Part shown: positions 1 through 64,000 of the stretch, piece after piece
How the letters are laid out: every line of letters starts with the position of its first letter
How positions within the stretch are numbered: position 1 is the first letter of the stretch
DNA from: Alphaproteobacteria bacterium
GTDB lineage: Bacteria > Pseudomonadota > Alphaproteobacteria > Micropepsales > Micropepsaceae
Length of the DNA: 64,000 nucleotides
Direction: 5' to 3'
Assembly (NCBI GenBank): GCA_016124385.1
Contig: WGNU01000004.1
Location: 1 to 64,000, forward strand
Position numbers and translations under genes: made by a program
Notes under the pieces: model-generated
Databases searched by the model: none
What the model saw: only the letters and a program-made list of their open reading frames with translations
What the model was told of the DNA's origin: nothing

Positions 1-129
1 ACGATCAACATGCTGCGGACCTGCGCGACGGAGCCCGCGCTCTTCTTCAACACGCCCAGCGCAGCGGAACTGCGCGCGACCTTCCAGAACATCGCCCAGG
101 ATCTCTCAAACCTCCGCGTCTCGAAATAA
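1..129 (+). CDS. C-terminal end of a TadG/TadE-like (vWA-type) pilus assembly protein, truncated by window edge
   Basis: Frame 1 reads TINMLRTCATEPALFFNTPSAAELRATFQNIAQDLSNLRVSK*; this ending is typical of Tad-locus vWA proteins; TAA at 127-129; Tad genes follow. Confidence 0.7.
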   Translation, partial: TINMLRTCATEPALFFNTPSAAELRATFQNIAQDLSNLRVSK

Positions 130-151
130 GAGGCGCGGCGCAACGGAAAAA

Positions 152-181
152 GCCGCCGGCGGGAAACGCCGGCGGCCTTTT
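152..181. terminator. Intrinsic terminator hairpin between convergent genes
   Basis: 10-bp stem GCCGCCGGCG / CGCCGGCGGC with GGAAA loop followed by CTTTT. Confidence 0.85.
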
Positions 182-208
182 GATTGATCGCGTTGGAAGG
201 AGCGGGCG

Positions 209-688
209 CTACTCGCCTTCGCTGCCGCTCTCCGCGCCGGCCGTCGAGATGCCGACGCCAATCTTGTTCTCGATGTCTTCATAGAGCCCCTTGAAGTGCT
301 CTTCGCCTGGCACCAGCAGCAATTGGCAGTTCGGGCTGCAATTGTAGCTCGACTGGGCTGCGCCGCGGTTCACCGCGACCGTGCTCCCGCCGGTCGCCGA
401 AACGGCGACGCGGATATTCGCGATCTCAAGCCCGGCGGAATCGAGCGCGATGAAGTTTGTCACCCCATACGTGCGGCCGATGATGAACGCCGTCTGCGAG
501 TCCCGTAGCGAAACATCCGCGATCGAGGGGTTGCCCATCACGACATTGGCGACCGGCCGGTCGAGCCGCAGGATGCGGGCCTGGTCGATCTGAACTGAAA
601 CGTCGCTCGGCATGCCGGCCTGCGACGGCGCGGCCATCGCGAGGCTCACGGCCACCGAGGCCAAGGCCAGGCTGCGAATGCGAATCAT
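209..688 (-). CDS. Solo pilus-assembly/secretin N-terminal domain protein (CpaC N-domain-like), secreted
   Basis: Signal peptide MIRIRSLALASVAVSLAMAAPSQA, then DQARILRLDRPVANVVMGNPSIADVSL resembling the CpaC N-domain; ATG at 688 preceded by GGAGG. Confidence 0.75.
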   Translation of the reverse strand: MIRIRSLALASVAVSLAMAAPSQAGMPSDVSVQIDQARILRLDRPVANVVMGNPSIADVSLRDSQTAFIIGRTYGVTNFIALDSAGLEIANIRVAVSATGGSTVAVNRGAAQSSYNCSPNCQLLLVPGEEHFKGLYEDIENKIGVGISTAGAESGSEGE

Positions 689-882
689 GTGGTCCTCCGC
701 AAAGGGGAAGATGGAGGGGGCCGCCACACTGGCTGCCGGTCCCCGCGTACCTTGGCCGATCACCCGCTAAGGAAGTCTGAAAGGGAAGACTCCAATCCAG
801 AGCGCGTGATTTCACGTGGCCTTAACGCGGCCTTGTTACGGACGTGTATCGGGAAGTTACGCGCAAGGAGTCTGAAGGATCC

Positions 883-1572
883 ATGACCGCCCTCGCATCC
901 CTCGATGACGTTCCCCTGTTCCGTGAACTCACGCCCAAGAAGCGCGAGGCCCTCTCGGCGATGTGCACGATCCGGCGCTACGCCGCCGGCGATGTCGTCG
1001 TGCCGGTGACCGCCGAAGGTGCGGTCGAAGTCGCGTTCGTGCTCGAAGGCGAGGTTCGGGTCGCGACCGCCAAGGGCGATGGCGAACTCATCGTCTTTGA
1101 AGATCTGGGTGTCGGCGACTGCTACGGCGCGCTGCATGCGATCGACCCCCGCGTCCCGCTGGGCAGCGTCATCGCGCGGACCGATTGCCGTCTGGGCATC
1201 CTTCCGGGAACAGAATTTCTTCGCGTGCTCGCGCAGAACGGTAAGGCGGCGATCGTATTGCTCCGCAGACTGACGGAGCGCCTCACCGAATTCGCCGAGC
1301 GCGCCGAGACGGCGCAAGGCGAGCGCAACTACGTACAGCGCATCTACGCCGAACTTCTCCGCCTCGCCGAACCGCCCGTCGAGGGCGAGAAAGCCGTGCG
1401 CGTGAGCGCGATGCCGCGCCACCGCGAGCTCGCCGACCGCCTGGAAACGCAAGAGGAGAACGTGACTGCCGCGATCGCGCATCTGCTGCGCGCGGGCCTC
1501 GCGCGCCGCGTTTTCCCCGGCCTTGAACTGACGGATCCCGCGCGGTTGCGCGCCCTTTGCGATCTCGCCTAA
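883..1572 (+). CDS. Crp/Fnr family regulator (cyclic nucleotide-binding-like domain plus HTH)
   Basis: FRELTPKKREALSAM...GDVVV...LEGEVRV...GDCYGALHAID; C-terminal MPRHRELADRLETQEENVTAAIAHLLRAGL helix-turn-helix; start chosen at ATG 883. Confidence 0.8.
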   Translation: MTALASLDDVPLFRELTPKKREALSAMCTIRRYAAGDVVVPVTAEGAVEVAFVLEGEVRVATAKGDGELIVFEDLGVGDCYGALHAIDPRVPLGSVIARTDCRLGILPGTEFLRVLAQNGKAAIVLLRRLTERLTEFAERAETAQGERNYVQRIYAELLRLAEPPVEGEKAVRVSAMPRHRELADRLETQEENVTAAIAHLLRAGLARRVFPGLELTDPARLRALCDLA

Positions 1573-1624
1573 AGGCGCGATCCGGAAAACAAGTCGAGAA
1601 TTAAGGATAAGTCTGAAGAAATCG

Positions 1625-1649
1625 GCAGATTTCCGGTCGAAAAATCTGC
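1625..1649. promoter_or_regulatory. Inverted repeat GCAGATTT-N9-AAATCTGC in the AT-rich pilin upstream region
   Basis: Perfect 8-bp arms at 1625-1632 and 1642-1649. Confidence 0.45.
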
Positions 1650-1784
1650 AAGGAAAACAATTTTTACCAAATCGTTTAAGCGAGCAGTAACACCTCACAA
1701 ATAAAACTGGGGGAAGTTCACATGACGCGGTTCGTGGCACGCCGACGGTGAGCTGGTGAGTGGTATGGTGTAAAGGAGGCTTTA

Positions 1785-1946
1785 ATGAGCCAGTTCTTCT
1801 CTCGCTTCTTCAAGGACGAGTCCGGCGCGACGGCCATCGAGTACGGCCTGATTGCGGCGGGCATTGCCGTTGCGATCATCGCGGCGGTTGACGCGCTGGG
1901 CACGGGTGTCAGCGACACCTTCACGGCCGTCGACAACGCGCTCTAA
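1785..1946 (+). CDS. Flp family type IVb pilin (53 aa)
   Basis: MSQFFSRFFKDESGATAIEYGLIAAGIAVAIIAAVDALGTGVSDTFTAVDNAL; Flp motif G/ATAIEYGLIA; AGGAGG upstream; absent from the ORF track (too short). Confidence 0.95.
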   Translation: MSQFFSRFFKDESGATAIEYGLIAAGIAVAIIAAVDALGTGVSDTFTAVDNAL

Positions 1947-2059
1947 GGCGCCAACGAGCCGCTTGGCCGCTGGTTTCCTCTGGGGTGCCTCCGTTGCGTA
2001 GTTCGGGGGCGGCTGAGGAAGAGGCCGGCAGTTAAGATCAGCTTAGATAAGTAGTCGGA

Positions 2060-2096
2060 CCGCCGAAGGGGGCCATCCTTCGGCGGTTCTTCTTTT
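2060..2096 (+). terminator. Intrinsic terminator downstream of pilin
   Basis: CCGCCGAAGG (2060-2069) / CCTTCGGCGG (2077-2086) then TTCTTCTTTT. Confidence 0.85.
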
Positions 2097-2240
2097 GAAA
2101 ACTTGATCTCGGGGGATGACTAAAATTGAGCTTAAGGCGCCGGTAACAGGTCTGTCCCTAAAGTGAAATCTTGGGAGGCGCGGGGAGTTTCCAATCCTGG
2201 AACGGGGCTCGCGCTCGGCTGAACCTAAGGCGACACGGAC

Positions 2241-2753
2241 ATGCTCGACGCCGCGATCCTCGCCGTCTTTCCGGCTGCCCTTCTCGTGGCGGCCTGGTCG
2301 GATGTCACGAGCTTCATCATTCCAAACGCGGTGAGCTTGACGCTGCTGGGCGCCTTCCCGCTCGCGGTGCTGCTTTTGGGCCTGCCCTCAGATGCGCTCG
2401 CCTGGCACGCGGGCCTGGGGGCACTCGTCCTCGTCATCTCGATGGTGCTCTTCGCGCTTGGCGCATTCGGCGGCGGCGATGCGAAGCTCGTCGCAGCAGC
2501 GGCGCTGTGGCTCGGCCCGGAGGCGCTCGCCTGGTTCGTGATGGTGACCGCGTTCGCGGGCGGCGCGCTCGCGATGACGCTCTTGATGTTTCGCCGGTTC
2601 CCGTTGCCCGCGTCCCTGGCGGAGCGCGCATGGGTGCTGCGTCTTCACAACGGGAAGAACGGAATCCCCTACGGATTGGCGATCGCCGTCGGCGGTATCA
2701 CGGCGTTCGCGCAGACACCTTGGATCGCGCTTGCGGGTCACGGGGCGGGCTAG
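2241..2753 (+). CDS. cpaA: Prepilin peptidase CpaA (type IV, A24 family)
   Basis: Small polytopic protein with AAWSDVTSFIIPNAVSL and GGGDAKLVAAAALWLG motifs; locus position. Confidence 0.9.
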   Translation: MLDAAILAVFPAALLVAAWSDVTSFIIPNAVSLTLLGAFPLAVLLLGLPSDALAWHAGLGALVLVISMVLFALGAFGGGDAKLVAAAALWLGPEALAWFVMVTAFAGGALAMTLLMFRRFPLPASLAERAWVLRLHNGKNGIPYGLAIAVGGITAFAQTPWIALAGHGAG

Positions 2754-2870
2754 CGCGGCAGGATAGGCACAGGGAAGTGAGTGAGCGTTAACCGTGAATT
2801 CAGTGAATTGTGGCTCGCTGGCAGGCGAGCAAGACGCCGCGGCCCGCGTTGAGGGCTTGGAGGAGAGCAA

Positions 2871-3689
2871 ATGAACATTGCGCGCATCGTCGTTCTCGTC
2901 GTCGCTGTCGTCGCGGCCGGTCTGGCTGCGGTTCTCGCGCGCGGATTGCTTTCGGGAGAGAATCAGCGTGAAGCGACCGCCGCGCCCGGACCCTCGGTCC
3001 CGATGACGGAGGTCCTCGTCGCTGCGAGCGAAATTCCGCTCGGCTCCAAAGTTCAGCCTGCTGATCTTCGCTGGCAGAAATGGCCGCGCGACGCTGTCGA
3101 TGCCCAATTCATCACCAAAGATGGCTCGCCCAATGCGATGTTGGACGAAGCGGGCGCTATCGCGCGCGTGACGGTTCTGGCGGGCGAGCCCATCACCGCG
3201 ACGAAAGTTCTTCACGCTGAAGCGGCCGGCTTCATGGCCGCCGCGCTGTCGCCCGGTAAGCGGGCCATCGCGGTCGAGATTGAACCGCACACGGGCGCGG
3301 GCGGTTTTATTCTGCCGAACGACCGTGTCGATGTGATCCTGACCGCTCAGGCACCGCGAGCAAATTCGCGCGTCACGCAATATGTGACCGCCACGATCCT
3401 CAAGAACATTCGCGTGCTTGCTATCGATCAGTCCGTCGGCGAGACGGGCGAGGACGAGAAGCCGAGCATTCTCGGCAAGACCGCCACCCTCGAATTATCA
3501 CCGGCCCAGGCCGAACTCGTTTCCCAGGCCTCCGCGCAGGGCACGATTTCCCTGTCGCTCGTCAGCCTGCAGGACGGCGAGACGGTGGCCGCGACCGAGA
3601 CCGAAACAGAAAAGCTGAGCAACACAAGCTCCGTCATTCAAGTGATCCGCTATGGCGTTCAGACGAACGTCTCCAAGGGCGTGCAGTAA
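2871..3689 (+). CDS. cpaB: Flp pilus assembly protein CpaB
   Basis: N-terminal TM, SAF-like VPMTEVLVAASEIPLGSKVQPADLRWQKWP; locus order. Confidence 0.92.
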   Translation: MNIARIVVLVVAVVAAGLAAVLARGLLSGENQREATAAPGPSVPMTEVLVAASEIPLGSKVQPADLRWQKWPRDAVDAQFITKDGSPNAMLDEAGAIARVTVLAGEPITATKVLHAEAAGFMAAALSPGKRAIAVEIEPHTGAGGFILPNDRVDVILTAQAPRANSRVTQYVTATILKNIRVLAIDQSVGETGEDEKPSILGKTATLELSPAQAELVSQASAQGTISLSLVSLQDGETVAATETETEKLSNTSSVIQVIRYGVQTNVSKGVQ

Positions 3690-3701
3690 GGGGACCCGCG
3701 C

Positions 3702-5171
3702 ATGAACCCGCGCCGATATTTCCGTCTCGGCTTCGTGGCGACGCTCGCCGCGGCGCTCATTTTGCCCGTCGCCGCGAGTGCGGATGGTGGAGCGCCTCGC
3801 ACCCGCACGGTACAGATCCGCGCGACCGGTGATGGCCCCGCATCAGAGCGTTTGCTGCTCGGCCTCAACAAGGCCGCGATCGTGCAGCTTCCCTCCGATG
3901 CGGCGGATGTTCTGGTCTCCAACCCGACGATCGTCGATGCCGTCGTGCGCACGCCGCGCCGCATCTACATTCTGGGCACCGGTCTCGGTCAGACCAACGC
4001 GTTCTTCTTCGACCGCGCGGGCAAGCAAATCCTCAACCTCGAGATCCGCGTCGAGCACGACGTCACTGACCTCGGCGATCAGATCGCCGACGTGACGGGT
4101 GAGAGCGACATAAAGCCGAGTTCGGTCGGGGGCGCGATCATGTTGGGCGGCACCGCGACCTCGGGCCGCGATTCCACTTACGCGCAATCGGCGGCCGAGG
4201 CGCTGGTCGGGGATCCCGAGAAGGTCTCCAACGCGATCGGCGTAACGGGTCGCGAGCAGGTGATGCTGCGCGTCCGCGTTGCCGAGATGCAGCGCACGAT
4301 GGCCAAGCAGCTGGGCGTCGATCTGTCCGCGATCGGCAAATGGGGCGGCGACCAGGCCTCCTTCGCCTTCCAGCAGCTCAACCCCTTCTCGATCGTCGGC
4401 CGCGCGCTTGCAGAGAACAACTACATCCAGGTTGGCTCGATCAACAATGGCGACGATGTCGAAGGCGTCATCAAGGCGTTCGAGCGCGCGGGCATCCTGC
4501 GCACGCTGGCCGAACCGAACCTGACGGCGATCTCGGGCGAATCCGCGAACTTCCTGGCGGGCGGCGAATTCCCGGTCCCTGCGGCCCGCGACCGCGACGG
4601 CAACGTGACGATCGTCTTCAAGCCCTTTGGTGTCGGCCTCGGTTTCACGCCGGTCGTGCTCGATGAAGGGCGCATTTCGCTGCGCATCTCGACGGAAGTA
4701 TCCGAACTTTCCTCCGAAGGCTCCTTCGTCGCCGAAGGCGGGCAGTTCATCGACGAGAACAATCAGTTGATCGTGATCCCGGGCGTGACGATCCCGGCGC
4801 TCCGCGTGCGCAGGGCCGAGACGACCGTCGAGCTGCCGAGCGGCGGCAGCATGGTCATGGCGGGCCTCCTGCAGGAATCGATGAAGCAGAACCTCGACGG
4901 CTTCCCCGGCCTGAAGGACGTGCCGGTTCTCGGATCGCTGTTTCGCAGCCGTGACTTCCAGAACAGTGAAACCGAGCTCGTCGTCATCGTCACGCCCTAT
5001 CTCGTCAAGCCGACGTCGGAGCGCAATCTCGCCCTGCCGACCGATGGTTTCGCGAACCCCTCGGATCTGGAAACGATTTTCCTCGGTCACTTGAACCTCG
5101 TCTACGGCGACGGAAAGAACGCGCCGCCCAAGGGCCATCTCAGTTCGCAGGTCGGTTTCATCGTGGAATGA
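3702..5171 (+). CDS. cpaC: Type II/III secretin family protein CpaC (RcpA)
   Basis: N-domain GLNKAAIVQLPSDAADVLVSNPTIVDAVV and secretin core (VMAGLLQE...DVPVLGSLFRS...ELVVIVTPYLVKP). Confidence 0.95.
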   Translation: MNPRRYFRLGFVATLAAALILPVAASADGGAPRTRTVQIRATGDGPASERLLLGLNKAAIVQLPSDAADVLVSNPTIVDAVVRTPRRIYILGTGLGQTNAFFFDRAGKQILNLEIRVEHDVTDLGDQIADVTGESDIKPSSVGGAIMLGGTATSGRDSTYAQSAAEALVGDPEKVSNAIGVTGREQVMLRVRVAEMQRTMAKQLGVDLSAIGKWGGDQASFAFQQLNPFSIVGRALAENNYIQVGSINNGDDVEGVIKAFERAGILRTLAEPNLTAISGESANFLAGGEFPVPAARDRDGNVTIVFKPFGVGLGFTPVVLDEGRISLRISTEVSELSSEGSFVAEGGQFIDENNQLIVIPGVTIPALRVRRAETTVELPSGGSMVMAGLLQESMKQNLDGFPGLKDVPVLGSLFRSRDFQNSETELVVIVTPYLVKPTSERNLALPTDGFANPSDLETIFLGHLNLVYGDGKNAPPKGHLSSQVGFIVE

Positions 5172-5216
5172 GGAGCGGCGCCCTGGCGCCCGTGTAGAGA
5201 GAAAAGGTGGATTGAG

Positions 5217-5903
5217 ATGATGAAGTCAGTCTCCGGAAGCGTTCTCGCGCTCCTTCTCGTTGGCCTCGGCGGCTGCGTGACCTCGCAGGACGAAGTCATT
5301 GAGCGCACGACACCGGTCGCCCAGCGTCACCCGATCACGGTCGAGCCGATCGTCCGTGAACTGCGAATGACGCCCCAAGGAAGCGCCGGCCGGCTCAGCG
5401 AGGCGGACAAGGTCCAACTCGCGCAATTTGCCCGCACGTTCGTTCAGAGTTCGGACGCCAAACTCTCTGTTTCCGCGCCCGACGCGGCCGCCAAGCCCCG
5501 CGCGGGTGCCTCCGCCGCGTCCGAGGCGGTCGATGTCATCGTAAGCGCGGGCATTCCGCGCAGCCGTGTGCAGCTCGGCGCCTATCCGGCCGATGGCAGC
5601 AACGCGGTCGTCGTCTCCTACGTCGCCTATGTCGCGACCGGTCCGAATTGCGGCGATTGGAGCAGCAACTACGGCTCCTCGCCAGACAATACCTTGACGC
5701 CGAACTATGGCTGCGCGTCGCAGCACAATTTCGCAGCGATCCTTGCAGATCCGCGCGATCTCGTGACGCCGCGGACCGAGACGCCGGCGGACGGCGCACG
5801 CCGCGCGACTGTGCTTGAGAAATACCGGGCGGGCGAGGCCACTCAGACCCCGCGCGGGCAGGGTGAGCGCGGCGTCGTCAGCGACGTGTCGGTTCAACAG
5901 TAA
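5217..5903 (+). CDS. cpaD: CpaD family pilus assembly lipoprotein
   Basis: Lipobox LVGLGGC; GPNCGDWSSNYGSSPDN..NYGCASQHNFAAILADPRDLVTPR motif. Confidence 0.92.
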   Translation: MMKSVSGSVLALLLVGLGGCVTSQDEVIERTTPVAQRHPITVEPIVRELRMTPQGSAGRLSEADKVQLAQFARTFVQSSDAKLSVSAPDAAAKPRAGASAASEAVDVIVSAGIPRSRVQLGAYPADGSNAVVVSYVAYVATGPNCGDWSSNYGSSPDNTLTPNYGCASQHNFAAILADPRDLVTPRTETPADGARRATVLEKYRAGEATQTPRGQGERGVVSDVSVQQ

Positions 5904-5932
5904 GCAACGCGTTTGAGGCCGGAGAGGTCAGT

Positions 5933-7198
5933 ATGTCACAGGCGAAAGAGCGGATGGAACCGGCGACAGAGGCCTATGGCACGTCCGTGCGCGACCGGCC
6001 GGTTCCGCGCATTTCGATTCACGCGTTCTGCGAGAAGCAGGAAACGAGCAAGGTGATCGAGCAGGCGGCGCAGGATCGCCGTCTCGCAAAGGCCCATGTG
6101 ACGCTTCATCCCGGCGGCATCCGCGCGGCCGCGAAGTACTTCGCCGACAGCTCGACGCCGAACTTGATCCTCGTTGAGTGCAATGAGCGCGGCTCGGCCG
6201 TGCTGGATTGCCTGGAGGAACTCGCTCAGGTCTGCGATCCGAACTCGAAGGTCATCGTGATCGGCGAAGACAACGACATTGCGCTCTACCGCGAACTGAT
6301 CCGCCAGGGCGTGAACGAATATCTCGTCGGCCCGCTTGAACCGCTGCAGATCATCGAGGCGATTTCGGCGCTCTACGCGGGGCCTGAATCGGCGCCGATT
6401 GGCCGCGTCTTCGCCTTCATCGGAGCCAAGGGCGGCGCCGGCTCCTCGACGATCTGCCACAACGTTGCCTGGTCGATCGCCGAGCATCAGCGCATCGAAA
6501 CCGCGATCGTCGACCTCGACTTGCCGTTCGGCACGGCCGGCCTCGACTTCAACGAGGATCCCGGCCAAGGCGTCGCCGACGCGCTCGGCTCGCCGGAGCG
6601 CCTCGACGACGTGCTGCTCGACCGCTTGCTCGTGAAGTGCACGGAGCATCTGAGCATCTTCGCCGCGCCCGCGACGATCGACCGCGACTACGAGATCGAA
6701 GCGGACGCCTACGAGACGGTGCTCGACATCGTCCGTCAGACGGTGCCGTGCGTCATCGTCGACCTGCCGCATGTATGGTCGCCATGGGCGCGCAATATCC
6801 TCACGAACGCGGACGAGATCATCATCACCGCCGCGCCAGAGCTCGCGAGCTTGCGCAATGCGCGTAATCTCTTCGATCACCTCAAGCAGGCGCGTCCGAA
6901 CGATGCCGCGCCGCGCTTGATCCTCAATCAGGTTGGCATCGCGAAGCGGCCCGAGATTCCGGCGAAGGATTTCGCCGAGGCCCTGGGGAGCGAACCAGCG
7001 CTTGTCCTGCCTTTCGATCCGCCGCTCTTCGGCACGGCTGCCAACAACGGTCAGATGGTCTTCGACGTCAACGCGAATGCGCGCGCGGCGGAGGCTTTCC
7101 GCCAATTCGCAATGCAGCTCACGGGGCGCGAAGTCCGCGTCGAGGCGAAGCCGGCCAATCCGTTCTTGGAATTCTTCAAGGCGAAGAAGGCGAGCTAA
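5933..7198 (+). CDS. cpaE: CpaE/TadZ family ATPase-like pilus localisation protein
   Basis: Receiver-like N-domain; atypical Walker A FIGAKGGAGSSTICHNVAW; locus order. Confidence 0.92.
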   Translation: MSQAKERMEPATEAYGTSVRDRPVPRISIHAFCEKQETSKVIEQAAQDRRLAKAHVTLHPGGIRAAAKYFADSSTPNLILVECNERGSAVLDCLEELAQVCDPNSKVIVIGEDNDIALYRELIRQGVNEYLVGPLEPLQIIEAISALYAGPESAPIGRVFAFIGAKGGAGSSTICHNVAWSIAEHQRIETAIVDLDLPFGTAGLDFNEDPGQGVADALGSPERLDDVLLDRLLVKCTEHLSIFAAPATIDRDYEIEADAYETVLDIVRQTVPCVIVDLPHVWSPWARNILTNADEIIITAAPELASLRNARNLFDHLKQARPNDAAPRLILNQVGIAKRPEIPAKDFAEALGSEPALVLPFDPPLFGTAANNGQMVFDVNANARAAEAFRQFAMQLTGREVRVEAKPANPFLEFFKAKKAS

Positions 7199-7201
7199 GC
7201 G

Positions 7202-8716
7202 ATGTTCGGCAAGCGTGCGTCAGGGGGAGCGGATACCGTCAATCCGCCGGTGAGGCCAAAGCCCGCGGCAGTGGCGCCGCAGCCGGCTGCCGCAGCGCCG
7301 CCCCCGCCGCCGGCCGCGGCCGAGACACCCGCCGTCGCTCAAACGCCGCCACCCGCGCCCACCGCCCAGCCGACCGTCGTCGGCAAGGCGAAGGCGCCGC
7401 CCAAGGCCAGCCCGCCGCGCGTGCTGGCCGTCGATGATCGCTCGGAAGACTATTTCGCAGTTAAGACCACCGTCTTCAACGCGCTGATCGATACGATCGA
7501 TCTTTCCCAGCTCGCCCAACTCGATGCGGAATCGGCGCGCGAGGAAATTCGCGACATCGTCAACGAGATCATTTCGATCAAAGCGGTCGTGATGTCGATC
7601 GCCGAGCAGGAGCAGCTGTTGCAGGACATCTGCAACGACGTGCTCGGCTATGGCCCGCTCGAGCCGCTCCTCGCCCGCGATGACATCGCGGACATCATGG
7701 TCAATGGCGCGAGCCGCGTCTTCATCGAAGTCGCCGGCCGCGTGCAGCTCACGAACGTGCGCTTCCGCGACAACGGCCAGCTGATGAACATCTGTCAGCG
7801 GATCGTCAGCCAGGTCGGCCGGCGCGTCGATGAAAGCTCGCCGATCTGCGACGCGCGCTTGCCCGACGGTAGCCGCGTCAATGTGATCGCCCCGCCGCTC
7901 GCCATCGACGGCCCCGCCCTCACCATTCGTAAGTTCAAGAAGGACAAGCTGAAGATGGACGATCTCGTCCGCTTCGGCTCGATCACCAAGGCGGGTGCCG
8001 CTGTCTTGAACATCGTCGGCAATGTCCGCTGCAACGTTGTCATCTCCGGCGGTACGGGTTCGGGTAAGACGACGCTTCTGAACTGCATGACCGGTTCGAT
8101 CGCCGATGATGAGCGCATCATCACCTGCGAGGACGCGGCCGAGCTTCAGCTGCAGCAGCCCCATGTCGTGCGTCTCGAAACGCGCCCGCCGAATCTTGAA
8201 GGGCACGGTCAGATCACGATGCGCGATCTCGTGCGGAACTGCCTGCGTATGCGCCCTGAGCGGATCATCGTCGGCGAGGTCCGCGGACCGGAGGCGTTCG
8301 ACCTCCTTCAGGCGATGAACACGGGCCATGACGGCTCGATGGGCACGCTCCACGCCAATAGCCCGCGTGAAGCGCTCTCGCGCCTTGAATCGATGATCAC
8401 GATGGGCGGCTTCGCACTGCCTTCCAAGACCATCCGCGAGATGATCGTCGCCTCGGTGGATGTCATCGTGCAGGCCGCTCGTCTTCGGGATGGTTCGCGT
8501 CGCATTACTCACGTGACCGAAGTGATCGGCATGGAAGGCGATGTCATCATCACCCAGGATTTGATGCTCTTCGAAATCGATGGCGAGGACGAGACCGGCC
8601 GCATCCGGGGCAAGCACGTCTCGACCGGTATTTCGCGTCCGAACTTCTGGGAACGCGCGCGCTACTACAATCGTGAGCGCGAGCTTCTGGAATCCCTCGA
8701 GAGCATGGCGGCATAA
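7202..8716 (+). CDS. cpaF: CpaF/TadA secretion ATPase
   Basis: Walker A GGTGSGKTTLLN, GEVRGPEAFDLLQAMNTGHDGSMGTLHAN; Pro/Ala-rich N-terminus. Confidence 0.96.
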   Translation: MFGKRASGGADTVNPPVRPKPAAVAPQPAAAAPPPPPAAAETPAVAQTPPPAPTAQPTVVGKAKAPPKASPPRVLAVDDRSEDYFAVKTTVFNALIDTIDLSQLAQLDAESAREEIRDIVNEIISIKAVVMSIAEQEQLLQDICNDVLGYGPLEPLLARDDIADIMVNGASRVFIEVAGRVQLTNVRFRDNGQLMNICQRIVSQVGRRVDESSPICDARLPDGSRVNVIAPPLAIDGPALTIRKFKKDKLKMDDLVRFGSITKAGAAVLNIVGNVRCNVVISGGTGSGKTTLLNCMTGSIADDERIITCEDAAELQLQQPHVVRLETRPPNLEGHGQITMRDLVRNCLRMRPERIIVGEVRGPEAFDLLQAMNTGHDGSMGTLHANSPREALSRLESMITMGGFALPSKTIREMIVASVDVIVQAARLRDGSRRITHVTEVIGMEGDVIITQDLMLFEIDGEDETGRIRGKHVSTGISRPNFWERARYYNRERELLESLESMAA

Positions 8717-8721
8717 TCGCG

Positions 8722-9723
8722 ATGGCGGATCACCAGCTCTACATGATGGTGGGTCTGATAGTCCTCGGCTTCATCGCCGTGGGTGCGGTGGCTTTCGCGT
8801 TTCTGAGCCCGACGATGGCCGGCGGCGATATCGCGCAAAAGCGGCTTGACGGCGTCATGGGCCCAAAGGCAAAGGGCTCGCGTATCAAGGATCTGACGGC
8901 CGAGAACAACGCGCAGCGCCGCAAGCAGGTTCAGGACACGTTGAAGGAGCTTGAGCGCAAGCAGCAGGAACAGAAAAAACGCATCACGCTGGCGGCGCGG
9001 ATTGAGCAGGCGGGCCTCGATTGGGACGAGCGAACGTTCTGGATGGTGAGCGGCATTTGCGGCCTTGCGGTTACGGCCGCGATGATGCTGTCGGGCCAGC
9101 CGCTTTACACGGCTCCGATCGCCGGCTTTGCGGCCGGCTTGGGCGTGCCGCGCTGGGCACTCTCGTTTCTGAAGGCGCGCCGCGAGAAGAAGTTCCTCCT
9201 CGAATTCGCGAACGCGATCGACATCATCGTGCGCGGCGTCAAGGCAGGCCTGCCGCTCAACGATTGCTTGAGGGTCATCGCGTCGGAAAGCCCAGAACCG
9301 GTCGGCCCTGAGTTCCGCTCGCTCGTCGAGGGCCTGAAGATCGGCGTAACGCTGGAGCAGGGGCTGAAGCGAATGTATGAGCGCACGCCGCTGCCTGAAG
9401 TGAATTTCTTCGCGATCGTGCTGACGATTCAGCAGAAGACGGGCGGCAACCTCTCAGAAGCGCTCGGCAATTTGGCGGGCGTGCTGCGCGACCGCAAGCG
9501 CATGAAAGGCAAGGTCGACGCGATGTCGTCCGAAGCCAAGGCCTCCGCCGGTATCATCGGCTCGCTGCCGATCGCGGTCATGCTGCTCGTTTACATCTCG
9601 ACGCCGGACTATATCGCGACGCTCTTCACCGAGCGTGTCGGCAATCTCATGCTGCTCGGCAGCGCCGTGTGGATGTCCGCGGGGGTCTACGTGATGCGCA
9701 CGATGATCAACTTCAAGATCTAG
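8722..9723 (+). CDS. tadB: Type II secretion F family protein TadB
   Basis: T2SSF domain (ANAIDIIVRGVKAGLPLNDCLRVIASE); locus order. Confidence 0.92.
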   Translation: MADHQLYMMVGLIVLGFIAVGAVAFAFLSPTMAGGDIAQKRLDGVMGPKAKGSRIKDLTAENNAQRRKQVQDTLKELERKQQEQKKRITLAARIEQAGLDWDERTFWMVSGICGLAVTAAMMLSGQPLYTAPIAGFAAGLGVPRWALSFLKARREKKFLLEFANAIDIIVRGVKAGLPLNDCLRVIASESPEPVGPEFRSLVEGLKIGVTLEQGLKRMYERTPLPEVNFFAIVLTIQQKTGGNLSEALGNLAGVLRDRKRMKGKVDAMSSEAKASAGIIGSLPIAVMLLVYISTPDYIATLFTERVGNLMLLGSAVWMSAGVYVMRTMINFKI

Positions 9724-9732
9724 GGCGCGGCC

Positions 9733-10698
9733 ATGAACCTTGGGATCTTCAATCTTCTCTTCGATCAGAGCTTCGTCGTCACGGCGCTGGCCTCGGTCGC
9801 CGCCTTCGCGACGATCCTGACGCTAGGTCTGCCCTATCTCGAATCCGATCGCCTGAACGCGCGCCTGAAGTCGGTTGCGACGCGGCGCGAGGAATTGCGG
9901 CGCGCCCAGCGCGAGGCGCTGTCGAAGAAAAGCACGCTGCGCTCCACGCCCGTCGGCTTCATGAAGCGCACAGTCGATCAGCTGAACCTTGAGAACATCC
10001 TTCAGAGTGCGAATACGAAGGAAAAGCTCGCAATGGCCGGCTATCGTGGCCAGGGCCCGCTCATCACCTTCATGTTCTTCCGCTTCGTGATGCCGATCCT
10101 CCTGTTCGCGGCGGCGATCGTCTACCTCTTCGTCATGGGCAAGTACAACGCGCCGCCCTTCGCCAAGCTCGGCATGTCGGCGGGTGCGGCGCTGGTCGGC
10201 TTTTATGTGCCAGACCTTTTCGTCTCGAACATGATTTCGCGCCGCCAGGAATCGATCATGAAGGCGTTTCCCGACGCCCTCGACCTCCTTTTGATTTGCG
10301 TTGAATCCGGCATGTCCATCGAGGCCGCGTTCAACCGCGTCGCGTCCGAGATCGGTTCCTCCTCGATCGAGCTTGCCGAGGAATTGTCGCTGACGACGGC
10401 GGAACTCTCCTACCTGCCGGATCGCAAGCAGGCGTACGAGAATTTGGCCAAGCGCACAGGCCATCCTGGCGTCAAGGCGGTCTGTACGTCGCTGATCCAG
10501 GCCGAGCGCTATGGCACGCCGCTCGGCACCGCCCTGCGCGTGATGGCGCAGGAAAATCGCGAGCTGCGCATGCAGGCGGCCGAGAAGAAGGCGGCGTCAT
10601 TGCCCGCCAAGCTCACGGTGCCGATGATCGTCTTCTTCCTGCCGGTGCTCTTCGTGGTCATTCTGGGCCCGGCGGCGATGAAGGTGATGAAGCTTTAA
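9733..10698 (+). CDS. tadC: Type II secretion F family protein TadC
   Basis: T2SSF domain (FPDALDLLLICVESGMSIEAAFNRVASEIG); follows tadB. Confidence 0.92.
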   Translation: MNLGIFNLLFDQSFVVTALASVAAFATILTLGLPYLESDRLNARLKSVATRREELRRAQREALSKKSTLRSTPVGFMKRTVDQLNLENILQSANTKEKLAMAGYRGQGPLITFMFFRFVMPILLFAAAIVYLFVMGKYNAPPFAKLGMSAGAALVGFYVPDLFVSNMISRRQESIMKAFPDALDLLLICVESGMSIEAAFNRVASEIGSSSIELAEELSLTTAELSYLPDRKQAYENLAKRTGHPGVKAVCTSLIQAERYGTPLGTALRVMAQENRELRMQAAEKKAASLPAKLTVPMIVFFLPVLFVVILGPAAMKVMKL

Positions 10699-10742
10699 GC
10701 GGCCGACGCCGCACACCGAACACGGCACACCGCGTCTACGAA

Positions 10743-10766
10743 AAGACCCGCCTCTCGGCGGGTCTT
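10743..10766. terminator. Bidirectional terminator hairpin between convergent tadC and the TPR gene
   Basis: AAGACCCGCC-TCTC-GGCGGGTCTT perfect 10-bp stem. Confidence 0.8.
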
Positions 10767-10791
10767 GCTCGTTCGAGAGGGTCGTGCGCGC

Positions 10792-11724
10792 TTAAGGCGT
10801 GGGCGTCGTCGTGATGGGCTTGGGCGCCGTGCTCGCCGTGAACTGCTCGTAGTACTGCACGTTGTTGCGCGCCTGCGCGGGCGAGAGATCCTCGCGTGAG
10901 ACGCGCTCGGCGGCCGTGAGGTCGCCCTTCAGACCAAGGACCAAAGCGAGGTTCTGGCGAACGCGCGCGCTGGCGGCCGGATTGGCCGCCGCTTCGCTCA
11001 GATAACGCTGCGCGCCGTCGAGATCGCCGGCGAGCGCGAGCGTGAGGCCCAGATTGTTGAGGACGCTGACCTCGCCGGGCGCGAGCTTGAGCGCGGCCTC
11101 GTAGCGGGCGCGCGCCTCCTCGTGCCGGCCAAGCTGATCATAGGCGACGCCTTCGGCCGAGAGCATTTCCCAGTCGGGCTGCTGCATCTGCGCGGCGCGT
11201 GAGAGGAACGGCAGCGCGTCCTTCGCGCGGCCGGCGGCGACCAGCGCCTTGCCGTACTCTGCCAGAAGGCCGGCATGGTCGGGCGCGCGCACGAGCGCGG
11301 GCTTGAGGGCCGTGACGGCCGAATTGCCCGAGCCGAGGCGGCGCAGCGCCACCGAGAAGGCGATCTGCGCCTCGATGTCGTCGGGGTTGGCCTGCGCCTT
11401 GCCGGCAAGAACGACGGCCTGGGCGACCGGATCATTGGGATCGGCCTGGGCAAGGCCTTCGCTGGCCGCACCGGGCGCCGCCCCGGCAGTGGCGGCCGCG
11501 GCCTCGGCCGGCGCTTCGCCGACATTGCCGACGGGCTTCAGACCCTGCGGCGTCATCACCGATACGCCGGTGATGGCGCGCGAGGAACCGTTGGGGGCGG
11601 TGGCGGTGCTCGCCGTCGTGCCGGCGTCGCCGGTCGCGCAGGCCGAGAGAAGACTGGCCGCCGCAGCGCTCATGGCGAGGTGAGCGAAGCGCTTGCGCAA
11701 GGAGAACGCCCGAGACGCCGTCAT
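10792..11724 (-). CDS. TPR-repeat lipoprotein, TadD-like
   Basis: Lipobox LLSACA; TPR segments (AEGVAYDQLGRHEEARARYEAALKLAPGEVSVLNNLGLTLALAGD); next to tadBC; start MTASRAFS at 11724. Confidence 0.85.
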   Translation of the reverse strand: MTASRAFSLRKRFAHLAMSAAAASLLSACATGDAGTTASTATAPNGSSRAITGVSVMTPQGLKPVGNVGEAPAEAAAATAGAAPGAASEGLAQADPNDPVAQAVVLAGKAQANPDDIEAQIAFSVALRRLGSGNSAVTALKPALVRAPDHAGLLAEYGKALVAAGRAKDALPFLSRAAQMQQPDWEMLSAEGVAYDQLGRHEEARARYEAALKLAPGEVSVLNNLGLTLALAGDLDGAQRYLSEAAANPAASARVRQNLALVLGLKGDLTAAERVSREDLSPAQARNNVQYYEQFTASTAPKPITTTPTP

Positions 11725-11936
11725 CGTCAAACTCCCAATTGAAGCGGTCCCGCGCGAGGGACGCACGGAGCCAGCGGAGGCTTAGAGCTCGACGCCCATG
11801 ATCCTCGCGGATGCATAACAAAGGCTTAAGCGAGGCCTAGCCGAAAAAAGACGAAGCCCGTGATCTGGCTCGCGTTTACGCTGCTGGGAGGCGGGCCTAT
11901 AGTGCCGCCGCGCGGCCGCTTCGCCTCGCCGCGCGC

Positions 11937-12965
11937 ATGATGGGATCGATGGCACGCATCTTAGGGATCGCACTGTTGCTGGCGTCGGCCGTGCTTGTCA
12001 TGAGCATGGCCTCGCCGAGTCAGACGCAGACCCGCATGTCGTTCCAGATCGCGACGGGCTCGCCGGCGGGCACGTATTATCCTATCGGCCAAATGCTCGC
12101 CTCCATCATTTCCAATCCACCGGGCGTCGGGCGATGCCAGGAGCCGGGCCGCTGCGGCCCGCCCGGGCTCCTCGCGGCTGCGCGCGCCTCCGATGGCGCG
12201 GTCGCCAATGCCCGCGCGGTGAACGAGGGGCGCGTTCCCTCTGCGCTCGTTCAATCGGATATCGCCCAAATGGCCGCGAGCGGCGAGGGCGTCTTCGCCA
12301 AGGAAGGCCCGCGCGACCGCCTGCGCGCGATCGCCAATCTGTTTCCTGAATTCGTCCATATCGTCGCCTCGACGGAATCGGGCGTGACGCGGCTGAGCGA
12401 CCTCCGGCGCAAGCGCGTCGCGGTGGATGCGCCCGAGTCCGGCACGCGCGCGACGGCGATGCGCATCTTCGGCGCGCTCGGCCTCAACGCCCGCAACATG
12501 AAGCTGAGCGATGAATCGGCCGAGCCGGCGGCGCGCCGCCTGGAGGAAGGCTCGCTCGATGCCTTCGTCTTTGTGGGGGGACCGCCCCTCGGCGTGATCG
12601 CGGATCTGATCGCCTCCGGCAAGGCGCGGCTGGTGCCGATCACCGGCAAGGCGATCACCGCGCTGACGGCGGAGGCGAAGGCCTTGCGGATCGCGCAGAT
12701 CCCCTCTTCATTTTATCCGGGCGCGGAGGACACGCCGACTATCGCCGTCTCCGCGCTGTGGGTCGTCAGTTCCGAGGTGCCCGACACGATCGTCGAGGCG
12801 GTGACGCGCGCGTTGTGGCATCCCGCCAACCGCCGCCTCCTTGATTCCGGGCATCCGATGGGGCGGCTGATCCGCCCGGAAGTGGCGATGCTGGGTCTAC
12901 CGATCCCGCTTCACCCGGGCGCCGAACGCGCCTATCGCGAACTGGCCGGCACGGCGGACCGCTGA
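11937..12965 (+). CDS. TAXI family TRAP transporter solute-binding subunit
   Basis: MSFQIATGSPAGTYYPIGQMLASII...RASDGAVANARAVNEGRVPSALVQSDIA; signal peptide. Confidence 0.88.
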   Translation: MMGSMARILGIALLLASAVLVMSMASPSQTQTRMSFQIATGSPAGTYYPIGQMLASIISNPPGVGRCQEPGRCGPPGLLAAARASDGAVANARAVNEGRVPSALVQSDIAQMAASGEGVFAKEGPRDRLRAIANLFPEFVHIVASTESGVTRLSDLRRKRVAVDAPESGTRATAMRIFGALGLNARNMKLSDESAEPAARRLEEGSLDAFVFVGGPPLGVIADLIASGKARLVPITGKAITALTAEAKALRIAQIPSSFYPGAEDTPTIAVSALWVVSSEVPDTIVEAVTRALWHPANRRLLDSGHPMGRLIRPEVAMLGLPIPLHPGAERAYRELAGTADR

Positions 12966-12967
12966 GC

Positions 12968-13909
12968 CTAATAGCCGCGCGCCCGTTCCACGCAGTGCTC
13001 GGGGAGCCGCCCCGCTTCGATCCGCTTGATCCCGGCAACGACCGTCTCCGCAACGAACCGCGGATCGGTCAGCGCCGCGACATGGGGCGTGACGGTGACC
13101 CGCGGATGATCCCAAAAAGAACTGTCGGCCGGCAGCGGCTCCTCAGCGAAGACGTCGAGCGTTGCTTCGCTGAGGTGTCCGCGGTCGAGCGCGGCGAGGA
13201 GATCCACCTCGACGACGTGATCGCCGCGCGCCGCATTGATGATCGAGGCGCCCTTCGGCAGCAGCGCCAGCCGATCGGCGTTGAGGAGGTGGCGCGTCTC
13301 GGGCGTCAGCGGTAGGAGGCAGATGAGGATGTCGCTGCGCGCGAGAACCTGATCGAGTCCCTCGGCGCCGGTGTGGCACGCGATGCCATCGATTGATTTC
13401 TGGGTGCGGCTCCATCCGGCAAGGTCATACCCGAAGGGACGGAGCATCTGTGCCGCGGCGCTCCCCAGCACGCCCAACCCCAGAAGACCCACGCGCACGT
13501 CGCGCGCGGGCGGCACGGCGAGCGGCCGCCATGCGCGCTCGCGCTGGGCGAGGTCGAAGGCGCGCTGGCGGCGATGGTGGCGGAGCGTGTGGAGAACGAT
13601 GTACTCGCTCATCGACGTCGTGAGCGAGGGATCGACGACGCGGACCAGCGGGACATTGGGCGGCAGCGAGGGATCACTCAGCAGATGATCGACCCCGGCG
13701 CCGAGCGAGAAGATGCCGGCCAGATTCGGAAACTGCGCGAGCCAGCCCGCCGGCGGCTTCCAGACGAGCGCATAGGCGACTTCGTTCGGGTCGCCAATCT
13801 CCGGCGCGGTCCTGATGTCGATCGCCGCGCCGGCGTCGGCGAGGTGACCGCGCCACAGGGCGGCGTCATCGCTCGGCGATGAAAAGACGAGCGCGCCGCG
13901 CCCCGCCAC
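12968..13909 (-). CDS. D-2-hydroxyacid dehydrogenase (glyoxylate/hydroxypyruvate reductase A-like)
   Basis: VGLLGLGVLGSAAAQMLRPFGYDLAGWSRT and INAARGDHVVEVDLLAALDRGHLSEATLDVFAEEPLP; GTG start at 13909, 5 bp from the cytochrome c stop. Confidence 0.85.
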   Translation of the reverse strand: MAGRGALVFSSPSDDAALWRGHLADAGAAIDIRTAPEIGDPNEVAYALVWKPPAGWLAQFPNLAGIFSLGAGVDHLLSDPSLPPNVPLVRVVDPSLTTSMSEYIVLHTLRHHRRQRAFDLAQRERAWRPLAVPPARDVRVGLLGLGVLGSAAAQMLRPFGYDLAGWSRTQKSIDGIACHTGAEGLDQVLARSDILICLLPLTPETRHLLNADRLALLPKGASIINAARGDHVVEVDLLAALDRGHLSEATLDVFAEEPLPADSSFWDHPRVTVTPHVAALTDPRFVAETVVAGIKRIEAGRLPEHCVERARGY

Positions 13910-13913
13910 GCGG

Positions 13914-14546
13914 TTATTGCGGCGCGGCTGGCGCCTCGCCGCCTTCGGGCGCCGCGTCGGGGGCAGGCGCTTCTTCCGGCGCAGCGGCGGGACTGGGCGC
14001 CGGCAGCGGCTGCGGCGTGTCTGCCCAGGTGCGCATGTAAGCGATGAGGTTGATGCGATCTTCTGACTTCGAGAGGCCCGCGAAAGACATCTTCGTGCCG
14101 GGGATGGCCGCATTCGGCTTGCGCAGGAACTCATAAAGCGCAGCGTAGGTCCACATACCCTCTTCCGCTTTCATCGCAGCCGAATAGCTGAAATAGGCAT
14201 TGTGAGCGTGCGGTCCGCCGACGATGTCCCACAAATTGGGGCCAATCTTGTTTGCGCCGCCTTTGTCCCAAGAATGGCACTGCGTACACCGGCCGGCGAC
14301 CCGCTCACCGGCTGCAACGTCCGCACTCGCGAGGACGACGCCGAAATCGGGCAGCGTGTCCGCCGGCACATCGGTCTCCGTGCCGCCCTGTTCGCCGGCG
14401 TCTTCGGTTGCCACCGCGACCGCGTATCCCGGGGTCTGCGGCGCTTCGACGTAAAAGATCGCGTTGCCGACCTCGTTGATCGCAAAGAGCGAGAGGACGG
14501 CGAAGCCAAGCGCCATGAGGATCTTATTGATCTCGAAGGAATCCAT
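13914..14546 (-). CDS. Membrane-anchored cytochrome c (c552/CycM-like)
   Basis: MDSFEINKILMALGFAVLSLFAINEVGNAIF anchor; haem motif CTQCH; TKMSFAGL; Ala/Pro-rich tail. Confidence 0.92.
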   Translation of the reverse strand: MDSFEINKILMALGFAVLSLFAINEVGNAIFYVEAPQTPGYAVAVATEDAGEQGGTETDVPADTLPDFGVVLASADVAAGERVAGRCTQCHSWDKGGANKIGPNLWDIVGGPHAHNAYFSYSAAMKAEEGMWTYAALYEFLRKPNAAIPGTKMSFAGLSKSEDRINLIAYMRTWADTPQPLPAPSPAAAPEEAPAPDAAPEGGEAPAAPQ

Positions 14547-14731
14547 GGAAAGCAGCTCCAGGCGGCCAGCGGGACGGGCCGGGTGGTCGGAAGGCGTCCT
14601 CTTGTGCCACGGGGGCCCGCCCCGTTGAAGGGACGCAGGAACGACGCACGACGGTAGTTTATCTAGTTGACGCAAGCGCTTGTGTCGCGGCATGAGCCTT
14701 GCGGCGATGCGTCGCAGAATGAGGGTGGGAG

Positions 14732-15514
14732 ATGGCAGTGGCGGCGACATGGGCGGAGCGGGCGATCGTCTTGATCCCCGCGCGGATGGCCTCGACGCGC
14801 TTGCCGGGCAAGCCGCTGGCCGTGATCGCGGGCGAGCCCATGATCGTCCAGGTGTGGCGCCGTGCCCGGGAAGCCGGGTTTGCGAACGTCGCGGTCGCCT
14901 GCGCGGAACGCGAGATCGCCGCGGCAATCGAGGCGGCAGGCGGCGCGGCGGTGCTGACGGACCCCGCGCACCCCTCGGGCTCGGACCGCATCTGGGAAGC
15001 GCTCGGCCACCTCGATCCGGACGGGCGCTTCGACCTCATCATCAATCTCCAGGGCGATCTGCCGACCATTGCCCCGGATGCGATCGCCGCCGCCGGCCGG
15101 GTGGTCGCGGAAGGCGCGGACGATATCGGAACGCTCGCCGCACCCATCCAAGAGGGCGATGCGGACCGCGCGAACCCGAACGTCACCAAGGCGATCATCG
15201 CCTGGGAGGAGGGCGAAAAACGCGGCCGCGCGCTCTATTTCACCCGCGCCTCCGCGCCAGCCGGGCCAGGCCCGCTTTGGCACCATGTCGGCATCTATGC
15301 CTATCGCCGGGCGGCGCTCTCGCGTTTCGTCGCGCTGCCGCCGTCCCCGCTTGAAAAGCGCGAGCGGCTGGAGCAATTGCGGGCCCTGGAAGCGGGCATG
15401 ACGATCGGCATCGCCCGGATCGAGGGCGTACCGCTCGGCGTCGACACGCCGGAAGATCTTGAGAAGGCCCGCGCGATCCTTGAGAGCACGGCCGGGAAGG
15501 GAAGTGACCGATGA
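14732..15514 (+). CDS. kdsB: 3-deoxy-manno-octulosonate cytidylyltransferase
   Basis: IPARMASTRLPGKPLAVIAGEPMIVQVWRRA; NLQGDLPTI; HVGIYAYRRAAL. Confidence 0.95.
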   Translation: MAVAATWAERAIVLIPARMASTRLPGKPLAVIAGEPMIVQVWRRAREAGFANVAVACAEREIAAAIEAAGGAAVLTDPAHPSGSDRIWEALGHLDPDGRFDLIINLQGDLPTIAPDAIAAAGRVVAEGADDIGTLAAPIQEGDADRANPNVTKAIIAWEEGEKRGRALYFTRASAPAGPGPLWHHVGIYAYRRAALSRFVALPPSPLEKRERLEQLRALEAGMTIGIARIEGVPLGVDTPEDLEKARAILESTAGKGSDR

Positions 15515-16374
15515 CGAACGCGCGCCGCACGATCGCGTTTCAGGGCGAGCCGGGAGCGAACTCCCACATCGCCTGCCGCGAAGTGATGCCGGACGGCGAG
15601 GCGCTGCCCTGCGCGACGTTCGAGGATGCCTTCGCTGCCGTCGCCGACGGCCGCGCCCAGCTGGCGATGATCCCGATCGAGAACTCGCTCCACGGCCGCA
15701 TCGCCGACATCCACCATCTCCTGCCCGATTCCGGCCTCTACATCACCGGCGAACACTTTCTGCGCGTGCACCACCAATTGTTGGCCGTGAAGGGCGCAAC
15801 GCTCGAAGGCCTCAAATCGGTGATCAGCCAGGTGCCGGCGCTTGGCCAATGCCGAAACATCATCAAGCGCCTGGGGCTGAAGGCCATCGCGGGCGCCGAT
15901 ACCGCCGGCTCCGCCCGCCATGTCGCCGAAGTGAAGGACAAGACGCTCGCCGCGCTCGCAACGGATCTCGCCGCCGAAATCTACGGCCTTGAAGTGCTCG
16001 CGAAAGACGTCGAGGACGCGCCGCACAACACGACACGCTTTCTCCTGATGGCGAACGAGCCCGACGATGCCGAACACACGGGCGATCCGGTCGTGACGAG
16101 CTTCGTGTTCCGGGTACGGAACGTTCCGGCTGCGCTCTATAAGGCGATGGGCGGGTTCGCGACGAACGGCGTCAACATGACCAAGCTCGAGAGCTATCAG
16201 ATCGACGGCACGTTCACCGCGACTCAATTCTATGCCGATATCGAGGGCCACCCGGAGGAGCGCAGCGTCCGCCTCGCGCTCGAGGAGCTGCAATTCTTCA
16301 CGACGCATTTGCGCATTCTGGGCGTCTATCCCGCTCACCCGTATCGCCAGATCGCGGCCGGAAGGCGCGCCTAA
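15511..16374 (+). CDS. pheA: Prephenate dehydratase
   Basis: AFQGEPGANSHIACREVMPD; PIENSLHGRIADIHHLL; ACT-domain NMTKLESYQ. Confidence 0.95.
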   Translation: MTNARRTIAFQGEPGANSHIACREVMPDGEALPCATFEDAFAAVADGRAQLAMIPIENSLHGRIADIHHLLPDSGLYITGEHFLRVHHQLLAVKGATLEGLKSVISQVPALGQCRNIIKRLGLKAIAGADTAGSARHVAEVKDKTLAALATDLAAEIYGLEVLAKDVEDAPHNTTRFLLMANEPDDAEHTGDPVVTSFVFRVRNVPAALYKAMGGFATNGVNMTKLESYQIDGTFTATQFYADIEGHPEERSVRLALEELQFFTTHLRILGVYPAHPYRQIAAGRRA

Positions 16375-16381
16375 CGCGGCC

Positions 16382-16795
16382 TCAGGCAAACGGATCGTAG
16401 GTGCCGAAGCTCCACACATGCCCTTGCGGATCGCGCGCGGCGAATTCGCGGCTGCCGTAGTCCGTGTCGCGCGGTCCGTAGAGGATCTCCGCTCCTTCGC
16501 GCTTGGCCCGCGCGCAGAGTTCGTCAGGATTGGAAACCACCACGTACACGGCCTGTGTTGTAGCATTGATCGCGAGCGGATCGGCGATCCGAGCGGCGCG
16601 CTGCCATTCGTCGTCAGCGATCGTGCCGACCATGATCATGCCGTGCGTGTGCGTCAGCTGAGCGTGGGCGATCGTGCCCCCCTCGCCGTCGACGAGCATC
16701 TGCGTCTTGAAGCCGAAGGCCCGCTCCAGCCAGGCAATGGCGCTCGCGGCGTCGCGGTACCGCAGCGTGGGAATGAGCGTGGGGTGCGCGGTCAT
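16382..16795 (-). CDS. VOC family (glyoxalase-like) protein
   Basis: TLRYRDAASAIAWLERAFGFKTQMLVDGEGGTIAHAQLTH...ARDPQGHVWSFGTY. Confidence 0.88.
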   Translation of the reverse strand: MTAHPTLIPTLRYRDAASAIAWLERAFGFKTQMLVDGEGGTIAHAQLTHTHGMIMVGTIADDEWQRAARIADPLAINATTQAVYVVVSNPDELCARAKREGAEILYGPRDTDYGSREFAARDPQGHVWSFGTYDPFA

Positions 16796-16866
16796 GGAAT
16801 GTCTCCTTCCTCGTGTGTGTTAGAGGAAAGCCTAAGCGGCAGGCGGATCGCCGGTATTGGAGAATT

Positions 16867-17727
16867 TTAATGGGGGTCGATGGTGGCGAACGGCGAAGTC
16901 AAGCTCTGCGCGTGATGTTCGCCGGGCGTGGCGTCCGCGAGCGCACGGAAATCGCGAATGAGATGGGACTGATCCGCATAGCCGCACGTGGCGGCGATCT
17001 GCGCCCAATCGGGGTTGGCGGCCGTGAGCGCGAGGCCCTCGGCGTGCGAGAAGCGCAGCACGCGCGCAAAGGTTTTGGGCGGCAATCCCACGTGATCGCG
17101 AAAGAGCCGGATGAGGCGCGGTCGGCTGACGGCGAGATCGCTCGCCAGCCGCGCGATCGAATAATGGCCGCGCCGCCGCATGAGGACGGCAACGCCCTCA
17201 GCCACATCGCTGTGCGGCACCTTGCCAGCGGCCGCCCGTTCACCCAGCCAACGCACTGCAAGCGCGAAGCGGGCGGACCAGTCATTCACCTCCGCCATCG
17301 CGTCCCGCAACAGCCCGAGCGAGGGTCCGACGACGTCCTCGATTGCGACGGTCCGGTTCGTCAGCTCGGCCATCGAAACGCCAAGAACCCTGTAGGCCCC
17401 GAGCGGTGTGAGGTCGATCTGCAATCCGTGCTGGTGGCCGCAATAGGATGTAAGCACGCTGACGTCGTGAAGGCCCGCAACGAAGCTGGTCAGCGCCGCC
17501 GAGCGCTCCGGTCGATGCGCATAGCCGATGTCGATTCGCGGCCCGAAGCTGATGATGAGCGGCACGCCGCCATGCGGCGGCTGGCGCCGCACAACGAGCT
17601 CTTGTGAACGTTCCAGATAGCCGGAAAAGCGCCGCGCGATGCCCTGAAGATGCCGCGGCGGCACGGCAATCGTCATCTCGCCCGCGTACCCCTCATAGTC
17701 GAGGGACTCGACGCGGGACGCGCTCAT
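16867..17727 (-). CDS. AraC family transcriptional regulator
   Basis: C-terminal AraC HTH ([38 protein letters not shown]...[16 protein letters not shown]); start ATG at 17727. Confidence 0.88.
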
Positions 17728-18656
17728 CCCGCCTTCGTCGCCCAGGTCTTGATGAGGTGGTGCGCGATCGCGAGCGGCGGGGGGGCGAACAGCCCCTCGC
17801 CCTTGCCGTCGAGGATGCGCAGAACCTCCTCGCGCGTGAACCAGCGCGCGTGCTCGATCTCGACGCCATCGACCGTCACCGCCTCGGTCTCGGCCTCCGC
17901 AAAACAGCCGATCATCAGCGAGGACGGGTAGGGCCAGGGCTGCGTCGCGTAGAACTGGACGTTGCCGACGGTAACGCCCGTTTCCTCCCGCAGCTCGCGG
18001 ATGACCGCGTCCTCGATGGTCTCGCCGGGCTCCAGGAACCCCGCGAGCGCCGAATAAAACCCCTTCGGCCATTGCGGCCCGCGGCCGAGCAGACATTGAT
18101 CGCCGCGCGTCGCCAGCATGATGACGACCGGATCGGTGCGCGGAAAATGCTCGGCCTTGCACGCACCGCACAGGCGTTTGTAGCCCGCGTCCATTGCCTT
18201 CGTCGGCGCGCCGCATTCCGCGCAGAACTGATGCCGCTTGTGCCAGTCGATGAGCGACTTGGCCTGCGCGAGGATCGCCGCATCGCCGGCCGGGATTTCC
18301 ATCGCGACGCCGCGCAGATCGGCGAACGTGCCGAGCCCCTCGAGCGGCCCCTGTTCGCTGGGGTCCGGCCCCTCGCTCGCATCGATTGCGAAATAGGCGC
18401 CGTGCTTGTCGAGGCCGAGAAAGATCGTGATGACGTCCGGCCGCAGCATCGATTTGACGAGCGTGGGCCGCACGAAGCCGACTTCGCGCTTTTTTGAGCC
18501 CGGCGCCTTGATGATGAACGGGTTGAGGTTGCGGAACGGCACGATCAGCGTCTTGTCGTCCTGCAATTGCGCGGCGATCCAGCCCGGATCGACGCGCTTG
18601 TCGCTCGCGCGGTCGAGCGGATTGTTGGCGAAGATGTTGGGATTGCGCGGGGTCAT
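17724..18656 (-). CDS. nudC: NAD+ diphosphatase / NUDIX hydrolase
   Basis: Zn ribbon [12 protein letters not shown]; Nudix box [34 protein letters not shown]-like [14 protein letters not shown]. Confidence 0.93.
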
Positions 18657-18760
18657 GGTCCGGCCGGAAGGAGTGTCGGTGGCAGCGACGCTGGCACGCC
18701 GGCCAAGGATCGGCAACCTTGGCCTTGCCTAGAGGCGCCCTCGCCCTGATATAACGCCCT

Positions 18761-18856
18761 GGGAGGTTGGCGGCGGACGGGTTCCTCGCCAACCCGGTCA
18801 GGTCCGGAAGGAAGCAGCCGTAACGAGACCGGCCCGGGTCGTTGTTCAGCCTCCCA
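18761..18856 (+). ncRNA. ffs: Signal recognition particle (4.5S) RNA
   Basis: Contains GGTCAGGTCCGGAAGGAAGCAGCC; closing helix GGGAGG...CCTCCC; upstream TATAAC; located just before dnaX. Confidence 0.95.
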
Positions 18857-18892
18857 CCTGTTTGATGCCTCGGCCCCACGCGAAAGGCGGCG

Positions 18893-20629
18893 ATGGACGA
18901 CGAACCCACGCTCGGATTGGGCGGGGCGGGGCCTGCCCCCCGTGCCGAAGCCTACCGGGTGCTCGCGCGCAAATACCGTCCGCAGACCTTTGAGGGGCTG
19001 ATCGGCCAGGCGGCGATGGTGAGGACGCTCGCCAACGCCTTCGCGCTCGGCCGCATCGCGCATGCCTTCATGCTGACGGGCGTGCGCGGCGTCGGCAAGA
19101 CGACGACCGCCCGCATCATCGCGCGCGCGCTCAATTGCACGGGCGCTGACGGCACCAATAAGGCGCCGACGATGACGCCCTGCGGGCAATGCGAGGCCTG
19201 CATCGCCATCGCCGAGTCGCGCCACATGGATGTGCTCGAGATGGACGCGGCCTCGCGCACCGGCATCGACGACATCCGCGAGATCGTCGAGAGCGTGCGC
19301 TACGCCCCCGCCGGCGGGCGCTACAAGGTCTACATCATCGATGAAGTGCACATGCTCTCGAAGGCCGCCTTCAACGGCCTTCTGAAGACACTCGAGGAGC
19401 CGCCGCCGCACGTCATCTTCATCTTCGCGACGACAGAAATCCGCCGCGTGCCGGTGACGGTGCTCTCGCGCTGCCAGCGCTTCGATCTGCGCCGCATCGA
19501 TGCGGCGGCGCTGGTCACGCATTTGCGCGGCATTTGCGAAGCGGAAAAAGTCGCCATCGAGGACGCCGCCCTCGCGCTCATCGCCCGCGCGGCGGAGGGC
19601 TCGGTCCGCGACGCGCTCTCGCTGCTCGATCAGGCGATCGCGCATGGCGAGGAGGGAACGCCCATCGCGGCCGCCCCGGTGCGCGAGATGCTCGGCCTTG
19701 CCGATCGCGCGAGGAGCCTCGATCTCTTCGAGGCGCTGATGCGCGGCGACCTCAAACGCGCGCTCGAAGAACTCCGCGCGCAATACAATGCGGGCGCGGA
19801 GCCGCTGCTCGTCATCGAGGATCTGCTCGAGATCACGCATGCGCTGACGCGCCTGCGCGCGGTGCCCGATGCCGTGACGGATCCCGGCCTCACCGACGCG
19901 GCGTCGGGCCGTGCGGCCGGGATGGCGAAGGCGCTGCCCGTCTCCATTCTCTCGCGTTGCTGGCAGGTCCTGCTGAAGGGCCTCTCGGAAGTGCGCGAGG
20001 CGCCGCAGGCGATCGATGCCGCCGAGATGCTTCTCATCCGCCTGGCCTTCGCGGCCGATCTGCCGAGCCCCGAGCGATTGATCGCCGAGATGACCGACAC
20101 GCAAGGCACGACCGGCGATGGGGCGCCCCGTCCGCCATCGCCGCCCGCGCCGCGGTCGCAGCCGCGCGGCACGGTGGAAGCGATGCCGAGGCAAGCGCCG
20201 CCGCGCGAGGTTGAAGAAGAAGCTGCCGCGCCGCGGCTCCAGCGTTTCGAGGACGTCGTCGCGCTAGCCGGCAGCCACCGCGACATGCTCTTCAAGCGCG
20301 CGCTGGAACGCCAGGTGCATCTCGTGCATTTCTCTGCCGGACGAATCGATCTGCGCTTGGCGCCCGACGCGCCGAACGATCTCGCCGCGCAATTGTCCCG
20401 CAAACTCCAGGCTTGGACGGGCGAGCGCTGGCTGATCTCGGTCGTGAGCGAGGAAGGCGCGCCCACCCTTCATGACCAGCGCCGCGCCGATGCGGCCGCG
20501 AACGAGGCCTCCGCCCGCGAACACGAATTGGTGCAGGCCGCGCTTGCTGCCTTTCCGGGCGCCCGGCTCGTCACGGTCCGCACGCCCATCGAAGACGCCG
20601 CGCCCGACATAGAGGAGATGGAAGAATGA
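18893..20629 (+). CDS. dnaX: DNA polymerase III subunit gamma/tau
   Basis: RPQTFEGLIGQAAMVRTLANAFALGRIAHAFMLTGVRGVGKTTTARIIA; Zn module; dnaX-ybaB-recR order. Confidence 0.96.
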   Translation: MDDEPTLGLGGAGPAPRAEAYRVLARKYRPQTFEGLIGQAAMVRTLANAFALGRIAHAFMLTGVRGVGKTTTARIIARALNCTGADGTNKAPTMTPCGQCEACIAIAESRHMDVLEMDAASRTGIDDIREIVESVRYAPAGGRYKVYIIDEVHMLSKAAFNGLLKTLEEPPPHVIFIFATTEIRRVPVTVLSRCQRFDLRRIDAAALVTHLRGICEAEKVAIEDAALALIARAAEGSVRDALSLLDQAIAHGEEGTPIAAAPVREMLGLADRARSLDLFEALMRGDLKRALEELRAQYNAGAEPLLVIEDLLEITHALTRLRAVPDAVTDPGLTDAASGRAAGMAKALPVSILSRCWQVLLKGLSEVREAPQAIDAAEMLLIRLAFAADLPSPERLIAEMTDTQGTTGDGAPRPPSPPAPRSQPRGTVEAMPRQAPPREVEEEAAAPRLQRFEDVVALAGSHRDMLFKRALERQVHLVHFSAGRIDLRLAPDAPNDLAAQLSRKLQAWTGERWLISVVSEEGAPTLHDQRRADAAANEASAREHELVQAALAAFPGARLVTVRTPIEDAAPDIEEMEE

Positions 20630-20946
20630 AATTCGGCGACATCCTCAAACAGGCGCAGGCGCTGCAATCCAAGATGGGCGAGATGCAGGAGCGCATCGAG
20701 GCCATCGAAGTCGAGGGATCGAGCGGCGGCGGGCTCGTCCGCGTGACGCTGGGCGGCAAGTCGGCGCTGAAGCGGGTCGCGATCGATCCCTCGCTCCTCA
20801 AGCCGGAAGAACAGGGCATCTTGGAAGATCTCATCATCGCCGCGCACAACGACGCCAAGACGAAGCTCGAACAGCAGATGCAGGACGAGATGGGCAAGCT
20901 CACCGGCGGCATGGGTCTGCCCGGCGGCTTCAAGCTGCCGTTCTGA
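20626..20946 (+). CDS. YbaB/EbfC family nucleoid-associated protein
   Basis: ILKQAQALQSKMGEMQERIEAIEVEGSSGGGLVRVTLGGK. Confidence 0.95.
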   Translation: MKFGDILKQAQALQSKMGEMQERIEAIEVEGSSGGGLVRVTLGGKSALKRVAIDPSLLKPEEQGILEDLIIAAHNDAKTKLEQQMQDEMGKLTGGMGLPGGFKLPF

Positions 20947-20952
20947 TCCCCC

Positions 20953-21561
20953 ATGCGCCGGCGCGCGATGGCCGGGCCCGAGATCGAGCGCCTGATCCAG
21001 CTCCTCTCCAAGCTCCCGGGATTGGGTCCGCGTTCCGCGCGGCGCGCGGCCTTGGCGCTCGTCAAGCGCAAGGCCGATCTGATGGAGCCGCTCGCCAAGG
21101 CGCTGGCCGAGGCGGGCCGCGCGATCAAGAGTTGCAGCGTGTGCCGCAATCTCGATTCGCAGGACCCCTGTTCGATCTGTGCCGATCCCGAGCGCGATAC
21201 GCGCGCGCTCTGCATCGTTGAGGATGTCGGCGACCTCTGGGCGATGGAGCGCGCGGGCGTTTTCTCCGGCCGCTATCACGTTCTCGGCGGCACGCTCTCG
21301 GCGCTTGACGGCCGCGGGCCCGAGGCGCTGGGCCTCGATCTTCTGCTGAACCGGCTGGAGGCCCCCGGAATCGAGGAAGTAATCCTCGCGCTCAACGCGA
21401 CGGTCGAGGGCCAGGCGACGGCCCATTACATCGCCGATCGGCTGCATGGCCACCGCGTCGGCCTGACCCGGCTCGCCCACGGCATGCCGATGGGCGGCGA
21501 ACTGGGCTATCTGGACGACGGCACGCTGGGCGCCGCGTTCCGCGCGCGCCGCAAGGTCTGA
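20953..21561 (+). CDS. recR: Recombination mediator RecR
   Basis: [26 protein letters not shown]; Zn finger [16 protein letters not shown]; Toprim [27 protein letters not shown]. Confidence 0.96.
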
Positions 21562-21644
21562 CGATTAATCAGTTGGATTTGCCTGGGAACCGGCCCCCGG
21601 CCCTCGTGTTTCTGTCTTCGGGAGAGCGTGAAGACAGGAGACAC

Positions 21645-22418
21645 ATGATGACAACCGACTTTTCGAAAGCATTGATTGCCGGTGCGTCCAGCCTCGCGCT
21701 GCTCATTGGCGCGGGAAGCGCCGTCTCGGCTGAAGAGACGCGCATGCACACCGAATCGACGGCGGAAATGAAGGCCGAAGCGACGACGGAGCAGAATGCG
21801 CTCGTGGACGACGCACGTTACACCGTTGAACGGTTCACGACCGATGATCAGATGACGTGGCTTCGCGATAATATCGGCGATGCCAAGGCCATCATGATTG
21901 TGCCGGAGCAGGTCAAGGGCGCGTTTATCGTCGGCGCGTCCGGCGGTAACGGCGTTGTCCTCAGCCGCACGGGCGAGGGCGATTGGTCCTATCCCGCGTT
22001 CTACACGGTCGGCTCGCTGAGCGTTGGCTTCCAGGCTGGCGGCGAGGTGTCCGAGATCGTGCTCGTTGCGATGACCGACGCGGGCGCCGAGGCGTTCAAG
22101 TCGCCGCAGTTCAAGCTGGGCGGCGATGTGTCGATCGCGGCGGGCCCCGTGGGCATCGGCGCGAAGGCGCAGACCATCGACATCGTCGCGTTCTCGCGCT
22201 CGCAGGGCCTCTTCGGCGGCATCAGCCTTGAAGGCGCCGTCGTGGACGTTCGCGAGGAGTGGAACCACGCGTATTACGGCAAGACCGTGACGCCGGCTGA
22301 AATTCTCGCCGCGGATGGAGCCTCGAACGACCAGGCGGGCGATCTGATCGCCGCGTTGAAGGCGTTCGAGACGCAGGCTCCGACCGCCGAGCCCATGAAA
22401 CCGCAAGCGGTGAACTAA
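21645..22418 (+). CDS. SYLF (Ysc84-like lipid-binding) domain protein, secreted
   Basis: Signal peptide; AKAIMIVPEQVKGAFIVGASGGNGVVLSR...SVGFQAGGEVSEIVLVAMTDAGAEAFKSPQFKLGGDVSIAAGPVG. Confidence 0.9.
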   Translation: MMTTDFSKALIAGASSLALLIGAGSAVSAEETRMHTESTAEMKAEATTEQNALVDDARYTVERFTTDDQMTWLRDNIGDAKAIMIVPEQVKGAFIVGASGGNGVVLSRTGEGDWSYPAFYTVGSLSVGFQAGGEVSEIVLVAMTDAGAEAFKSPQFKLGGDVSIAAGPVGIGAKAQTIDIVAFSRSQGLFGGISLEGAVVDVREEWNHAYYGKTVTPAEILAADGASNDQAGDLIAALKAFETQAPTAEPMKPQAVN

Positions 22419-22461
22419 GCGGAAACTCTCCCCCCAACCGCATGAAAGACCGCTGACGGTG

Positions 22462-22493
22462 ACACCGCGGCCCACGAGTATGGGCCGCGGTGT
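22462..22493. terminator. Strong hairpin terminator between convergent SYLF gene and small membrane gene
   Basis: 13-bp perfect stem ACACCGCGGCCCA / TGGGCCGCGGTGT, loop CGAGTA. Confidence 0.75.
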
Positions 22494-22517
22494 TGTCTGT
22501 AGGCGGATGATCGGAGG

Positions 22518-22670
22518 CTAGAGTTCGGCGTAGTGCGTGGGCGTTGCCCGCGCATCCGGCGTGCCTTGGTCTTCGCTGGTCAACGTAAGGCCGATCAGCG
22601 CGATCAAGAGCAGCGTCGCGAGAGGCCAGGACCAGCGGCTCTCGAACTCGTCATGGCGGTCATCGAACAT
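22518..22670 (-). CDS. Small single-TM hypothetical protein (50 aa)
   Basis: Translates MFDDRHDEFESRWSWPLATLLLIALIGLTLTSEDQGTPDARATPTHYAEL*; GGGAG upstream of ATG; not in the ORF track. Confidence 0.6.
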   Translation of the reverse strand: MFDDRHDEFESRWSWPLATLLLIALIGLTLTSEDQGTPDARATPTHYAEL

Positions 22671-22738
22671 GCGGGATCTCCCGGCGATGGATGAACAGCG
22701 TTGCGCTCTAGAAGGCGTCCCTTAACCTTAACGCGAGG

Positions 22739-23902
22739 TTAACCCAGCGCTTGGCGCTGCGTCGGAGTGTCCCGTTGCGGGACATCGAGCGCGGGAATTC
22801 GCGGCGCGTCGCCATCCTCGCTCTCAAGCTCGACTTCGGTGATGCGGTCGGCCGCGCGCGTCAGCTTGTCGGCGGACGTCATCAGGTCGCGCAGATCGCG
22901 CTGCGCCAGGTCGAAATGTTGTTCCAGCTTTTGCGCGCGATCCTTGAGGCGCCGAACGTCGTCGGCGAGCCGTCCGACTTCGCGCTGAATGATGCCGGCT
23001 TGCGCATGCATGCGCGCATCCTTCATGACCGCGCGCATCGTGTGCAGTGTCGCCATCAAGGTGGTGGGCGAGACGATATAGACCTTGAGCGCGTGCGCGC
23101 GCTGCACGACGTCGGTGAAATTGGCGTGCAGCTCGGCGTAGATCGCCTCCGACGGCAGGAACATGAGCGCCGATTCCGCCGTCTCGCCGGGTACGATGTA
23201 GCGCTCCTTGATGTCGCTCGCATGCTTCAGAACCGCGATGCGGAATTGCCGCGCGGCCTGATCGCGCTGGCTATCGTCGCTCGCCTGGCGCATCGCCGCA
23301 TAGGCTTCGAGCGGGAACTTCGCATCGATCGCGATCGGCCCGGGCGGCGCGGGCAGCGTCACCAAACAATCGACGCGCGCGCGGTTTGACAGCGTCGCCT
23401 GGAAGCGGAACGCATCGGGCGCGAGCGCCATCTTGACGATGTCCTCGAGCTGAATTTCGCCGAACGCGCCGCGCGCCTGCTTGTTGGAGAGAATGTCCTG
23501 AAGACCGACGACATCCTGTCCGAGCGCGGCCATCGCGCGCTGCGCCTCATCGATGACGGCGAGGCGCGCCGCCAGATCGGAAAGGCTCTGCGAGGTCTTC
23601 TCCGCGCTCTCGCTCACATGCGTGTTGAGCCTTTGCGACACCTGATCGAGCCGTGCGTCGAGTAGCTGCGTGAGTTGCGAGGACTGATGCGTGTTCGATT
23701 GACTGAGCTGGCTGAGCCGGCCCGCCAGATCGTGCTGCGCCGAGACGAGCGCCTGCAACTGCTCGCGGAGAGCCGCCTCGCCGGCTTCTTCGGGTTCGCC
23801 CTCTTCGGTGCGGCGCAGATCGAGGGTTAAGACCGCGATCACCAACACCAGCAATCCAAGGCCGAGAAGCGAGAGTTCGAGAAGCCCGAAGCTGAGCGGC
23901 AT
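22739..23902 (-). CDS. rmuC: DNA recombination protein RmuC
   Basis: N-terminal TM, coiled coil, [17 protein letters not shown]...[13 protein letters not shown]...[21 protein letters not shown]...[15 protein letters not shown]. Confidence 0.94.
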
Positions 23903-23971
23903 GGCGCGGATCCTTCCTTGAGGCGGGGCGGGCCGGCGGCGGGCGTCTTGACGCCCCAAGCGCGCACGCCT

Positions 23972-24508
23972 ATGTCCCGGCAAATGGCACTCCGTCCGAT
24001 CATAACGGCACCTGATTCGCGCCTCAAAGTCATCTCGACGCCCGTGGAGCGCGTGGACGACGATCTGCGCGCGCTGATGGACGACATGCTGGAGACGATG
24101 TATGCGGCGCCCGGCATCGGCCTTGCCGCGATCCAGGTGGGCGTGCCCAAGCGGGTGATCGTCATGGATCTGGCGCCCGAAGGCGAATTGCCCGAGCCGC
24201 GCTATTTCGTGAATCCGGTCATCGAATGGACGTCGGAGGATCTCGCCCGCTACGAGGAAGGCTGCCTCTCGGTGCCCGAATTCTACGAGGACGTCGAGCG
24301 GCCGGCCCGCTGCCATGTCCGCTATCTGGGCTATGACGGAACGGAACAGCTCCTCGAAGCGGAAGGCCTGCTCGCTACCTGCCTGCAGCACGAGATGGAC
24401 CATTTGGAGGGCGTCCTCTTCATCGACCATCTCTCGCGGCTGAAGCGCGACATGATCCTCCGTAAGCTGAAGAAATCCAAGAGGCATGACGCGACAGCGG
24501 AGGCATGA
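23972..24508 (+). CDS. def: Peptide deformylase
   Basis: [36 protein letters not shown]; start 23972 or 23984. Confidence 0.95.
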
Positions 24509-25437
24509 TGGGCACGCCCCTGCGCCTCGCCTTCATGGGCACGCCGGATTTCGCCGTGCCGAGCCTCCTTGCGTTGCTGGACGCGGGGCATGAAATCGCC
24601 GCGGTCTATACGCAGCCGCCACGGCCGGCGGGGCGCGGCCAGCGCGAAACGAAGTCGCCCGTTCATCAAGCCGCCGAAGCGAAGGGCCTGGACGTTCGAA
24701 CACCCCGCACGCTGAAGGACGAGGCGGCGCAGGCCGCCTTCGCCGCGCTTGGCCTCGATATCGCGATCGTCGTCGCCTACGGACAGATTCTGCCCAAACC
24801 GATCCTTGAGGCGCCGCGCCTCGGCTGTCTCAACGTCCACGCCTCGCTGCTGCCGCGCTGGCGGGGCGCTGCGCCGATTCAGCGCGCGCTCCTCGCGGGC
24901 GATACGGAAACGGGCGTCATGGTGATGGCGATGGAGGAAGGGCTCGATACCGGTCCCGTCTACGCGGCCGCGACGCTCGCCATTCCGCCGAACGCGACGG
25001 GCGGCTGGCTGCACGATGAATTGTCCGCGCGCGGCGCGCGGCTTCTCGCCGAGACGCTGCCGGCGATTGCCGTGGGCGATCTCGTGGCGCGCCCGCAAGG
25101 CAGCGAGGGCGTCACCTATGCCAAGAAGATCACCGCCGATGATCTCCGCCTCGATTGGCGTGAGACGGCCGAGGAGGCCGAGCGCCGCGTCCGCGCGTTC
25201 GCGCCTGCGCCCGGCGCTTGGTTTCCGCTCGGCGAAGAGCGCATCAAGGTTCTGGAGGCGGAGATCATCGCCGCCTCGGGCACGCCGGGCGAGGCGCTCG
25301 ATGACCGGCTGACGATCGCCTGCGCCGCCGGCGCGCTGCGCCTCCTGCGCGTTCAGCGCGCCGGCAAGGCGGCGATGAGCGCGGCGGAGTTCCTGCGCGG
25401 GCGCGCGGTTCCCGCTGGCACGCGGCTCGGCGCCTGA
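24505..25437 (+). CDS. fmt: Methionyl-tRNA formyltransferase
   Basis: [68 protein letters not shown]. Confidence 0.96.
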
Positions 25438-26174
25438 TGCCGCGCTTCAAGCTCACGGTGGAATATGACGGCACGCCATTCGTCGGCTGGCAGCGTCAGG
25501 AGAACGGCCCCTCCGTGCAGGCGCTGATCGAGGATGCGGTGCTGGCCTTCGCGGGCGAGGATCGCCGCCTTCAGGCGGCGGGACGCACCGATGCGGGCGT
25601 TCACGCGCTCGGCCAAGTCGCGCATGTCGATCTCGAGAAGGATTGGCCGGAGGGTACGGTCCGCGATGCGCTCAACGCGCATCTCCGCCCCCATCCGATC
25701 GCGATTCTGTCGGCGGAGCGCGTCGGCGATGACTTCGAGGCGCGCTTCTCCGCGCGCGAGCGGGAGTATCTTTATCGCATCGTGACTCGCCGCGCGCCCC
25801 TGGCGCTCGAGGCGAACCGGGCCTGGCACATCAATCACGCGCTCGATGCGGACGCGATGCACGCGGCCGCCGACAGACTGATCGGCCGGCATGATTTCAC
25901 GACCTTCCGCGCCGCGCAGTGTCAGGCGAAGTCACCCGTCAAGACGCTCGACCAGTTGGAGGTCTTTTCGCGCGGCGATGAGATTCACGTGACCGCCCGC
26001 GCGCGCTCGTTCCTGCACCATCAGGTGCGCTCGATGGTCGGTACACTGAAGAAAGTCGGCGAGGGCGCGTGGACGCCCGCCGACGTCGCCGCAGCGCTGG
26101 CGGCGAAGGACCGCGCGTCCTGCGGCCCCATGGCGCCGTCCTGCGGGCTCTATCTCGTGCGCGTCGGCTACTGA
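25437..26174 (+). CDS. truA: tRNA pseudouridine(38-40) synthase
   Basis: [44 protein letters not shown]. Confidence 0.96.
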
Positions 26175-27028
26175 TTGAGATCGACGAGTTCGACGCTTGT
26201 CGGATCGATCGGCGCGTTGAGGAAGAGGCTGCCCACCCGCGCGAACCGCTCCGGCGCGTCGGTCGCCAGAAACACCGGCGCGTCCGCCTGGTCCGTGCGG
26301 CCTGAGAAAAGCCCCCGCTGCTCGAGGATCCCCTCGAGCGCCGCCGCCGTCGTCTCCGCGCTATCGACGAGCGTCACGTCCGCCCCGCACGCCTTGCCGA
26401 TCACGCCCTTGAGCGCCGGGAAATGCGTGCAGCCCAGCACGAGCGTGTCCGGGTGCTCGGCCTGGCGGAACAGCGGCGAGAGATATTCCGCCGCCGCGTC
26501 GCGCGCGATGGCGTTGTCGTGCCAGCCTTCCTCGGCGAGCGCGACGAAGAGCGCGCAGGCAAGCTGCGAGACGCGCGCGTTCGGCATCAGCGCCTGGATG
26601 GCCCGCACATAGGCGCCGCCCCTGACGGTTCCCTCGGTCGCGATGACGCCGATATGCCCGCTCGCGGTCGCGCGGACTGCCGCGCTGGCGCCGGGCGACA
26701 CGACGCCCAGCACCGGCACGGGCGAGAGCGCGGCTTCGAGCGCCGGCAGGCCCGCCGCCGAGGCGGTGTTGCAGGCGATGACGATGGCCTTGACGTCGTG
26801 CCGGCGCAGCTGCCTGGCCGCCTGAACGGCATAGCGCGTCACGGTCTCGGGGCTCTTCGTGCCGTAGGGGAGGCGCGCCGTGTCGCCCAGATAGATCAGC
26901 CGCTCGCTGGGCAGGCGCTGCGCCACCGCCCGCATGACGGTGAGCCCGCCGATCCCCGAATCGAAAATGCCGATGGGCCGCGCGTCATGCGCCGGACTGG
27001 ACGAGAGAGATGAGCGCGCCGAGGGCAA
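26168..27028 (-). CDS. murI: Glutamate racemase
   Basis: [62 protein letters not shown]. Confidence 0.94.
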
Positions 27029-27638
27029 GGGTGATCACCAAGCTGAGCAGGACATCGATCAAGATGAGACCTGCTGCGGTGAAACCGGGCACCCGCAGGG
27101 TCTGCATCGCGATCGTCCAGCGGAAGTAAAATGCGAAAGCCATTGCGGCGATATTAAGGAACGAGACGATCGCGACGGAGAGGACCCCTAAGGCGAAGAG
27201 GGCGAAGGGCACGCTGGTGATCGCAACGGTCGGCACGGCCGACCAATTATGCGCGACGATGAAGGGGATATAGCGGTCGGTGACGCCCAGCAGCCGCGCC
27301 AGATAGACCATGGCGATCGGGAACGCAGCCCATTGCAGCAGATAGGCGACGAACTCGAAGAAGAGGCCCGCCGCCGTGTAGGGGGGAAGGGGCGATAGCC
27401 CCTGGCTAGGGTCGAGTTGGACGGCGGCATTGTAATAGTCGCGCTGGACGAGTACCAGAAAGCCGAAAAGCGGCAGCAGGAGGATCGCCGCCGCGAACGA
27501 GCGGAAAAAGCCGGTGACGCTCTGATCGAGGGCCTCGGCCGCGGCCGGATCTCGCTGCAGCAGCCCCCAGACCGCCCGCAAGTGACGCGACACATACGAG
27601 GCCGTGAACGGCTCGGCCGGCGGTTCGGTGTCGCTCAC
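26985..27638 (-). CDS. Polytopic membrane protein, possibly Yip1-like
   Basis: Several hydrophobic segments; upstream of murI and coupled to dapE. Confidence 0.6.
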   Translation of the reverse strand: MSDTEPPAEPFTASYVSRHLRAVWGLLQRDPAAAEALDQSVTGFFRSFAAAILLLPLFGFLVLVQRDYYNAAVQLDPSQGLSPLPPYTAAGLFFEFVAYLLQWAAFPIAMVYLARLLGVTDRYIPFIVAHNWSAVPTVAITSVPFALFALGVLSVAIVSFLNIAAMAFAFYFRWTIAMQTLRVPGFTAAGLILIDVLLSLVITLALGALISLVQSGA

Positions 27639-28813
27639 GAGCTAATCCCCCCGGCAAAATAGCGCTTCAGCGCGTCGGCATAGATGTCACTGAGCGCGCG
27701 GATGTCCGACAGCCGGGCGTTCTCGTCAGCCTTGTGCATGCTTTGCCCGACAAGGCCAAGCTCGGCCACCGGGCAATAATCCTTGATGAAGCGCGCGTCC
27801 GACGTACCCCCGCTGGTCGAGGGCTCGGGCGTGCGCCCCGTCACCTGCGCGACGGCGTTTGAGAGCAGCGCGATGAAGGGTCCGGGCGGCGTCAAGAACG
27901 CCCGCGCGCCGATTTCCGTCGTCATGGAAAAAGCGCCGCCCTGCTCACTGATCACGGCTTCAGCGGTTTCGCGCACCCATTGGAAGAGCGATTCGGCCGT
28001 GTGCAGATCGTTGTGCCGCACGTTTATCAGCGCCCGCGCAGTCGCTGGAATCAGGTTGGTGACCGTGTTGCCGACATCGACGCTGAGGATCTCAAGGTTC
28101 GACGGCGGAAAATGCGGCGTTCCCTCGTCGAGCGCCCGGGCATCGAGCCGGCGCAGGATCTCGAGCATTTTCGGCACCGGATTGTCGGCGAGATGGGGAT
28201 AGGCAACATGGCCTTGCGCGCCCGTCACCGTCAGGCGAACGGTCGCGCTGCCCCGCCGCCCGACCTTGATTGTATCGCCGACGGCCTCGAGCGAGGTCGG
28301 CTCGCCGACGAGGCAATGGTCGGGCCGGATGCCCTCGGCCGCGAGCGCTTCCATCAGTTTGACGGTGCCGTTGACGCTCGGCCCTTCTTCATCGCCGGTG
28401 ATCAGCAGGCTGATCGTTCCGCCCTTGCGCGCCTCGGCCGGCAGCCGCGCGGCGGCGGTGATGAAGGCGGCGATCGCGCTTTTCATGTCGGCCGCGCCCC
28501 GCCCGAACAGGCGCCCCTGATCGATCAGCCCGCCGAAGGGATCAAGGCTCCACGCCGCGGCCTCGCCGACCGGCACCGTGTCCAGGTGCCCGGCAAAGGC
28601 AAAATGCGGCGCGCCTTCGCCGAGGCGCGCGAAGAGATTGTCAACCGGCGGGGTTCCCGGCGCCTCGAAGCGCAGCATCCGGCAGGTGAAGCCCTGCGCC
28701 TCCAAGACCCCTGTCAAATGCTGGAAGGCCGCGCCGCAATCGGGCGTCACGCTCGCGATTCGGATCATCGCTTGAGCGAGTGGCACGGGATCATCGGCGA
28801 GGGGAGGGCACAT
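27635..28813 (-). CDS. dapE: Succinyl-diaminopimelate desuccinylase
   Basis: HFAFAGHLDTVPVGEAAAWSLDPFGG; GRGAADMKSAIAAFI; TGDEEGPSVNGT; start ATG 28813. Confidence 0.93.
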   Translation of the reverse strand: MCPPLADDPVPLAQAMIRIASVTPDCGAAFQHLTGVLEAQGFTCRMLRFEAPGTPPVDNLFARLGEGAPHFAFAGHLDTVPVGEAAAWSLDPFGGLIDQGRLFGRGAADMKSAIAAFITAAARLPAEARKGGTISLLITGDEEGPSVNGTVKLMEALAAEGIRPDHCLVGEPTSLEAVGDTIKVGRRGSATVRLTVTGAQGHVAYPHLADNPVPKMLEILRRLDARALDEGTPHFPPSNLEILSVDVGNTVTNLIPATARALINVRHNDLHTAESLFQWVRETAEAVISEQGGAFSMTTEIGARAFLTPPGPFIALLSNAVAQVTGRTPEPSTSGGTSDARFIKDYCPVAELGLVGQSMHKADENARLSDIRALSDIYADALKRYFAGGISS

Positions 28814-28918
28814 GGCCGCCGATTTAGACGCGAGCCATTGCGTTCCGTCAATTGCCGCGCACGGCGCCCTGCCGTAAGGAGGAGGGAACAACGACAAACA
28901 GGGGAAGGAAGGGCGGCC

Positions 28919-29803
28919 ATGACGGGACGGCTGAACGGCAAGGTGGCGGTGATCACGGGCGCGGCAAGCGGCATCGGCCACGCAACCGTCGAGCTCTTCG
29001 TGCGCGAGGGCGCGAAAGTCATCGCCGCGGACATTCAGGACGACAAAGGCGCACGGCTCGAAGAGGCACACGGGGCCTCTGTCCATTATGTCCATTGCAA
29101 CGTGATGGAAGAGGTGCAGATCAAGGCGGCCGTCGATGCGGCAACCGCGAAGTTCGGCCGGCTCGACTGCATCTTCAATAACGCGGGCAGCGGCGGCGCG
29201 CTCGATCCGATCGAGGCGATCTCCGCCGAATCCTTCGCCGATGTCATGAACCTCCACGTCCGCGCCGCGCTCTGGGGCATGAAATACGCGGTCCCCGTGA
29301 TGCGCGCGGCAGGCGGCGGTTCGATCATTTCGACGGGCTCGATCGCCGGTCTGCGCTCGGGCTACGGGCCGATCCTCTACTCGACCGCCAAGGGCGCGGT
29401 CATCCACATGACGCGGGTCGCCGCCGCGATGCTGGGCGCGGACAAGATCCGCGTGAACTGCATCTGCCCGGGGGGCATCGCGACACCGATCTTCGCCAAG
29501 GCCGCGGGGATGGCGACGCAGGTCGCCGACACGACCGTCGCCGCCGTCGCCGAGGCGCTGAAACAGATCCAGCCCCTGCCGATCGCCGGCCAGCCCGAGG
29601 ATATCGCGGAAGGCGCGGCCTATCTCGCGAGCGACGGCGCGAAGTTCGTCTCGGGCCACGCGCTTATCATCGATGGCGGCATCACGGTCGGCGAGTTCCG
29701 CCAGGGCGAGGGCGCGGCCTTCGCGGGCGTGCTGCAGGCGGTGGGCGTCGATCCGGCGGCGATGCAGGCCGTGCTCGCGAGCCTGAGCGCGCAACCCCAT
29801 TGA
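28919..29803 (+). CDS. SDR family oxidoreductase
   Basis: GKVAVITGAASGIGHATVELFVREGAKVIAADI; NNAGSGG; YSTAKGAV; start ATG 28919. Confidence 0.93.
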   Translation: MTGRLNGKVAVITGAASGIGHATVELFVREGAKVIAADIQDDKGARLEEAHGASVHYVHCNVMEEVQIKAAVDAATAKFGRLDCIFNNAGSGGALDPIEAISAESFADVMNLHVRAALWGMKYAVPVMRAAGGGSIISTGSIAGLRSGYGPILYSTAKGAVIHMTRVAAAMLGADKIRVNCICPGGIATPIFAKAAGMATQVADTTVAAVAEALKQIQPLPIAGQPEDIAEGAAYLASDGAKFVSGHALIIDGGITVGEFRQGEGAAFAGVLQAVGVDPAAMQAVLASLSAQPH

Positions 29804-30108
29804 TGGGTAGGCTGATCATCGCGGGCACGGTACGGCTTGGCGCCGGCCATCTGGAAAAGGCGCGCCCGCACATGGCCCGCATGATCGAGGCCTCGCGCGC
29901 CGAGGACGGCTGCCTCGTCTATTCCTATGCGCTCGACGTGGCGGACCCGACCTGCGTGCGCGTCTTCGAGGTCTGGCGAGACGCGGAGGCGTTCGAGGCG
30001 CATACGCGGAGCGATCACATCAAGGCCTGGCGCGCGGTGTGGTCCGAGATCGGCCTCTCGGACCGCGACCTCACGCGCTACGAGATTGCGGCGTCGCAGC
30101 CGACCTAG
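29800..30108 (+). CDS. Antibiotic biosynthesis monooxygenase (ABM) domain protein, putative quinol monooxygenase
   Basis: [56 protein letters not shown]. Confidence 0.88.
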
Positions 30109-30929
30109 TCGCGCAGCAGCTCGTTGATCGCGGTTTTGGAGCGCGTGCGCGCGTCGACCGTCTTCACGATGACCGCGCAATAGAGCGAGGGCCGCCCTTC
30201 GCCGCCCGGCATCGCGCCAGCGACGACGACCGAATAGGGCGGGACGCGCCCCATGTGGATCTCGCCCGTCGCCCGGTCGACGATCTTGGTCGATTGGCCG
30301 AGATAGACGCCCATACCCAGCACTGCGCCCTCACCGACGATCACGCCCTCGGCGACTTCGGAGCGCGCGCCGATGAAGCAATTGTCCTCGATGATGACAG
30401 GGTTCGCTTGCAGCGGCTCCAGCACGCCGCCGATCCCCGCGCCGCCCGAGATATGGCAATTCGCGCCGATCTGCGCGCACGACCCGACCGTCGCCCAGGT
30501 GTCGACCATCGTCCCTTCGCCGACATGGGCGCCCAGATTGACGAACGAGGGCATCAGCACCGCGCCCTTCGCGATGAAGGCCGACCGCCGCACGATCGCG
30601 CCCGGCACGGCGCGGAACCCCGCCGCTTGAAAGTCGCGCGCGCTCCAGCCCTCGAATTTGGAGGGCACCTTGTCCCACCAATGGCTGGCCTCGCCCGGCG
30701 CGCCCGCGATGAGCGCCATGTCGTTGAGTCGGAAAGACAGCAGCACGGCCTTCTTCAGCCATTGCTGGACGAGCCATTCGCCGTTGAATTTCTCCGCGAT
30801 GCGCAATTCGCCGCGATCGAGTCGGGTCAGCGCTTCCTCGACCGCCTCGCGCACCGGTCCCGTGGTGGCCGAGGAAATCTTCTCGCGCTCCTCGAACGCG
30901 GCCTCGATGGTGGCGGCAAGCTGGCTCAT
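30105..30929 (-). CDS. dapD: 2,3,4,5-tetrahydropyridine-2,6-dicarboxylate N-succinyltransferase
   Basis: [47 protein letters not shown]; left-handed beta helix repeats; start ATG 30929. Confidence 0.95.
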
Positions 30930-31642
30930 GCTGGGGTCCTCAAGCGAATCTGCGACAGGAATTGGGTGAGATCCTCGGTCACGTGATGGATGTGGTCCTG
31001 ATCGGGCGGATCTTGCGGACCCTGGCGCGACCAGGGGGCATCGTTGCGCAGCCACACGGTCGTCATGCCGAGCGTGTGGGCCGGTAGCAGATTGCGCGCG
31101 AGGTCTTCGAACATCGCGGCCCGCGCGGGCTCGAGCGCGGTCGCGGCGACCAGATGATCGAACGCCTCGCGGAAGGGTTTGGGGCGATAGCCGGTCGCGA
31201 CGATGTCGATGATCCCCTCGAAATGGGCCTCGAGCCCCAGCCGTCCGAGCACGCGCTCGGCATGGGCGATGCTGCCATTTGTGAAGACGATCCGCCGGCC
31301 GGGCAGCCGCGCGATCGCCGCGCCGAGCGCTGGGTCGGGCGTGATCGCGGTCAGGTCGATATCGTGAACGAACTCTAAATAGGCGAGCGGGTCGATCCCG
31401 TCGCGGGCCATCAAGCCGTTCAGCGTCGTGCCGTAGTCCCGGTAGTAGTCCTTCTGGAGCGTCCGCGCCGCCTCATCGTCGACGCCCAGGTGCCGCGACA
31501 CGAACGCGCGCATGCGCTCGTCGATCTGCGCGAACAAGTTGCAGGCGGCCGGATAGAGCGTGTTGTCGAGGTCGAAGACCCAGGTCTCGACATGCTCGAA
31601 ATCGGGCGATGGGGAGGGCTCGGGCGGCATGCCGCGGACCAT
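30926..31642 (-). CDS. HAD family pyrimidine 5'-nucleotidase
   Basis: [57 protein letters not shown]; start ATG 31642. Confidence 0.92.
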
Positions 31643-31748
31643 GGTCGAAGCCCCTGTCCAAGGCAAGCGGCCCCAGGACGGGAAGCGAGCCCTTAAGCAC
31701 CCCTTAACGCCGTCTCGCCTAGTCTTTCCGGCGGACGGGGAATCGTGA

Positions 31749-33512
31749 ATGACGCGCTGGCGCAAGATCTTGGAGTTCCCGGGCTTGGGTGGGCCTGGCC
31801 GGGCCGCAGAGCCGCAACACGCGGTGCGTGTGCAAACCGAATCGCTCTTTTCCGACTATCCTGGCGGCGTCTTCATTTTGAACGAGGATGGCCGGCTCGT
31901 CGTCGCCAATAGCGCCGCCGCGCCGATTGTTGCCCTTCTCGATGCTGAGAACCTCGACACCGAGGCGGCTGAGAAGCTGCGCCACGCGATCGGGCGGGCC
32001 TCGCGCGGCGATGTCTATTTCGGCCGCATCGTGTGCCAGCGCCAGGATGACCCGCACGGCGGCAGCCGCACCTTCGACCTGACGCTCATGCCGGGCGGCC
32101 CGGTGATCCTCGGCCTCTTCCAGGAAGCGACCCTCGAGCGCAACCTGATGACGGCCCTGAAGGCCTCGCGCGAACTCTTCCGCGATCTCGTCTCGTGCTC
32201 TTCGGATTTCGCCTGGGAAACCGACATCGCGGGCGCCTTCACCTATGTCAGCCGCTCGGGCGCCGCCAGTTACACCGCGCAGGATCTGATTGGCCGGCAG
32301 GCCGCCAACCTCATGTATTTGAGCGACGACGAGGAGGCCATGCCGACCGCGTGCCCATTTCTGGCGCGCGACATCGTGACGGAAGCCGAAGCCTGGCTCA
32401 CGGGCGCCGACGGCGCGCAGCTTTGCTTCCTGGTGTCGGCCATGCCGATTTTTGACGAGGCCGGCCATTGGCGCGGCGCGCGCGGCACGGCGCGCGACGT
32501 CACCGAAATTCGCGCCCGCGAGCGCGAGCTGGCCCAGGCCCGCTCCCTCGAAGCGTTGTCGCACGCCATCATTACGTCCGTCCTGAGCGAGCGCGATCCC
32601 TCGCGCATGCTGCTCGCCGCGACCGATGCGTTGCGCAAGGCCGTTGGCGCGTCGAGTTGCTGGTTCCTTGAGCGCGAGCTGGGGCGGGGCGATTCGACGC
32701 CGCGCTGGCGCATCGCCGCGGTCTCGGGCGCGGACGAGGAGGCGCTGGATCTGCCGCCCTTCCTGCTGCGCGCGGCCGAGGACGCGGCAGAGGATCTGGA
32801 GGAGCCGCGTCGCCTCATCAATGAAGCGGGGCACGGCGTCGTCCTGGGGATCGGCCGTCAGGGCGCGGCCCTCGGTGTCGTCGCGCTCCTGTGCGACAGC
32901 CCGGCCGCGCCTGACCGCGACGCCGTGTCGCTGATCCGCGCGATCGCAGGCCATTTGAGCGTCGCCTTTTCGCAGGCGCTCCTTGTGCGGGAGCTGCAGG
33001 AAAGCTCCCACAGCGATCCGCTCTCGGGCCTCCTCAACCGGCGCGGCTTCCTCAACCAGGCGCATCGCCGGCTCGAGCAGCATCGCCGCATGGGGCGCCA
33101 AGCGAGCCTCTTTTATCTCGATCTCGATGACTTCAAGGGGATCAATGATCGCTACGGCCACGCGAAGGGCGACGCGACGATCCACATGGTTGGCGAAGTG
33201 CTGTCCGCGATGACGCGCGCGGGCGATCTCGTGGTGCGCTTCGGCGGCGATGAATTCGGTGTCTTCTTCGAGGAAGCCGACATCGGCCATTTGACCCGCA
33301 AAGCCGAGCAGATCTCGAACGCGATCCGCGACGGCGCGCGCGCGCTTGGCATTGAGGGCGGCACGGGCGTTTCGATCGGCGCGGCGACCTTCGCGCGCGG
33401 CAGCACCGAATCGCTTGAGGATCTCATCGCCAAGGCCGACCGCGCGCTCTATGCGGCCAAGGCGGCCGGCAAGAAATGCTATCGCATCGCCGAGGAACCG
33501 GAGGCGGCCTGA
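31749..33512 (+). CDS. PAS and GGDEF domain diguanylate cyclase
   Basis: PAS-like N-terminus; DPLSGLLNRRGF...VVRFGGDEFGVFF. Confidence 0.93.
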   Translation: MTRWRKILEFPGLGGPGRAAEPQHAVRVQTESLFSDYPGGVFILNEDGRLVVANSAAAPIVALLDAENLDTEAAEKLRHAIGRASRGDVYFGRIVCQRQDDPHGGSRTFDLTLMPGGPVILGLFQEATLERNLMTALKASRELFRDLVSCSSDFAWETDIAGAFTYVSRSGAASYTAQDLIGRQAANLMYLSDDEEAMPTACPFLARDIVTEAEAWLTGADGAQLCFLVSAMPIFDEAGHWRGARGTARDVTEIRARERELAQARSLEALSHAIITSVLSERDPSRMLLAATDALRKAVGASSCWFLERELGRGDSTPRWRIAAVSGADEEALDLPPFLLRAAEDAAEDLEEPRRLINEAGHGVVLGIGRQGAALGVVALLCDSPAAPDRDAVSLIRAIAGHLSVAFSQALLVRELQESSHSDPLSGLLNRRGFLNQAHRRLEQHRRMGRQASLFYLDLDDFKGINDRYGHAKGDATIHMVGEVLSAMTRAGDLVVRFGGDEFGVFFEEADIGHLTRKAEQISNAIRDGARALGIEGGTGVSIGAATFARGSTESLEDLIAKADRALYAAKAAGKKCYRIAEEPEAA

Positions 33513-34786
33513 TGCTTAAGAATCTCCTCGCAAGAGTCTTTCATCGCAAGGTTCTCCCCAGCGAGATCGACTACGTCCAGGCGCGCGACGCGCTGGAAAC
33601 GCAAGCGCTCGCTGTTCGCCGCGAACTCGCCGCGCGCGACGATGTCGAACCCGAGATCCTCTATTATCTCGCGCAGGATGAGTCCGCCGATGTCCGCCGC
33701 GGGGTCGCGGCCAACGCGAAGACGCCGCAGCAGGCGAACAAGATCCTCGCGGACGATGAGAACGATGACGTCCGCTGCGAACTCGCAACGAAGATCGCGC
33801 GGCTTGTGCCAACGCTCGATTCGGGAACCGCCGACCGCGTCCTCGACCTCGCGATCGAGGTGCTCGAGAAGCTGGCCGCCGACAAGCTGCCGCGCGTGCG
33901 CCAGATCATCGCCGAAGAAATCAAGCACGCGGCCAATGTACCGCCGACCCTGGTGCGCCGCCTCGCGCGCGACGTGGAGGCGATCGTCGCAGCCCCGGTT
34001 CTGGAGTACTCCCCGCTCCTGTCGGATGAGGATTTGATCGAGATCATCGCCTCCGGCACCGTGACGGGCGCCCTTCAGGCGGTCTCGCGCCGGCGCAACC
34101 TGGCGGGTGATGTCGCGAACGCGGTGGTTGCCACGCTGGACATCCCCGCTGTCGCCGCGCTTCTCACCAACCCGACCGCCCAGATCCGCGAGGATACGCT
34201 CGACCGCATCATCGAGAACGCCGAAGGGATCGAGGAGTGGCATCAGCCGCTCGTGCTACGGCCCGATCTCTCGATGCGCGCCGTACGCCGCATCGCGGGC
34301 TTCGTGGCCTATGCGCTGCTTGAGAAATTGCAGGAGCGCACAAACCTCGACGAGCAGACCGCCACGGCGATCAAGAAGCGCGTGCGCGAGCGCATCGCGG
34401 TCGAGGATCTGAGCGAGGATCAAACGAAGGCGGTCGAGCGCGCCCGGCAGCGCGTCGCCGAGGCGCAGCGGCGCAACGCGCTCAACGATAGCTTCGTCAT
34501 CGATGCGCTGGAGGCGGGCGATCGCGCCGTGGTTTTGGAAGCCCTCGCTGCGCTGGCGGACGTTCCACCCTTCGCGGTCGACCGCATCATCGCCGCGCGC
34601 AGCGGCAAGGCGCTCACCTCGCTCGTCTGGAAGGCGGGGCTTACGATGCGCACGAGCCTCAAGCTGCAGGCGGGATTTGCCAAGATCCCGGTCTCAGAGA
34701 TGGTGCTCGCGCGGAACGGCGTCGACTTCCCGCTCGAGCCGTCCGAGATGTCCTGGCACCTGAATTATTTCGGCGTCGCCGCCTAG
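33512..34786 (+). CDS. DUF2336-like HEAT-rich protein
   Basis: HEAT-like repeats (VEPEILYYLAQDESADVRRGVAANAKTPQQANKILADDENDDVRCELATKIARL); directly after GGDEF gene; start 33512. Confidence 0.8.
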   Translation: MLKNLLARVFHRKVLPSEIDYVQARDALETQALAVRRELAARDDVEPEILYYLAQDESADVRRGVAANAKTPQQANKILADDENDDVRCELATKIARLVPTLDSGTADRVLDLAIEVLEKLAADKLPRVRQIIAEEIKHAANVPPTLVRRLARDVEAIVAAPVLEYSPLLSDEDLIEIIASGTVTGALQAVSRRRNLAGDVANAVVATLDIPAVAALLTNPTAQIREDTLDRIIENAEGIEEWHQPLVLRPDLSMRAVRRIAGFVAYALLEKLQERTNLDEQTATAIKKRVRERIAVEDLSEDQTKAVERARQRVAEAQRRNALNDSFVIDALEAGDRAVVLEALAALADVPPFAVDRIIAARSGKALTSLVWKAGLTMRTSLKLQAGFAKIPVSEMVLARNGVDFPLEPSEMSWHLNYFGVAA

Positions 34787-34799
34787 GCACGCAGCGGCA

Positions 34800-35741
34800 C
34801 TAGCCAGCGCGGATCAGCGTGCCGGCGCCATGCTGCGTAAAGAGTTCGATGAGGAGCGCGTGCGGCACGCGTCCATCGAGGATGACGACACCTTCGACGC
34901 CCGATTCCGCCGCCGCGATGCAGGTCTCGACCTTGGGGATCATGCCGCCCGAGATCGTGCCGTCGGCGATAAGGCGCCGGCATTCCGAAACCGTCAGATC
35001 ACTGATGACCTGTCCGTCCTTGTCGAGCACGCCCGGAACGTCGGTGAGGAGGAACAGCCGCGTCGCGCCCATCGCGCCCGCGACGGCGCCCGCGACCGTG
35101 TCGGCGTTGATATTGTAGGTCGCGCCCTCCGGCCCCACGCCGATCGGCGCGATGATCGGGATGAGATCCGAGCCGATGATCGTGTCGAGCACTTCGGGAT
35201 TGACCGCCGCCGGCTCGCCGACGAAACCGAGATCGACCGCCTCGTCCTCGCCGGTCTCCGGGTTGCGCCGGCGCTTTTCGAGCTTGCGCGCGACGATGAG
35301 ATTGCCGTCCTTGCCCGAAAGGCCGACCGCGCGCCCGCCTTCGCCGTTGATGGCGGTGACGAGCTGTTTGTTGATCGAGCCCGTCAGTACCATCTCGACG
35401 ATCTCCATCGCCGCCTTGTCGGTGACGCGCAGGCCATCGATGAAGCTCGACTTGATCGACAGGCGCTCAAGCATGTGGCCGATCTGCGGGCCGCCGCCAT
35501 GCACGACGATGGGCTCGATTCCCGTTTGCTTCATGAGCACGACGTCTTGCGCGAAATGGTCGGTCGCTTCTTCACCGGCCATCGCGTGGCCGCCATATTT
35601 CACGACGATGATCTTGCCGTCATAGCGCAGGATGAAGGGCAGCGCCTCGACGATGGTCTGCGCGGCGCTGCGCCACTTCGCCACCTGGCGGAGCGAAAAG
35701 CTGCGTTCGTCGCTTCTGGGCGTGTCTTCGGGCCCGGCCAT
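34800..35741 (-). CDS. argB: Acetylglutamate kinase
   Basis: [37 protein letters not shown]; start ATG 35741. Confidence 0.95.
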
Positions 35742-35838
35742 GGTCGGCGCTCCTTCCGCGCGAGGGCAAACCGCGGGCTTATAGCGAAAGCGGGCCGCTC
35801 GCACTAGAGTTTCTGGCAGGCGGCGCGAGCGAGGAACC

Positions 35839-36246
35839 ATGACGGAGCGAACGGCGACATGTGGCTGCGGCGCGGTAACCGCGCGCGCGACGGGCGATCC
35901 GGTGGTCGTCGCGTGCCATTGTGCGGATTGTCAGCGCCGCACGGGCTCGGTTTTCGGTGTCGGCGCCTATTATCCAAAGGAGGCGGTCGCCATCACGGGA
36001 TCGACGAACCGCTTCACGCGGCCGACGGCCTCGGGCGGCGAGTTCCGGCAGAATTTCTGCCCGCGCTGCGGCACCACCCTGTTCTGGAACGCCGACAACA
36101 ACCCCGATCTGATCGGCATCGCGGTCGGTGCCTTCGTCGATCCGCAATTCCCGGCCCCCGTGCGCTCCGTCTGGGAGCAAACGATCCATCATTGGGTGAC
36201 GGTCGGTCCGGCCGGCCTCCACAAATTGCGCGGCCGCGAAAGCTAG
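35839..36246 (+). CDS. GFA (glutathione-dependent formaldehyde-activating-like) family protein
   Basis: CGCGAV...[21 protein letters not shown]...[11 protein letters not shown]. Confidence 0.92.
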
Positions 36247-36899
36247 TCGGCGAGGCTTTCCAGTTCCGCGCGCAGCGCCGCGATGCCGTCGCCGCGCGAG
36301 GACGACGTGACATGTAGAACGGGGTGCGCTGCGCCGTGCTTTTTCGTCTCGGCCGATACCGCGGCGATTGTCCGCGCGAGGTCGCCCGCCTTGGGCGCGT
36401 CGGCTTTCGTCAAGACGATCTGATAGGAAACGGCCGCCTGGTCCAGCACCGCCATCACGTCGCGGTCGAGATCTTTCAGCCCGTGCCGGCTGTCGATCAG
36501 CAGCAGCACACGGCGAAGGCTCGGCCGCCCGCGCAAATAGTCGATGATGAGCGTGTTCCACACTTTCGACTGCGATTTTGCGACGCGCGCATAGCCGTAA
36601 CCCGGCAGGTCGACGACATGGAGCCGTCCGCCCAGCGCGAAGAAATTGATCTCGCGCGTGCGCCCGGGCGTGTGCGACACGCGCGCGAGGCTGCGCCGAT
36701 GGGTGAGCGCGTTGAGAAGGCTCGACTTGCCGACATTCGAGCGGCCCGCGAAGGCGATCTCGGGCAGCGTGTTGGGCGGCAATCCATCCGCGCGCGCGGC
36801 CGCGAAGAAGAACGCGCAGTCCTGCGCGAAGAGAACGCGCCCGCGCTCGATCGCCTCCTCGCTGAAATCGGGACTAGTGGCCGGAGGGTCCTGCGTCAC
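36243..36899 (-). CDS. engB: YihA/EngB family ribosome biogenesis GTPase
   Basis: EIAFAGRSNVGKSSLLNALTHRRSLARVSHTPGRTREINFF; DLPGYGYARV; LTKAD. Confidence 0.95.
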   Translation of the reverse strand: MTQDPPATSPDFSEEAIERGRVLFAQDCAFFFAAARADGLPPNTLPEIAFAGRSNVGKSSLLNALTHRRSLARVSHTPGRTREINFFALGGRLHVVDLPGYGYARVAKSQSKVWNTLIIDYLRGRPSLRRVLLLIDSRHGLKDLDRDVMAVLDQAAVSYQIVLTKADAPKAGDLARTIAAVSAETKKHGAAHPVLHVTSSSRGDGIAALRAELESLAD

Positions 36900-38691
36900 C
36901 GGCCCGTCCGTTTCGCACGCGATCGATGAGCCCCTTCAGCCAGCCCGGCATGCCGAACCGGTTGAGCCCTTCGATCGGCACGCCCATGCGCCGCATGATC
37001 ACGGCCTGCTGCAAAATCGACAGCAAATTGTTCCACGTCCAATAGATGACGAGCCCGGCCGGGAACGTCGCCAGCATGAACGTGAAGATCCACGGCATCA
37101 GCGAGAAGATGCGCTGCTGGATCGGGTCCGTCGGCGGCGGGTTCAATTGCATCTGGACCCACATCGACACACCCATGATGAGTGGCCAGATGCCGATATG
37201 GAGCGGCAGGCCCAAATAGTACTCGGGCACCGTGAACGGCAGGAGCCCGAAGAGATTGAAGATCGACGTGGGGTCGGGCGCCGAGAGGTCCTGGATCCAG
37301 CCGAAGAATGGCGCGTGCCGCATTTCGATGGTGACGAACAACACCTTGTAGAGCGAGAAGAACACCGGAATCTGGATGAGCACCGGCAGACAGCCCATTA
37401 CCGGGTTCACCTTCTCGCGCCGATAGAGCTCCATCAGCTGCTTTTGCTGCTCCATCGGATCATCTTTGTACTGATCGCGCAGCCGCATCATCTCCGGCTG
37501 CACTTTCTTCATCTTGCTCATCGCCTCATAGGAGCGGTTGGCGAGCGGGAAGAAGACCAGCTTGATGAGAACGGTGAGGAGCAGGATCGCCACGCCGAAA
37601 TTCCCGACGAGGTGGTAGAGCCAGTCGAGCACGATAAAAATCGGCTTCGTGATGATGAAGAACCAGCCCCAGTCTACGGCAAGGTCGAACCGGTCGAGCT
37701 TGGGTCCTTCCTCGGCATAGCGATCGACGATCGAGACGACCTTGGCGCCGGCGAAAAGATGATGTGTCGCGCTCGCGCTGGCGCCGGGTGCGATGGTCAT
37801 CGGCGAGGCATGGATGAAATCGGTCTGGAAGATCTCGCGCGGCCCCTCGGCGCGGTCGGTGAAGCTCGCGCGGATGGTGGTGTCCTGCTGCGGCGCGACG
37901 GCGGCCATCCAGTATTTGTCGGTGATGCCGATCCACCCGCCGGTGGAATCCGTCCTGATCGTGCCTGCGTCGCGCACCTCGGAATAGTCGACTTCCTGCA
38001 GCGTCTCGTTGAAAACGCCGATGAGCCCTTCGTGGAGCACCCAATAGGTCATGTGCTGCGGCTGGCCGTGCCGCGAGATAAGCGCGTAGGGATAGAGATC
38101 GACGGGCGCCTCGCCCGTGTTCTCAACCGTCTCGACCACCGTGAAGAGATAGTTCTGATCGAGCGAAATCTCGCGGCGGAAGAAAAGTCCCTGCCCATTG
38201 TCCCAGGTGAGCACGACGGGCGAGCTGGGCGAGAGCTTCGCCCCATTCGAGTGCCACTCGGTTGTCTCGTTCGGCAGCGCCATCGTCGCGTTGGCGGCCG
38301 GCGCGAAGCCGAACTCGGCGTAATAGGGCGTCGCCGTGCCCGTCGGCGCGAAGAGCACGATCTCCGGGCTCTTGGGATCGTTGGTCTCGCGATAACCGTG
38401 GAGCTGCAGATCATCGATCCGCGAGCCGCGCAGGCGGATCGAGCCGCCGAGCTTCTGGCTCGTGATCGGGATCCGTTGACCGGACGTGGCGACGGCCTCT
38501 TCGCGTGGCAGCGCGATCTGCGGCGCGGCGACGCTAGGGGCCGTTGGGGCCGCGCTCTCGGACTGAGCGGCGGCCTGCCGGCGCTCCATCTCGGCCTGCG
38601 TCTGCGGGCCGATCACCAGGAACTGCCACGCCACGATGACGAGCACCGACAGAGCGATGGCGAGAACGAGATTACGCGTATCGGAGCTCAT
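36874..38691 (-). CDS. yidC: Membrane protein insertase YidC
   Basis: N-terminal TM; periplasmic domain; NFGVAILLLTVLIKLVFFPLANRSYEAMSKMKKVQPEM. Confidence 0.97.
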   Translation of the reverse strand: MSSDTRNLVLAIALSVLVIVAWQFLVIGPQTQAEMERRQAAAQSESAAPTAPSVAAPQIALPREEAVATSGQRIPITSQKLGGSIRLRGSRIDDLQLHGYRETNDPKSPEIVLFAPTGTATPYYAEFGFAPAANATMALPNETTEWHSNGAKLSPSSPVVLTWDNGQGLFFRREISLDQNYLFTVVETVENTGEAPVDLYPYALISRHGQPQHMTYWVLHEGLIGVFNETLQEVDYSEVRDAGTIRTDSTGGWIGITDKYWMAAVAPQQDTTIRASFTDRAEGPREIFQTDFIHASPMTIAPGASASATHHLFAGAKVVSIVDRYAEEGPKLDRFDLAVDWGWFFIITKPIFIVLDWLYHLVGNFGVAILLLTVLIKLVFFPLANRSYEAMSKMKKVQPEMMRLRDQYKDDPMEQQKQLMELYRREKVNPVMGCLPVLIQIPVFFSLYKVLFVTIEMRHAPFFGWIQDLSAPDPTSIFNLFGLLPFTVPEYYLGLPLHIGIWPLIMGVSMWVQMQLNPPPTDPIQQRIFSLMPWIFTFMLATFPAGLVIYWTWNNLLSILQQAVIMRRMGVPIEGLNRFGMPGWLKGLIDRVRNGRAGDAGPSGH

Positions 38692-38966
38692 GCGGAGGGG
38701 CGCGCTTTCTCTGCTGGCGGAACGGGATCAAAGCCCTCGCCCGACCCGAGCAGCCGGACCGGGTGGCAGCGCGACAGGCGGCGAACGGCGAGCCACGTGC
38801 CCTTGAGGGGTCCGTGCACGCGCAGCGCCTCAAGGGCATAGGCGGAACAGGTCGGCTGGAACCGGCACGACGGCGCCATCATTGGCGAAAGGGTCAGCCG
38901 ATAGAGATGGATCGGCACGGATAGCGCCGCGACTGAGAGGTGACGAAAGGCTTCGCTCAGAGTCAT
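38688..38966 (-). CDS. yidD: Membrane protein insertion efficiency factor YidD
   Basis: IHLYRLTLSPMMAPSCRFQPTCSAYALEALRVHGPLKGTWLAVRRLSRCHP. Confidence 0.95.
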   Translation of the reverse strand: MTLSEAFRHLSVAALSVPIHLYRLTLSPMMAPSCRFQPTCSAYALEALRVHGPLKGTWLAVRRLSRCHPVRLLGSGEGFDPVPPAEKARPSA

Positions 38967-39427
38967 TGATCCGCGCCTTTCCGGGACTTGCGGCTGGGCG
39001 CGGCTTTGTCGCCCTGCTGGTTGACGCGCCGGAGCGCGGCGGCGAGATCCGCCATGAGGACGGCCATGGGCCGGGTGAGGGCGCCGCGGCGGCCGACGAG
39101 AACATAGTCGGTGCCGTGCTGCGCATAAAGGGGAAGGACTTGCCGTGCCGCTTCCTTGAGGCGCCGCCGGGCGCGGTTTCGTGTCACGGCGTTACCGATT
39201 TTCTTGGTGACCGTGAAGCCGACGCGCGCGCGAGTGGGCGTGGGCCCCTGGCGGACGGCTTGGAGAATGAAGGCGTCGGTTGCCACGCGGCCCCCTTGCG
39301 CGGCCTTCAGGAAATCACGGCGGACCTTGATGCGCGCGATCGGCGCGGCGGCGGGTGCGGCCGTGATCTCAGGCAGACAGCTTTTTCCGCCCGTTGGCCC
39401 GGCGATTGGCGAGGATTTTCCGGCCAT
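38963..39427 (-). CDS. rnpA: Ribonuclease P protein component (start inside rpmH)
   Basis: [16 protein letters not shown]...[30 protein letters not shown]; only in-frame ATG is 39427. Confidence 0.93.
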
Positions 39428-39503
39428 TCTTCGTCGCGCTCCGCAGGCGGAACCCGTGGCGGCGCTTCCGGACCAGTTTGCTTGGTTGATAGGTGCGCTT
39501 CAT
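39369..39503 (-). CDS. rpmH: 50S ribosomal protein L34
   Basis: [44 protein letters not shown]; 44 aa, absent from the ORF track. Confidence 0.97.
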
Positions 39504-39539
39504 GGCGCCTCAAGACCCCGGCGTTTTCGTGAGGGCGGG

Positions 39540-39568
39540 TTAATACCCATGGGGGCTCCCCAAGTCAA
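39540..39568 (-). promoter_or_regulatory. Sigma70-type promoter for rpmH-rnpA-yidD-yidC-engB
   Basis: Minus strand TTGACT-N17-TATTAA, 36 bp upstream of the rpmH ATG. Confidence 0.75.
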
Positions 39569-39697
39569 CAAAGGCCTGGAAACAGACCAATTTCGCTCTC
39601 ACGCGAGCGTCATTGGCGGGTGAGGGCGCCGCCTGACTATATGAATGCGCGGCGTCACCGATCGCCACGGCGCCAACGGCCAAGAGCCGCGAGGATC

Positions 39698-40528
39698 ATG
39701 TTCGCGAGACTGATGGGAGCAATGATGGTCATGGCCGCGATCGCGGGCGCACCGGCCCGGGCCGAGGGAACCCTCGCCGCCTATTTCGGGGAGGCCTCCG
39801 GCGGGGCGGACGATGTCAACCACGCTGCGTTCGATGCGATTCTCAAAACCTATGTACGAAAGGGCGCGGACGGCATCAACCGCGTCGACTACACGGCCCT
39901 GAAGGCGGGCGAGGACCGCGCGGCCTTGAGCGCCTATCTGCGAGACCTTGAGGCCGTCCACGTACGGGACTTGCCCCGGCCCGCGCAGTTCGCTTTTTGG
40001 ATCAACCTCTATAACGCCCTCACGCTCGACGTAGTGGTCCAGCGCTACCCGGTAAGGTCGATCCGCGACATCGCTATTTCGCCCGGACTCTTTTCCATCG
40101 GCCCCTGGGGCAAGAAACTGGTGACGGTCGAAGGCAAGAGCCTTTCCCTCGACAATATCGAGCACGACATTCTGCGCGCGATCTGGCGCGACCCGCGCAT
40201 TCACTACGCGGTCAATTGCGCCTCGCTCGGCTGCCCGAACCTTCAGGATCGCGCCTTCACCGCGCAGAACGTCGAGCGGCTGCTCGACGAGGCCGCCCGC
40301 GCCTACGTCAACCATCCGCGCGGCGTGCGGATCGAGGGCGGGCGCCTTATCGCCTCCAGCCTCTATGATTGGTACGCGAAGGATTTCCGGGCCGAAGAGG
40401 GCGGGCTTCTCGGCCATCTCGGCCGTTATGCGATGCCTGCGCTGGCCGCCGAGCTGAAGACCTTCGGCCGCGTCTCGCGCTACACATACGATTGGGCGCT
40501 GAACGACATTGAGCGCGAAGGCCGGTAA
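39698..40528 (+). CDS. DUF547-like secreted protein
   Basis: Signal peptide MFARLMGAMMVMAAIAGAPARA; FWINLYNALTLDVVVQRYPVRSIRDI; AVNCASLGCPNLQ. Confidence 0.88.
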   Translation: MFARLMGAMMVMAAIAGAPARAEGTLAAYFGEASGGADDVNHAAFDAILKTYVRKGADGINRVDYTALKAGEDRAALSAYLRDLEAVHVRDLPRPAQFAFWINLYNALTLDVVVQRYPVRSIRDIAISPGLFSIGPWGKKLVTVEGKSLSLDNIEHDILRAIWRDPRIHYAVNCASLGCPNLQDRAFTAQNVERLLDEAARAYVNHPRGVRIEGGRLIASSLYDWYAKDFRAEEGGLLGHLGRYAMPALAAELKTFGRVSRYTYDWALNDIEREGR

Positions 40529-40543
40529 GGGACGGGGCGGGAC

Positions 40544-41275
40544 ATGGAACGACCGATCGAGGAAGCGGCAAAGCCGGGGTTTCGCTTTATGCGCCTGGCG
40601 CCGCTCGCCGTGATCCTCTTCGCTGCGGTCGCCTTTTTTGGCCTCGGCCTCAATCGCTACGTGACGCTCGACACGCTGCGCGACAACCGCGAGGCGCTGC
40701 AGGCCTATGTCGCGGCGAACCCGGTCGTCGCGCCCGCCGCCTTCATCGCCGTCTACGCGCTCTCGACGGCGCTCTCCTTGCCCCTCGGCGCGCTTCTCAC
40801 GCTGACCGGCGGCTTTCTTTTCGGCACGCTCTTGGGCACCGGCCTTGTTGTCGCCGGCGCAACGTTGGGCGCGACGATCCTCTTCATCGCCGTCAAGGCG
40901 GGCCTCGCCGATGCGCTCCGCGCCAGCGCCGGCGAGGCGCTCGCCCGCATGGAGAAGGGGTTCGCGGCGAATGCCTTCTCCTATCTTCTGTTCTTACGGC
41001 TCGTGCCGGTCTTTCCCTTCTTCATCGTCAATGTCGTGCCGGCGTTCCTGGGCGTTTCCCTCGCGACGTTCGTCGTTGCGACATTTGTTGGCATCATTCC
41101 CGGCTCGTTCGTCTATGCGAGCGTCGGCAACGGCCTCGGTGCGCTCTTCGACAAGGGCCTCGAGCCCGATCTCGGCATCATCTTCAATTGGGATATCTTG
41201 ATTCCGATCCTGGGCTTGGCCGTGCTTGCGCTCATCCCGGTTGCGGTGAGGGCCTGGAGCGGCCGCAAGACATGA
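40544..41275 (+). CDS. TVP38/TMEM64 family membrane protein
   Basis: LSLPLGALLTLTGGFLFGTLLGTGLVVAGATLGATILF; FSYLLFLRLVPVFPFFIVNVVPAFLGVSLATFV. Confidence 0.92.
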   Translation: MERPIEEAAKPGFRFMRLAPLAVILFAAVAFFGLGLNRYVTLDTLRDNREALQAYVAANPVVAPAAFIAVYALSTALSLPLGALLTLTGGFLFGTLLGTGLVVAGATLGATILFIAVKAGLADALRASAGEALARMEKGFAANAFSYLLFLRLVPVFPFFIVNVVPAFLGVSLATFVVATFVGIIPGSFVYASVGNGLGALFDKGLEPDLGIIFNWDILIPILGLAVLALIPVAVRAWSGRKT

Positions 41276-41288
41276 CGGCGGGGGAGCT

Positions 41289-42713
41289 ATGACGGGAAGG
41301 ATCAAGGCCGACATCTGCGTCATCGGCGGCGGATCGGGCGGGCTTTCGCTCGCCGCGGGCGCCGCGCAGCTTGGCCAGAAAGTCGTGCTCATCGAAAAGG
41401 GCAAGATGGGCGGCGACTGCCTCAACTATGGCTGCGTTCCCTCGAAGGCGCTGATCGCGGCTTCCAAACGCGCGCACGCGTTCCGCGCGAGCGCCGAATT
41501 CGGCATCGCGCCGGCCGAGCCCGTAATCGACTTTCGGCGCGTGCACGACCACATCCACGAGGTCATCGCGGCGATCGCGCCGATCGACAGCGTCGAGCGC
41601 TTCGAGGGGCTGGGCGTGACGGTCATCCAGGCGCCCGCCCGCTTCACTGGCCCGATGGAGATCGAGGCGGGCGGAAAAACGATCCGCGCGCGCCGCATCG
41701 TTATCGCGACGGGATCGCGTGCGGGCGTGCCGCCCATCCCGGGCCTGAGCGAGGTGCCTTACCTCACGAACGAGACGCTCTTCGACAATGTCGCGCTGCC
41801 CCGCCACCTCATCATCATCGGCGCGGGGCCGATCGGCATGGAGATGGCGCAGGCCCATCGCCGCCTGGGCGCGGAGGTGACGGTGCTCGATGCCGGTCCC
41901 GCCCTCGCCAAGGATGATCCCGAACTCACCAAGATCGTTCTGGATCGGCTGCGCCACGAGGGCATCGTCCTGCGCGAGAGCGTAAAGATCGCCCGCGTCG
42001 CGGGAACGGACGGTGCGATCACGGTGACGCTCTCGGGCGATGCCGGTGAGGAGACGATCACCGGCAGTCATCTGCTCGTCGCCGCCGGGCGCGTCCCCAA
42101 TGTCGAAGGTCTCGATCTTGAAAAGGCGGGCGTGCGCTACAGCCGCAGAGGCATCGAGGTCGATTCGCGGCTGCGCAGCAGCAACAAGAAGATATTCGCC
42201 GTCGGCGACGTCGCGGGCGGACTTCAGTTCACCCATGTCGCGAACTATCACGCGGGCCTCGTCATCCGGAACGTGCTCTTCCGCTTTCCGGCTTCACAGG
42301 ACACGCGCGCAATTCCCTGGTGCACCTATACTGATCCCGAACTGGCCCATGTCGGCCTCACCGAAGAGGAAGCGCGCAAGTCACACGGCCAGGTGACCGT
42401 GCTGCGCTGGCACCTCAAGGAAAATGACCGCGCCCAGGCCGAGCGCGAGACCGAGGGCCTGGCGAAGATCGTCGTCGACAAGCGCGGGCGCATCCTCGGC
42501 GCCTCCATCGTCGCGCCGGGTGCCGGCGACCTGATCCAGGTGTGGGTGCTGGCGATCACCAAGAAACTGAAGATCGCCGACGTGCAGGCGATGGTCGTCG
42601 CCTACCCGACGCTCGGCGAGATCAGCAAGCGCGCGGCGGGCGCCTATTTCACGCCCACATTGTTCTCGCCCCGCGTGCGCCTTCTCGTCCGTTTGCTGAC
42701 CAGCATCGGCTGA
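41289..42713 (+). CDS. FAD-dependent pyridine nucleotide-disulphide oxidoreductase (MerA/Lpd-like)
   Basis: CVIGGGSGGLSLAAGAAQLGQKVVLIEKGKMGGDCLNYGCVPSKALI; VGDVAGGLQFTHVANYHAG; ATLGE-type dimerisation domain YPTLGEISK. Confidence 0.93.
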   Translation: MTGRIKADICVIGGGSGGLSLAAGAAQLGQKVVLIEKGKMGGDCLNYGCVPSKALIAASKRAHAFRASAEFGIAPAEPVIDFRRVHDHIHEVIAAIAPIDSVERFEGLGVTVIQAPARFTGPMEIEAGGKTIRARRIVIATGSRAGVPPIPGLSEVPYLTNETLFDNVALPRHLIIIGAGPIGMEMAQAHRRLGAEVTVLDAGPALAKDDPELTKIVLDRLRHEGIVLRESVKIARVAGTDGAITVTLSGDAGEETITGSHLLVAAGRVPNVEGLDLEKAGVRYSRRGIEVDSRLRSSNKKIFAVGDVAGGLQFTHVANYHAGLVIRNVLFRFPASQDTRAIPWCTYTDPELAHVGLTEEEARKSHGQVTVLRWHLKENDRAQAERETEGLAKIVVDKRGRILGASIVAPGAGDLIQVWVLAITKKLKIADVQAMVVAYPTLGEISKRAAGAYFTPTLFSPRVRLLVRLLTSIG

Positions 42714-42760
42714 TCGCGACACCCTGACGAATCGCCGGCGGTTCTGCTATCAGAGCCGCC

Positions 42761-44197
42761 ATGACTGTTTGGCAAAGATTGAGGGCGCTGGGCCGCCGGC
42801 TGGTCGCGCCGTTCACGCGCAGCCTGTCGGGACGGCTTCTCCTGCTCACGATCGCCTTCGTGATGTTGAGCGAAGTCATCGTCTATATTCCCTCGCTCTG
42901 CCTCTATCACACAAACTTGCTCTCGATGCGCCTTGCCGCAGCCCAATTGGCCGCGCTGCCGCTTTCCGAGACGGATCGCGATGCCCTCTCGGATGATCTG
43001 CGCCGCGAATTGCTCGCGAACGCGGGTGTCATCGCGGTCTCGCTCAAGCGCTCCGAAACGCGCGAACTTTACCTCGCCGAGGAGATGCCGCCGCAGATCG
43101 ACGCGGCCTTCGACATTACGTCGCCGACGTATCTCTCGATGCTCGCTGACACGTTTGATGCGCTGACAGCGCCGGCTGGCCGCACGATCCGCATCATGGG
43201 GGTGCCCCGCCTGCGCGGCGGCGAGAAGATCGACGTCGTGATGAACGAGGACGAGATTCGCGGCGAGTTGTTCGCCTATTCACAGCGCATCTTTCTGCTC
43301 TCGCTGCTTATTTCCGGCGCGACGGCGCTCCTCGTCTTCGTCAGCGTTTCATGGGCCTTCGTGCGGCCGGTGCAGCGCCTGACGCGCAACATGCTCGCCT
43401 TCCGCGAACGGCCAGAGGATGCGTACCGCATCCTGGAGCCCTCCGGCCGGGAAGATGAGATCGGCCGTGCGGAAGAAACCCTCGCCCAGATGCAGAGCGA
43501 GCTGCGCATGGCGCTGCATCAGCGCGCGCATCTGGCGGCACTGGGCACGTCGGTCGCCAAGATCAATCACGATTTGCGTAATCTGCTTGCGACCGCGCAA
43601 TTGACCTCCGATCGCATCGCGACCGTCAGCGATCCGGCGGTCCAGCGTTTGGCGCCCCGCCTCATCAGCGCGATCGACCGCGCGGTGGAGCTCACTTCGG
43701 CCACCCTGCGCTATGCCCGCGCGGAGGAGGCGGCGCCCCAACGCCGCCTCGTTCCCCTGCGCCCGGTCGTCGAGGAGGTGCTGACCGCCTGCGAAACGCA
43801 AGGCCCCGTCACGGTCGAAAACCTCGTGCCGGGCGAGATCGAGATCGACGCCGATCCGGATCAATTGTTCCGCCTTCTGATGAATATCGTTCGCAACGCC
43901 GTTCAGGTGCTCGAGGCGCAGGGCCAGGGCAGCGTACGCGTCATCGCGATCAAGAGCGCGGGCAAGGCCGTCATCGACATCGCGGATAACGGCCCGGGCA
44001 TCCCCGAACGTGCACGCGAACATCTCTTCGAGCCCTTCACGGGCAGCGCGCGCAGCGGCGGCACCGGCCTTGGCCTTGCGATCGCGAAGGAGCTTGCGCT
44101 CGCCCATGGCGGCGACATCACGCTGATCCGCACGGGCGCGGAGGGAACCGTCTTTCGCATCACGATTCCCGATTCCGATCTCGAGGACGGCGCGTGA
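42761..44197 (+). CDS. Sensor histidine kinase (orphan)
   Basis: TM-periplasmic-TM-HAMP; AKINHDLRNLLATAQL; NIVRNAVQVLEAQG; IADNGPGIP; GGTGLGLAIAKELALAHGG. Confidence 0.9.
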   Translation: MTVWQRLRALGRRLVAPFTRSLSGRLLLLTIAFVMLSEVIVYIPSLCLYHTNLLSMRLAAAQLAALPLSETDRDALSDDLRRELLANAGVIAVSLKRSETRELYLAEEMPPQIDAAFDITSPTYLSMLADTFDALTAPAGRTIRIMGVPRLRGGEKIDVVMNEDEIRGELFAYSQRIFLLSLLISGATALLVFVSVSWAFVRPVQRLTRNMLAFRERPEDAYRILEPSGREDEIGRAEETLAQMQSELRMALHQRAHLAALGTSVAKINHDLRNLLATAQLTSDRIATVSDPAVQRLAPRLISAIDRAVELTSATLRYARAEEAAPQRRLVPLRPVVEEVLTACETQGPVTVENLVPGEIEIDADPDQLFRLLMNIVRNAVQVLEAQGQGSVRVIAIKSAGKAVIDIADNGPGIPERAREHLFEPFTGSARSGGTGLGLAIAKELALAHGGDITLIRTGAEGTVFRITIPDSDLEDGA

Positions 44198-44973
44198 GCT
44201 GGGACCCCGGCCAATATTTGCGCTTCACGGATGAACGCAATCGCCCGGCGATGGACCTGCTCGCGCGCGTTCCGCTGGATGTGCCCGCGCGCATCATCGA
44301 TCTGGGCTGCGGGCCGGGGAACAGCACGGCGCTTCTGGCCGCCCGCTTTCCGCGCGCCGCGCTTTTAGGCGTTGATTCCTCGCGCGAGATGCTGGCGCGC
44401 GCCCGCCGCGAGGGCCCGCCAAACTCGGATTGGCTGGAAGCGGATGCCGGCAGCTTCACGCCGGCCGTCCCGCCCGACCTCATTTTTTCCAATGCGCTCT
44501 TTCAATGGGTGCCGGATCACGCGCCGATCCTCGCCCGCCTGCTCGGCACGCTCGCGCCGGGTGGCGTGCTGGCGGTTCAGATGCCGCGCAATTTCGACGC
44601 TCCCTCCCATCGCGCGATCCGCGAAGTGGCGGCGGAAAGTCCCTGGGCGGCGGTGCTCAAGCCGCTGATCCGCGAAGACCCGGTCGCCGGACCCGAGAAG
44701 TATTTTGCCGCGCTGCACCCAAGAGCCGCGAGCCTCGACCTCTGGGAGACCGAATATTGCCACGCGTTGTCGGGGGAGCATCCGGTCCTCGAATGGGTGA
44801 AAGGCACGGCGCTGCGGCCCCTGCTCGCGGTTCTGGATAGTCATCACCGCGACGTCTTTCTGTCACATTTGGCCGAACGACTGGCGCGCGCCTATCCAAG
44901 GCGTGACGATGGCGTGACACTGTTTCCCTTTAGACGACTATTTATTGTAGCGACACATTCCCCCGAACACTAG
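44194..44973 (+). CDS. tam: Trans-aconitate 2-methyltransferase-like SAM methyltransferase
   Basis: SWDPGQYLRFTDERNRPAMDLLARVPLDVPARIIDLGCGPGNSTALLAARFP; GTG start overlapping previous stop. Confidence 0.88.
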   Translation: MSWDPGQYLRFTDERNRPAMDLLARVPLDVPARIIDLGCGPGNSTALLAARFPRAALLGVDSSREMLARARREGPPNSDWLEADAGSFTPAVPPDLIFSNALFQWVPDHAPILARLLGTLAPGGVLAVQMPRNFDAPSHRAIREVAAESPWAAVLKPLIREDPVAGPEKYFAALHPRAASLDLWETEYCHALSGEHPVLEWVKGTALRPLLAVLDSHHRDVFLSHLAERLARAYPRRDDGVTLFPFRRLFIVATHSPEH

Positions 44974-45044
44974 ATTTTGCTGCGGCTGCGCAATCCCGCC
45001 GGTACACTCGGGCAAGACGAATCACCGCAAGGGGAGAGCTCGCG

Positions 45045-45692
45045 ATGGCAATGGTCGTCACGGTGGCGCAGCAGAAGGGCGGCGCAGGCAAGACCTCGGT
45101 GGCGGCCCATCTGGCCTGCGCCTGGGCGGGGCGCGATCTGAACGGCTCGGCCAAGCGCGTCACGCTCATCGATCTCGATCCGCAGGAAAGCCTCACGGCC
45201 TGGTTCCGCCTCCGGGAGGAGCTGCTGGGGGACGATGAAAAGATCGATCTGCGCCCGACCAGCGGCTGGCGCGTGACGAGCGAGATCCAGCGCGCCCAGC
45301 GCGATTCCGACCTCGTCATCGTCGACAGTCCGCCGCACACCGAAACCTCGACCCGCATCGCGATCCGCTCGGCCGATCTGATCGTCGTGCCGTGTCAATT
45401 ATCGCCGATGGACGTTTGGGCCTCGCGCCCGACGCTCGAAATGATCGAGAAGGAAAAGCGCCAGGCGCTGGTCGTGCTCAACCGCGTGCCGCCCCGCGCG
45501 CGCCTCGCCGATGAATTGGTGCTGCAGCTGAAGCGCGACCGGGTGCCCCTGGCGCGCGCCGCGCTCGGCAATCGCGTCGCCTATGCCGCGAGCCTGATGG
45601 GCGGGCGCGGCGTCACCGAGGCCGAGCCTCATTCCGTTGCGGCCGCCGAGGTGCGCCTCCTCGCCAGCGAAGTCTTGCGCCGGGCGCACTAA
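45045..45692 (+). CDS. ParA family ATPase (orphan)
   Basis: VTVAQQKGGAGKTSVAAHLACAWA; LIDLDPQESLTAWF; VDSPPHTET. Confidence 0.9.
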   Translation: MAMVVTVAQQKGGAGKTSVAAHLACAWAGRDLNGSAKRVTLIDLDPQESLTAWFRLREELLGDDEKIDLRPTSGWRVTSEIQRAQRDSDLVIVDSPPHTETSTRIAIRSADLIVVPCQLSPMDVWASRPTLEMIEKEKRQALVVLNRVPPRARLADELVLQLKRDRVPLARAALGNRVAYAASLMGGRGVTEAEPHSVAAAEVRLLASEVLRRAH

Positions 45693-45711
45693 CCGCGCCA
45701 CAACGGAGATC

Positions 45712-46680
45712 ATGATCTCCGAGGCGCGCGCACTACTGGCGGATGTCGGCGGCACGAATGTCCGCTTCGCGCTCTCCGATTCGAGCGGCGCGCCGACCGC
45801 CATCACCATTCATCAGACGGCGGACTATCCCCATTTCGAGGCGGCGGCCGCTGCCTATCTCGCGCAATTCGGCCACCCGATCTTGAGTGCCGTCGTCGTT
45901 TGCGCGGCCGGGCCGCTCGCCGATGGCCGCATCCACATGACGAACTGCCCCTGGGTGATCGACCCGCAAGCGATCGCGGCGGCGACCGGCTGCCCACGCG
46001 TGCAACTCGTGAACGATTTCGCCGCGATGGCCGCCGCGCTCCCGCATCTCCCTGACGGCTCCTGCCATCCCATCGGCGGCGGCACGATTGACGCCTCCGC
46101 CCCGCGTGTCGTCATCGGCCCTGGCACGGGCCTCGGCGTCGCCGCGCTTGTCCCCGCCGGCGAGGGGCGCTCGGTCGTCGTGCCGTCCGAGGGCGGCAAC
46201 ATCTCGCTTGCGCCCGAAACGCCGCGCGAGATCGCGATCATCGAGCGCCTGACGCGCGTGGGCGCGCCCCTGCGCGTCGAACAGCTGCTCTCGGGCTCCG
46301 GCTTGCCCAACCTCTATGCCGCGCTCGCCGCATTGGAAGGGGAAGAGGCCACTCCGCTCACCGCCGCCGAGATCGCCGCGCGCGCGGCGGGGAAAGGCGA
46401 TCCGCTCGCCCTTGAGACGCTGCAGATCTTTGCTGGCTGGCTCGGCGCCTTCGCTGGCGACATGGCGCTCGTCTTCACCGCGCGGGGCGGCGTCTATCTG
46501 GGCGGCGGCATCCTGCCCAAATGGGGCGCGCTCTTCGATGAGCGCGTCTTTCGCACGCGCTTCGAGGGCAAGGGCGTCTTCCGCGACTATCTGACGGGCA
46601 TTCCTGTCTTGCGTATCGAGCGAGAGGACACGGCGCTTTTCGGCCTCGCCGCGCTCGCCCGCGAAGCATCCGCGCGCTAA
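45712..46680 (+). CDS. glk: Glucokinase
   Basis: ALLADVGGTNVRFALSD; GPGTGLGVAALVP; PSEGGNISLAPETPREIAIIERL; start ATG 45712. Confidence 0.93.
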   Translation: MISEARALLADVGGTNVRFALSDSSGAPTAITIHQTADYPHFEAAAAAYLAQFGHPILSAVVVCAAGPLADGRIHMTNCPWVIDPQAIAAATGCPRVQLVNDFAAMAAALPHLPDGSCHPIGGGTIDASAPRVVIGPGTGLGVAALVPAGEGRSVVVPSEGGNISLAPETPREIAIIERLTRVGAPLRVEQLLSGSGLPNLYAALAALEGEEATPLTAAEIAARAAGKGDPLALETLQIFAGWLGAFAGDMALVFTARGGVYLGGGILPKWGALFDERVFRTRFEGKGVFRDYLTGIPVLRIEREDTALFGLAALAREASAR

Positions 46681-46714
46681 GTTTGCGCCTGGCAATCGCG
46701 GAGGAACAGCAATC

Positions 46715-47110
46715 GTGGCGAAACTCGAACATTTTACGCGGCCGGAAGTCGCCGCACTCGGTCTGCCGTTCTCCGAGGCCGTGCGCCTCGGCGACACGAT
46801 CTATCTCTCGGGCCAGCTCGGCATGCAGCCGGGCACCGCCAAGCTCGTGCCTGGCGGCATCGAGGCGGAATCGCGCCAGACGATGGAGAACATCGGAACG
46901 ACATTGAAGGCGCTGGGCCTCGGCTATGGCGACATCGTCAAATGCCTCGTCATGCTCACCGACATGAGCGAATGGGCGACTTTCAACGCGGTCTACGTCA
47001 CCTATTTCGAGAAGGGTCGCTTCCCCGCGCGCAGCGCGCTCGGCGCGAACGGGCTAGCGCTCGGCGCGCGCGTCGAGGTCGAGTGCATCGTCCGCGCGCC
47101 GTCGAGCTAG
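46715..47110 (+). CDS. RidA family protein
   Basis: FSEAVRLGDTIYLSGQLGMQPGTAKLVPGGIEAESRQTMENI...PARSALGANGLALGARVEVECIV. Confidence 0.93.
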   Translation: MAKLEHFTRPEVAALGLPFSEAVRLGDTIYLSGQLGMQPGTAKLVPGGIEAESRQTMENIGTTLKALGLGYGDIVKCLVMLTDMSEWATFNAVYVTYFEKGRFPARSALGANGLALGARVEVECIVRAPSS

Positions 47111-47117
47111 GCGGGCG

Positions 47118-48137
47118 ATGCGCCCCGGACCCCGCAATCTCATCACCGATGTCGAGGGGCTGACCGTCGGCCACGCGGCGGACGCGCGCGCTTGGACGGG
47201 AACGACCGTGATCCTGCCGCGCGATCGCGCGGTCGCCTCCGTCGCGACATTCGGCGGCGCGCCCGGCACGCGCGAGACCGACGCGCTTCAGCCCGAAACG
47301 CTGGTCGAGGCGGTCGATGCGATCGTGCTCTCGGGCGGCTCGGTCTTCGGGCTGGCGGCGGCGGACGGCGTCGTGGCCTGGCTGGCGGAGCAGGGGCGCG
47401 GCTTTGCGATCGGCGGCGTGCGCGCGCCCGTCGTCCCCGCCGCGATCCTCTTTGATCTGACGAATGGCGGCGAGAAGGAGTGGGGCGCGGAGCCGCCTTA
47501 TCGCGCGCTCGGCCGCGCGGCGGTGGCCGCCGCCGCCAGCGACCACGCGCTCGGCAATGCGGGCGCGGGCTTCGGCGCGCGCGCCGGCGCCTATAAGGGC
47601 GGCCTCGGCTCGGTCTCGGTCGCGGACGAGGGTTTCACGGTCGGCGCGCTCATCGCCGCCAACCCGTTCGGCTCGCCGGTGATGCCGGGCACGGGCACGC
47701 TCTGGGCGTTCGCGCTCGAACAGCAGCGCGAACTGGGCCATCAGCATCCCCCCGCCCCCGTGACGGATGCGCTCCGCGCCGCCTTCCCTGCGGACGTGAA
47801 GGGCGCGCCGGTCGCCGGCACCAATACGACCATCGGCGTCGTTGCGACCGATGCGACGCTGACGCCGGCCGAAGCGAAGCGCTTGGCGATCATGGGGCAA
47901 TCAGGCCTTGCCCGCGCCGTACGCCCGATCCATACGCCCTTTGACGGCGACGTCATCTTCGCGCTGGCGACGGGCGCGCGCCCGCTGCCGGAGCCGCGCG
48001 CGGCCACCCTTCTGCGGCTCGGCCACATGGCGGCCGATTGCACCGCGCGGGCGCTGGCGCGCGGCGTCTTCGAAGCGCGCGCCCTCGGCCCCTGGCAGGC
48101 CTACCGCGATGTGCACCGGGCAAGCTTCGGCGTTTAG
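47118..48137 (+). CDS. P1 family peptidase (DmpA-like)
   Basis: NLITDVEGLTVGHAADARAWTGTTVIL; ETDALQPETLVEAVDAIVLSGGSVFGLAAADGV; GAGFGARAGAYKGGLGS. Confidence 0.92.
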   Translation: MRPGPRNLITDVEGLTVGHAADARAWTGTTVILPRDRAVASVATFGGAPGTRETDALQPETLVEAVDAIVLSGGSVFGLAAADGVVAWLAEQGRGFAIGGVRAPVVPAAILFDLTNGGEKEWGAEPPYRALGRAAVAAAASDHALGNAGAGFGARAGAYKGGLGSVSVADEGFTVGALIAANPFGSPVMPGTGTLWAFALEQQRELGHQHPPAPVTDALRAAFPADVKGAPVAGTNTTIGVVATDATLTPAEAKRLAIMGQSGLARAVRPIHTPFDGDVIFALATGARPLPEPRAATLLRLGHMAADCTARALARGVFEARALGPWQAYRDVHRASFGV

Positions 48138-48225
48138 CCGCCTCTTCCCAGCGCGCCTCGCCAAGGATTTAATGCCGCCAAAGCAACACGCCGCGCAAAG
48201 ACGGCTGTCATCAGGGAGGAATGCG

Positions 48226-49842
48226 ATGGCCTGGAACTACGGCGATATCATGGACCGCGTGGCGAAGGTCGTGCCGTCCGGCGCGCCGGCCCTCATCCAC
48301 GGCGACCGCGTGATCGATTGGCAGACCTTCGATCGCCGCACGAACGCGCTCGCCCGCGCGCTGATCCTGCGCGGCCACGCGCCCGACGACAAGCTGGCGA
48401 TCCTGCTGCGCAACAGCCCGGAATACATGGAAGCGACGATCGCCGCCTTCAAAGGCCGCTTCGTCCACGTGAACGTCAACTACCGCTACAAGGCCGACGA
48501 GCTCCACTACATCTTCGACAATTCGCAGAGCCGGATCGTCGTCTTTGGCAGCGAGTTCGCGCCGCTGATCGCCGAAATACGCGACCGCCTGCCCGACGTG
48601 AAGACCTGGCTTCAGGTCGATGTCGATGGAACGCCGCGTCCCGATTTCGCGCTCGCCTATGAAAGCCTCATCGCCGGCAACGATGGACCGCCGCTGCAGA
48701 TCACCCGCTCGCCCGACGACATCTTCATGCTCTATACGGGCGGCACGACCGGCATGCCCAAGGGCGTGATGTGGCGGCACGATGATCTGCGCCAGACGCA
48801 GCTGAACCCCGCGCTGATGGAAGTCGTGCCGACCAATCTCGACGAGCACGCCAAGATCATCGAGACGCAAGGCCCCGGCAGCCGCTTCGTTCCCGCCTGC
48901 CCGCAGATGCACGGCACGGGCCTCCTCACCTCGTTCGGCGCGCTCGCGATGGGGGGCGCCGTCATCACCCTCGAAAGCCCGAGCTTCGATGCGGTGGAAC
49001 TCTGGAAGGCGGTCGATCGCTGGAAGGTGCAGAGCATCGCGATCGTGGGCGATGCGTTCGCCAAGCCCATGCTGCGCGCGCTCGAGGCCAATCCCGGCGC
49101 GTTCGATGTCTCATCGGTCGTCTCGATCATTTCCTCGGGCGTCATGTGGAGCGAGGAGGTGAAACGCGGCCTCATCCGCCTGATGCCGCAGGTCGCGTTG
49201 ATGGACAGTTTCGGCTCGTCCGAGGCGGTGGGCTTTGCGCTCTCTGTCGCGACGGCGGAAGGAACGAGCGAGACCGCGAAATTTCAGCTCGGCGAGGACG
49301 TCGCGGTCTTCACGCCGGATTTGAAGCCCGTCACGCCCGGCAGCACGGAGCCCGGCTACATCGCGCGCGGTGGCAACATTCCGGTCGGCTATTGGCGCGA
49401 CGAGGCGAAGACGGCAAAGACCTTCCCGACCATCGATGGGCGGCGCTGGTCCATCCCCGGCGATTACTGCCTGCTGCACGAGGATGGCACGATCACGCTG
49501 CTCGGGCGCGGCAGCGTGTGCATCAACACATCGGGCGAGAAGGTCTACCCGGAAGAGGTGGAGGAGATCTTGAAGGAGCACGGCGATGTGGAGGACGCGC
49601 TCGTCGTCGGCGTGCCGGATGAGCGTTGGGGCCAGGCCGTCACCGCCGTCGTCGAGCTGCGCAAGGGCGCCGCGTTCGACGAGAACGAACTGCGCGCCCA
49701 TGTCCGCGCGCGGCTTGCGGGCTATAAGACGCCCAAGCGCATCGTCGCGACGCCCCGGCTCTTCCGAGCGCCCAACGGCAAGGCGGACTACAAGGCGACG
49801 GCCGCCTTTGCGGTCGAAGCGCTGGGCGTCAAGGCAGGCTAG
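48226..49842 (+). CDS. Acyl-CoA synthetase/ligase
   Basis: [67 protein letters not shown]; start ATG 48226. Confidence 0.93.
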
Positions 49843-49991
49843 GGGAGCGGCCGGCCGCACGATGGTGGGCGGCTTGCGCGCCTGCCGGCCATGTCCACAC
49901 CATCGGGGGCGGGCTTGCATCTGCCGGCTCGACCCCTTAGCTTCCGCGCCTCGCATCGGCGACCGGCTCTTTCGGCGCCCACGCACGGCAG

Positions 49992-50068
49992 GCACCCGTA
50001 GCTCAGCTGGATAGAGCACCAGACTACGAATCTGGGGGTCAGAGGTTCGAATCCTTTCGGGTGCGCCA
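49992..50068 (+). tRNA. tRNA-Arg (anticodon ACG)
   Basis: Cloverleaf: acceptor GCACCCG/CGGGTGC, anticodon arm CCAGA-CTACGAA-TCTGG, T arm AGAGG-TTCGAAT-CCTTT, encoded CCA; 77 nt. Confidence 0.96.
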
Positions 50069-50167
50069 TTTCTTGTTCGTCACCGTCTCCGGTGGCGGTT
50101 CTGGCCAGGAGCAGGTCAGACGCGCTGAACAACATCGACGGTGCTGTGTGCTACAGGGGTCAAGGCA

Positions 50168-50638
50168 TCACCTGCCGGATGCGGCCGCCTCCAGCGCAGC
50201 GATATCGATCTTGTGCATTGTCATCATTGCCGCTTGTGCTCGCCCTGCCGCCACGCGATCGGGCTGGCCCAAAAGGCGTGGCAGGGCCTCCGGCACGATT
50301 TGCCAGGAGACGCCGAACCGGTCGATGAGCCATCCGCACAGGCTCTCCTCGCCTCCGCCAGCAAGCAGCGCCGACCACAACTGGTCGGTCTCATCCTGAT
50401 TTTTCGTCAGCACACTGATCGATGCCGCAGGGGTGAGCTTATGATGCGGGCCCGCGGTGAGGTGCATCATCGGCGCGCCGTGAAGGGTGTACTCCACAAC
50501 CATTGGATCGGATGGTCTCCCGTGGTCGAGGACCGTATCGACAGCGCTCCATGGCAGCAGGGAAACGTAAAACTGCGCCGCCTCCAATCCACCCTTTTCG
50601 AACCACAGGCAGGTGCGGACCTTGGAACGGTAGGTCAC
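50168..50638 (-). CDS. VOC/PhnB-like family protein
   Basis: VRTCLWFEKGGLEAAQFYVSLLPWSAVDTV...DRFGVSWQIVPEALPRLL; GTG start overlapping the previous stop (GTGA). Confidence 0.88.
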   Translation of the reverse strand: MTYRSKVRTCLWFEKGGLEAAQFYVSLLPWSAVDTVLDHGRPSDPMVVEYTLHGAPMMHLTAGPHHKLTPAASISVLTKNQDETDQLWSALLAGGGEESLCGWLIDRFGVSWQIVPEALPRLLGQPDRVAAGRAQAAMMTMHKIDIAALEAAASGR

Positions 50639-51054
50639 GGCGCCTTGCTCCCTGTGAAGTTCAGCATCCACGGCGTCCCGAAGCGATCGGTGAACATGGC
50701 GAAGCGGTCTGCCCAGAAGGTCTCGCCAGTCGGCATCTCGACGCGCCGCGCGCCCTTACCCAACGCATCATGAAGCCGCTCGAAGTGATCGAGCGAAGGG
50801 GCCTCGATCTGCACCCGGAATCCTTGCGGCGCCTGATACATGTCACCGGAATTGTCCGAGCCCATCATGCGCATGTCGCCGATGCGCACGATCATATTCA
50901 TGACCAGATTGTCGCCGCCCGGCATGCGGTCTTCCGGCCTTGCGGCGTCCTTGTTGCGAAACACGCTTTCGACGGTCCCGCCCAGCGCGTGCGCATAGAG
51001 CGTCATCGCCTCAAAGCAGTCGCCCTTAAAAAAGAGATACACGTTTGGCGTCAC
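50635..51054 (-). CDS. VOC/PhnB-like family protein
   Basis: VTPNVYLFFKGDCFEAMTLYAHALGGTVESVFRNKDA...MFTDRFGTPWMLNF; GTG start at 51054. Confidence 0.88.
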   Translation of the reverse strand: MTPNVYLFFKGDCFEAMTLYAHALGGTVESVFRNKDAARPEDRMPGGDNLVMNMIVRIGDMRMMGSDNSGDMYQAPQGFRVQIEAPSLDHFERLHDALGKGARRVEMPTGETFWADRFAMFTDRFGTPWMLNFTGSKAP

Positions 51055-51055
51055 G

Positions 51056-51718
51056 TCACGCTCCTCGCTTGGTGGCTGGGTGGCTCTCCTCGACGGATGT
51101 GCCGCTTGAAAACACGCTGACGACATAGCGTCTGAGATGATCGAGGCTCTCGCGCGCGATGTCAGGGTCATTGGCCGCCTTGGCCAACACGAATGCGCCC
51201 TGGATCACGGCCTGCATGTGTCGCGCGAGGCTGGCAGCAGTCCAATCGCCTGCGATGCCTCGTGCCCGCATCGCCGCTGCGATGTCTGTCTCGAGCGTTT
51301 TCGCATGCCCGAAGATGCTCGCCGCGCACGCGTCGCGGATCGTGGGCGATGTGGCGTAGACCTCCTGCGTCATGGTGCCGACGAGGCAGGTGAATTCGGC
51401 GAGCTCGCCGGCGATGATCTCCTTGCGGAAATCGAGATAGGCGAGCACGCGATCGAGCGGGTTTGAAAGCGCTTGGTAGGGGGCTGCCGCGAACAAGGCG
51501 CTTGTCGTCTCGGTCCAAAACTGCGCCGCGGCCACGCCAAGCGACTCTTTGCTGCCGAACTGGTGAAAGAATGCGCCTTTCGTGACACTTGCCGCCTGGC
51601 AAAGGTCATCGACCGAACACCCGGCGAAGCCTTTTGCGCGGATCAAATCTCGCGCCGCCTCAAGGAGGCGCGTGCGGGCGTCACCGCGTTCGGGGTCACG
51701 TTTGGGCAAACGAGGCAT
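51056..51718 (-). CDS. TetR/AcrR family regulator
   Basis: RTRLLEAARDLIRAKGFAGCSVDDLCQAASVTKGAFFHQFGSKESLGVA. Confidence 0.93.
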   Translation of the reverse strand: MPRLPKRDPERGDARTRLLEAARDLIRAKGFAGCSVDDLCQAASVTKGAFFHQFGSKESLGVAAAQFWTETTSALFAAAPYQALSNPLDRVLAYLDFRKEIIAGELAEFTCLVGTMTQEVYATSPTIRDACAASIFGHAKTLETDIAAAMRARGIAGDWTAASLARHMQAVIQGAFVLAKAANDPDIARESLDHLRRYVVSVFSSGTSVEESHPATKRGA

Positions 51719-51723
51719 TTAGA

Positions 51724-51752
51724 ATAATACCGTACAGTTGGTATAAATGCAA
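51724..51752 (-). promoter_or_regulatory. Promoter of the TetR-VOC-VOC operon with embedded ATACC-N8-GGTAT operator-like repeat
   Basis: Minus strand TTGCAT-N17-TATTAT; inverted repeat at 51727-51744; -10 ends 5 nt before the TetR ATG. Confidence 0.65.
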
Positions 51753-51972
51753 GTACATGCTCGAAAGGCGGATGTCGATCTCAAGATCGAAACGCTGATC
51801 GACATGATGACGAACGGTCTTCAAGCGCCGATTTCCTAGCCGGCGTTGGAGGCTTTCCAGAAGGTTGCCCGCCCGCGCTAGCGGCAGTGCGGCGCGGTAC
51901 CCGCCCAGAATCTCCTTGAGTCGAAAATCAGAACGTGTTCCAAGTTTTCCAATTGTGATTGAGGAGGCTGGA

Positions 51973-52215
51973 ATGGTCGCGACACATTTGTCGAAAGTGC
52001 GAAGGTCGATCCTGCCCCACGCCGGGGATAGCTGGGCGACCATTGCCGGCCGGGAGTTGAGCGGCCTGTCGGAGCAAGAGGCGGTCGCCAAGTTGCAGAG
52101 CTGGAACCTGCACGTCTTCATGCGCGCGCCAGCGCCCGCCGAGAGTCCTCGCGCTGGCAATCCCATCCTCCCGAGCGACGTCATCTTCGTCGAACCCCCG
52201 CTCGCCAAGGCATGA
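51973..52215 (+). CDS. Small protein with LysM-like segment (80 aa)
   Basis: MVATHLSKVRRSILPHAGDSWATIAGRELSGLSEQEAVAKLQSWNLHVFMRAP..NPILPSDVIFVEPP; GGAGG upstream of ATG 51973. Confidence 0.65.
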   Translation: MVATHLSKVRRSILPHAGDSWATIAGRELSGLSEQEAVAKLQSWNLHVFMRAPAPAESPRAGNPILPSDVIFVEPPLAKA

Positions 52216-52466
52216 GCGAGGCGTTCATCAAGTGCGTTCAATTGGCCGCGGCCCATGATGGCGAGGCCGAGTTGATCATCACGCTCGAATTCGAGAACGG
52301 CGGACGATCCCTGGTCACGCTCGATGAATGCGCGGCCCGCAATCTGCTGGAGGCTTGCGGAATCGAGGATCCGGACGCCTTGACGGGGACGAGCTGGGTG
52401 CGCGTGCGCGACGCGCTCGCCGCCTCGTCCGCCCGTTTCACACCATCCAGAACGCCAGAACTTTGA
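52212..52466 (+). CDS. Small hypothetical protein (84 aa)
   Basis: ATGA overlap with preceding ORF; acidic, codon pattern coherent; 12 bp before the amidohydrolase. Confidence 0.65.
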   Translation: MSEAFIKCVQLAAAHDGEAELIITLEFENGGRSLVTLDECAARNLLEACGIEDPDALTGTSWVRVRDALAASSARFTPSRTPEL

Positions 52467-52478
52467 GGAATAAAGTCG

Positions 52479-54176
52479 ATGTATGATCTCATCATCCGCA
52501 ACGGCACGGTCGTCGACGGGACGGGCTTGCCCGCCTACGCGGCCGATGTCGCCGTGTCGGGCAACCGCATCGCCAGGATCGGCCGCATCGCGGAACGCGC
52601 CGACCGCGAGATCGACGCGGCGGGCAAGGTGGTCTCGCCGGGCTTCATCGACCCCCATACCCATTTCGACGCGCAATTGCTGTGGGATGGCTGCGCCAAG
52701 CCGGCCCTCTCGCATGGCGTGACGACCATCGTGCCCGGCAATTGTTCGCTCTCGCTCGCGCCCCTGAAGGCGTCGCAGCGCATGAAGCTGGTCGGCATGT
52801 TCAACCAGATCGAGGAAATGCCGCTCAAGGCCTTCAAGGAAGGCGTGGTCTGGGACTGGGAAACATTCGCCGAATACATCGCGCGCATTCGTAAGGGTTT
52901 GGCGATCAATGTGGCGCCCCTGGTCGGGCATAGCGTGCTGCGGCTGTGGGTGATGGACGGCGCCGCGATGGAACGCACGGCGAGCGACGCGGAAATCGCC
53001 GAAATGCAATCCGTGCTGCGCGAATGCCTTGATGCGGGCGCGGTCGGCCTGTCGACCAGCTATGTCGACATGGACGAAACGCTTCAGCCGGTGCCGAGCC
53101 GCTTTGCGGACGCGCGCGAGATCGACGCCTTGGCGAGCGTGCTGAGCGAATACGGCCGCATCCTGCAGATCGTGCCGGAATTCTACGACCCGGACCTGAC
53201 GATCGCTCGGCTCGATCAGCTCGCCGAGATTTCGCTGAAGCACGGCATCGCGACGACGTTCTCGCCGGTCTTCGTGAATGCGGACAACACGGATGCGGTC
53301 GAGCGGGTGATGGCGCGCGTTGATGAGCAATTCGCCCGCGGTGCCCGCGTGTGGCCGCAGGTACAGACGCGACCGATCGACATTTCCTTCTGCTTCAGCG
53401 TGCCGAGCCTGCTGTTCTTTCGCTTTCCCGGTTGGTATCGCTTGATGCGGTTCGGCACGCCCGAGGAGATCGTGGCGGCGTTCTCCGACCCTGAGCGCCG
53501 CGCCAAGCTGATCGCCGAGGCGAAGCCCTATCAGGCGCTGTGGCCGCGGCTGATCCTGCGTCAGGCCGCGACCGAGGCGAACCGGAAGTTGGTCGGCAAG
53601 ACGCTTGGCGAGATCGCCGAGACGCGCGGCACGAGCCCGATCGAGGCGATGATCGATCTGTCGCTGGAGGAGAACCTCGAGGCTCACTTCCTCGCGACGA
53701 GCATGGGCCACAATGATGACGCCCGGGTCGGCGGGCTTCTCAAGCATCCGCGTGTCCACATCGGCGCCAGCGACGGCGGCGCTCACATTCTCTCATTCTC
53801 GACATACGGCGACACGGGCTACCTGTTCGGCCATTTCGTCCGTGAGCTGAAGACAATGCGTCTCGAAGACGCGGTCAAAAAAATTACCTCCGACACGGCT
53901 GCCATTTGGGGCATCCCGGATCGCGGGCTCTTGCAGGTGGGCTATGTCGCCGACATCGCGATCTTCGATCCGCAGACGGTCGACCGCGACGTCGAGAGGT
54001 ATCAATGGGACGTGCCCGGCGACGGAAGCCGTTACGTGCGCGACCCCATCGGCGTCGACACCGTCATTGTCGGCGGGGGCATCGCGTGGTCGGCCGCGAA
54101 CGGATATCAGGAAGCGCGCGGCGACGTGCTCCCCGGCGCGCGCAACACCGGGCCGTTCCGCGAGGCCGCGGAATGA
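52479..54176 (+). CDS. N-acyl-D-amino-acid deacylase-like amidohydrolase
   Basis: YDLIIRNGTVVDGTGLPAYAADVAVSGNRIARIGRI...SPGFIDPHTHFDAQLLWD; GASDGGAHI. Confidence 0.9.
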   Translation: MYDLIIRNGTVVDGTGLPAYAADVAVSGNRIARIGRIAERADREIDAAGKVVSPGFIDPHTHFDAQLLWDGCAKPALSHGVTTIVPGNCSLSLAPLKASQRMKLVGMFNQIEEMPLKAFKEGVVWDWETFAEYIARIRKGLAINVAPLVGHSVLRLWVMDGAAMERTASDAEIAEMQSVLRECLDAGAVGLSTSYVDMDETLQPVPSRFADAREIDALASVLSEYGRILQIVPEFYDPDLTIARLDQLAEISLKHGIATTFSPVFVNADNTDAVERVMARVDEQFARGARVWPQVQTRPIDISFCFSVPSLLFFRFPGWYRLMRFGTPEEIVAAFSDPERRAKLIAEAKPYQALWPRLILRQAATEANRKLVGKTLGEIAETRGTSPIEAMIDLSLEENLEAHFLATSMGHNDDARVGGLLKHPRVHIGASDGGAHILSFSTYGDTGYLFGHFVRELKTMRLEDAVKKITSDTAAIWGIPDRGLLQVGYVADIAIFDPQTVDRDVERYQWDVPGDGSRYVRDPIGVDTVIVGGGIAWSAANGYQEARGDVLPGARNTGPFREAAE

Positions 54177-55135
54177 GCTGGGCAGGCGTTGAGGAGCGCC
54201 GCGTCGCGACGAACGGGATCACGCTCAACATTGCGGAAGCGGGAGAAGGCCCTTTGATCCTTCTGCTGCACGGGTTTCCGGAGTCCTGGTACTCCTGGCG
54301 GCACCAATTCGCGCCGCTCGCCGCGGCGGGCTACCGCGTCGTTGCGCCTGACATGCGAGGCTACGGCAAGAGCGACAAGCCGCAGGCGATCGAGGCCTAT
54401 AATCAGGTTGAGGTGGCGAACGACATCATCGGACTCGTTCCCGCGCTCGGCTACGACAAGGCGGTTGTAGTCGGGCATGATTGGGGGGCGCCGACGGCGT
54501 GGGCCTGTGCGCTCCATCATCCCGGCACGGTTCGCGCGGTCGGCGCGCTGTCGGTGCCGTTCATGCCGCGCTCGCCGGTGCAGCCGATGCCGGCGATGCG
54601 GCAGATGTTCAAGGATCAATTCTTCTACCAGCTCTATTTTTTCGAGCCGGGCGTGGCGGAGGCCGAGTTCGAGGCCGATATCCGCACCGCGTTGAAGAAG
54701 TTCCTCATTCTGGGCGCCGGTGATACCGATCTCGCCGCGATGCCGATGAAACGGCCCGGCGATGATCTCCTCTCGGGCCTGCCCAATCCCGATACGCTGC
54801 CCGCGTGGTTGAGCGAGCGCGATCTCGATTTTTATGCGCAGGAGTTTACGCGGTCGGGCATGCGCGGACCGCTGAGCTACTATCGCAATCACGATCTGAC
54901 GTGGTCGCTGACCGAGGGTGCCCCGACATTCATCGATCAGCCGGCCTTTTTCGCGGCCGGCGCGAAAGACGGCGTCATTCTCATGGCCGCGGCCGCATTG
55001 CAGGCGATGCCCGGTTTCGTCCGCGACCTGCGCATCAATGAACTGATCCCCGGGATCGGCCATTGGACGCAGCAGGAAGCGCCGGAAGCGGTCAACCGGA
55101 TTGTTCTCAAGTTCCTCAGGGAAATCGACGGATGA
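54173..55135 (+). CDS. Alpha/beta hydrolase, epoxide hydrolase-like
   Basis: LILLLHGFPESWYSWRHQFAPLAAAGYRVVAPDMRGYGKSDKP; VVVGHDWGAPTAW; GHWTQQEAPEAVN; ATGA overlap. Confidence 0.92.
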   Translation: MSWAGVEERRVATNGITLNIAEAGEGPLILLLHGFPESWYSWRHQFAPLAAAGYRVVAPDMRGYGKSDKPQAIEAYNQVEVANDIIGLVPALGYDKAVVVGHDWGAPTAWACALHHPGTVRAVGALSVPFMPRSPVQPMPAMRQMFKDQFFYQLYFFEPGVAEAEFEADIRTALKKFLILGAGDTDLAAMPMKRPGDDLLSGLPNPDTLPAWLSERDLDFYAQEFTRSGMRGPLSYYRNHDLTWSLTEGAPTFIDQPAFFAAGAKDGVILMAAAALQAMPGFVRDLRINELIPGIGHWTQQEAPEAVNRIVLKFLREIDG

Positions 55136-56652
55136 GCGAGTCGGTTCTGGTGGTTGGTGCGGGGATTGGCGGGCTTTGCACGGCCTTGTCGCTGGCGCCG
55201 ACGGGGCGCGCGATCACGATCCTGGAACGTGACCAGGCACCCCCCAGTCACGACCCGGACGTAACGTTCCTCGACTGGCATCGCCAGGGCGCGGGCCATA
55301 TCCGGCAGAGCCACGCGTTTCTGGCGCGCCTGCGCGGCATCATCAAGGCCTCGCATCCCGGCCTGCTCGCCAAGCTGAAGGACATGGGCGCGCGAGATCT
55401 CACATTCGAGATGATGCTCTCGGACATTCAGCGCCAATCCTATCAGCCCGTCCCGCTCGACGAGGATCTGACGATCATCACCAGCCGGCGCACGACGCTC
55501 GAGATGGCGATGCGCGAATATGTCGAAACGCTGGCGAACGTGACGATCCGCTCCGGCTTCTTCGTCCGCCGTCTCGTGACGCGCGAGCACGCCGGCGGCA
55601 TCGTCGAGGTGGTTGGTGTCTCGGGCGAAGAGAGCGGCAATCCGGTCGATCTCACGGCTGACATCATCGTGGATGCCAGCGGCAAATCCGGCTTCTTGAT
55701 CGAGCAATTGATGGAGGAAGGCGCGAACATCAAGGAAGAGATCGAAAGCGCCGGCATCTTGTACTACACGCGGCACTACCGCCTCCTGCCTGGCGTGGAA
55801 GAGCCGTCGCGGCGGGACAATCCGCCGCCGAACGGAGACCTCGGCTACATCAAGTTCGGCGTATTTCCGGGGGACAATGGCTGCTTTTCCATCACCGTCG
55901 CCATACCCGAAGTCGAGATCGAGCTGCGCAAGGCGGTCCTCAATCCCGATCGGTTCCACGCGATCACGTTGCAGATGCCGGGCCTTGAGCCTTGGACCAA
56001 CGCCAAGCGGTCCGAGCCGCGCGGCAAGGTCCATGGCATGGGCGACCTCTTGAGCCGCTGGCGCGACATCGTGGTCGACGGCGTGCCCGCGACCCGCAAC
56101 TATTTTCCGCTTGGCGATACCTTGATCCGCACCAATCCGCTCTATGGCCGGGGCTGTTCGTTCGCCGCGGTCAGTGCGGAATGCCTGCGTGAGGTTCTGG
56201 ACGAAACGAACGATCCGGTCGCGCGCCAGATCGCCTATCACAAGCGGCTGACGGCGGAGTTGCGCCCTTATTATCTCAATCAGCGCGCGCAGGACCGCTC
56301 GGCTATCAAGCGGGCGAAACGCGCGCTCACGCCCGGCTACAAGAAAAGCTGGCGGACAAGGCTGCTCGAAGGCTTCTTCGAGGATGGCGTCGCAATCGCG
56401 GTGCGGTACGACATATCCTTGCTGCGCGAGGCGATGCGCGGCTTCCATATGCTCGAGCATCCCAATAAATGGCTGTCGCGGCCGCGCAATCTCGCCAAAG
56501 TGCTTTTCTATTGGGCGCGTGGCAAGAAGCGCAACGCGCCGGCCTATCCGCCGAAACCGGGACCGGACCGCGAAGAGTTGATGCGGATCCTCGCCATCGA
56601 TCCGCAGGCTGACGTAATGCGACTTGCGCAGGAAGAAAGAGTTGCCGCCTAA
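55132..56652 (+). CDS. FAD-dependent oxidoreductase (halogenase/monooxygenase-like)
   Basis: SVLVVGAGIGGLCTALSLAPTGRAITILERD; PLGDTLIRTNPLYGRGCSFAAVSAE; ATGA overlap. Confidence 0.88.
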   Translation: MSESVLVVGAGIGGLCTALSLAPTGRAITILERDQAPPSHDPDVTFLDWHRQGAGHIRQSHAFLARLRGIIKASHPGLLAKLKDMGARDLTFEMMLSDIQRQSYQPVPLDEDLTIITSRRTTLEMAMREYVETLANVTIRSGFFVRRLVTREHAGGIVEVVGVSGEESGNPVDLTADIIVDASGKSGFLIEQLMEEGANIKEEIESAGILYYTRHYRLLPGVEEPSRRDNPPPNGDLGYIKFGVFPGDNGCFSITVAIPEVEIELRKAVLNPDRFHAITLQMPGLEPWTNAKRSEPRGKVHGMGDLLSRWRDIVVDGVPATRNYFPLGDTLIRTNPLYGRGCSFAAVSAECLREVLDETNDPVARQIAYHKRLTAELRPYYLNQRAQDRSAIKRAKRALTPGYKKSWRTRLLEGFFEDGVAIAVRYDISLLREAMRGFHMLEHPNKWLSRPRNLAKVLFYWARGKKRNAPAYPPKPGPDREELMRILAIDPQADVMRLAQEERVAA

Positions 56653-57382
56653 GGCAAAGGAGCCGGAAGACGCGAGCGTTGAATTCGACCTCGGCCGGCG
56701 AGAGCTTGCCAAGGCGGAGCGGCGCCTTCGAATCTTGCGCGCGGCCCGCGACCTCATCCGCGAGACGGGCGACACGGATCTTTCGATGCGCACATTGGCA
56801 CAGCGTGCCGACGTAAGCCTCTCCACGCCCTACAACTTGTTTGGATCGAAGCGCGCCGTCGTGCTCGCCGTGCTGGAGGACGTGCGCGATTTTGGCGAGC
56901 GCTTCAACAGGCTCAAGGCGGCGAACAGCATTGCGCGCATTTTCGCAGCCCATGAACTTGCGTTCGGCTACTACACACGCGATCCCGAATTCTATCGCAC
57001 GCTGTGGCGCGCTCTGCTCAATACGACGGGCGAGGACAACACGGGACTGGCGTCGCAGGAGCGTTTGGCGCGCACGCGCGCGATCTGGCTCGGTCTGGTT
57101 CAGGGCGCGGCGCAAGACGGCTATCTGCGGCCGGATCGCTCCGTGGATCTGGTCTTGCGCGCGATGGGGCAGTTGACGGGCGGGGCGCTGTTGTCATGGG
57201 CCATGGGCAGCCTTGCGACGGAGGCGCTGACCGCCTCGGTCGGTCTCGGCTACGCCCTGTGCCTCAACGGGGCCGCGACGCCGGCCGGGACCGCATTGCT
57301 GAGCGAGCGCATCGCGGCCTATGGGCAGACGCTTGCGCGTGTGGATCGCCAATCGCCCGACCGCTCGTCGGAGACGCTCTAG
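56624..57382 (+). CDS. TetR/AcrR family regulator
   Basis: RRLRILRAARDLIRETGDTDLSMRTLAQRADVSLSTPYNLFGSKRAVVLAVL; overlaps 3' end of the FAD gene. Confidence 0.9.
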   Translation: MRRKKELPPKAKEPEDASVEFDLGRRELAKAERRLRILRAARDLIRETGDTDLSMRTLAQRADVSLSTPYNLFGSKRAVVLAVLEDVRDFGERFNRLKAANSIARIFAAHELAFGYYTRDPEFYRTLWRALLNTTGEDNTGLASQERLARTRAIWLGLVQGAAQDGYLRPDRSVDLVLRAMGQLTGGALLSWAMGSLATEALTASVGLGYALCLNGAATPAGTALLSERIAAYGQTLARVDRQSPDRSSETL

Positions 57383-57443
57383 GCGCCGCGCCGCCGCTCC
57401 GGTCGATGCGCCTGCCCAAGCCGAAATGAGGCGAGCAGGGCCC

Positions 57444-57475
57444 CGGGTGGGGGGTGCTGCCTCAGACCCCACCCG
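57444..57475. promoter_or_regulatory. Inverted repeat CGGGTGGGG-N14-CCCCACCCG upstream of the CurA-like gene
   Basis: Perfect 9-bp arms at 57444-57452 and 57467-57475. Confidence 0.5.
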
Positions 57476-57588
57476 AAAGAAGGTGCCGGCGCGGCTTCCG
57501 CTGTGCAGGGTTGACCGCCAAGCATAAGGTCCCGGGCGCCCCGCGGCGCCCGAGAAACGGCCAACACCAACGACCGGAGGAACAGGCC

Positions 57589-58620
57589 ATGAGCGGCATC
57601 CCGAATGCGATCAAGAGCTGGTACTTCGCAGAACGGCCCAAGGGCGATCTCGACGACACGACGCTCGCCCTCCGCACCGTGCCGCTGCCCGAATTGGCCG
57701 ACGGGGAGATCCTGGTCCGCAATATCTATCTCTCGCTGGACGCAACGAACCGCGTATGGCTCAGCGACTGGGACAGCTACATGGAGCCGGTGCGCCTCGG
57801 CGAGCCGATGCGCGGCTTCATCATTGGTGAAGTCGTTCACTCGAAGAACGCGCAATTCCCCAAGGGAGCGTTGGTGTCGGGCCTTTCGAGCTGGTCGGAC
57901 TATGTCGTCACGAACGGCGAGGGCTTTCAGACCTATACGGGCATCGCCGGTCTCGATCTTGCTGAAGCGTTCGGCATTTTGACGGTCGCGGGCCCCACCG
58001 CCTATGTCGGCCTCGTCGAGATCGGCCAGCCCAAGCCTGGGGACACGGTGGTTGTCACCGCCGCGGCCGGGGCGGTCGGCGCGCTCGTCGGGCAGATCGC
58101 GAAGATTTATGGTTGCCGTGCGATCGGAATTGCCGGCTCGGCTGAAAAATGCGCATGGCTGACGCGCGAGCTCGGCTACGATGCGGCGATCAACTACCGC
58201 ACGGAAGACGTGGACAAGCGCCTCGCCGAGCTGGCGCCGGACGGCATCGACATCCAGTTCGAGAACGTCGGCGGCGATATTCTCGATTCAGGTCTCAAGC
58301 ACATGAAGAATGGAGGCCGCGTGATCATTTGCGGTCTTATCTCGACCTACAATTCGCCGGGCGAGACGGCGCCGGGTCCCAAGATGTTCCGCAACGTGAT
58401 CATGCGCCGTCTCCGGATCGAGGGCTTCGTCATTCTCGATTACCTGGCGCGCTATCCCGAGTTTCACGAGAAACTCTTAGGCTGGATGCGGGACGGCCGT
58501 CTGAAGTATCGCCTCCACGTCGTTGACGGTCTGGAGAACGCGGCGGGCGCGCTCAAACTTCTCTACACCGGCGGCAATCACGGCAAGCTGATGGTGAAGA
58601 TCGGCGATCCGCGCGCTTAA
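57589..58620 (+). CDS. NADP-dependent oxidoreductase (CurA-like MDR family)
   Basis: LADGEILVRNIYLSLDATNRVWLSDWDSYMEPVRLGEPMRGF; VVVTAAAGAVGALVGQIAKIYGCRAIGIAGS; NVGGDILD. Confidence 0.93.
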   Translation: MSGIPNAIKSWYFAERPKGDLDDTTLALRTVPLPELADGEILVRNIYLSLDATNRVWLSDWDSYMEPVRLGEPMRGFIIGEVVHSKNAQFPKGALVSGLSSWSDYVVTNGEGFQTYTGIAGLDLAEAFGILTVAGPTAYVGLVEIGQPKPGDTVVVTAAAGAVGALVGQIAKIYGCRAIGIAGSAEKCAWLTRELGYDAAINYRTEDVDKRLAELAPDGIDIQFENVGGDILDSGLKHMKNGGRVIICGLISTYNSPGETAPGPKMFRNVIMRRLRIEGFVILDYLARYPEFHEKLLGWMRDGRLKYRLHVVDGLENAAGALKLLYTGGNHGKLMVKIGDPRA

Positions 58621-58738
58621 CCCTCCAGCCTACTCGCTTGCCACGATCACTGATCTAGGCCCTATAATCGGTATCGCGCAGGAAGGGCGGCTCCGCTGGG
58701 TGCCCCAAAAAAGAAGCGCGTCCACGGAGGAAGTGCCA

Positions 58739-61453
58739 ATGCCCGAGAGTGCGGGCAATCTTGGACTCACGCGACCGCGAGTTGACCCGGTCCGAAGCGT
58801 GCGCCGCGCCGCGCCGCTCGCGAAACTGAACGACTCGCCCCATGCCAAGCTCGTCGTCATCCACGCGCCCGCGGGGTTCGGCAAGACGACTTTGCTGCGC
58901 CAATATTGCGCGGAGCTGTCCGAACGCGGCGGCGGGCGATGCGTTTGGGTGCATCTCGATGAGACGGCGCGCGACGCTCCTCAGTTCATGCGCCTGGTCC
59001 ACACAGCCCTTCGCGGCCATCTCGGCGGCGCTGCGCAGAGACCGGCCGCGCGCGCGATCAAGAGTTCATCGCCGCGCGAAATCAGGGCGGCCCTCGACGC
59101 GGCGGGGCCCGGCACGGTCCTGGTGATCGACGACTACGAGCTCGCATGCCAGGCCGGCGCCAACGAGGTTCTCTATCAGCTTGTCCGCCAGCTTCCGCAG
59201 GGCGTCCGCATCTTTCTGGGAACCCGCGTGCTGCCGGGCGCGCTGACCTCGCGCTTGCTCGTCAAAGGAGAGGCGCTGGTGCTCGGCGCCGATGACGTCC
59301 GCTTTGGTTTGGGCGAAACGCGCGCGCTTTTCAGCGATTCGGCCGGTCTGGCGGGCGACGAGGTCGAGTGGATCCAGTCCTGCACGGAAGGCTGGCCCGC
59401 CGCGTTGCAGTGTTTCCGGCTGTGCATCAGCGGCGGACGGTTTCGCCGTGGTCTCGCGTACCAGGGAAACGGCGTCACGCCCGAACTGATCAGCTACCTC
59501 GCCACCGAAGTTTTCGAGGCCTTGAGCGAGCGCACCCGGCAATTGCTGCTGGCGACGTCGTTACCCGATCTCGTCTGTCCCGAACTCGTCGAGCACATTT
59601 CCGACGTTCGCTGCACGCAGGACGATCTCGAGGGCCTTGTCGAGGCGGGGCTCTTTCTCATGCCTGTCGATCTCGACCGCCGCTGGTACCGGTTTCACAA
59701 CGTGTTTCGCCGCGTGATGCTCGCCCGCCTGACGAGCGACCTCGATCCGCCGCAATTGCTGGCGCGTCATCGCCTGGCGGCGGATTGGTTCACGACGAAT
59801 GGCTACGAGGAGGAGGCGATCAAGCACCTCCTCGCGGCCAATGATCCAGAGGCGGCCGCCGCCTTGCTCGATCACCGCGCATGGCACCTCATCAACGAGG
59901 AGCGCCTCGATTTCATCACCAGCCTTGTCGATGAGTTGCCCGAGAAGACGGTCAAGAAATATCCCGACATTCAGGCCGCCGCGACGATCGCCTATGGGTT
60001 CCGCCGCGAGTTCGCGAAGGCGAACCGCATGCTCGAGGTCCATCGCCGCGATCTCGAACAGCTGAAGGACGCGGCGAGTGAGGAGCAATGGGGGCTCTTT
60101 AACAGCCTGCAGATCTTCGTTCTCGCGGCGCAGGACCGGATGGCCGAGGTCGCCTCGAACGCTGAGCTGACGCTGTCTCAACTCGCTCCCCGCCATGGCT
60201 TGCGTTACGCCGTCGCCCTGAACGCGCACGGCTTCTGGCTGCACGCCAACAGCAAGTTCGAAGAGGCGCGCAAGGAACTGTCCGAGGCGCGCCCGCTCCA
60301 CACGCATGAGCACTCGCTGTTCGGCCGCGCCTATCAGGAGGCGATCCTGAGCGGCGTCTTGACCGCGCAGGGGCGGATCAGCGATGCCAAGGCCAGCCTG
60401 AGAACGACGTTGCGCGAGATCGAGCAGGCCATTTCGGCGACGGCGGGCTCGACCATCGCCGCTTATCTCGCCGAGGCGCACTATGAACAGAACGAAACGG
60501 CGGCTGCCGAGGAGCTGCTCGCCGACTATCTCCCGCTGATCGACCAGCAGGCGATCGTCGATCCGCTCGCCATCACCCACCTGACGCGGGCGCGCATCGC
60601 GCTGCGCCGCAATCTTCCCGGCGAGGCCGATCGCATCATCGAACACATGATGGAGCTTGGGCATCGCCACGATCTGCGGCGCCTCGTCCATTACGGGCGC
60701 ACCGAGCTTGTCCGCCAGGCGACGCTCGCGGGCGACATGGATCTTGCGACGCGCCGGCTCGAAGCGTTCTTCGGCGGGGCGGAACCGAAGCTGCACGCCG
60801 ATCTGCTGTTTCACGCCGGTGAAATCGAGGCGCAGACGATCACCTATGCGCGCTATCTCGTGCATGCCGGCCGTTATGGCGAGGCGCGCGCGCTCCTGCA
60901 GACGCAACTACGCAAAGCTAAGCTGCTGCGCCGCCGGCGCCGGCAAATGAAGCTCGGTCTCCTGCTCGCGATCGCTCTGGATGAAGAGGGCGAAAAGGCC
61001 CTCGCGCGCCGCACGCTGCAGGATGCCCTCGAGATCGGCATGCCCGGCGAATTCGTCCGCTCGATCCTCGATGAGGGTCCGCGCATGACGCGTCTGCTCA
61101 AGGAGGTTTATTCCACCCGCGGCCGCCGGCCGGAGATCGTCGAGAATGATCCCGTAAACGCCTATGTGGAGTTTCTGCTGCGCACCGATGGCGAGCGGCT
61201 GGAGATCGAGGAGACGATCGAAGCGGGCGTGCTTGATGAGGACGCGGTGTTGCGGTTCGACACGCTCACCGCGCGCGAGCGCGAGATCCTGACGCTCGTC
61301 TCAAATGGCTTTGCGAACAAGGATTTGGCGGGCCGCTTGGGCGTGTCGACGAATACGGTGAAATGGCACCTGCGGAACGTCTTTGAGAAGCTGCAAATTT
61401 CCAATCGCGTTCAGGCCATTTCGGTGGCCCGGCATTTTGGTCTGATCAACTAG
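58739..61453 (+). CDS. LuxR-type LAL (MalT/AcoK-like) ATPase transcriptional regulator
   Basis: Walker A HAPAGFGKTTLLRQYC; long TPR-like region; C-terminal LTAREREILTLVSNGFANKDLAGRLGVSTNTVKWHLRNVFEKLQISNR. Confidence 0.95.
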   Translation: MPESAGNLGLTRPRVDPVRSVRRAAPLAKLNDSPHAKLVVIHAPAGFGKTTLLRQYCAELSERGGGRCVWVHLDETARDAPQFMRLVHTALRGHLGGAAQRPAARAIKSSSPREIRAALDAAGPGTVLVIDDYELACQAGANEVLYQLVRQLPQGVRIFLGTRVLPGALTSRLLVKGEALVLGADDVRFGLGETRALFSDSAGLAGDEVEWIQSCTEGWPAALQCFRLCISGGRFRRGLAYQGNGVTPELISYLATEVFEALSERTRQLLLATSLPDLVCPELVEHISDVRCTQDDLEGLVEAGLFLMPVDLDRRWYRFHNVFRRVMLARLTSDLDPPQLLARHRLAADWFTTNGYEEEAIKHLLAANDPEAAAALLDHRAWHLINEERLDFITSLVDELPEKTVKKYPDIQAAATIAYGFRREFAKANRMLEVHRRDLEQLKDAASEEQWGLFNSLQIFVLAAQDRMAEVASNAELTLSQLAPRHGLRYAVALNAHGFWLHANSKFEEARKELSEARPLHTHEHSLFGRAYQEAILSGVLTAQGRISDAKASLRTTLREIEQAISATAGSTIAAYLAEAHYEQNETAAAEELLADYLPLIDQQAIVDPLAITHLTRARIALRRNLPGEADRIIEHMMELGHRHDLRRLVHYGRTELVRQATLAGDMDLATRRLEAFFGGAEPKLHADLLFHAGEIEAQTITYARYLVHAGRYGEARALLQTQLRKAKLLRRRRRQMKLGLLLAIALDEEGEKALARRTLQDALEIGMPGEFVRSILDEGPRMTRLLKEVYSTRGRRPEIVENDPVNAYVEFLLRTDGERLEIEETIEAGVLDEDAVLRFDTLTAREREILTLVSNGFANKDLAGRLGVSTNTVKWHLRNVFEKLQISNRVQAISVARHFGLIN

Positions 61454-61498
61454 TCAGGCCGCGCACCCCTCCGCGCGCAGCGCCAACTTTCGACAATC

Positions 61499-61522
61499 CT
61501 TTCGGGTGGGGCACATCGCCCC
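61499..61522. promoter_or_regulatory. CTTTCGGGTGGGG box followed by GGGGC-N5-GCCCC, upstream of the carboxylase-like operon
   Basis: Same 13-mer occurs inverted at 57467-57479. Confidence 0.45.
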
Positions 61523-61599
61523 TCGATCGCTAGGCTGGCCTCGACAACAACCGAGAGGCCGGCCGCATCGAGCCTGGCCTCCAACGAGGGACGAGGCGC

Positions 61600-63477
61600 G
61601 TGGGCTTGCTCGTGACGATCGACAATGGCGGCACACTGACGGATTTCTGTGCGACGGACGGCGAGCGCCTCATCCACACGAAATCCCTGACGACCCCGCA
61701 CGATCTCTCGGAATGTTTAATGAGCGGGTTGGCTTCCGTCGCCGAGATTTTTGGCGAGGGCGACGACCTCACGCGATTCATCTCCAAGATCGACTACATC
61801 CGCTATTCCACGACTCAGGGCACGAACGCACTGGTGGAGCGAAAAGGCCCGCGTCTGGGATGGCTGACCGACGAGGCGGCGTTGGTCTCCGCGGTGCGCG
61901 GCGCCAATGGCGAGCTCTTCGAGGCGATGGTCGGCGGGCGCGTCGCGATCACGGATCCGGGCGCGGATGAACAGCGCCTCGCCAAGGAAATTTCCCGTCT
62001 CGTCTCGGAAGGGGCTAACCGCATCGTCGTGGGCTATGCGGGCAAAGAAGCGGCCGAGTGGGAGCGGCGGACCAAGCGCCAGCTCTATCGTACGTTTCCG
62101 CGCCATCTGCTTGGCGCCGTGCCGCTTCTGTTCGCCTGCGAACTCGCCCCCATCGGCGCGCCGCATCGCCGCGTCTGGTCCGCGTTGCTCAACGCGTTCT
62201 TGCATCCCGCGATGGAGCAGTTTCTCTACAATGCCGAGAACAAGCTGCGCGCCCATCGCGCGCGCAATCCGCTCCTCGTGTTCCGCAACGACGGCAATTC
62301 GACACGCGTCGCCAAGACGATCGCGCTGAAGACGTACTCTTCGGGTCCCGAAGGCGGCATCGTCGGCGCACAGCAGATCATCCGCCACTATGGCATCCAA
62401 AGGGCCGTCTCCATCGATATCGGCGGCACGACGACGGACATCGCGTTCTTCGCTGAGGATCGCGTCGATCGCGACTTCTTCGGCGAGATCGAAGGATCGC
62501 CCGTCGCGATTCCGATGACCCGCGTCATGAGCGTCGGCGCAGGCGGCAGCTCGATCTTCAGCGTGAGCGGCGGCGCGCTGCGCGTCGGCCCCGAAAGCGT
62601 GGGATCGGCGCCCGGGCCCGCCTGTTTCGCGCGCGGCGGCACCGAAGCGACGATCACTGATGCGCTGTTGCTCGAAGGCGTTCTCGATCCCACGACTTAC
62701 TTCGGCGGCAAGCTGCGTCTCGATCCGGCGCGCGCCGAACGCGCCATCATGAGCCGCGTGGGCGAACCCTTGGGGCTCGATCTCCCCGGGGCCATTGAGG
62801 CGATGAAGAACGCCTATGAGCGCCGCATCGCCAAGGCCGTGCAGACCGAAGGGACGCTCACGCCCGGAACCGTGTTGATCGCCTTTGGTGGCGCGGGTCC
62901 CATGAGCGCGTGCGGCATTGCCCAGACACTCGGCTTGCGCGACGTCTTGATCCCGCGCCAGGCGGCGGTCTTCAGCGCTTATGGCATCGCCTTCTCCGAT
63001 GTTCAGCACAGCTACCGCACCAAGCTGGACGGCCGGCCGGTCGAGTCCGCCAAGGCGGATCTGCTCCGCCAGGCCGAGCGCGGCATGCGCGCGGAGGGCT
63101 TCGCGCTGTCGGACTGCACTACCCATTTCATGCAGCTGATCGAGGAGGGAGAGGCCTGCCGCGCGGCGCCCGTGAGTGACGCGCCGAAGGGGAAGGCATC
63201 GTCTTGGCTTGAGCTGACGGTGGTCAAGGCGATTCCCCGGATCACAATTCCTGAGGGTGCCCCCGAGCGCCGCCGCGACGCGGAATCGATTGGGGTGCGC
63301 CGCGGCCAGAAGCCTTTGCCGCTCTTCGAGCTGGAGGCCATGCGTCCCGGTGACGGGGGCGATGGCGCGTGCCTGATCGAGGAGCGCTTCTTCACCACCT
63401 ACGTTCCGCAAGGGTGGCGGTTTCTCATCGCCGCTTCGGGCGACATCTTCCTGACCAGAACGGAGGACGCGCGATGA
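61600..63477 (+). CDS. Hydantoinase/oxoprolinase (HyuA) family protein, acetone/acetophenone carboxylase subunit-like
   Basis: VTIDNGGTLTDFCA; STTQGTNALVERKG; SIDIGGTTTDIAFF; GAGPMSACGIA; GTG start. Confidence 0.9.
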   Translation: MGLLVTIDNGGTLTDFCATDGERLIHTKSLTTPHDLSECLMSGLASVAEIFGEGDDLTRFISKIDYIRYSTTQGTNALVERKGPRLGWLTDEAALVSAVRGANGELFEAMVGGRVAITDPGADEQRLAKEISRLVSEGANRIVVGYAGKEAAEWERRTKRQLYRTFPRHLLGAVPLLFACELAPIGAPHRRVWSALLNAFLHPAMEQFLYNAENKLRAHRARNPLLVFRNDGNSTRVAKTIALKTYSSGPEGGIVGAQQIIRHYGIQRAVSIDIGGTTTDIAFFAEDRVDRDFFGEIEGSPVAIPMTRVMSVGAGGSSIFSVSGGALRVGPESVGSAPGPACFARGGTEATITDALLLEGVLDPTTYFGGKLRLDPARAERAIMSRVGEPLGLDLPGAIEAMKNAYERRIAKAVQTEGTLTPGTVLIAFGGAGPMSACGIAQTLGLRDVLIPRQAAVFSAYGIAFSDVQHSYRTKLDGRPVESAKADLLRQAERGMRAEGFALSDCTTHFMQLIEEGEACRAAPVSDAPKGKASSWLELTVVKAIPRITIPEGAPERRRDAESIGVRRGQKPLPLFELEAMRPGDGGDGACLIEERFFTTYVPQGWRFLIAASGDIFLTRTEDAR

Positions 63478-63872
63478 AGGTCTTCGTCACGGATGCCCTG
63501 ACGATCGAGCTCGACACGGAGCGATGGCACTGCGCGCGCTGCGCGCATGACATCGCGCCCGCGCGCGCAAACTACAAATCCGGGCTCCTCGTGCGCGAGC
63601 GCGAGCCGTCGGAAATCCACGCGCCGATCATCGATCCCGCGCGCTACGAATTCACCTTCGCGCCGGACCCGGATTGGTGCCGCATCCTGGAATATTGCTG
63701 CCCCAATTGCGGGCGCCTGGTGGAAGTGGAGTATCTGCCGCCGGGCCATCCGCCGGCGCACGACATCGCGCTCGATATTGATGCGCTGAAGGCCCAATGG
63801 GCCGGGCGCGATCGCCTGGCGGCGCCGGTGCTCGGCCCGGATTTTATTCCGCCCCCCCATCACGATCACTGA
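63474..63872 (+). CDS. Acetone/acetophenone carboxylase gamma-like small subunit (zinc-ribbon type)
   Basis: Cys pairs WHCARC and YCCPNCGRLVEVEYLPPGHPPAHDIALDID; ATGA overlap with the HyuA-like gene. Confidence 0.8.
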   Translation: MKVFVTDALTIELDTERWHCARCAHDIAPARANYKSGLLVREREPSEIHAPIIDPARYEFTFAPDPDWCRILEYCCPNCGRLVEVEYLPPGHPPAHDIALDIDALKAQWAGRDRLAAPVLGPDFIPPPHHDH

Positions 63873-63886
63873 CGGATCGAAAAATC

Positions 63887-64000
63887 ATGCGGCGCGTTTC
63901 GGTAGACATCGGCGGCACGTTCACGGATTGCTCCCTCGTGTGGGACGGCAAGTTCGTTGAAGCGAAATCACTGACCACGCACCACAATCTCGCGCTTGGA
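63887..64000 (+). CDS. Second HyuA-like protein, N-terminus, truncated by window edge
   Basis: MRRVSVDIGGTFTDCSLVWDGKFVEAKSLTTHHNLALG; canonical DIGGTFTD. Confidence 0.85.
   Translation, partial: MRRVSVDIGGTFTDCSLVWDGKFVEAKSLTTHHNLALG

Follow-up and report, generated by a model that had tools for sequence, protein, structure and literature searches.

The window analysed here is a stretch of 64,000 nucleotides, positions 1-64000 of contig WGNU01000004.1 (69,374 bases), from a 2.43 Mb alphaproteobacterial assembly of the family Micropepsaceae (GCA_016124385.1). At its 3' end the window runs into an operon of five genes, A-B-C-D-E, which is completed by the 5.4 kb of contig that follow (Table 1). 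A sequence-only reading of the window had described a HyuA-like gene, a small Cys-rich subunit and a second HyuA-like gene, translationally coupled or closely spaced. All three genes are present as described; the stop of A and the start of B overlap in an ATGA (63474-63477), and C starts (63887) 14 bases past the stop of B. A HyuB-like subunit and an ApcE-like protein had been anticipated past position 64000, and both are found there as D and E, in place of an ordinary hydantoinase/oxoprolinase pair. The order A-B-C-D-E recurs in dozens of genomes; this repeated gene order and whole-length matches with E-values down to 7e-166 establish the operon as real, far beyond chance. No sigma-70-like promoter was found by a simple scan, a result that carries little weight in a GC-rich genome.

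Table 1. Coordinates of the operon and of the features beside it, in positions of the contig.
Feature	Position	Strand	Description
CurA-like NADPH ene-reductase (MDR family)	57454-58620	+	likely true start ATG 57589
Second operator-like copy	57466-57480	-	about 110 bases before the likely start of the CurA-like gene
LuxR/MalT-type (LAL) transcription regulator	58700-61453	+	directly 5' of A
Putative operator AATCCTTTCGGGTGGGGCA	61495-61513	+	between regulator and A; conserved site
A, ApcA-like alpha'	61600-63477	+	HyuA-like, 625 aa, 67 kDa, GTG start
B, ApcB-like gamma	63474-63872	+	132 aa, 14.9 kDa, PF08882
C, ApcC-like alpha	63887-66025 (in window to 64000)	+	HyuA-like, 712 aa
D, beta	66048-68324, past window	+	HyuB-like
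E, ApcE-like epsilon	68317-69000, past window	+	227 aa; fold from family model
Acetoacetate-CoA-ligase-type gene, C-terminal 125 aa	68997-69374, cut by contig end	- (convergent)	sequence match

Among all solved structures, the two HyuA-like proteins find their best matches in the core complex of acetophenone carboxylase (Apc; 5L9W): A in the ApcA chain b (E = 9e-77) and C in chain B (7e-166), with acetone carboxylase and oxoprolinase clearly behind the Apc chains. A also matches the Pfam families PF01968 (4e-65) and PF05378 (1e-18). All three ATP-site motifs of the ASKHA fold are kept in both proteins, and in A they read DNGGTLTD, DIGGTTTD and GSAPGP. The difference between DNGGTLTD in A and DIGGTFTD in C had been taken as a sign of subunit specialisation, which is borne out by the lineage to which the window belongs, as all 23 of its alpha' sequences have DNGGTLTD. 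The corresponding signature of Apc alpha' is DTGGTMTD. The R/KERiDsxG fingerprint is seen in C as IRERVAENG, in which RER and the last Gly are retained and the Asp is lost, and is absent from A. Two polar residues of ApcA tentatively assigned to bicarbonate binding, E248 and K281, are replaced by Ser and Asp in A, which makes the assignment of separate roles to alpha and alpha' tentative.

The small protein B had been read as a gamma-like subunit of about 15 kDa with two Cys pairs, and this description holds (Cys20/Cys23 and Cys76/Cys79 in a protein of 14.9 kDa). It belongs to the Pfam family named for the acetone carboxylase gamma subunit (PF08882, 6e-39), and its best match among gamma subunits of known structure is ApcB (5L9W chain C, 3e-32), the alignment with acetone carboxylase gamma being weaker (9e-11). 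The four zinc-type cysteines are invariant in 11 sequences including ApcB, where their counterparts are Cys22, 25, 75 and 78; the N-terminal extension of about 50 residues seen in acetone carboxylase gamma is missing from B. The best solved match of D is ApcD (5L9W chain A, 7e-81), again well ahead of acetone carboxylase and oxoprolinase, and D keeps the Apc metal site as D95/H158/D161/H183. In acetone carboxylase the manganese ligands are E89, H150, D153 and H175, the proposed place of the new C-C bond (PMC5543143), so that a Glu there corresponds to an Asp in D. The same D/H/D/H ligands occur in the host genome's own oxoprolinase, a separate gene elsewhere. In another branch, beta and gamma are fused in one frame at three loci (L042, L049, L035), with PF02538 followed by PF08882, both above Pfam cut-offs.

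The fifth protein, E, has no match in Pfam or NCBIfam, and single-sequence and profile searches gave nothing useful. An iterative profile of E drifted onto shadow ORFs and was replaced by a curated set of sequences; hhalign of this family against one ApcE sequence gave a weak match (probability 9.9), and ApcE itself has a weak match to URO-D. An AlphaFold model of the epsilon family, built with 32 homologues, reached a pLDDT of 95.8; the sequence modelled is a Parvibaculaceae homologue 39% identical to the E of the window genome, which at 227 residues is shorter than the E of its relatives. The best fold match of this model in the PDB is ApcE (9FOU, E = 1.4e-6, TM 0.63-0.69), followed by URO-D-like barrels. 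As judged from the family model of this 39%-identical homologue, E is predicted to be a subunit of the ApcE fold. The 2017 structure paper described ApcE as highly divergent, with close orthologues reported from just two further gene clusters (PMC5214803). In our comparison an epsilon gene stands at the same place in 62 of the 68 operons with enough downstream sequence and in 0 of 3 acetone carboxylase loci; epsilon is here a regular part of the window lineage.

A scan of public genome contigs with protein A alone returned no match; an alignment of gamma subunits used as the query located 285 places, including plasmids of Rhodococcus and Neorhizobium, and 80 loci were fetched, among them loci of Parvibaculum, sphingomonads, Solimonas, Hydrocarboniphaga, Xanthobacter, Azotobacter, Burkholderia, Azospirillum and Geobacter. 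A quick tree was built from Apc, acetone carboxylase (Acx) and hydantoinase-family sequences, with SH-aLRT as the only support measure and some long branches, such as that of A (0.66, against 0.18 for C). In this tree one split parts alpha' from alpha, and the alpha' and alpha subunits of the window cluster with ApcA and ApcC rather than with Acx or the hydantoinase families (supports 97 and 98). There are three Apc-type lineages: Apc proper, a third lineage (L066, L165, L168) and the window lineage, whose 23 alpha' and 18 alpha sequences (support 100 each) stand apart from Apc, Acx and the hydantoinase families. Members of the window lineage come from Parvibaculum, sphingomonads, Solimonas, Xanthobacter, Azotobacter, Rhodococcus, Geobacter and others, and a search of open-licence papers found no characterised member. 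The phylogeny that had been suggested against these three families places A and C on the Apc side, in a lineage of their own.

Several genomes carry more than one such system. A groundwater betaproteobacterium (G780; L162-L167) has seven gamma genes, with Apc proper, the third lineage and the window lineage all present. In Solimonas (L130, L143) a pair of operons of the window lineage, complete or almost so, stands in tandem; each has its own ligase, and the first apparently lacks an epsilon gene directly after D. In one alphaproteobacterial genome a cluster resembling acetone carboxylase adjoins an Apc-type operon (L070/L101).

From these data we conclude that the operon most probably encodes an ATP-dependent, biotin-independent ketone carboxylase of the Apc type (alpha alpha' beta gamma epsilon), in a separate, uncharacterised lineage. 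The principal alternative is a diverged but genuine acetophenone carboxylase that makes benzoylacetate. The gene order and the five kinds of subunit are those of apcABCDE and the best solved matches are Apc subunits, yet A, C and D share only 28-38% of their residues with the Aromatoleum proteins, and fall, like B, far short of the NCBIfam equivalog cut-offs (298/1250, 138/250, 582/1500 and 307/1500 bits, with no match for E). The alpha pocket, formed in Apc by Leu81, Phe281, Asn282, Gln344 and Thr345, reads T/I/H/H/L in C, and the H, H and L do not vary among the 18 alpha sequences of the lineage. Another genome has a true ApcB (87% identity) together with the rest of its operon, and there apcE is followed by a PaaK-like ligase, unlike the acetoacetate-CoA-ligase-like gene here; G780, moreover, holds both Apc proper and the window lineage. 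We regard this alternative as improbable. The operon belongs to the Apc branch but is not acetophenone carboxylase itself, and its substrate is probably another ketone, acetophenone being disfavoured by the pocket, the type of ligase and the sequence distance.

That the enzyme is instead an acetone carboxylase appears very unlikely. The gamma subunit does match the Pfam family of that name and enzymes of the acetoacetate-activating type do adjoin the operon, but acetone carboxylase has one HyuA-like subunit (PMC5214803) and the operon has two HyuA-like genes and an epsilon gene as its fifth; B is without the N-terminal extension, D has Asp for the Glu ligand of Acx, the window sequences lie outside Acx in the tree, and some genomes have separate Acx-type operons in addition (L070, L072, L074). 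The earlier view that Apc was the better fit is therefore upheld by the best matches of A-D in 5L9W, by the pair of HyuA-like genes, by the ApcE-like E and by the apcABCDE order. A hydantoinase- or oxoprolinase-type ATP-dependent hydrolase with extra subunits, acting on an amide, is equally hard to credit: A, C and D are of the same superfamily and the beta D/H/D/H ligands are shared with the host's oxoprolinase, but that enzyme is encoded elsewhere, known hydantoinases consist of two genes with no gamma, alpha' or epsilon (PMC5214803) whereas a PF08882 gamma subunit is present here, and the operon is linked to 3-oxoacid activation and thiolases.

The genes beside the operon bear on the fate of the product. 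Complete homologues of the ligase that is cut by the contig end are found beside the operons of relatives and pass NCBIfam cut-offs. In a ligase tree the operon-linked enzymes form a branch of their own, with 12 ordinary acetoacetate-CoA ligases apart, and two unlinked ligases in or beside that branch come from genomes that also have a ketone carboxylase gene. On the evidence of this tree we reject the notion that the ligase serves ordinary acetoacetate metabolism. Genes that recur beside the operon in this lineage encode the ligase (35 loci), an SDR dehydrogenase (24), thiolases (12) and a 3-oxoacid CoA-transferase (7-8); the regulators are of the LuxR/MalT type (36 loci) or sigma-54 activators (19). 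The layout of the window, with the CurA-like reductase, the LuxR/MalT-type regulator, ABCDE and the convergent ligase, is also that of Parvibaculum, and a Geobacter locus (L152) has ABCDE, CobW, CoA-transferase A/B and thiolase in a row. At four Rhizobiales-type loci (L118, L124, L131, L156) a second, dedicated sigma-54 factor, CobW and a 3-oxoacid CoA-transferase lie by the operon.

Homologues of the LuxR/MalT-type regulator occur in 36 related loci, in many of them directly before A, and in the Parvibaculum loci a CurA-like gene is kept before the regulator. A site resembling CCACCC-N3-GGGTGG precedes A in 22 of the 36 loci that have the regulator and in none of the 46 that lack it, and occurs in 1% of random stretches. 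Because some of the loci counted also served to refine the pattern by eye, these counts are descriptive. The copy in the window is a weaker variant which the strict pattern does not count but which aligns with the other copies, and its 15-base core has three close copies elsewhere in the window. Copies of the site also precede the CurA-like gene in 14 of 21 cases, with a palindromic CACCCTTTCGGGTGG at this position in relatives, and thiolases in three sphingomonad loci. The regulator thus appears to pair with the operator-like site, and together they tie the operon to the CurA-like reductase.

The operon may have been acquired by this genome. Within the family, the gamma gene is found in the window genome alone among 96 genomes, and a ligase of the linked type in 0 of 47 relatives, which suggests that operon and ligase were gained jointly by transfer. 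Synteny with a genome of the same genus (G001) covers 40544-50118, reaching the tRNA-Arg gene at 49992-50068, and ends there; everything from about 50.1 kb up to the end of the contig may be a region acquired at this site. The ORFs scanned immediately past the tRNA gene include no integrase. The 3' end of the tRNA-Arg gene (50050-50068) is repeated at 61495-61513, and we considered this repeat as an island attachment site; that reading was rejected because the second copy is the conserved site before A in relatives. The assembly is 74% complete, so the rest of the pathway can be checked only in part.

Our analysis, coupled with what is known of Apc and Acx, suggests a model for the activity of this carboxylase, in which we infer each catalytic step and the class of substrate; what the data themselves show is the gene content, the homologies, the conserved motifs and sites, the gene linkage and the modelled fold. 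In Apc the genes run in the order alpha', gamma, alpha, beta and epsilon, apcABCD(E), and the enzyme uses two ATP at two kinase sites and requires epsilon (PMC5214803). By analogy, C (alpha) would phosphorylate the enol of the ketone at the expense of one ATP, while A (alpha') would turn bicarbonate into carboxyphosphate with the second; the C-C bond would form near the metal site of D (beta), B (gamma) would act as a structural zinc subunit, and E (epsilon), as a URO-D-like barrel, would be needed for the coupled reaction. The adjacent ligase, or in other lineages a 3-oxoacid CoA-transferase, could then turn the product, a 3-oxoacid, into its CoA thioester, which a thiolase would cleave. In the branch with the CurA-like gene, the ketone may itself come from an unsaturated ketone.

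To carboxylate inert ketones with ATP and without biotin is unusual chemistry. We consider it reasonably likely that the window represents a widespread five-subunit lineage for ketones beyond acetophenone and acetone, for example longer methyl ketones or, in one branch, ketones from the reduction of unsaturated ones, with a dedicated subfamily of 3-oxoacid-CoA ligases, an epsilon subunit nearly throughout and, in some of its members, a regulator and operator of its own. The Apc branch held one characterised enzyme at the time of the 2017 structure paper (PMC5214803). The present analysis reveals a large sister lineage of Apc in cultured, tractable bacteria, with a signature for its alpha' subunit and with the elusive epsilon as a regular component; the linked genes and the operator hint at the chemistry of the product and in this way make the substrate directly testable.

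A comparison with characterised enzymes highlights what is shared and what sets this lineage apart. ApcABCDE of Aromatoleum aromaticum EbN1 (core 5L9W, epsilon 9FOU) has the same five-subunit order and resembles the window operon in its two ASKHA ATP sites, the zinc cysteines of gamma, the metal site of beta, the fingerprint of alpha, the predicted epsilon fold and an adjoining CoA ligase; it differs in sequence (about 28-38% identity in A, C and D), in its alpha pocket and in the ligase, which is of the PaaK type there and of the acetoacetate-CoA-ligase type here. Two-component systems are reported for Aromatoleum (PMC4729919), whereas a LuxR/MalT-type regulator adjoins the window operon. AcxABC of Xanthobacter and Aromatoleum (5SVB/5M45) shares the zinc-binding gamma, the HyuA-like and HyuB-like subunits and a metal site in the latter, but has a single HyuA-like subunit, no epsilon, a longer gamma and Glu for Asp at the metal site, and forms a separate clade. 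HyuAB, 5-oxoprolinase and the caprolactamase CapAB are of the superfamily of A, C and D; they consist of two subunits, or one fused protein, without gamma, alpha' or epsilon, and hydrolyse amides.
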